Shown: piece by piece, positions 1 to 28,578 of the stretch | Layout of the letters: each line of letters starts with the position of its first letter | Numbering within the stretch: the first letter of the stretch is position 1 | From: a virus | DNA length: 28,578 bases | Direction: 5' to 3' (one strand) | Virus record (IMG/VR): IMGVR_UViG_3300010354_000448 | Span: 1 to 28,578 of that record | Translations under genes and position numbers: made by a program | Notes under the pieces: model-generated | The model's input: only the letters and a program-made list of their open reading frames with translations | The model's database searches: none | What the model was told of the DNA's origin: nothing

Positions 1-1106
1 ACAGTTCTTGCTGCAGTACCAGTGTTTCCTAATGCTAGTGTTGTTGCAGCTGCTGCAATATTTACTGTTGTTGGGGATGCTAGTAAATTAAATGTTGTTG
101 CAGTTGTAGTTAAATCTCCACCATTAACAGCCAAATCATTAGTAATTTGAACGTTTCCAGTTTCAAACTTGACTAGTTCCGAACCGTTTGTAGTATCAAC
201 AGCAATATATTGATTTGCTCCTTCTTTTAGAGCATAAGCGTTAGCAACGTTATCTTTAATTACTTCGTTGATACTAGTTAGAGTATTACCGAAAGTAATT
301 AATTCGGAAGTATCGGTAGTATCAAATTTTAGATAATTATTTGCACCTTCTCTGATTGTAAGAGCACCAGTTGTATTATCTGGAAGAACTAAATCAGTAG
401 TTCCTGCGGTTGTGATATTACCCTGTAGAGTTAAGTTTCCACTTGTATCTACATTAAATTGACTTGACCCACCAACTTGTAAATCAAGTAATCTGGAGTT
501 TGCTCCAGAAGCAGTATTGGTAACGTCAAACTTGATACCATAGAAAGTACCAGCTGCATTGTTCCAAGTGGAACTAATATTTAAAAGTTCTTCAGATGCA
601 GTTAAAGCAGGAGAAGAAATTGTGGTTGCACCAGAGAAACTATCAACAGAAAATCTGGTTGTGGAACCATCTGTAATGTTAAAAAGATTTGTTCCAGAAG
701 TTGCAGCACCAAGAATATTAACATCACCAGTTCCATTCGTATCAATATTTAAATCACCATTTGAGTTTGTAGTGGAAATGGTGTTTAAATCTAGAGTAAT
801 ATTATCTACGTTTAAAATATTAATTTTACTCGCAGAGTCTACGATAAGTGCAGAGTTTGCTGTTAGGTTACCGTGTTGATGGTCCAACATCTCGGTGAAA
901 TACTTACCACCGATAATTTCACTATTGGCAGCGATTCCTCCAGTTTCTGTACCAGTACCTAGGAACATCTTACCAGATGCGTTTACCGTTCCGCTGGTAG
1001 TGAAGTCGGAGTAAGTATATGTACCCCAAGAATAACCTAATTCACCTTGCCCTAGGTTTGGTGTAGAAGTCCCTGAGGACCTTTTAATTTTAATGATAGT
1101 TGCCAT
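1..1106 (-). CDS. Tail fibre-like structural protein, N-terminal 368 residues (runs off the left edge)
   Basis: The reading frame starts at ATG 1106 (MATIIKIKRSSGTSTPNLGQ) and stays open to the window edge, so the C-terminus is missing. An AGGGA ribosome-binding site sits about 9 bases upstream. The opening residues, with a basic strand followed by a Gly/Thr/Ser-rich stretch and GELGYSWG, match the usual start of T4-like cyanophage fibre proteins. Further in, the protein is a Thr/Asn/Gly/Ala-rich beta repeat. Two related segments are visible: EGANNYLKFDTTDTSELITF and EGANQYIAVDTTNGSELVKF. This composition is typical of trimeric fibre shafts. Its place downstream of the baseplate genes fits a fibre or fibre-carrier role in host contact. 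The receptor-binding tip, if present, lies outside the window. Which T4 fibre it replaces cannot be told from this part. Confidence 0.82.
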   Translation of the reverse strand, partial: MATIIKIKRSSGTSTPNLGQGELGYSWGTYTYSDFTTSGTVNASGKMFLGTGTETGGIAANSEIIGGKYFTEMLDHQHGNLTANSALIVDSASKINILNVDNITLDLNTISTTNSNGDLNIDTNGTGDVNILGAATSGTNLFNITDGSTTRFSVDSFSGATTISSPALTASEELLNISSTWNNAAGTFYGIKFDVTNTASGANSRLLDLQVGGSSQFNVDTSGNLTLQGNITTAGTTDLVLPDNTTGALTIREGANNYLKFDTTDTSELITFGNTLTSINEVIKDNVANAYALKEGANQYIAVDTTNGSELVKFETGNVQITNDLAVNGGDLTTTATTFNLLASPTTVNIAAAATTLALGNTGTAART

Positions 1107-1126
1107 TTGTGTTTTCCCTGATGGTT

Positions 1127-1333
1127 TTAGTAGTTACCGCAATTAATGGTTAGACCATTTCTTTCTATAACATTGGAAGCAACCCAAGCACCAACAGTAG
1201 AATCATATTGTAGAAGTGCTCCATGTTGTGCATTCAAAGCGTCTACATCGCTCAATGACGACATTTTTTGTGCAGCATTAGCTGAAACTGTAATGACTTG
1301 AGGTTGATTGGAAATAGTAACCTTTGTTTTCAT
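1127..1333 (-). CDS. Small virion-associated protein, 68 residues
   Basis: This 68-residue protein starts with MKTKVTISNQPQVITVSANA. It has a strong AGGAG ribosome-binding site 7 bases before the ATG, lying inside the end of the upstream gene. The ATG overlaps that gene's TGA as ATGA, so the two are probably translated together. The middle reads LSDVDALNAQHGALLQYDST followed by VGAWVASN. This 'DVD...GALLQYDS...WV' pattern is common in tail-fibre and neck-associated proteins of T4-like cyanophages, where it recurs as a short beta module. The protein ends NGLTINCGNY. It sits directly before the fibre gene, so a role as a fibre adaptor or accessory is a reasonable inference. No enzymatic motif is visible. 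Confidence 0.75.
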   Translation of the reverse strand: MKTKVTISNQPQVITVSANAAQKMSSLSDVDALNAQHGALLQYDSTVGAWVASNVIERNGLTINCGNY

Positions 1334-1665
1334 TTAGTTACTCCTGGATTGATGGTAACAATACCTTCTATAACTCTAGTCTTTTTTCCAGCTCCATTAG
1401 TGATTACTACATCATATACATATCTTCCGTGTTCCATATTAGTGGTTTGGGAAGAAGTCAAATCAAGAATAATGGTTCCAGTTGTCCTTACAGTTGCAAA
1501 TGATACTGTAAAATCAACTGATGTGCTGCTATAATAAGATTTTCTTATTTTAGCAGTCCCAGTATACCCAGTCAAATCCCAAGGGCTATTATTATCATTA
1601 TAAATGGTAATTTGAGCGTTAAAATCAGTTCCCTGGTCAATATATAAGTTGTGAGCAGCTGCCAT
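1330..1665 (-). CDS. Small beta-sandwich-like structural protein, 111 residues
   Basis: The protein begins MAAAHNLYIDQGTDFNAQIT and contains WDLTGYTGTAKIRKSY, then alternating hydrophobic strands, and ends IEGIVTINPGVTK. The pattern 'QGTDF...W DLTGYT..A.IR' followed by a closing 'Y.YDV.IT.G.G...R..EG...I.P..T' resembles the small immunoglobulin-like or BppU-N-type beta-sandwich proteins found in many phage tails. That comparison is from memory. No ribosome-binding site lies within 20 bases of the ATG. Instead a T4 late-promoter octamer lies only 8-15 bases upstream and a second one about 33-40 bases upstream. It heads a short set with the 68-residue gene (ATGA overlap) and the fibre gene, which suggests a job in fibre attachment. 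Confidence 0.78.
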   Translation of the reverse strand: MAAAHNLYIDQGTDFNAQITIYNDNNSPWDLTGYTGTAKIRKSYYSSTSVDFTVSFATVRTTGTIILDLTSSQTTNMEHGRYVYDVVITNGAGKKTRVIEGIVTINPGVTK

Positions 1666-1672
1666 TTAAATT

Positions 1673-1680
1673 TATTTATA
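1673..1680 (-). promoter_or_regulatory. T4-type late promoter octamer TATAAATA, start-proximal copy
   Basis: The minus strand carries an exact TATAAATA, the consensus of T4 late promoters read by the phage sigma factor gp55. It ends 8 bases before the ATG at 1665. Transcription from it would start almost at the ATG, giving a leaderless or nearly leaderless mRNA. The other copy at 1698-1705 is better placed, so this one may be a chance AT-rich match. Confidence 0.4.
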
Positions 1681-1688
1681 TTATAAAG

Positions 1689-1712
1689 TCTCCCTAATAT
1701 TTATAAGGAGAC
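1689..1712. terminator. Inverted repeat between the 54- and 111-residue genes; possible weak terminator
   Basis: GTCTCC (1689-1694) and GGAGAC (1707-1712) form a perfect six-pair stem around a 12-base AT-rich loop. On the minus strand the stem is followed only by a short TTT, so intrinsic termination would be weak. The loop holds the TATAAATA octamer, so the element could separate two transcription units by ending one and starting the next. Confidence 0.4.
1698..1705 (-). promoter_or_regulatory. T4-type late promoter octamer TATAAATA in a hairpin loop
   Basis: An exact TATAAATA lies on the minus strand, 32 bases upstream of the ATG at 1665 and just after the stop codon of the 54-residue gene (1721). 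This is the expected place for a late promoter driving the 111-residue, 68-residue and fibre genes. The octamer sits in the loop of the inverted repeat at 1689-1712. Confidence 0.6.
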
Positions 1713-1720
1713 CTTTCTAA

Positions 1721-1885
1721 TTACTTAACTTGCCAACCACTCAAATTTATCCAAGTCTGTTGACTGTGGTAATAGAGTTGTGCAAATTTTTTCGCAATAT
1801 CTTTTGCATCCGATTCATTTAATGTATCAATATCGTTTAAAATCTTTTGCAAAGCAAATTGTTTATTCAGGGGCAATTCTGTCAT
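1721..1885 (-). CDS. 54-residue protein of unknown function, NblA-like in pattern
   Basis: The frame runs from ATG 1885 to TAA 1721: it opens MTELPLNKQFALQKILNDID and closes WINLSGWQVK. It overlaps the stop of the upstream gene as ATGA, which argues that it is a real, coupled gene. The protein is predicted to be almost all helix, with a break around residues 21-26 (TLNESD). Its length, the N-terminal LxLxxQF, the central AKD and Lys, and the Trp-containing C-terminus can be lined up without gaps with NblA, the cyanobacterial phycobilisome-degradation adaptor. Some cyanophages are known to carry nblA. Identity is low (around a quarter, against an NblA sequence recalled from memory), so this is a hypothesis. 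The late-gene setting would equally allow a small assembly or virion protein. Confidence 0.72.
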   Translation of the reverse strand: MTELPLNKQFALQKILNDIDTLNESDAKDIAKKFAQLYYHSQQTWINLSGWQVK

Positions 1886-2085
1886 AATTTTTCCATCAAT
1901 TGTTTCAATAAACCTTTAATTTCCGACAACTCGTTTTCAATTTTATCAATCCTATAAGATTGTTGTTGTCTTGTTTGATACCCTTCCATGTAAGAAGAAT
2001 AATCAGTAGAGTTCGTATTAATTATTGCTCCACTCTTAATATCTCTATAAAGATGTGGATGTCCTTCAACTGCTATCTTATCCAT
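1882..2085 (-). CDS. Conserved cyanophage-type small protein, 67 residues, C-terminal coiled coil
   Basis: The start chosen is ATG 2085, giving MDKIAVEGHPHLYRDIKSGA. It lies one base past the TAA of the DUF4815 gene (2087-2089). A longer reading from 2148 would lie inside that gene and is rejected. The N-terminus 'IAVEGHP.LYRD..SGAI.N' is, from memory, a conserved opening in T4-like cyanophages, and is often followed by a helical tail. Here residues 38-67 (QTRQQQSYRIDKIENELSEI onwards) show a heptad-like coiled coil. The gene has no ribosome-binding site of its own and probably depends on coupling. Its TGA overlaps the next ATG. Its function is unknown; its place suggests a small structural or assembly role. 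Confidence 0.82.
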   Translation of the reverse strand: MDKIAVEGHPHLYRDIKSGAIINTNSTDYSSYMEGYQTRQQQSYRIDKIENELSEIKGLLKQLMEKL

Positions 2086-2086
2086 A

Positions 2087-5000
2087 TTATACTGCCAAAG
2101 CAATTGCCCTAAAGTTACTAATCTTAGGAACATTTGTTTGGTCTGCACTAATCATAACTACCTTGATAGCAAATTCTTTAAATTCGGGTAGGTTTTTAAT
2201 TTCAAAATCAAATGCTCTGTAATCTGTAGAATTTGTTGATGTTGGATATGAAACTGCAGGGACTTCAATGTAATTCATATCGTTAAAGTTTCCGAGATTA
2301 GTATCTCCACTTATTTTTGCGTAAACTTTAATATCAGAGTATTGACCATTCAATCCTTGCTTTCTGACAGCATCTAAAAGAACTTTTATAGAAGTGGATG
2401 TATTTTGTAATGTTACCTTCTTACAAACATATGCAGAATATTTTCCAGAATTTGGCGTCAATTCAGCAGTAGCATCCAATACTCCATTTGTAGTTTTCTT
2501 AGAAATTCTATTTGAAATGGTAATAATTGAAGAACCAGCAACGTCCAAAATAGGACTGATATTATCTTGAGTCGTGGAGAATTTCACATTACACTTTAAT
2601 GAATGTAAAACAGCGGAGAGATAATTTGTAACGTTTGGTTTAGAAGCAATAATTCTAGGAACCGTCAACTCTGTATTCTGTAGATTCTGAATAGGTTGTT
2701 CAGAAATTGTTGAGAACGAAGATGCAGATTCATATAGACTATTACCCTTTACACTTTCAAATCCTACAGAAGCTTCCGTTGAACTTAGAGTGATTAGGTT
2801 CAACTGTGGATTTATTTCTTCGTATGGAATATTTCTTGTCGCCAAAATTGTAGAGCCACCAGAAATGATAGTACTATTTGCATTGAAGACCGCAGATATT
2901 TTGTAGGAATCTAAATCAATAATTTCTGCAATTTGGTGTGTTTTGTTGATTTGATTTAGAGGAATACCATTAATATGATATGAACTGGTAGATGCACCAG
3001 AACTATGTGCAGCTGCAGTTGTATCAAACTGTCCTCTTCCATCTGATGGAATAGTTAAAGTATTTCCAGATACTGCAGTGTATTTTAACACTTCATTATC
3101 AATTAATACATAACCAGGATTTGATGAACTAACTGCAGAACCATTTACAGTTGTCCAAACAGTAGACGAAGCATCCGCAACTGTAATATTTCCAGTAATA
3201 CTTCCAGAAGTAAGATTTGATGAAGTTAGAGTGGTTGAAGCAACATTTGAAACAACTCCAGAAATAGTTACATAATTTTGTGTACTATGCATTCCGTGAT
3301 TTGGATGATAAACTGTAATCGAAGGAGAACCAGAAGTAAAAGATAAAGAATCTGTCTTTAAATTTACGGAAGAAACTGGTTTATTATTAAGGGTACATGT
3401 ATAGGTGGAATTAGTCTTAAATGATGCTCTATTTAAAGTAAATTTAATATCTTCAAATTGGTCAGGTGTCCAAGTTGACATATTCTGAGATTTAAACAAC
3501 GAACCAGCATATGGTTGTTTGTCAATTTTAAATCCAGTTGTTACGTCGGTTTCAGATAATCTAGATACCCAAATTTTGTAATTTAGTGATGTAGTTCTTA
3601 CAATGAATGCATACTCAGTATCTTGATTTAGATAAACTAAACTTGGGAAAGTAAATTTAGTTGCTACCGAAGCGTTAGAAGAAACGTTAATTGATGATGC
3701 AGGAATAGTTACTTTACTATATGGAACAATGGTATCTGTTAGAATTCCATTTTCCATTGTTCTGATTTCAACAGTTACTGGGTCTACAGAATCTTTGGTT
3801 TGGAAATATAATTCAATGGAAGAAGCAAAAATTCCTCCCAACTGCTCAGCACCAACAGTAAATGATTGCGCCAATGGGTCGCGTGGCGGTGGTGGGGGTG
3901 GAATATATACGGTCTTATAATCTACAATAGGAGTACTTACAATCTCTGCAGTCTTCAATGAGACAATATTACTTGTAAGTTCAATCTTAGTACCTTGGTT
4001 GGTAAAGATTGCAGATGTACTCGAATTGGAAATTCCTTGAATTGTATTGCCACCGATGTCATCCGTTAGTAAAAATTTAGTATCTCCTGATTCATATTTT
4101 TCAGCAGGAATTAATAAGAACGCTTTCAAATCTCCAGTAGAGTTTGATGTAACTCTAGGAGAGGTTAAAGTAACTTTACCTTTTGCCTGAGAAGTAACTC
4201 CAGTAATGTAAAATTCTGAACCCAATAGTGTTGGATTTACATCTGTACCATCCTCAGTAGTTAAGGTATCAATTGAGAGATATGTGGTAGTTGATGAATA
4301 AGTTCCCGAAGGAGACGCTACAACTTTAGCCTTTACAGTAGTGGAAGAAGTTGTGGTAGTTAATGTTGGTTTTAGATATACACTTTCACCAACCACAAAG
4401 GTTCCAGTTCTTTCTGTCATGCCGACGATATCTCTTGGGAAAATTACATCATTTGCAAGTTTTCCATCAATAAAGAAATGGTGATATGTACTTGGTTTTA
4501 ATCCATTAGCAAACACCTCAATAACAATAGACCTGATATATTTTGTAGAACTAATAGCGTCAAAAGTATCTCCAACTGTAATATCTTGCGCTAAAGTTTT
4601 AAAGGAGTTGTTTACTCCAGTTTTCTTTTGTAATTGATTTGTTCCACCACCTTTAGCAGGAGTATTACTAACTACGGTCCAAGCACCCCATTGGTCTCCA
4701 GATGCACCACTCTTATCGAACAAGAATTTGATTGGTTGGGTGTAATCTATTGTTTGAGTTTGACCTTGTTTTTTAACAGTATCGTACCAAATATCTTTAC
4801 TTGGGTCCAACTGCATTGTACCGTTCCATTGAACTAACTGGAAAGGTTGGAGATTTTCTACTCTACTTGCATATTTCTGTTGTGCATATACAACTTCTGC
4901 ATATGGTAAAGTTACCAAATCTCCAGTTTTTGTAGTTGTTGAGGAAGAACTATAATCAAGTCCAATGTTATTAACATATGGATATGGTCTAACTAGAGCA

Positions 5001-8000
5001 TTTTCAGTATCAATTGATGCAGAATAATTTGGATTGTTTAAATCTGCAAGAGATAAGGTTTTAAAGTTATCTACTACAAATCCTGTCTTAAATCTATTAT
5101 TTCCTTGTGCATCTAAGATATTAAGAGAATTTGTACTTACTTCCAGTAAGTTTAAAGAAGTTAACTCCTCAACATTTTGCAATCTACGGTCTATTGAACC
5201 GATATCTCTCATTGTATATCTCTTGTTATCTTCAAGAGATATTGTGGAAGAATTTACATTCTTCATATATGGTGGAATAGTAATAGTTGCAAGTAATAGA
5301 GACCCATTGACATTTTCTGGAGCTTGCGGAGTTAATGATTCTGCTCCTTTTGCAACCAATAATCTGTTATTCTCGTTAAGGAAAATTTTATCAATTCTTC
5401 CCAAGTAGTAGTCATAATCTAAGGTTACAGCTTCTCCAGGAAATGCAAATGCACTAATCTGTTTGGATACAGTATATACATCAAGTGCAGATTGAGTTTC
5501 TGTGTATGGAGAGGTAATTGTTCCTCCGCTACCAGTAGATGCAACTGACTCAAATCTAAAATCTACAATATCAGAATATGGAGTTCCATCATAAGTTGTT
5601 GGAATATTTTCATAGTTAATCTCTGAAGTATTGTATGAAGAGATACTATACAAATCATTAGAAGTATTTGAGTGTTGGAAGTAGTCAAATACAACAATAA
5701 ATTGATTTGTTGGAATTGGTCTATTATCAAGTCTTACTAATTTAGAAATATTATAAGAATCTGAAGTATCGTTTTTAACTAGAGCAAAATCATTTGTGAT
5801 ATCTTTATATGAACCATGTTCTGATGATACAATATATCTTCCAACAATGGAAACATCTGCAACGATTTTTACAACATAATTTAAATTTGTACCTACTGGA
5901 AACTTATCTGCAGATAGATATAAAACACTTAGAGTAGTACCAGAAATTTCTATAATTTTTGCTTTGATATTTTCATATGTGATGATGTGTCCAACAATTA
6001 AAGAAGTAGCATCATTAATTACAATCTTATCAAATAACTTATCATTAGTTGTGCTACTTGAAGCAGCCTCACGAATTGCATGAATTTTATATACGTCACT
6101 AAACTTCAATGATATTTCTTTATCTGATTTTCTAGTACCGTAAACAGTATTGGTTGTATTTTTATCTTTATCAACCTTTAAAAATTTAAATTTAGTAGCA
6201 GATTTTGACTTTAGTGAAGGATTGTTAATCCTTACCTTATATGTGATATCTACATTGCTTCCGATTAATGCAGTATCAACTGTAATGTTTACAGATGATG
6301 ACGATACTAGGGTTGCGGTATGAGAAACAATTCCAGAAGAATTTGTTACTAAAATATCTGATGCTGAAAATGTTACATCTGCAGTTGACGATAGGGTTAT
6401 AAGTCCACCAGTTCCTACAGTTCTATTTGCAGTTAAAGTTTTATAATATGAAAAATCATTTGTAGATTTTACAGGAGTTGGTAATACCTTTGAGTAAAAA
6501 TTTTGATTGTAAATTTTTAATTTTGGAACTAACTTCTTAACGTTATAGTAAGTTCCATTTGAAATAGTTCCAGTTACAGTTACATTTGTACCACCAGAAG
6601 CTATTGCAGAAATTACTACAGGATTACCAGTACCAATTTGAAGACTCATTGGAATTGATAGTTCTGTACTAAAATTAGTTCCAGAACCACTAACTACGTT
6701 AGATGCAACACTAAAACTACTTCCAGAAATAGTAACTGGTTCTAATAAAACCCCAGCATTCAATCCAGCAGATGAAGTAATTTTTGTAATATTTTCAATT
6801 TTATTGTTAACTACAGAACTTACAGTATGCGTGGTAGAATTTCTAGAATTAGTAAATGTAAGTCCAGAAGAAATGTTACCCGTAACTTGAGACAAAGTAA
6901 AGACTGCAGAGTTTACAGATTCTACAACTGCCTGAGAACCATTGTTGAAAAATACAAAGTCACCAGCAGAAGGAGCTCCTGTAGCGTCACTAACAGTAAC
7001 GACACTGTACATTGTCACATCAGAAACAAAAAGTTTCTTACCAGAAACTAAAGCAATTGCTCTCGCTTTACCAATAATAACATCACTACCACTAACAACA
7101 TTTTTTAGTTGAATTACTGTATTTGGAGAAACAGAACCAATGACAGTATTTAAATCAAAATAAGAACCAAATGATGCAACTAGTCCCTGATTGTTTAGAG
7201 ATAAAGATTTTCTTGGTTTATCAATAGTTAAATATTTTTTCTCAATACTGTTAACTTCAAAACCTTTAACGTAGGCCTTACCAGGAGAAACTTCTACGGT
7301 ATAATATTGACGACCATCAATTGCATCTTCTCCGTCACCGACAGCTGGAGTTCTATTTAAAACTTTCTTATTGGTATCAGAAATGTCATTCAGAGAATAT
7401 ACTCCACCATTCTCTCCGTCATCATAAGTTTCTTTAACTTTTACTTCAAAATCTGTTAAGGTATAGTTACCAGACTCATCATATGTTCTTCTAGCAAGAT
7501 TTCTATCTAATTCGGAATAGATACTGCTATCTACTAGTTGAATTACTTCACCAGAATTCAAACGAAGTAATTCGATAAATGAAGAATCTGTAGAAAAATT
7601 AAGGTCTTGTTTAGATAGATTTGCTTCAATTTGAAGTCTATCTGCTCCAGGAGCTGTAAAATTAGAAGTTCCGACTGCATTATCATAAAGAGTCGTATCC
7701 TCTTCAGCGGTAATAATATTCTCTGAAATTGATAATCCTACTTTATAGGAAGGGAAATTATTATATTGGTCTAAAATTATAGATTGACTTGGTACATCTA
7801 CAAAGAATCCACGAATAAAATAAACACCTGCAGTAATATTAGCAGCACTACCAATATATGCAGATGCATTCTGTATCGCAGTTACTGCAACTTGATTATT
7901 TGACTCATCTACCAGTACTTCATTATTTGCAAATTTACTCAACTGAGTACCATTTACAAGATTTCCACCAGAAACATATTTTACATATAGGGTAATCGTA

Positions 8001-8365
8001 TCTTTTTCTGATTCCGATGCACTAATTGTATTGACAACTTTTGCTTTTACGTTGGAGGAAACCCCTCTTAGAGTTTTACCAACTAAATCTGTTCTAAAAC
8101 TCTCTACCTCTAATCCAGAAACAAGAGGTTGTAGGAGAACGGCATTGTATTGCAAATCATAACCAACTTGGCCAGGAATAACCACAGACCCATCTTTGAA
8201 TACATGCTGTCCAAATTTCTCAATCTGATTTTGTAAAATCGATTGAAGTGTAGTTAATTCCCTGGATTGTAGAGGAGTTCCAGGCTTAAACAATACCCTA
8301 TGATAATTTTTATCTTTATCAAAATCATCAAAATATGGTTCTAAATTGAGTTTAAGCTCTTGCAT
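2087..8365 (-). CDS. Giant DUF4815-type virion structural protein, 2092 residues (baseplate periphery or short fibre)
   Basis: The protein starts MQELKLNLEPYFDDFDKDKN, followed by YHRVLFKPGTPLQSRELTTL and LQNQIEKFGQHVFKDGS. This is the recognisable start of the DUF4815 family found in T4-like phage structural proteins. The long middle is Ser/Thr/Val-rich beta sequence. Around residues 1488-1502 a run of six prolines leads into RDPLAQSFTV, then a jelly-roll-like part (GGIFASSIELYFQTKDS). Near residue 1687 is HPNHGMH, and after that PLNQINKTHQ and a DLDSYKI segment. It follows gp8, where T4 has gp9, gp10 and gp11, so it may replace those peripheral baseplate or fibre-holding proteins; this is inferred from gene order. 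An AAGG ribosome-binding site lies about 10 bases before the ATG, in a 43-base gap after gp8. Confidence 0.88.
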   Translation of the reverse strand: MQELKLNLEPYFDDFDKDKNYHRVLFKPGTPLQSRELTTLQSILQNQIEKFGQHVFKDGSVVIPGQVGYDLQYNAVLLQPLVSGLEVESFRTDLVGKTLRGVSSNVKAKVVNTISASESEKDTITLYVKYVSGGNLVNGTQLSKFANNEVLVDESNNQVAVTAIQNASAYIGSAANITAGVYFIRGFFVDVPSQSIILDQYNNFPSYKVGLSISENIITAEEDTTLYDNAVGTSNFTAPGADRLQIEANLSKQDLNFSTDSSFIELLRLNSGEVIQLVDSSIYSELDRNLARRTYDESGNYTLTDFEVKVKETYDDGENGGVYSLNDISDTNKKVLNRTPAVGDGEDAIDGRQYYTVEVSPGKAYVKGFEVNSIEKKYLTIDKPRKSLSLNNQGLVASFGSYFDLNTVIGSVSPNTVIQLKNVVSGSDVIIGKARAIALVSGKKLFVSDVTMYSVVTVSDATGAPSAGDFVFFNNGSQAVVESVNSAVFTLSQVTGNISSGLTFTNSRNSTTHTVSSVVNNKIENITKITSSAGLNAGVLLEPVTISGSSFSVASNVVSGSGTNFSTELSIPMSLQIGTGNPVVISAIASGGTNVTVTGTISNGTYYNVKKLVPKLKIYNQNFYSKVLPTPVKSTNDFSYYKTLTANRTVGTGGLITLSSTADVTFSASDILVTNSSGIVSHTATLVSSSSVNITVDTALIGSNVDITYKVRINNPSLKSKSATKFKFLKVDKDKNTTNTVYGTRKSDKEISLKFSDVYKIHAIREAASSSTTNDKLFDKIVINDATSLIVGHIITYENIKAKIIEISGTTLSVLYLSADKFPVGTNLNYVVKIVADVSIVGRYIVSSEHGSYKDITNDFALVKNDTSDSYNISKLVRLDNRPIPTNQFIVVFDYFQHSNTSNDLYSISSYNTSEINYENIPTTYDGTPYSDIVDFRFESVASTGSGGTITSPYTETQSALDVYTVSKQISAFAFPGEAVTLDYDYYLGRIDKIFLNENNRLLVAKGAESLTPQAPENVNGSLLLATITIPPYMKNVNSSTISLEDNKRYTMRDIGSIDRRLQNVEELTSLNLLEVSTNSLNILDAQGNNRFKTGFVVDNFKTLSLADLNNPNYSASIDTENALVRPYPYVNNIGLDYSSSSTTTKTGDLVTLPYAEVVYAQQKYASRVENLQPFQLVQWNGTMQLDPSKDIWYDTVKKQGQTQTIDYTQPIKFLFDKSGASGDQWGAWTVVSNTPAKGGGTNQLQKKTGVNNSFKTLAQDITVGDTFDAISSTKYIRSIVIEVFANGLKPSTYHHFFIDGKLANDVIFPRDIVGMTERTGTFVVGESVYLKPTLTTTTSSTTVKAKVVASPSGTYSSTTTYLSIDTLTTEDGTDVNPTLLGSEFYITGVTSQAKGKVTLTSPRVTSNSTGDLKAFLLIPAEKYESGDTKFLLTDDIGGNTIQGISNSSTSAIFTNQGTKIELTSNIVSLKTAEIVSTPIVDYKTVYIPPPPPPRDPLAQSFTVGAEQLGGIFASSIELYFQTKDSVDPVTVEIRTMENGILTDTIVPYSKVTIPASSINVSSNASVATKFTFPSLVYLNQDTEYAFIVRTTSLNYKIWVSRLSETDVTTGFKIDKQPYAGSLFKSQNMSTWTPDQFEDIKFTLNRASFKTNSTYTCTLNNKPVSSVNLKTDSLSFTSGSPSITVYHPNHGMHSTQNYVTISGVVSNVASTTLTSSNLTSGSITGNITVADASSTVWTTVNGSAVSSSNPGYVLIDNEVLKYTAVSGNTLTIPSDGRGQFDTTAAAHSSGASTSSYHINGIPLNQINKTHQIAEIIDLDSYKISAVFNANSTIISGGSTILATRNIPYEEINPQLNLITLSSTEASVGFESVKGNSLYESASSFSTISEQPIQNLQNTELTVPRIIASKPNVTNYLSAVLHSLKCNVKFSTTQDNISPILDVAGSSIITISNRISKKTTNGVLDATAELTPNSGKYSAYVCKKVTLQNTSTSIKVLLDAVRKQGLNGQYSDIKVYAKISGDTNLGNFNDMNYIEVPAVSYPTSTNSTDYRAFDFEIKNLPEFKEFAIKVVMISADQTNVPKISNFRAIALAV

Positions 8366-8408
8366 TTATTTTAAACCTTCAAGTTTAGTTTCCTGATTAT
8401 TATTTAGT

Positions 8409-10010
8409 TTAGAATTCGACAACCAACTTTACGTCTTCAATCTGGTCATTAGACCTAAAGACTGGTTTTCTATTTTCAACGTATAAAATTTGACCACTGA
8501 ATTTTTTAATTTCTCCTGCATTATATCCACTGGTAAAAGTAATTCCAGAGATTGTAGAAGAATATGCAGTGTCTGGTGTAAGAACCGTACCAGAGGTTGC
8601 TCCAGTAATAGCATTTGCCCCAGAGAATTCAACTAGTTTATTTGCATTTGAACCAGACTGTTGTGCGCTAATATATTCATTTTGATAATATCTTAAAATT
8701 TTGGTTGTAGAATCCCAATGGATAATTCTACCTTTTGCACCAGTAGTAGCCTGGGTAATAATTTCACCATTAGTAAAATTAGTTACAGCAGAAGAAGAAA
8801 ACTTAATGGACTTACAAACAGCTGCAGTAGTGGTTGTAAAATCAGCATTTGCGGTTGTTTGTGGGTCAGAAATTAATCCAAATCTTCTAAATTGCATATC
8901 AACTGGAATATCACCACTGCCATCCAAGAAGTCTAGACTCTTATTAATCATCACTCTATATGCACCCAATTCTCTAAGTGCATCAGAACCATGTCCTCCT
9001 GGTGGAGAAATGACAACTTCAACAGCAGAACTATTAGCGCTTAAAGATGTCACTGTTCCTGTTCTTGCAAGTGCATCATTAATTGAAGAATAACACTCTG
9101 CTAAATTTAATTTACCAAATGTATATCCAGTTCCAGCCTGTTGGATTTCTGCAGTATCAATCTTGTTTGCATTAGTATCAGAGGATGGGACTACTATTCT
9201 TGCAATAGCTTTTGTTGTGTCGCCTCCCAATCCACCATCTCCAATAATAGGAGAATAATATGTTCCTGCGGTTAATCCAGACCCTCTGTTAGTAATAACT
9301 ACCTGATTAATTGCTCCACCAACTGCAGCACTGGAAACTGTAGAATCAGCTTTAACTGGAATAAAATCTGTAGAGACAAATTTAATATAATCGGAAATAG
9401 ATAGCGTATACATATACTTCCATCTATAATTATCAGTTGGGGAATCAATAATACCTGTGCTAGTTCCTGTTGGTTCTTCTGTCGATGGTCTTCCATTTGG
9501 ATAAGTAGGACTCTGACCATTGAAGATACACTTATAAACTTGGTAGTTGCTGTTAATTACATAAAATTGGCTGTCATATAATTTTGACTGGCCAGTTGCT
9601 GATAGATTACTAGAAGAATAATTACTTCTGTACATATCGTAAACAGTATTGTTTTGCCAAGTTCTTTTTCTAATTACTTGGGATACGTCACTTCTAGTAA
9701 CTCTCTTAATTGCAATCATATCATCATAAATTTCACTTAATTCATCGTAAGAATCCACTGGGTCTGGTGGGGAGAAATCAGAAACAGCAGAAACCTGTCC
9801 ATACTTTTCACCACCAGATAATGGAGCACTGCCATCATTCCAATTATATGAACGTCCAATAAACAAGTAAATTTTACTTCTATAAGCTTGAGATGCGGCA
9901 CTACTATCATCAGAATCTGGAACTCCTACAGAAGTATAAGGTTCTTCAAGAGATTCGATGAATTGTTCTGCTGCAAAAACTCTAAAATTATCAGTTACTA
10001 GTGAGGGCAT
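8409..10010 (-). CDS. 8: Baseplate wedge protein gp8, 533 residues
   Basis: The N-terminus MPSLVTDNFRVFAAEQFIES is followed by YLFIGRSYNWNDGSAP, then IYDDMIAIKRVTRSDVSQVI and W..NTVYDMYRSNY. This is the characteristic gp8 pattern of T4-like cyanophages. gp8 packs with gp6, gp7, gp10, gp25 and gp53 into the baseplate wedge. At 533 residues it is much longer than T4 gp8 (about 330); the extra length lies in the C-terminal half, in Gly/Thr-rich beta segments such as VITNRGSGLTAGTYYSPIIG. The start has an AGGA ribosome-binding site 7 bases upstream. A late-promoter-like AATAAATA lies 34 bases upstream, overlapping the stop codon of the gp7-like gene. Its position between the gp7-like gene and the DUF4815 gene matches the expected wedge order. 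Confidence 0.88.
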   Translation of the reverse strand: MPSLVTDNFRVFAAEQFIESLEEPYTSVGVPDSDDSSAASQAYRSKIYLFIGRSYNWNDGSAPLSGGEKYGQVSAVSDFSPPDPVDSYDELSEIYDDMIAIKRVTRSDVSQVIRKRTWQNNTVYDMYRSNYSSSNLSATGQSKLYDSQFYVINSNYQVYKCIFNGQSPTYPNGRPSTEEPTGTSTGIIDSPTDNYRWKYMYTLSISDYIKFVSTDFIPVKADSTVSSAAVGGAINQVVITNRGSGLTAGTYYSPIIGDGGLGGDTTKAIARIVVPSSDTNANKIDTAEIQQAGTGYTFGKLNLAECYSSINDALARTGTVTSLSANSSAVEVVISPPGGHGSDALRELGAYRVMINKSLDFLDGSGDIPVDMQFRRFGLISDPQTTANADFTTTTAAVCKSIKFSSSAVTNFTNGEIITQATTGAKGRIIHWDSTTKILRYYQNEYISAQQSGSNANKLVEFSGANAITGATSGTVLTPDTAYSSTISGITFTSGYNAGEIKKFSGQILYVENRKPVFRSNDQIEDVKLVVEF

Positions 10011-10043
10011 GTTACAGTCCTAGTGGATATTTCTTTGTATGAT

Positions 10044-10051
10044 TATTTATT
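10044..10051 (-). promoter_or_regulatory. Late-promoter-like octamer AATAAATA before gp8
   Basis: The minus strand has AATAAATA 34 bases before the gp8 ATG. It differs from the T4 late consensus TATAAATA only at the first base. It overlaps the TAA stop (10050-10052) of the gp7-like gene. The leader would carry the AGGA ribosome-binding site of gp8. Confidence 0.5.
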
Positions 10052-13000
10052 AGACAAAATTATCCGAATAAACCAAAGTTGTGGATGTGTGAGAAGTAGG
10101 AGAAGAACCTCTTGTGCATCCCAACAACTGTGTTAATGTAGTGTCAGTATATTCAATCACTTCATTGTCAATGATAACTCTAAATGTATCGTAACCAATT
10201 CCGCCATTATTTACAGTGACGGAAGTAATAGTTCCAGAGTTGTCTAAAGTTGGTTCTAACACACACCCACTTCCACCTCCTCCAGATAGTGCAAGAGAGA
10301 TATCTCTATCATCATATCCAGAACCACCAGTCAAAACTTCAATTTTTCTGATTCTACCTTTGCTGACAAATACTCTAAATGTTGCCCCGGCGCCAGTATT
10401 GGAAGACACCGTTACAACTGGGGTATTCTTGTCAAAGGAAGATGTATTACCAACAGATATAGTTTCAACAGTGGAGTTGATATTAGACGTTAATGTGGTT
10501 GCTTTTCTTACAGTGGAAGAACTAATCAATTTCTTTCTGTAGACATATGCATAAGTAGTTGGAACTATTTCTTGAGTGGTATATAAATTGTATCCAGGAT
10601 ACTGTATTGTCAAAGGAGTTGTTATTGATTTTCCTAAAATTGGGTTAATAGTTGTCAAAGTTTTTGCACTATTTCCTGTTCCTTTTGTACGAAGAATAGT
10701 TGGGGATGGATATCCAACCCCACCAGTTGTAATAGAAATTGCAGATAATTTTCCTTGAGAAATTGTAGAGGTTGAGGTAAATCCAGAAGGAGAAGTTCCA
10801 GAATAAGTTGCTGTTTTTAATACTGTTGGAGAGATAATTTCTGTAACTGTTCTTTCAGTTGATTCTCCAGAAATATAGATAGTGTCCCCAACAGAAACTT
10901 GTTTGATTGTATTATATACAATCATGTCCTCTGTGGTCCCCATGTAATCCATTACAATCAAAGGTCCCGAAGTAACATTATTTGTAAATACCAACTTATT
11001 ATTATCAATGTAATAATCATACAATGGACTTTGAATATTTCCATTTTTCAATACAATAATTTGATTTTCATGTTCTCTTGGTCTGGAGATAACAGCATTT
11101 GGATAATAATTTGCAGTTGGAGAAGATTTTAAATCGTAAATCTTACCTCCAAACCCAGAAGTTATACTTTGAAGTTTTAAGAATGAACCAACTACCTTGA
11201 TAGAAATTTTATCTGATGATGTTGGAGCTGTAGTAAATTGAATTTGACTCTTGATATCTCCTTGCAAAGTATAATCAACTGCAGAGTCAAGAATCTTTCC
11301 ATTCTTCAATACCAATAGACTAGATTCTGATGGAATATTGTTTGAATCAATATTGCCGGCCGGTACAAAATTTTGTTCCGATAAGAATAGATTAAACTTA
11401 GTATTGACTGAATTAAATGGAGTATGAATAGAATCTAAAAGTTTAAATAGTCCATTAAATTTAATTGCAAAAATATTTCCTGTAGTCTGTGCAGTTGAAA
11501 GAGTAACTCTTGAGGTTGTAGTCCAAGAATATCCATTCAATTCTGCAAAGGTCCATTGATTATTGGAGAATACAACAACATCCTCTTGTTGCGATGTTAC
11601 TGCAGAACTAAGGTTATATACAGTATTAGAACCACCATTGGAAGTTAATGAAATTAACTGATTTCCATGCATTCTAATCATGAAAATTTCATCTGTATGT
11701 TGTGGAGCAGTTACAAAATTAACAAGTCCTCTATTTGTACTCAATGTGTATTGTGTTCCTGGATGTTGTACAACTCCATTTACAGAAATTAAAATATCTG
11801 CATCCGAAACTATATCTGATGCAATCAAATTAGCACCATTATATAAAAGTTTAAATTGAGTCTTTACTCCATCTGGACAATCATTAATATTATCAATAAT
11901 GGTAGAAGTTACATATTGCATAACAAATGGAGTAGTTCCAGAGTCTACTGTTTGACCATTGAGTAATGTAACTGTAGAACCAGAAACTGTAAAATCTTTG
12001 TTATTAAATTTTGGAGCTCCGTTGATAAACAATACAAGTCCATCTTGGTTGGTTGTAATGGAAGATGACAAAGTAATTGTGCTTCCACTGACGGTACTTA
12101 TTCCAATTTCGGCCGAAGCATGAGTATACATGATGAAAACTTGTTCTCCAGAAGTAACACTAGTGGTGAATGTTAGTGTACTTCCAGTAACTGTGAAATC
12201 TTCAGTTGGATTTTGAAATACTCCATTTCTTAGAACAAATAAATCATCTGCATTTGGAGGAGTCATTCCAAGGTTTACAGTCGTTGTGGTAGTTGATGCT
12301 GTAAAATCTGTGATATAACTATTTGTATTGATGTTATTGTATGAGTAAATAACCGTTATGTCACTACCAGGTGTTGGTGCTTCTGAGAATACCACATTAG
12401 TTCCAGATAAAGTATAATCAATACCTGGTCTTTGGAAAACTCCATTTCTGCAAATAAGTAAATTATAAACACTTACTGGGGTAAAAGTTAAGCCACTAAG
12501 AGTCAATGGATATGTTGTAGTGGTTGAATTGTAACAATTGAATGGGTCAAGAATAACATTTTTAGTTTTTACTGGTAATAGTTGTCTATTAAAATAAACC
12601 AGTTTTACATTATCACTAGCAATTGGAGCAGTTGTCAATGTGATTTTATTATCAGTAAGAGACTGTGTGACAGCATCTGGCCTCTTGAGCAGATTGTTCT
12701 TAATGACAAAAATATCACCAACATTGTTTACATATTGGGGAACTCCATTATCAGAAAGATTAAACGTAACTCGGGTTCCATTCTGAACCACATTTAATCT
12801 ATCTAAATCTGCACATCTATTATTTGTATTATTCGCAAGATATCCACTGACAAAATCAACTAAAGTAAATGTTTTACCGGCTGCATAGGTGTTGGTAAAT
12901 GTAATTGTAGACGTAGTAATAGTATAATCATCTGGGTCAAGAACTAGATTATCAACATAAACCATTAAAGATTTTTTCCCATTGATAGGAGTGTATGTAA

Positions 13001-16000
13001 CCCCGTCAAATGTTGTTAAATTATAAGTTGAGGTTCCAGTGACATAAGTTATTGGATTTAATACTTCAACATAACTACTGGAGTATTCTGGATTTGTATA
13101 TACAAATCTGCTATCAAATCCATAGACTGTATCTGCAGTGGCAGACATTGTACCATCTAAAGTTTCCTTTTCAATTTCATAGAAAGAATTGGAATTTTTT
13201 GCGGAACTAGATTCAATCTTTTCGGTAAATCTCTTAATAGAACAAGGTCTGTAATCAGACACTCTATTTCCAGATATTGTAAGATTTGTAATTTGTGAAC
13301 AAGTTACAGTTTCATTAATTTGCCATCCAAATAGTTCAGAAGCAGAAACACTTTCGGAAATAGTAACAGTATTACCAGAAACTGTATAATCGGTCAATAG
13401 ATGAGACTGTCCAACTGCTCTTGTAAAAATTAACAACTGACAGTTGCTAGCCGGGGTATAATTTAATGTAAATGTTGGTCCAGAACCAGTAAAGGTTAAT
13501 TTTCTTAGATTTGATTGTACTAGTACAAATGCTGTTGCGGTGGTGGTAACAGCTGAAGATAAAGTTATAGTGCTTCCAGACAGAGAAAAACTATCTGGGT
13601 CTTGTACAACACCATTAATTGATAATAATAGATTTTCTTTATTTGATGGAATATATGGTAGTAAATCTTTAGATAGATTAAAAACAGTAGTCCCTGCAGT
13701 CAACGTAGTGACATCTAATAATTCAGTTGTATTAGTTAATTTATAATTTACTACCTCATCGGTTGGTAAAATTGTAAATCTTGGAATATAATTGTTATTG
13801 GATACATAATAACTTTCTCTTGGTCTCTGCAAAATTCCAGAGAAGAAAGATATATTAAATAAAGTTTCAGTGTCAATTCCAAAAACAAAATTATCGGTTA
13901 CTTTGAATATAAATTCCCCAACTTGGAATACTGAATCACCATACGGTAAGATTTCAATATATCCCTCAGTTATACTAAGAATAATACCCTTGGATTCGGT
14001 GCTATTTCCATAGATATAATCTCCAATAGCAAAAGCTCCAGGGTCACTAACTTGAATTGTCTGTTTTTTACATCCAGTTAGTTTTAAATTAAGATTTGCA
14101 GTATTTTGAAGATTTGCCCTAAAGATAACAGAACTGCTAAATACATCATTAGAGTTGGTAAAGAATGATGTTCTCTTCTCTAATATATTTTTACCAAAAA
14201 CTCTAAATCCAGATGGATGAGTATTTTTAATAACCTCACTTCTCCATTCCGAAGTATTTCTTGGCGAGGATATTAAATAAGACCAATCTTGGTAATATTT
14301 ACTATCATGAATTCTTTGAGAGTAATCATTTAAAAATCCTTTGTTGTCAATAAACTTAGATTGTAGTGATGTAATTGCCTGTGATTTTGTATGAACTTTT
14401 GCTCTTCTTATAGAAACAACGTTTCCATAAACTTGAAAATCTTTGCTGTATACGATGTCATTTTCAGATACAGAACCATTTACAACAGTAAATTGGATGG
14501 TAGATGACTTATAATCAAAATTATTGATTAAAGCTTTATTTGAAGAAGATGTCCCATTAAAAGTAATATAGTCATTCCTTAAAATTTTCTTTCTGGATAA
14601 AACCGCGGCAAAATTTGCTCCAGAACCAGTACTGCTTTCCACAGTTATTGTTGGAACTTTACTGAAATTAAATCCTCCTTTGAGAACTTTAATTTCAGTA
14701 ATTGTTCCAGTTCCTGCAACAATTGCAAATTCGCAATTTGAATCGACTACTCCGTTAACTTTGACGATATCGGAAGTGGAGTAGTTTGAACCACCAGACA
14801 ATACTTTAATACTTGTAATTTCAAAGTTATTTGTAATTTTTGCAGTATAAGGTATTTTTAAATCATAGTTAACAGTTTTATTGGAAATAAATTTATCTCC
14901 AATTGTTGAATAATCAAAATTGGAAAGTTTTCCAATAGAATTAGAGTTTAATTGAATTAATGCGCCGGTTCCAGAAGAACTATTAACACCAATTACCTCA
15001 GGTAATTTTCTATAGTTTTGTCCTTGGTTTGCAATAGTAATTTCGGCAATCTTACCAGATGCACTTGCAGATTTTGTGGTGTATATTATAGAAGTTAATC
15101 CAGCAGCAGTAAAGTCGGTTGGTTGATTGACGGTAAAGGTTGTATCGGTGACACTTTGTACTACAGAAGCACCCAAAAGTGAATACTTATTAATTACTAA
15201 TTGATAAGTTGCTGAATTTAAATGTAAATATAAAATTGTTGGTAGTAAATTTGTATTCAGTCTAATCTCAGTCGAAGTAAAAGTAATTGCATCCTTGTTA
15301 AAATAAGGTTGCAAATTATTTCTATCGTAAGAGAATTTTGCAGTTGATACAAAAGAACTTACAAATTTAGCGTTGTTGAAATAATTTAAATTGGTTATTG
15401 GTGATAATGTTGTTTCTGCATAATTAACATTTCTCACATAATCAATGTATACATAATCACCTTTTGATAATCCGTGATTTGATGAAGTAGTAAATACTAT
15501 CTTTCCTGAATCAAAAGCATATGAAGAAATGGATTTTCCAGAAATTTGAGAAACAAATGCAGAAAATCCTACACCAAAAGTATCTGAATTATCTACAATT
15601 AATTTATCAAAAGTTTTGTAGTTAATTCCACCATCTTCGATGATAACAGAATCAATAGAACCAGGAGTAACATTTCTGGTGTTTAAAATAGTTCTGCATG
15701 TATTCTTAAACTCTTTTGGATAATATTGATTTGCAGAATTGTTTATTCTTCTGAAAGAACCAGGAATTCTATCATTTCTTCTTGTTCCACAGATATTAAA
15801 ATCATCAGCATTTGAATAATATTCTAATCCAATAAAATATGGGAATGCGTCGGTAGCAAAATATGCATATGTTCCATGTGGAAACTCTGGAGTTACACAA
15901 AAACGACCATTATGTTTATCCAACACAGATGATGTTGATAATTCATAGTCTTCCACGAAAGAACCTAATGGATAACTAACCACTGAAGGGCCTCCAGTTC

Positions 16001-19000
16001 TGGTTGACTTTAATTGCCAAGAAGAAGTAATTGCCGTTATAGATGAAGTAGAATCTAGTGGATTAGAATATCCATACTTGCCATAAATTGGATTGCCATC
16101 ATATGCCCACCCAATAACTTTAGAATGAGTTCCAGAAGTAACTTGATATTGAGAATTCAAATTTGAAGTAGTCTTTAATACCAAATATTGTCTGTCATTT
16201 AATGACTCTGGAAGATTTTTCAAAGTCATTTGTTGGAAATTTAATGCACCTGTTGTATCATCATCAGAATCTTCAAATGTATATCCACCGTAGTCATCTG
16301 TGTTTAATACGTTGGATAAATTAAATGTCCAACTCTTAATTTTTCCAGATACCAATGCACCACTTCCAGAGGGTACTATAGTTGCAACTGGAAGAATGGT
16401 ATATCCAGAACCAGGATTTACAATAGAAAATCCAGTTAATTTTCCAGTGGTTGCGCTAATTATTGCTCTGACCGATGCATTTGAACCAATACCAGAAATT
16501 TGAACGGTTGGTTCTGTGAAATAATAATCTCCAGTATCGTTTAGTTCTGCAGAGGAGATAGCACCATTTGCAGTGTATACAGACATTGTTGCTCCAACAC
16601 CTGCAGATACAGAAATTTTTGGAACCGAAGAAAAATTAGTCGATATCAATCCAGTTATATCAATTTCATTTTCTGTTGATTTTCCAACATTAGATCTTGA
16701 AATCAGAGAACCCCTAAAACTTACAATCTCCCCAGAAGAGGATGCTAGTGGAATTGTCTGTGGCGATTTTCCGCCGCCGGAAATAATAATAGAAGGAGCA
16801 ACAATATATCCTTTACCAGAATTTCTAACAAAGATATTATCAATTGTTTTTGTTAATTCATTAAAACTTATATCTAATTGAGCTTCTTCAAATACTAATG
16901 GGTTTTGATTATCAGTTTTTAAAGTTCCCGTAAATGCAATTGGAGTTGTGGAAGTATTATAAGAATCTGTAAATGAGACATCATTTGAATTTAAAGCCAA
17001 AGCATCATCTTTGGTATAATACAACTTGTAGGTATTTGTTCCAGTCACACCAACATAGTATACAGAACCATTAATTAATCCTGCAACGGTTGGGACAGAA
17101 CTTGTATATGTAACTTTTTCACCAGGTTCAAATGTGGTGGAGGTTATTTGAATTGTATTAGTTAAGTAAATTAGATTAGACTGACCAAATGTTGCCGTCT
17201 TTGTTGGATTATTATTTACTACACTAATATTAGGTTTTGACAAATAACCAGTCAAATAAGATGAATCCAAATTGGAAACATTAATTTTGGAAATATAACT
17301 TGAGATGTAAAATAATGTTTGTAAAGATGTATTCGTTAAAGGATTGGTTACACCTTCAATTAAAAATACTGGATACTTAAGATAATTGAATGATAAATTA
17401 TCAGACGAAATGGGAACTTTATAATCTCCACCAGTTCCAATAGAAATAGATGTTAGGGGACCATATTCTACTCGGTTTCCTTTGAATGATTGAATTTCAA
17501 CTCCATCGACAGTAATACCAATACCTTTCGATGTAAGTTTTCCACCTCCTTTGCCGGGGTTTGATTTGATATTAACTCTTTTTAAAAGTTTTTGATTTTT
17601 GCAAGTTTTTCTTCCAACAATACTAGTTAAGTAAGGAGGAATTCCTGAAGAAGAAACATAAACCTTATCTTCATATTCATATACAGATTGCACAGATGGA
17701 GTATTTCCAAAAGAATTTAAAGACCCATCTGCAATGGTGGTTTGATAATTTAAATTCCAAGAAGTATATTTAATTTGACTGTCTGAACTTGTTAAAGTAT
17801 CAACAGTTTCAAAATTTGTTTCTGTATATAAAGAACCACCATCATCCACAATCGGTTTTGATGGAATTCCTAATAACTTAAATACTGGAGCAGTAGCATC
17901 GGAAGAATTTCCATCAAGATATCCAGTTATAAAATAATTATAAGTTTTATTGCCATCAACTCTACTATATGCATAAACTTCATCTCCAGCAAATAGAGAA
18001 AATGTCGATGTTCCAGTATAAGTGCATCCAAATAGTTGGTTGCAACTTCTACTTTCATAATTTATCACATTGCCATTAATATAGACCTTTCCATTGATAA
18101 GAGGAAAACCATAAAGGTCATCTGCAGTTAAAATGAATGCTGTGGTTGAGGAATTAATAGATGCTTTTGATACGGTTAACCTTGTAGTTGGAATTAACCT
18201 TAACTTATTAATATCAAAATTTGATTCAACTCCAAATTCGTAGATATTATCACCAACTAAATTGAATTCACTACTTTCTATTGAAACACCAGGTATTCCA
18301 GAATCCTTATCGGATTGCTGAACTAAAGAAATTATTGATGGTTTTACTAATTTGCCATTGACTGTTTTGTAGATGGCATTTTTTATTAACTCACAATGAA
18401 TTACAGTTTTTGTAGCATATGTTGCAGAAGAAGGTCTAATTGTAAAATCTTTAGGATTCTCTGTGGTTGGTTCTAAAGAGATTGTTTGAATAGAAGGATT
18501 ACCCTTTCTATTGATATCAGTTACTGGATAAGCTACAGAAATAAATGCTCTTGGGTTTTCTCCTCCTTCTCCTATTAGTTCATCTAAAACTTTAAAATAC
18601 CCAACAACATCATATAAAGTTACCTCATTTGACTCAAAATCCCAATTCTCTACTCTCGCATATCCAGTACCACTAATATTTCTTACTACTTGATTTTCTG
18701 TAAATGACCTTTCTCTTACCCTTGCAGTAATAGGACCAACATAACCCTCACCAACGTTATCAATCTGAACGCCGGTAATAGAACCAGATGAATTAATTGA
18801 TGTGACGCTCATCTGAGCAGTCAAAGGGTATACATTATTTACTTTAGTGCCGGTGCCGGAACCAATGATATCAATAATAGGTGCGTTTACAAAGTTACCA
18901 CCTACGACTCTATTATCATATCCACTTCCACCATTAACGATTTCATAGGAACCAATAGAACCAACATAGTTTGTAAGTTTTAATTTTGCTCCAGTTCCTC

Positions 19001-19676
19001 TATTTTTTAACCTAATCTTTACCTTATTATCATTAAATAAAATTTTAAATAAAATTTTATGTGAATTTAAACTTCCCTTAGAAGTATAAAAACTCTTAAT
19101 ATTTTTTAGAAAAGAAGATAGACTTAAATCCGAAACTAAATTCTCTGGAATATTAGGTGCAATTTCAGATTTAATTCTTCTGAAAAATTCTTCTGTAAAG
19201 GTGTATGCTAAGTTTTCAACTACATCATTTTGATTATGAATGGATGATGCACTTGAGGTATAGACTACTTGAGAAACAGGAATAGTTTCAACTAAGAATG
19301 CGCTGGTTCCCCTAATACAATTTAAAAATTGTGTTGAAGTTTTTGTTTTGTAAAATATAATTTCTTGATTAATTCTAATATATCCATTTGATACTGGAAA
19401 TCCACTAGTATCTTCTACTGTGATTGTACTCGCAGTATCACTAATATTTGCGGTTAATTTTGTGCTTTCACTAAGTTCAAGTTTTGAAAAATATGAGATA
19501 TTGTAGTAATCTAAGATATTTTTTACAATATCTAAAGGTTGATACTTAACTTCCTGTGACTCATAGTAAGAGGACAAAAACGAAATAAATTTTGGAGAAG
19601 CTTCTCGTACAAACGAAGGAAATTGACTTTCAATCAGGGTTGAAAGATTAACAATTTTTTCTTCTAGGTGGTTCAT
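10050..19676 (-). CDS. 7: Giant baseplate wedge protein, gp7-like, about 3208 residues
   Basis: The start chosen is ATG 19676 (MNHLEEKIVNLSTLIESQFP), because it overlaps the gp6 stop as ATGA; a TTG two codons earlier is possible. The N-terminus continues SFVREASPKFISFLSSYYES, a helical opening recalled from large cyanophage baseplate proteins. The gene sits exactly where gp7 belongs, between gp6 and gp8. T4 gp7 is about 1030 residues, so this protein is three times longer. The extra length is repetitive beta sequence. GxGYxxxP-type glycine-rich repeats occur near residues 240-310, 945-1108, 1540-1690 and 2976-3175. About ten 'NGV.Q.P..YT..G..ITF' repeats occupy residues 2005-2900. Short 'IN.EII.Y...C.RG' modules occur near both ends. 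In T4, gp7 runs along the wedge and initiates its assembly with gp10. Assignment to gp7 rests mainly on position and the N-terminus. Confidence 0.75.
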   Translation of the reverse strand: MNHLEEKIVNLSTLIESQFPSFVREASPKFISFLSSYYESQEVKYQPLDIVKNILDYYNISYFSKLELSESTKLTANISDTASTITVEDTSGFPVSNGYIRINQEIIFYKTKTSTQFLNCIRGTSAFLVETIPVSQVVYTSSASSIHNQNDVVENLAYTFTEEFFRRIKSEIAPNIPENLVSDLSLSSFLKNIKSFYTSKGSLNSHKILFKILFNDNKVKIRLKNRGTGAKLKLTNYVGSIGSYEIVNGGSGYDNRVVGGNFVNAPIIDIIGSGTGTKVNNVYPLTAQMSVTSINSSGSITGVQIDNVGEGYVGPITARVRERSFTENQVVRNISGTGYARVENWDFESNEVTLYDVVGYFKVLDELIGEGGENPRAFISVAYPVTDINRKGNPSIQTISLEPTTENPKDFTIRPSSATYATKTVIHCELIKNAIYKTVNGKLVKPSIISLVQQSDKDSGIPGVSIESSEFNLVGDNIYEFGVESNFDINKLRLIPTTRLTVSKASINSSTTAFILTADDLYGFPLINGKVYINGNVINYESRSCNQLFGCTYTGTSTFSLFAGDEVYAYSRVDGNKTYNYFITGYLDGNSSDATAPVFKLLGIPSKPIVDDGGSLYTETNFETVDTLTSSDSQIKYTSWNLNYQTTIADGSLNSFGNTPSVQSVYEYEDKVYVSSSGIPPYLTSIVGRKTCKNQKLLKRVNIKSNPGKGGGKLTSKGIGITVDGVEIQSFKGNRVEYGPLTSISIGTGGDYKVPISSDNLSFNYLKYPVFLIEGVTNPLTNTSLQTLFYISSYISKINVSNLDSSYLTGYLSKPNISVVNNNPTKTATFGQSNLIYLTNTIQITSTTFEPGEKVTYTSSVPTVAGLINGSVYYVGVTGTNTYKLYYTKDDALALNSNDVSFTDSYNTSTTPIAFTGTLKTDNQNPLVFEEAQLDISFNELTKTIDNIFVRNSGKGYIVAPSIIISGGGKSPQTIPLASSSGEIVSFRGSLISRSNVGKSTENEIDITGLISTNFSSVPKISVSAGVGATMSVYTANGAISSAELNDTGDYYFTEPTVQISGIGSNASVRAIISATTGKLTGFSIVNPGSGYTILPVATIVPSGSGALVSGKIKSWTFNLSNVLNTDDYGGYTFEDSDDDTTGALNFQQMTLKNLPESLNDRQYLVLKTTSNLNSQYQVTSGTHSKVIGWAYDGNPIYGKYGYSNPLDSTSSITAITSSWQLKSTRTGGPSVVSYPLGSFVEDYELSTSSVLDKHNGRFCVTPEFPHGTYAYFATDAFPYFIGLEYYSNADDFNICGTRRNDRIPGSFRRINNSANQYYPKEFKNTCRTILNTRNVTPGSIDSVIIEDGGINYKTFDKLIVDNSDTFGVGFSAFVSQISGKSISSYAFDSGKIVFTTSSNHGLSKGDYVYIDYVRNVNYAETTLSPITNLNYFNNAKFVSSFVSTAKFSYDRNNLQPYFNKDAITFTSTEIRLNTNLLPTILYLHLNSATYQLVINKYSLLGASVVQSVTDTTFTVNQPTDFTAAGLTSIIYTTKSASASGKIAEITIANQGQNYRKLPEVIGVNSSSGTGALIQLNSNSIGKLSNFDYSTIGDKFISNKTVNYDLKIPYTAKITNNFEITSIKVLSGGSNYSTSDIVKVNGVVDSNCEFAIVAGTGTITEIKVLKGGFNFSKVPTITVESSTGSGANFAAVLSRKKILRNDYITFNGTSSSNKALINNFDYKSSTIQFTVVNGSVSENDIVYSKDFQVYGNVVSIRRAKVHTKSQAITSLQSKFIDNKGFLNDYSQRIHDSKYYQDWSYLISSPRNTSEWRSEVIKNTHPSGFRVFGKNILEKRTSFFTNSNDVFSSSVIFRANLQNTANLNLKLTGCKKQTIQVSDPGAFAIGDYIYGNSTESKGIILSITEGYIEILPYGDSVFQVGEFIFKVTDNFVFGIDTETLFNISFFSGILQRPRESYYVSNNNYIPRFTILPTDEVVNYKLTNTTELLDVTTLTAGTTVFNLSKDLLPYIPSNKENLLLSINGVVQDPDSFSLSGSTITLSSAVTTTATAFVLVQSNLRKLTFTGSGPTFTLNYTPASNCQLLIFTRAVGQSHLLTDYTVSGNTVTISESVSASELFGWQINETVTCSQITNLTISGNRVSDYRPCSIKRFTEKIESSSAKNSNSFYEIEKETLDGTMSATADTVYGFDSRFVYTNPEYSSSYVEVLNPITYVTGTSTYNLTTFDGVTYTPINGKKSLMVYVDNLVLDPDDYTITTSTITFTNTYAAGKTFTLVDFVSGYLANNTNNRCADLDRLNVVQNGTRVTFNLSDNGVPQYVNNVGDIFVIKNNLLKRPDAVTQSLTDNKITLTTAPIASDNVKLVYFNRQLLPVKTKNVILDPFNCYNSTTTTYPLTLSGLTFTPVSVYNLLICRNGVFQRPGIDYTLSGTNVVFSEAPTPGSDITVIYSYNNINTNSYITDFTASTTTTTVNLGMTPPNADDLFVLRNGVFQNPTEDFTVTGSTLTFTTSVTSGEQVFIMYTHASAEIGISTVSGSTITLSSSITTNQDGLVLFINGAPKFNNKDFTVSGSTVTLLNGQTVDSGTTPFVMQYVTSTIIDNINDCPDGVKTQFKLLYNGANLIASDIVSDADILISVNGVVQHPGTQYTLSTNRGLVNFVTAPQHTDEIFMIRMHGNQLISLTSNGGSNTVYNLSSAVTSQQEDVVVFSNNQWTFAELNGYSWTTTSRVTLSTAQTTGNIFAIKFNGLFKLLDSIHTPFNSVNTKFNLFLSEQNFVPAGNIDSNNIPSESSLLVLKNGKILDSAVDYTLQGDIKSQIQFTTAPTSSDKISIKVVGSFLKLQSITSGFGGKIYDLKSSPTANYYPNAVISRPREHENQIIVLKNGNIQSPLYDYYIDNNKLVFTNNVTSGPLIVMDYMGTTEDMIVYNTIKQVSVGDTIYISGESTERTVTEIISPTVLKTATYSGTSPSGFTSTSTISQGKLSAISITTGGVGYPSPTILRTKGTGNSAKTLTTINPILGKSITTPLTIQYPGYNLYTTQEIVPTTYAYVYRKKLISSSTVRKATTLTSNINSTVETISVGNTSSFDKNTPVVTVSSNTGAGATFRVFVSKGRIRKIEVLTGGSGYDDRDISLALSGGGGSGCVLEPTLDNSGTITSVTVNNGGIGYDTFRVIIDNEVIEYTDTTLTQLLGCTRGSSPTSHTSTTLVYSDNFV
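10140..10760 (-). repeat. C-terminal glycine-rich GxGY repeats in the gp7-like protein
   Basis: Three degenerate copies of a strand-turn unit are visible: SITTGGVGYPSPTI, IEVLTGGSGYDDRDI and VTVNNGGIGYDTFRV. Each is preceded by a Gly-rich 'GAGATF.V' or 'GSG' turn. The same unit recurs in the N-terminal and central parts of the protein (about 18740-18960, 16340-16840 and 14600-15060). This is a protein-level repeat; the DNA copies are diverged. Confidence 0.7.
10940..13650 (-). repeat. About ten degenerate repeats of 75-110 residues in the gp7-like protein
   Basis: Reading along the minus strand, units such as LLLSINGVVQDPDSFSLSG, LLICRNGVFQRPGIDYTLSG, LFVLRNGVFQNPTEDFTVTG and ILISVNGVVQHPGTQYTLS recur. 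Each is followed by a strand like 'ITF..AP....I.I.Y'. More diverged copies include LMVYVDNLVLDPDDYTITT, LVLFINGAPKFNNKDFTVSG and IIVLKNGNIQSPLYDYYID. This is a well-known type of phage tail beta module, here in an unusually long tandem series. The outermost copies are the least certain. Confidence 0.78.
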
Positions 19677-21790
19677 GAGCAAATATTCGGAGTCTCTGGT
19701 TCGAAGTCGTCTATTGTAGGATTATCTGCTGGCGATGAAGGTGTAGTTCCATCTGGAGTAGTAATCGTGTCACTAGGAGGTGTGGTTGTAGTGCTTCCAT
19801 CTGGATTTGTAGTAGTAGTACTTCCATCTGGATTTGTGGTAGTAGTACTTCCATCTGGATTTGTTACTGTAGTTCCTGGAATGTTTATCACTGCAGGATT
19901 TCCAGTTGGGTCACCAGTTGCAATTCCAGGAATAACAACATCCGTTGTTGGAAGAGTAACATTAGGGTCTAAAGTATCATCGGTTGCATCTGTCGCATCG
20001 ACAACATCACTTGCAACAATTTCTAGAGCTGGATAAGTATCCGTGCTAGTTGTAATATCGGCATTATCTGGAATAACATAGATATTTATTGGTGTATCCT
20101 GGCATGCTCTAATAGCAAACTTAACTTTTCCAGTTTCATAATCTATAGTTCCCACAATTCCAATAATTCTTCCAGAAAGTGTTGAGATGTAGATATTTGT
20201 ATCTTTCTCACATCCAGCAAAGTCATGACTTAATGCAGCAAGAAAAACAGGTTCATTAACTTCTCTTAAACAAAATGGGTCACTAATTAATGTGTACTTT
20301 CCAGTAATTTTGTTTCTAAGTTTTGTATAAAAATCTAAATTATACTCGTAATAAATGTTGTTATATAAATTTGTAGAGCGTTTAAAATAAGTTTTTAATA
20401 AAACAAATCTAATCGCAACATCAATGTCTTCAATCAAACAAAGAAGTTTGGTAGAGGAATAAATCCCACCAAAATTTTTAAATTCATCGTTTTCATTATA
20501 AGTTGATACAACTTTTTGAGCTAAAGTTTTAATGAGTGACGAAGATTTTTTTGTCTTTTTTGAGTCATATACAATAACTGGTTCAATGACAATTGTAATT
20601 AAATTTGCATCTAAAATTACTGGAGTAATGGAACCAACAGTATAATTATTAATTTCTTTGGTTATTCTCTGTTTTTCATATTGACTGATTACATCACCAA
20701 TTTTTGGTTTTATAAAAATAAAGACTTTTCCATATTGTGGTGGAGTTTGTTGCTCTCCGCCAGAAACTCGGATTAACTCAGCATTAGAATAAATGTTTTG
20801 AATGATACTTTCGTAATCACTGGTTGTAACTGCTCTTTGTTGTGCAGCATAATATCTTGGTGCTCTATACTTAATAGACTTGATTGGTTCAAATTCAGAA
20901 CCACCGTCCGATTTAGAACTAATTAAAGTTGGAGTTATATTACTAATTGCAATTGTCGTATCAGTAACTCCTGGATTCTGACCCTTAACAGTTCCAATAA
21001 AATTAAAAGTTCTGATGTTGTTAGCTAACGAACCATTCGTTATCACATAAGTTATCTTAACAATTTCACCATTTTCTAATTTTCTTCCAATTACGCTATC
21101 TCCAAAAATTACTTCGTATTTTTGGTCTTGAATTTCCTCAACAAAGAAAACCTTATCAGAAGACGAAACTCCAACAATACTATACTTTCTTGTATATTCA
21201 TCCTCTACATCGGAGGTTGAATCTGCAATAATTGAAACTTTAACGGTAGATGCATCTACATTATTGTTTGGAATGAAAAATCTTTGATTTTCGTTAGAAG
21301 AATCTACTGTGTATGTAATGGTAAATTCTGTACCTTCAATGAAAGTTAGATTTGAAAAGGTAACACTATTTGACCCATATGGATTTAATCTAACTGGGTC
21401 TCTGGAAATAAAGGTATATGACTTATTATTTTGAGTTGCTGCAAATACAGTTCCAGAAGAAAGTTCTACACTGTCGTAAGATGAAACACCAGTTACAGTA
21501 ATATCAAAAGATACTTTTGAGCAAGTATAAGAATTTGGAGTATAACCTAATTTCTTTGCATGAGATACAACATTGTCTCTCAAAACGGATGTATCCAAAT
21601 TCAATTCATTTGCTGCCATATTGATGTTGTAGGCAGAATACATCGAATTGTATGCCAAAACATCGACCAACATCGAAAGATTAGAACCTTCGAAGTCGTA
21701 ATCCTGGAAATCTGTTTTAGTTTTTATGAATTGTTTTATTGAGGCTTTAATTTCCTCAAATTCTAATGAAGCAACTGATGGTAGTTCCAT
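19673..21790 (-). CDS. 6: Baseplate wedge protein gp6, 705 residues, with a repeat-containing C-terminal tail
   Basis: The N-terminus ELPSVASLEFEEIKASIKQF is followed by DFEGSNLSMLVDVLAYNSMY and NMAANELNLDTSVLRDNVVS. This is the hallmark of gp6 in the baseplate J-like family. A second J-like segment, RAPRYYAAQQRAVTTSDYES followed by GGEQQTPPQYGKVFIFIKPK, lies in the middle. gp6 forms the inner ring that joins neighbouring wedges and surrounds the hub. The last 80 or so residues are a low-complexity Thr/Asp/Pro tail containing three copies of NPDGSTTTT; T4 gp6 (about 660 residues) is not known to me to have such a tail. The gene follows gp25 after three bases, and its TGA overlaps the gp7-like ATG, so the three wedge genes are tightly coupled. 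Confidence 0.95.
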   Translation of the reverse strand: MELPSVASLEFEEIKASIKQFIKTKTDFQDYDFEGSNLSMLVDVLAYNSMYSAYNINMAANELNLDTSVLRDNVVSHAKKLGYTPNSYTCSKVSFDITVTGVSSYDSVELSSGTVFAATQNNKSYTFISRDPVRLNPYGSNSVTFSNLTFIEGTEFTITYTVDSSNENQRFFIPNNNVDASTVKVSIIADSTSDVEDEYTRKYSIVGVSSSDKVFFVEEIQDQKYEVIFGDSVIGRKLENGEIVKITYVITNGSLANNIRTFNFIGTVKGQNPGVTDTTIAISNITPTLISSKSDGGSEFEPIKSIKYRAPRYYAAQQRAVTTSDYESIIQNIYSNAELIRVSGGEQQTPPQYGKVFIFIKPKIGDVISQYEKQRITKEINNYTVGSITPVILDANLITIVIEPVIVYDSKKTKKSSSLIKTLAQKVVSTYNENDEFKNFGGIYSSTKLLCLIEDIDVAIRFVLLKTYFKRSTNLYNNIYYEYNLDFYTKLRNKITGKYTLISDPFCLREVNEPVFLAALSHDFAGCEKDTNIYISTLSGRIIGIVGTIDYETGKVKFAIRACQDTPINIYVIPDNADITTSTDTYPALEIVASDVVDATDATDDTLDPNVTLPTTDVVIPGIATGDPTGNPAVINIPGTTVTNPDGSTTTTNPDGSTTTTNPDGSTTTTPPSDTITTPDGTTPSSPADNPTIDDFEPETPNICS
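19794..19874 (-). repeat. Three tandem 27-base repeats at the 3' end of gp6
   Basis: Units lie at 19794-19820, 19821-19847 and 19848-19874. The first two differ at one base and the third diverges at its end. Each encodes the nine residues NPDGSTTTT on the minus strand, with a degenerate partial copy further downstream (around 19747). The period is a multiple of three, so copy-number change would keep the frame. Confidence 0.9.
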
Positions 21791-21793
21791 GTA

Positions 21794-22210
21794 TTAGCTT
21801 TCTCGTACAAGTAGAAATTCTACCGTTTGGACAATAGGTGGTAATCCTACAATAAAATATTCAATATAAACATTGAACTCAGACAACTCAGGATTTACAT
21901 CAACTGTGATGTTCTTTAAAGTTATTCTTGGTTCATAAGTTGTAAGAACATTTTCAATTTCTTCAATTAAACTATTTTCTGAAAATGTTGTGCTCAATTC
22001 AAACAAATATGTAGTTGTATTAGTTCCTAGTAAAGGACTGAATAATCTCTCTCCAAGTTTAGTTAAAACTAAATTTTTAACTGCTTGTTTGATAGATTCT
22101 TCATTTTTTAATACAACTACATCATTTGTAATCGGATTTTTGGTAAAATTAAAGCTAATGTCTTTAAAAGACCTAGAAACTTTTCCTAATTCTTCCGAAA
22201 TTGTAGACAT
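21794..22210 (-). CDS. 25: Baseplate wedge protein gp25, 138 residues
   Basis: The sequence includes FNFTKNPITNDVVVLKNEES, then IKQAVKNLVLTKLGERLFSP and LLGTNTTTYLFE, and later LTTYEPRITLKNITVDVNPE. This is the GPW/gp25 (lysozyme-like fold) family. The 'N..AI.QS..NLLLT..GER.F.P..G' and 'EPR' patterns typical of the family are clear. gp25 joins the wedge to the sheath and helps trigger sheath contraction; the family has no shown lysozyme activity. The length is normal (T4 gp25 is 132 residues). No clear ribosome-binding site is seen; upstream on the minus strand there is a TATAAT at 22227-22232 that might act as a -10 element. gp6 follows after three bases. Confidence 0.95.
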   Translation of the reverse strand: MSTISEELGKVSRSFKDISFNFTKNPITNDVVVLKNEESIKQAVKNLVLTKLGERLFSPLLGTNTTTYLFELSTTFSENSLIEEIENVLTTYEPRITLKNITVDVNPELSEFNVYIEYFIVGLPPIVQTVEFLLVRES

Positions 22211-22249
22211 TTAGAAAAATTTTAGCATTATAGTATATATGTAAGAATA

Positions 22250-22402
22250 TCAACCGTTATCTTCAAAATATTCACAGTAATTTAGTTGATATTTTTTTGT
22301 TTTTTTGGGTTGTTGAGGGACATAATCTGTAATCAACCTGGTAGTTCCCCACATTTGCTTCATGTAATTAACATCCCTATCGGGATTTGGGTGAATTGCC
22401 AT
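22250..22402 (-). CDS. 50-residue protein of unknown function
   Basis: The frame runs from ATG 22402 to TGA 22250 and encodes MAIHPNPDRDVNYMKQMWGT, a short middle, and a C-terminus QPKKTKKYQLNYCEYFEDNG. A very good GGAGA ribosome-binding site lies 6 bases before the ATG, the best in this part of the window, so expression is likely. A late-promoter-like AATAAATA lies about 62 bases upstream, making it the first gene of the gp25-gp6-gp7-gp8 unit. It has a Tyr/Lys-rich C-terminus, no membrane segment, and one Cys. I do not recognise a function. Its place suggests a small baseplate or assembly factor. Confidence 0.75.
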   Translation of the reverse strand: MAIHPNPDRDVNYMKQMWGTTRLITDYVPQQPKKTKKYQLNYCEYFEDNG

Positions 22403-22463
22403 CTGTTTTCTCCAAAAAAGGGTCGAACAGAACTTTTAAAGGGGTTGCTATCCCTCACAAATC

Positions 22464-22471
22464 TATTTATT
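22464..22471 (-). promoter_or_regulatory. Late-promoter-like octamer AATAAATA before the wedge genes
   Basis: AATAAATA on the minus strand overlaps the TAA stop (22467-22469) of the gene before it and lies 62 bases before the 50-residue gene. It differs from the T4 late consensus at the first base only. It is placed to drive the 50-residue gene, gp25, gp6 and the gp7-like gene. Confidence 0.5.
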
Positions 22472-23087
22472 TGATAAAAAGACCTTTTCTGAGGTAGTCC
22501 GCATTTTCAACAAAAACGTACTCTGCATGATTTTCTTGCGGCAGGTCATCCCATAAAGGAATTGCCTCACTATTTTCATGCAAAAAATCAGGATTTTGAC
22601 GAAAATGTACCTCTATAAGATTACCATCGATAAATTCACAGTTAATCCAATCATAATTTCCTTTTAATAAAGACAAAATCGGAGGAAAACCGATGTTCCT
22701 ATCAATTTTGGACCACTTTTTCCACTTGTAAAGAGGAGAATTTTCATCTCTTTCTCCAAAAACAACCAATTTTGACTCAGTTTTGTAAAAATCAACACTC
22801 AAATGCTCTCCTCTAAACACTTCACACCAAAATTCGGCCGGGTGAAAGTGCTCTGTTGACTCATCTACCCACTCAATTCTTGCATTTCTACCCATTCCAA
22901 GGAAATTTGAGATTGGACGAACACAATAAAAGTCGGGCTTTGGTACTGGCAGACCAGTTGGCCCACAAGTATAACCCAAAACCCGACTTAAAATTAACTT
23001 ATCAAACACCCAAAGGTCACTCGGATGGCATTTCTGCCATATTATTTCATCCGTGTCCTTGTCCGCGATAACGCTTTTTGCGTCCAT
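22467..23087 (-). CDS. Conserved cyanophage-type protein of unknown function, about 206 residues
   Basis: The body of the protein is DLWVFDKLILSRVLGYTCGP, TGLPVPKPDFYCVRPISNFL, GMGRNARIEWVD, then HPAEFWCEVFRGEHLSVDFY and, near the end, INCEFIDGNLIEVHFRQNPD. It is a soluble, Trp/Cys/His-rich, well-ordered sequence that I associate with T4-like cyanophages, without a known function. The 'VPKPDFYCVRP', 'E.F.GEHLSVD' and 'NCEFI...IEVHFR' spacing is reminiscent of an ATP-grasp-like fold, but this is a weak inference. The start is uncertain: ATG 23087 (MDAKSVIADK) is chosen because the longer ATG at 23159 would overlap the 48-residue gene by 113 bases, and its added residues look like a frame shadow. 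Neither start has a ribosome-binding site. It lies between spike-tip and wedge genes. Confidence 0.8.
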   Translation of the reverse strand: MDAKSVIADKDTDEIIWQKCHPSDLWVFDKLILSRVLGYTCGPTGLPVPKPDFYCVRPISNFLGMGRNARIEWVDESTEHFHPAEFWCEVFRGEHLSVDFYKTESKLVVFGERDENSPLYKWKKWSKIDRNIGFPPILSLLKGNYDWINCEFIDGNLIEVHFRQNPDFLHENSEAIPLWDDLPQENHAEYVFVENADYLRKGLFIK

Positions 23088-23193
23088 TTCGACTTGATGC
23101 GGCAAGATTGGTGTTTTTAGAACGTCCCTGTCTGGTACATTTTGGTTTTCCAGGAACATAACTTGATTTATTAAAAGATGGAGACTTTGCCAT
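23047..23193 (-). CDS. 48-residue Lys/Arg-rich protein
   Basis: ATG 23193 opens MAKSPSFNKSSYVPGKPKCT and the protein ends RNGRKKRYRGQGHG. The start lies two bases after the PAAR gene stop. The protein is strongly basic, with Lys and Arg spread over its full length and almost no acidic residues. From memory, very similar small basic proteins with a 'KPKCTRQGRS' core and a 'KKRYRGQG' ending recur in T4-like cyanophages. A nucleic-acid-binding or virion-packing role is plausible from charge alone. The frame can be read back to 23280, but that part lies inside the PAAR gene and is rejected. Its 3' end overlaps the next gene by about 41 bases in another frame. Confidence 0.75.
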   Translation of the reverse strand: MAKSPSFNKSSYVPGKPKCTRQGRSKNTNLAASSRNGRKKRYRGQGHG

Positions 23194-23195
23194 AA

Positions 23196-23519
23196 TTAAT
23201 TTGCAAAAACTGTGGTTGGACCAGGTAGTATTGTACGTGGCGATGCAGGAGCTGTCAAGTCTCCCACATGAGCAGTACATCTACCTTCTTTAAATACTGT
23301 ACTTACAGCAATAACTTGGCGAAAAAGAGGAGCACAACCAGCATCACAAGATGGAATTCCTGGAACTGGTGTTAGAACATCCCCCAATTTAGCAGTTGGA
23401 ACTCCATTGGTAAAAATTGTACTTACAACTGGAGTTACCGTGTTTGGAGGATATGTACAACAAGGTGGTCCAAATGAAATTGAATCTGGAAAACCAAGAG
23501 TTGCTACTTGTCTTGTCAT
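23196..23519 (-). CDS. 5.4: PAAR-motif tail-spike tip protein (T4 gp5.4-like), 107 residues
   Basis: The protein contains three related hairpin units: VSTIFTNGVPTAKLGDVLTP, VSTVFKEGRCTAHVGDLTAP and a final ILPGPTTVFAN, with PGIPSCDAGCAPL between. This 'V..NG.....GD' repetition is the signature of PAAR-repeat proteins, which form a small cone on the tip of the central spike in contractile tails and help pierce the host envelope. The Cys and His residues could bind the metal ion that stabilises the cone. The length fits (T4 gp5.4 is 97 residues). The ATG overlaps the stop of the 959-residue gene as ATGA. The assignment is by motif and the match to a spike-hub neighbourhood. Confidence 0.88.
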   Translation of the reverse strand: MTRQVATLGFPDSISFGPPCCTYPPNTVTPVVSTIFTNGVPTAKLGDVLTPVPGIPSCDAGCAPLFRQVIAVSTVFKEGRCTAHVGDLTAPASPRTILPGPTTVFAN

Positions 23520-26395
23520 AGTGTTTTATACGGCCAAAACTGTGCTACTTTAAATCCTTTGTCATAACTATGTATAACTGCATTTATATCAGGTGCAGTT
23601 TCAAATGGAGTCATTGTACTCTCAAACGCATATGCATCTCCAGTACCAGAACCTAAACCAGAAGCGGTAAATACTGTTCCTACTGTAGCACCTTCTGGAG
23701 CACCAATAGCTTGCCAGTTTGTGGTTCCCAAGGTTTTGATAACATACTTTACATTTTCAATAAAATCTCCAGCAGTTACAACTTGTTCAAATGCTGCACT
23801 AGTTCCATATGCTCCTCTAGTACAGTTGGTAAAACTTGTACTTGTCTTATCATTGTAATAGATTATTTCTTCTCCAAGATAATAGAAATAAGAATCAATA
23901 TTTCCAGTATTAGACTGTTCTCGTTTTTCAAGATACTTTGGAATAATCAAATATCCAGAAGAAAGAAATCCATTCGTACTATCAACATTGATAGTAGTTG
24001 CAGATTCACTTAATTTAGAAGACAGGGTTGCATAGACTGGATTATCCAAAAATGGATTTCCTCTATTTTCTAAAGACTCCCCAAGATAACCACTGATTTC
24101 TTCAATTCTGAACCAGAATAGTTTACTGTAGGATTTTTGATAGTTAACTGTATCAGACCAAACATTGAATGGATATGGTCTTGCTTCCAGTGGGTCATCT
24201 CCACTGGTTGGTGCTAACCAAGTTGCACTAGCACTTGAACTACCCCCAATTGGAATTACTGGAGTTGTAGGAGGAGGTGGAGTGCCTGCAGATGTATCAA
24301 TTGATGTGATGTATCCATTTGTTCTTGTCGTGACAACTCTAATTCCTGTAGAGGTTGTTACATCATCTCCTGCAGTTCCTCCAACAGAAATCGTACCAGT
24401 CCATCTAGGAATCGAACTAATGGTTAATTCAGTTTTATTTGATGTGTCCGAGATATCAATATCTTTATCATCAATAAAGGTAAAATCTGAAATTAAATAA
24501 TCAACTCTAGAAAACTTTGGAGGAAGTCTTCTAAACTTATTAAAGTTAAGTTCTACTGAAGATTGATTTTCTCCTTTGATACTTGGAGGAAGACTTTCAA
24601 ATTTCTTAGTCGGAATAGATGCTTCAATACTATCAATTGCCTTCATAATATTATTCATCAAGGAATTTTCATTTGTGACAAATTGCTTATACATTTCTTC
24701 AGGCATTTTAATAAATGAAGAAGAAATGGCACCTTGAATATTATTTGAAATAACTTGTTTCAATTCATCTGCAGTATATGCAGAATTAGTTTTTTGTGCC
24801 ACACAAGGGTCTGAAGAAATTTCAGATAAAGAACTTACAAGACCCTGAGCATATGATAATTCTTTATATGGATTATATGGAGTAATTTGTTCTTGTACAA
24901 CATCATTACCACAAACATCATCAACAACTTTTGCTGCTTTTTTGCCATTTAATGCAGATTTTACATCATCAATGATTAGTTCTTCTAATTTTGTATATGA
25001 GATATTTTCTTTTGCTGCTTTATTAATCCAGTACAATAGTTTTGTTTTACTGACTGGCATTTTAAATGTATTCCAGTAGACTTCATGAATAATCTTCGCA
25101 GTCATAGTATGTGGGTCTGTACACAAATATTGACTGGTTACAAAGTCAGTTCCATCATTGAGTGTAATGGTTCCAATGACATATGTTGCTTCTGTTTCTT
25201 TATAGAAAATTTGTTCGCAATCTGTACTCTTGTCGTAGAAGATAGGAGTATACTCAAGATATTTTTTATTGGTAGAAAAGTACATACCAACAACTGCCGA
25301 ACGATTGATAATGCCTTTTCCAGACTTAACTTCAATCGAAGCACCAGAACCAGTTGCTGAATAAACTGTATCTGCTGCAAAACTAGCAGAACCACCAGAT
25401 AGTTCTGCATAACAAACTGTAGAGAGATTTACTTTATTTACTGCAGGACTAGTGAATAGAACAGACTTTAGTTTTTTACTTTTTAGTTCATTTGATAAAG
25501 TAATTTTGTTGTCTGTTGTAGAGATTGCTGTAACTGTAGTGCCGACAGGTACTCCTTTTCCCTGCACACCATCTCCTACAACAATACCAGTCTTACTGCC
25601 GACATAAACAAAAGAAGGAGTTTTACCCTTCTTGGAATGTGAAGTAACTCTTTTTCGAAGTGCTTTGTCAACAATAAAATTGACAACATTGGTTACTGTC
25701 CATCCATTAATGACATCACCAATTTTTACAACAACATCAGTTGCACTTGTTGTATTATAGGTAAAGAAGATTTTATTATCATCAGTTCCACCATAATAAA
25801 CACTACTATCAGAATTTACTCCACTGACAGTTGCATCAACTTTGGATAGACTCAGTGACCCTGTAACGGTTGTACTGACTGTACTGTATGTTGTGGTTCC
25901 TGTTGTTGTGCTGTTTGATGGTTGACCTACAGGTGCAGTGTTTCCAGTGGTAGAAGTTGTACTTGCTGATTGAAATCCACCAACACTACGAGACAAAGAA
26001 AATGAAGTAGGCCATTCAAAGATATGATAGAAATAGTTCTCATCATATGCATGGTCTCCACGACATTCTCTATCAAATACAGGTTCTACATTGCCATTTG
26101 CATCAGAGACATATTTCTGTTGAGTAAATGTCTGATTGATGAATGTTACGTCACCATCATTTGTTTCACCACTTGGTATCTTGACCGTGGTGCTGGTCAT
26201 TGTTTCTTGCTTTTGCCCGTTCTGAATAAACTTTCGAGTATTGCTTAGTGGGTCAACCTCGTACCAATATTTTTTGGTAAACGTAAAGTTTGCTGGAGCT
26301 GCACCATAAGTTATACCTCCAACCGTTCCACTTAACGGTGGAGTATAAGTTATAGTCTTTTGAACATTTTCTTTTTTAGCTCTACAGTTGCCCAT
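23516..26395 (-). CDS. Large virion structural protein, 959 residues; probable hub- or spike-associated protein
   Basis: The protein starts MGNCRAKKENVQKTITYTPP and contains a Ser/Thr/Gly-rich linker at about residues 135-180. A helical, charged middle (about 470-630) includes KFRRLPPKFSRVDYLISDFT. The C-terminal part has SLENRGNPFLDNPVYATLSS, then GEEIIYYNDKTSTSFTNCTR, then VIKTLGTTNWQAIGAPEGAT and VGTVFTASGLGSGTG. The last pattern is a common phage structural module. No lysozyme or peptidase motif was found. It is directly coupled to the PAAR gene, so it may be the hub or spike protein that carries the PAAR tip (a gp5 counterpart), but this is inference from position. The ATG overlaps the preceding stop as TAATG and has a GAGAG-like ribosome-binding site. 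Confidence 0.85.
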   Translation of the reverse strand: MGNCRAKKENVQKTITYTPPLSGTVGGITYGAAPANFTFTKKYWYEVDPLSNTRKFIQNGQKQETMTSTTVKIPSGETNDGDVTFINQTFTQQKYVSDANGNVEPVFDRECRGDHAYDENYFYHIFEWPTSFSLSRSVGGFQSASTTSTTGNTAPVGQPSNSTTTGTTTYSTVSTTVTGSLSLSKVDATVSGVNSDSSVYYGGTDDNKIFFTYNTTSATDVVVKIGDVINGWTVTNVVNFIVDKALRKRVTSHSKKGKTPSFVYVGSKTGIVVGDGVQGKGVPVGTTVTAISTTDNKITLSNELKSKKLKSVLFTSPAVNKVNLSTVCYAELSGGSASFAADTVYSATGSGASIEVKSGKGIINRSAVVGMYFSTNKKYLEYTPIFYDKSTDCEQIFYKETEATYVIGTITLNDGTDFVTSQYLCTDPHTMTAKIIHEVYWNTFKMPVSKTKLLYWINKAAKENISYTKLEELIIDDVKSALNGKKAAKVVDDVCGNDVVQEQITPYNPYKELSYAQGLVSSLSEISSDPCVAQKTNSAYTADELKQVISNNIQGAISSSFIKMPEEMYKQFVTNENSLMNNIMKAIDSIEASIPTKKFESLPPSIKGENQSSVELNFNKFRRLPPKFSRVDYLISDFTFIDDKDIDISDTSNKTELTISSIPRWTGTISVGGTAGDDVTTSTGIRVVTTRTNGYITSIDTSAGTPPPPTTPVIPIGGSSSASATWLAPTSGDDPLEARPYPFNVWSDTVNYQKSYSKLFWFRIEEISGYLGESLENRGNPFLDNPVYATLSSKLSESATTINVDSTNGFLSSGYLIIPKYLEKREQSNTGNIDSYFYYLGEEIIYYNDKTSTSFTNCTRGAYGTSAAFEQVVTAGDFIENVKYVIKTLGTTNWQAIGAPEGATVGTVFTASGLGSGTGDAYAFESTMTPFETAPDINAVIHSYDKGFKVAQFWPYKTL

Positions 26396-26697
26396 TACTT
26401 ACTCTCTAGTTTCTTAAGTCTTGCAAGTATATCATCAAGAACGAGCTCTAAGGGAATCGCTTCATTCTTCTTTGTTGGTTTATAACTTAATCTAAAGTTT
26501 CTCAGAAGATTCTCTAAAACACTCAGACGGTCTTCTACGCTAGGCTGCTCACTCGTCTGAGACTTCTTCGAAGATGCCGCTACCTTCGGAGTGGTTTTCT
26601 TAGGCGTCTTTGTTGAAACCGAAGTTGCTTGCGCCTGTGTCCCACGGGCTCCTGCCGTAGGTTTTTTTGAGGATTGCGAGGTCTTTCTTAATGCCAT
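26395..26697 (-). CDS. Small basic-tail plus coiled-coil protein, about 100 residues
   Basis: ATG 26697 gives MALRKTSQSSKKPTAGARGT and then a Lys/Ser/Thr/Ala-rich, probably disordered stretch to about residue 50. The C-terminal half (VEDRLSVLENLLRNFRLSYK and VLDDILARLKKLESK) looks like two helices or a coiled coil. A TTG one codon earlier is a possible start. The first third lies inside the 57-residue gene in another frame (26600-26697), so the basic segment may have arisen by overprinting or by use of a second frame. It is coupled to the 959-residue gene by a TAATG overlap. An assembly scaffold or adaptor for that large protein is one possible role. The GC content is a little higher than in the structural genes. 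Confidence 0.72.
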   Translation of the reverse strand: MALRKTSQSSKKPTAGARGTQAQATSVSTKTPKKTTPKVAASSKKSQTSEQPSVEDRLSVLENLLRNFRLSYKPTKKNEAIPLELVLDDILARLKKLESK

Positions 26698-26773
26698 CAA
26701 TATCTTCTCTCAATTCAGTGATAATGTCAAGTACGTCAGTCAAGTTTTTCTGAGTAAATGTAATGTTACTCAT
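26600..26773 (-). CDS. 57-residue coiled-coil protein, overlapping the next gene out of frame
   Basis: ATG 26773 opens MSNITFTQKNLTDVLDIITE and LREDIDGIKKDLAILKKTYG, and ends RSPWDTGASNFGFNKDA. A very strong AGGAG ribosome-binding site lies 6 bases before the ATG, and the preceding gene stops one base upstream. The body shows a clear heptad of Leu/Ile over residues 11-36, followed by a Pro/Gly-rich tail. The last 98 bases are also coding in a second frame for the downstream protein. The strong ribosome-binding site and tight spacing argue that this is real, although the track-length ORF is the other frame. Its function is unknown; a small dimerising assembly or regulatory protein is possible. 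Confidence 0.75.
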   Translation of the reverse strand: MSNITFTQKNLTDVLDIITELREDIDGIKKDLAILKKTYGRSPWDTGASNFGFNKDA

Positions 26774-26774
26774 A

Positions 26775-26954
26775 TCATTCTCCTACTTTATGTATACGAA
26801 TGCCGGGTGAGTCGTGATGTTCGAAAAATTCCCATTCTAGAGTGTCACCTTCTTTCCAATCCATTTCTTCTAACAGTTCATCAGGAAATGTAAGAAAGTA
26901 TTCGTCTGTATCTGAATCGTATTGAACCTCGGACGTATATTGAAACGATGACAT
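26775..26954 (-). CDS. 59-residue acidic, AbrB-like small protein
   Basis: The frame from ATG 26954 to TGA 26775 gives MSSFQYTSEVQYDSDTDEYF, LTFPDELLEEMDWKEGDTLE and ends GIRIHKVGE. The order 'strand, D.DEYFLTFPDELLEEMDWKEGDTLEW' resembles the swapped-hairpin half of AbrB/SpoVT-type domains (compare '.I.IP...L...GW..GD.L'). Acidic homologues of this kind are, from memory, common as small genes in T4-like cyanophages. Whether this one binds DNA is doubtful because it is strongly acidic; it could be a protein-binding relative. It is followed after one base by the 57-residue gene. A TATAAT (26978-26983) lies 23 bases upstream and may be a promoter -10 element. Confidence 0.8.
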   Translation of the reverse strand: MSSFQYTSEVQYDSDTDEYFLTFPDELLEEMDWKEGDTLEWEFFEHHDSPGIRIHKVGE

Positions 26955-26977
26955 AGTAATGTATTTGTTGTAACTGG

Positions 26978-26983
26978 ATTATA
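26978..26983 (-). promoter_or_regulatory. Possible -10 element TATAAT before the AbrB-like gene
   Basis: TATAAT lies on the minus strand 23 bases before ATG 26954, just beyond the stop of the 97-residue gene. The sequence about 17 bases further upstream, GGTTAC, is a poor -35 box. A cyanobacterial-type sigma-70 promoter is possible, but the match could be chance in AT-rich DNA. Confidence 0.3.
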
Positions 26984-26986
26984 TAG

Positions 26987-27280
26987 TCAACATTTAAATT
27001 GTAACCAGGGAGTTAATCCGATGTAATCAGACGCAAACTTGCAAGTCTTACCGATATATTTTTTAAGCATGCTTTCATTTTCTTTCTCACCGAATTTCAG
27101 TTTCTCGGTGACTACCTCTATCTGAGATTGATGAGAGGCAAACTGAAAAGATGCTTGCAACCATCGGTGTTCATTATACAGGACGTAAATCAGAAATACA
27201 AGAGGGCCACCGACCTTAAAGAGAGTTGAGAAGACCTTTTCTGGCGTCGGAATTTTTTTTCTGGGATTATGAATTTTCAT
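26987..27280 (-). CDS. Small single-span membrane protein, 97 residues
   Basis: The protein starts MKIHNPRKKIPTPEKVFSTL with a basic N-terminus, then a hydrophobic segment at about residues 23-36 (VGGPLVFLIYVLY) flanked by charges. This fits one membrane span with the N-terminus in the cytoplasm. The rest is mixed, with a charged helix (EVVTEKLKFGEKENESMLKK) and an ending YIGLTPWLQFKC. The ATG has no visible ribosome-binding site and lies beside the composition change at about 27300-27375. I do not recognise a family. Possible roles include a lysis accessory (spanin-like or antiholin-like), but there is no lipobox and no holin pattern, so this is only a possibility. Confidence 0.65.
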   Translation of the reverse strand: MKIHNPRKKIPTPEKVFSTLFKVGGPLVFLIYVLYNEHRWLQASFQFASHQSQIEVVTEKLKFGEKENESMLKKYIGKTCKFASDYIGLTPWLQFKC

Positions 27281-27443
27281 CTGGGGCGCTCTGGGAAAAT
27301 TTTTTTATTTTAAGAGTATATTTAGAGGTCTCTTGGAGCCTGTTATAGATTAGGGTAGTTAGGGGTTTTTGCATCACGGGGGCGGGGACCGCCGCTCGGG
27401 CACCCCCGAGCAACTGGCCTCCCGTTGACTGGCCCCTGATGGG
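27281..27443. other. Intergenic junction between AT-rich and GC-rich DNA
   Basis: No gene is supported here on either strand. The low-coordinate half (27295-27370) is AT-rich with a run of Ts and an AGAGGTCTCT palindrome. From about 27375 the DNA turns GC-rich and holds G-tracts and the hairpin at 27395-27410. It may contain transcription stop signals for the GC-rich block or a recombination joint. Confidence 0.6.
27395..27410. terminator. GC-rich hairpin at the edge of the GC-rich block
   Basis: CTCGGG (27395-27400) and CCCGAG (27405-27410) form a perfect stem with a four-base loop (CACC). It lies 34 bases past the stop of the last ORF of the GC-rich block (27444). No run of Ts follows directly on the minus strand, so it is at best an imperfect intrinsic terminator. 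Confidence 0.35.
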
Positions 27444-27722
27444 TCACATGGCCTTAGAGCACTTGCTGCCCGAGCGGACTGCATCAGCACCAGGCACACT
27501 GCCGTGCTGGAAGGCACCCTTAGGTGCGGCGTTCGCCCAGAGGCGCTGACCGCTGAGTGCCTTCACACCTCGGCGAGAGGGGCGGAGCACGGTGTAGCGA
27601 ATCTCGCCACGAGCGTCAGCGATGAGCAGGTCGAGCTTGGTGGCGGTGGAAGCGTTGAGCATGGGTCGGTTCGTTTCGATGTGGCTACTATAGAGGGCAG
27701 GCGTCACCACCTGCCATCCCAT
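27444..27722 (-). CDS. Small protein of unknown function, up to 92 residues, GC-rich codon use
   Basis: The frame opens MGWQVVTPALYSSHIETNRP at ATG 27722. A GTG at 27707, which overlaps the TGA of the upstream ORF as GTGA, and an ATG at 27663 (MLNASTATKLDLLIADARGE) are alternative starts. The most protein-like part is KLDLLIADARGEIRYTVLRP followed by a basic RRGVKALSGQRLW. The C-terminus is small-residue rich (SVPGADAVRSGSKCSKAM). There is no membrane segment or known catalytic motif. Codons favour G or C in the third position, unlike the structural genes further left. I do not recognise a family. It is the last gene of the small-ORF block. Confidence 0.6.
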   Translation of the reverse strand: MGWQVVTPALYSSHIETNRPMLNASTATKLDLLIADARGEIRYTVLRPSRRGVKALSGQRLWANAAPKGAFQHGSVPGADAVRSGSKCSKAM

Positions 27723-27862
27723 GTGTCAGTTGCCCATCCGTCCCTCTCCCTGCGGCGGGCATCATAATCCTCTGCCATCATGATGTCATCATGCTCCCGA
27801 TCTAGGAAGCGGTCATCATATTGGGGATGGCACATGGCGCGATAGGATTGAGCACAGGTCAC
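27704..27862 (-). CDS. Small charged protein of unknown function, 52 residues (longer start possible)
   Basis: A frame open from ATG 27970 (88 residues) ends at 27704. The start chosen here is GTG 27862, because it overlaps the stop of the 22-residue ORF as GTGA and avoids a long double overlap. A further ATG lies at 27835. The protein contains CHPQYDDRFLDREHDDIMMA and EDYDARRRERDGWATDTWDG, and is highly charged (Asp/Arg/Glu) with several Trp. It has no known motif. If the longer form is correct, its first 36 residues overlap both the 22-residue ORF and the end of the 104-residue gene in other frames. Confidence in the frame is fair, but in the start it is low. Confidence 0.5.
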   Translation of the reverse strand: MTCAQSYRAMCHPQYDDRFLDREHDDIMMAEDYDARRRERDGWATDTWDGRW

Positions 27863-27927
27863 AGGAATTTCCTCTCGAAAGCGCGAAACATCATGAACAG
27901 AAGCAATAGCGTAATGTAGCCAGTCAT
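27859..27927 (-). CDS. Candidate 22-residue hydrophobic mini-protein
   Basis: ATG 27927 overlaps the TGA of the 104-residue gene as TGATG, and the ORF encodes MTGYITLLLLFMMFRAFERK plus FL. The first 14 residues could span a membrane and the end is basic. Its stop overlaps a GTG as GTGA, giving a chain of coupled starts. The chain and the composition are suggestive of a real small membrane protein, but the size gives no statistical support, and the same bases are open in the longer frame of the next gene. Confidence 0.35.
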   Translation of the reverse strand: MTGYITLLLLFMMFRAFERKFL

Positions 27928-28241
27928 CAGTTGAGACGCATACCAGAGAAGAAAGGAATCGTCGTGCCATTCATATTCACGAACCATTCAAAGTTCTTCT
28001 GAAAGACTCTCTCACCAGGGAGACCATTTGCTTCCAGGATTGCATTCAGGCGAGACTTTGTGGTGACAGTTTGCCAACCACCATCGAACAATTCAATCCA
28101 GGTTTCGCCTATCCGAGCAATCAGATTGCCATGCAGGAACACATCAGTGACATGGGAACATGCGATGACTTCGGTGTTAGCGAGTTTCCAATCTTTGCCG
28201 GCAGCGATTGCGGCATTCATCAGACGTTCGATCTTACGCAT
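27927..28241 (-). CDS. Phage-type small conserved protein, 104 residues
   Basis: The sequence opens MRKIERLMNAAIAAGKDWKL, then VFLHGNLIARIGE, DGGWQTVTTKSRLNAILEAN and VFQKNFEWFVNMNG, ending FFSGMRLN. This order ('MRKIE..M..AI....W...NTEV....V.LHGN.IA....DGGWQT.TTKSRLNA') is, from memory, a widespread phage small-protein family found in both T4-like and T7-like cyanophages and in many other phages. Its function is unknown. It is the clearest sign that the GC-rich block is phage DNA rather than host DNA. The gene has no ribosome-binding site and its TGA overlaps the next ATG. Such genes are usually early genes in phages, unlike the late genes to the left. Confidence 0.85.
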   Translation of the reverse strand: MRKIERLMNAAIAAGKDWKLANTEVIACSHVTDVFLHGNLIARIGETWIELFDGGWQTVTTKSRLNAILEANGLPGERVFQKNFEWFVNMNGTTIPFFSGMRLN

Positions 28242-28282
28242 GTGATTTGTTTGAACTGAGATCAGTATACAGGCGGGAGGGG

Positions 28283-28429
28283 TCAGCGGGAGCAGTCTTG
28301 TGACACTTCACAGAGCGTCACAGCGACCCTATCAGCATGGGCCTTTGCCACTTGAATGGCCGACAGGCCGAGACCAGCGCCAACGTAGAGCACCAGAGCG
28401 AGACCAGCGAGGCGAATAGCGTTTGCCAT
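28283..28429 (-). CDS. 48-residue protein with one hydrophobic segment
   Basis: ATG 28429 gives MANAIRLAGLALVLYVGAGL, then GLSAIQVAKAHADRVAVTLC and EVSQDCSR. Residues 5-25 are hydrophobic and could be a membrane span or an uncleaved signal. The C-terminus has two Cys residues (TLCEVSQDC) that might pair outside the cytoplasm. The start is two bases past the stop of the upstream partial gene, which supports coupled translation. Codon use is GC-rich like its neighbours. No family is recognised; a small phage membrane protein is the likely class. Confidence 0.65.
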   Translation of the reverse strand: MANAIRLAGLALVLYVGAGLGLSAIQVAKAHADRVAVTLCEVSQDCSR

Positions 28430-28431
28430 GA

Positions 28432-28578
28432 TCAGTAACCGTTCAGAAAGTCAGCAAGTGCTTCACGATACTCAGCCTCGGTTTGGTAGACTCGAGCACC
28501 GATTTGGCGAGGGTAGGTTGCCTTAGGGGCAGGAGCGTTGCTGGGCTCCTTGCCCTGGGCGTAGAGTTGAGCGATGTA
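28432..28578 (-). CDS. C-terminal 48 residues of a small protein cut by the right edge
   Basis: The frame is open from the right edge to TGA 28434-28432. Its visible end is YIAQLYAQGKEPSNAPAPKA, TYPRQIGARVYQTEAEYREA and LADFLNGY. It has an Ala/Pro linker followed by an amphipathic helix. The stop is two bases before the next ATG, in the style of the neighbouring small genes. The start is outside the window, so neither length nor family can be judged. Confidence 0.55.
   Translation of the reverse strand, partial: YIAQLYAQGKEPSNAPAPKATYPRQIGARVYQTEAEYREALADFLNGY

Follow-up and report, generated by a model that had tools for sequence, protein, structure and literature searches.

The window analysed here is a 28,578-nucleotide stretch of viral DNA (IMG/VR record IMGVR_UViG_3300010354_000448). 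The genome is that of a T4-like cyanophage, as gp6 and a 230-aa protein have their best matches in Synechococcus T4-like phages; megablast of the whole window found no near phage. The following features surround a 54-aa ORF resembling NblA, the small adaptor protein through which cyanobacteria target their light-harvesting antenna for breakdown:

2087..8365, minus strand: VrlC-type structural protein, 2092 aa, first gene of the local operon (ORF list; synteny)
1882..2085, minus strand: upstream virion protein, 67 aa, phrog_473, T4-GC 112 type (profile match; overlaps the ATG of the NblA-like gene by ATGA)
1721..1885, minus strand: NblA-like gene, 54 aa, phrog_27081 family (ORF translation, PHROG match, alignment against shuffles)
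1698..1705, minus strand: TATAAATA, T4-type late promoter motif (exact motif scan)
1685..1715, minus strand: strong hairpin with a 12-bp stem (dG -16.4 kcal/mol for a 56-nt stretch, z -4.0)
1673..1680, minus strand: TATAAATA, T4-type late promoter motif (exact motif scan)
1330..1665, minus strand: downstream L-shaped tail fibre assembly-type protein, 111 aa, phrog_3304/1084, T4-GC 211 type (profile match, synteny)

The minus-strand order is thus VrlC-type protein, phrog_473 virion protein, NblA-like protein and tail fibre assembly-type protein (phrog_3304), followed by tail-fibre genes; within this cluster of tail genes, two virion genes immediately precede the NblA-like gene. The same gene order occurs in the phages Bellamy, SynMITS9220M01, S-SM2 and S-SRM01. 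The mechanical ORF list gives the 67-aa virion protein as an 88-aa ORF with a GTG start at 2148; the ATG at 2085 should be the start, as in homologues.

The NblA-like ORF runs from position 1885 to 1721 of the window on the minus strand, and its 54-aa product is MTELPLNKQFALQKILNDIDTLNESDAKDIAKKFAQLYYHSQQTWINLSGWQVK. Its start ATG shares ATGA with the stop of the upstream gene, and a GGA lies a few bases 5' of the start. Isolated phages carry homologues at the same place, and close metagenomic relatives have a median dN/dS of 0.19 (936 non-independent pairs), which indicates purifying selection. The overlap, the same-place homologues and the purifying selection together show that the ORF is a genuine gene.

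Exact TATAAATA motifs occur just twice in the window, both times in the 55-nt gap 3' of the NblA-like gene, where the hairpin also lies. These elements make the gap a probable late-operon boundary and suggest that one late transcription unit closes with the NblA-like gene and another opens with the tail fibre assembly gene. The motif occurs within 120 nt 3' of the gene in two of 80 metagenomic relatives (the best 80 of 130) and is therefore not a shared feature. At the other end of the window, positions ~27360-28578 have ~51% GC versus 33% elsewhere, and a 104-aa protein at the right end is 79% identical to one of lake phage DSL-LC02, whereas gp6 is only ~35% identical to its best matches; this end is either part of a chimeric contig or a recent import. 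At 19673-20020 on the minus strand, the gp6-like baseplate protein has a C-terminal extension of ~110 aa that lies outside the region alignable with other phages and contains NPDGSTTTT tandem repeats.

Several searches place the 54-aa protein in a family of cyanomyovirus NblA-like proteins. A PHROG profile search matched it to phrog_27081 (E 3.2e-7), which also matches S-TIM5 (4.6e-32), the annotated NblA of S-SCSM2R (1.3e-15) and picocyanobacterial host proteins (3e-7), and which includes cyanomyovirus genes named NblA in annotations or publications (S-SCSM1, S-SCSM2R and S-TIM5). With tblastn the window protein found Bellamy gp115, SynMITS9220M01_087 and S-SM2_101; a search from Bellamy gp115 then yielded 25 records, all from Synechococcus phages, including S-SCSM1, the S-SCSM2R 'NblA' and S-TIM5, with an E value of 2e-11 against the S-SCSM1 'phycobilisome degradation protein'. 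A phage-family HMM built without the window protein scores it 41.1 bits, the maximum of 5000 shuffles being 11.8, and the near-invariant residues of the family alignments (F10, I19, D20, L37, Y38 and Q42) are all kept. On these alignments and scores, the window protein belongs to the cyanomyovirus family that holds the published S-SCSM1 NblA and S-TIM5. A single-sequence scan of viral contigs with the window protein found no relative, and a scan with the family alignment found 130. The 80 best of these, chosen by similarity to the tail-operon group and hence not a census, were kept for counts of gene context.

Every phage isolate found to carry a family member infects Synechococcus. That no Prochlorococcus phage was seen to carry one is weak evidence, since about one occurrence was expected among the 18 such records with the neighbour gene and none was seen. 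In a published HHpred analysis, the S-SCSM1 protein was assigned to NblA along with seven homologues, six of them marine and one freshwater (PMC9602691). These homologues would be S-SM2, Bellamy, SynMITS9220M01, S-B05, S-B43, S-SKS1 and S-SRM01, a list that fits although the mapping is our own; very probably, the tail-operon group is already among the cyanomyovirus NblA-like genes covered there.

Direct comparison with canonical NblA gives a weaker signal. Aligned locally with 60 NblA sequences, the window protein matches best over 46 columns, with 12 identities and no gaps, much as the earlier note on this DNA, made from its letters alone, had stated. Its BLOSUM62 score of 53 is reached by three of 2000 shuffles (32.4 +/- 4.5), a resemblance beyond chance. 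An NblA HMM built here scores the protein at a weak 6.6 bits, reached by 10 of 5000 shuffles. A Pfam search with the window protein returned no PF04485 match at E up to 10, so that the profile search the earlier note had proposed gave no significant score. Neither the protein nor a small alignment of it retrieved anything meaningful from Pfam, NCBIfam or the PDB sequences. That note had counted such a result as a sign against kinship; the sign is present for PF04485 itself but is outweighed by a chain of intermediate relatives, described below.

Other details in the letters fared variously. The LxLxxQF at residues 4-10 is indeed there, within an ELxLxxQF pattern. AKD does occupy residues 27-29, but the next Lys residues are at 32-33 and not at 30. 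Trp residues occur at 45 and 51; a Trp near the C-terminus had been listed with the NblA-like pattern, an argument dropped here because Trp is not conserved across the family.

The AlphaFold2 single-chain model of the window protein, predicted from an alignment of the window and viral-contig rows only, has helices at residues 6-20 and 24-49 (pLDDT 85). A Nostoc NblA served as control; the 49 residues of it that formed the query are identical to the solved 1OJH sequence, and its predicted helices span 9-22 and 27-55. The helices of the two proteins nearly coincide at the three-residue offset of the gap-free alignment, and the model has the short first and long second helix of the NblA helix-turn-helix. 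The proposed helix-break-helix architecture is thus borne out by prediction, in register with NblA. Foldseek with the window model found nothing useful in PDB or BFVD and no NblA; since the true NblA model likewise returned no NblA from PDB, this null says nothing either way.

The intermediate relatives are chromosomal. With the phage-family alignment, a search of 386 cyanobacterial genomes found matching small proteins in genomes of small size that have phycobilisome genes, at up to about five per genome; from their size and phycobilisomes we read these genomes as picocyanobacterial. This host family (L239-L261) has 50-60 aa and the pattern LxLxQQF...ID...LYxxQ; the members tested match no Pfam model, and the host-family genomes checked are mostly without PF04485. 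In hhalign, the phage family matches the picocyanobacterial family at 98% and the latter matches NblA at 92%, the direct comparison of the phage family with NblA giving 31.5%; for both comparisons involving NblA, the real score exceeded that of all 200 column-shuffled decoys. Most of the similarity to NblA falls in helix 1. Two proteins bridge the families: G200/L227 scores 29.2 bits on PF04485 (cut-off 25) and 25.3 bits with the phage-family HMM, and G188/L250 scores 23.1 bits on PF04485, 50.2 with the host family and 25.9 with the phage family. The first of these (L227/L269, on G200 contig C1) reads MSDLTFEKQF...LYLGQQ and, scoring equally with canonical NblA and the phage family, is a useful bridge. 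These profile comparisons show kinship of the phage family with the picocyanobacterial family and, at a greater distance, with canonical NblA. A tree built on 60 columns favours none of three placements of the window protein, with phage, host or canonical NblA (AU p 0.37-0.51).

An unrelated short helical hairpin, like NblA only by coincidence of composition, would account for the missing Pfam match and the weak direct HMM score, and helix hairpins are common. The family score, far above the best of its 5000 shuffles, the proteins that score with both families and the decoy-controlled comparison nevertheless make this reading highly improbable, and we consider NblA-type ancestry of the window protein very likely.

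The distribution of the host family follows that of phycobilisomes. All 22 genomes with a clear host-family match carry 6-9 phycobilisome-subunit matches. Among 78 sampled genomes with at least six such matches, searched for both families, 75 carry PF04485; the three that do not (G146, G182 and G196) all carry the host family, which only one of the other 75 (G188) also matches. The host-family genomes probably form one lineage, so this co-occurrence is a pattern and not 78 independent tests. A weak host-family member (L261/L271, G230:C1:67840-67944) lies in a Prochlorococcus-like 1.7-Mb genome with only two phycobilisome-subunit matches, possibly an NblA-like protein in a cell without phycobilisomes. 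Synechococcus WH8102 is described as having a divergent nblA-like gene and Prochlorococcus none (PMC7439483); the WH8102 gene may belong to the picocyanobacterial family.

The place of the gene raises the question of a virion function. Among the 77 evaluable metagenomic relatives (from the best 80 of 130), a phrog_473-type gene lies directly upstream in 76, overlapping by 4-20 nt, and a tail fibre assembly gene lies downstream in 68. The location among tail genes, which the earlier note had thought unusual, is therefore correct but normal for the closest relatives. This fixed position with overlapping frames is what a small tail-assembly or virion protein that merely resembles NblA, and is part of the tail operon, would show. 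A virion structural protein would also be expected to be constantly present in the collinear tail operon, and this was not found: the slot between the same two tail genes is empty in the otherwise collinear phages S-CAM9, DSL-LC02, S-SCSM2R and Sf-FS3, of which S-SCSM2R and Sf-FS3 have a family member elsewhere in the genome. Such isolates argue against an essential virion part. Family members adjoin terminase genes in S-SCSM2R, L024 and L044, and others lie among auxiliary and other small genes. At L024:172-363 and L044:3971-4168, as in S-SCSM2R, the gene directly precedes the terminase large subunit gene, a second late-region site. Because the gene comes and goes between tail genes and has relatives on picocyanobacterial chromosomes, it looks like cargo at the tail slot and not like a required virion part; a tail or virion protein appears improbable.

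The residues bear on what such an adaptor would deliver. NblA is held to bind ClpC via an N-terminal motif, whose residues the source does not specify, and phycobiliproteins via a C-terminal one (PMC4103541). The conserved N-terminal pattern held to bind ClpC appears to be present in the window protein. For the C-terminal one, we take Leu51 and Lys53 of Anabaena NblA to be the residues held to bind phycobiliproteins; in the gap-free alignment Leu51 corresponds to L48, a match, and Lys53 to G50, a mismatch, and several relatives end before the Lys53 position.

A protein of NblA-type descent might thus still dock a Clp chaperone and deliver another host or phage protein, or block the host adaptor. 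Besides the unconserved Lys53 position and the early ends, this fits the strong conservation in the family of a helix-2 motif, KLYxKQQE, that canonical NblA lacks, the centring of the NblA similarity on helix 1, and the several host-family paralogues per genome, whose targets may differ. Against it, published viral NblA of other lineages degrade phycobilisomes (as summarised in PMC9602691), family members occur only in phages of phycobilisome-bearing hosts and the host family goes with phycobilisomes. We regard a re-purposed adaptor as unlikely, though it is the main rival. A more specific form seems quite unlikely: in a group of T4-like cyanophages, an NblA-type Clp adaptor retained in the tail operon would be produced along with the virion and, lacking the Lys, would feed some other protein to the host protease while virions assemble.

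The explanation we favour, with modest confidence for the whole, is a divergent viral NblA-type proteolysis adaptor of a picocyanobacterial/cyanomyovirus lineage that degrades phycobiliproteins. The grade, with retargeting as main rival, reflects a kept N-terminal pattern and Leu51, a missing Lys53 and the relatives that end earlier. The protein would be translated with tail proteins late in infection and form a helix-hairpin dimer whose N-terminal LxLxxQF helix contacts the host Clp chaperone; it would then deliver phycobiliproteins for degradation, which would supply amino acids and lower light harvesting during virion assembly. The weak direct NblA score, the missing Pfam match, the Lys53 mismatch, the helix-1-centred similarity, the tree that favours no placement and the virion genes on both sides all count against this. 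Of the original proposal of an NblA relative, a divergent NblA-type, helix-turn-helix protein among tail genes stands, and a direct Pfam NblA match does not.

Phage NblA, including the cyanomyovirus lineage, is already known, and the literature searched yielded no published phycobilisome-degradation assay for that lineage. The conserved placement in the tail operon, the host family in genomes without canonical NblA and the absence of the C-terminal motif appear worth adding; no description of these three points was found in the literature searched, which did not include a 2025 study of viral NblA (Nature 648:434). Viral NblA is topical because it ties cyanophage infection to loss of light harvesting. 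Pfam does not detect the lineage and most isolates have it annotated as 'hypothetical', so its members are undercounted in surveys that rely on PF04485. The conserved late tail-operon place predicts late expression, unlike that of an early auxiliary gene. By its occurrence in genomes without canonical NblA, the picocyanobacterial family is a clear candidate for the adaptor of marine Synechococcus.

Compared with known systems, the window protein is like canonical NblA (PF04485; 1OJH, 2Q8V, 2QDO, 3CS5) in length, helix positions, gap-free alignment and LxLxxQF, but has no significant direct profile score and does not conserve the Lys53 position. The picocyanobacterial family shares its pattern and size but is chromosomal and multi-copy. 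Members of phrog_27081 (S-SCSM1 ORF237 QFG06501.1, S-TIM5, S-SCSM2R NblA) agree in sequence family, size, T4-like genomes and Synechococcus hosts; the window copy has diverged, no relative found exceeding ~58% identity to it over 39 residues, begins with an LxLxxQF that is closer to the host form, and sits in the tail operon instead of among auxiliary genes. Bellamy gp115, SynMITS9220M01_087, S-SM2_101 and S-SRM01 QPX48163, all annotated hypothetical, are homologous (28-45% identity) and sit as in the window, with the T4-GC 112 virion gene in front and the T4-GC 211 tail-fibre assembly gene next in line, but lack LxLxxQF: the three marine copies have NLSKSF and S-SRM01 has SIDKLF where the window has PLNKQF. 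The NblA of T7-like cyanophages (S-TIP37 type, phrog_27006) is also a viral NblA of Synechococcus phages; unlike the window copy it passes PF04485 (29.2 bits), lies beside an exonuclease gene and falls in another PHROG, and thus represents a separate lineage.
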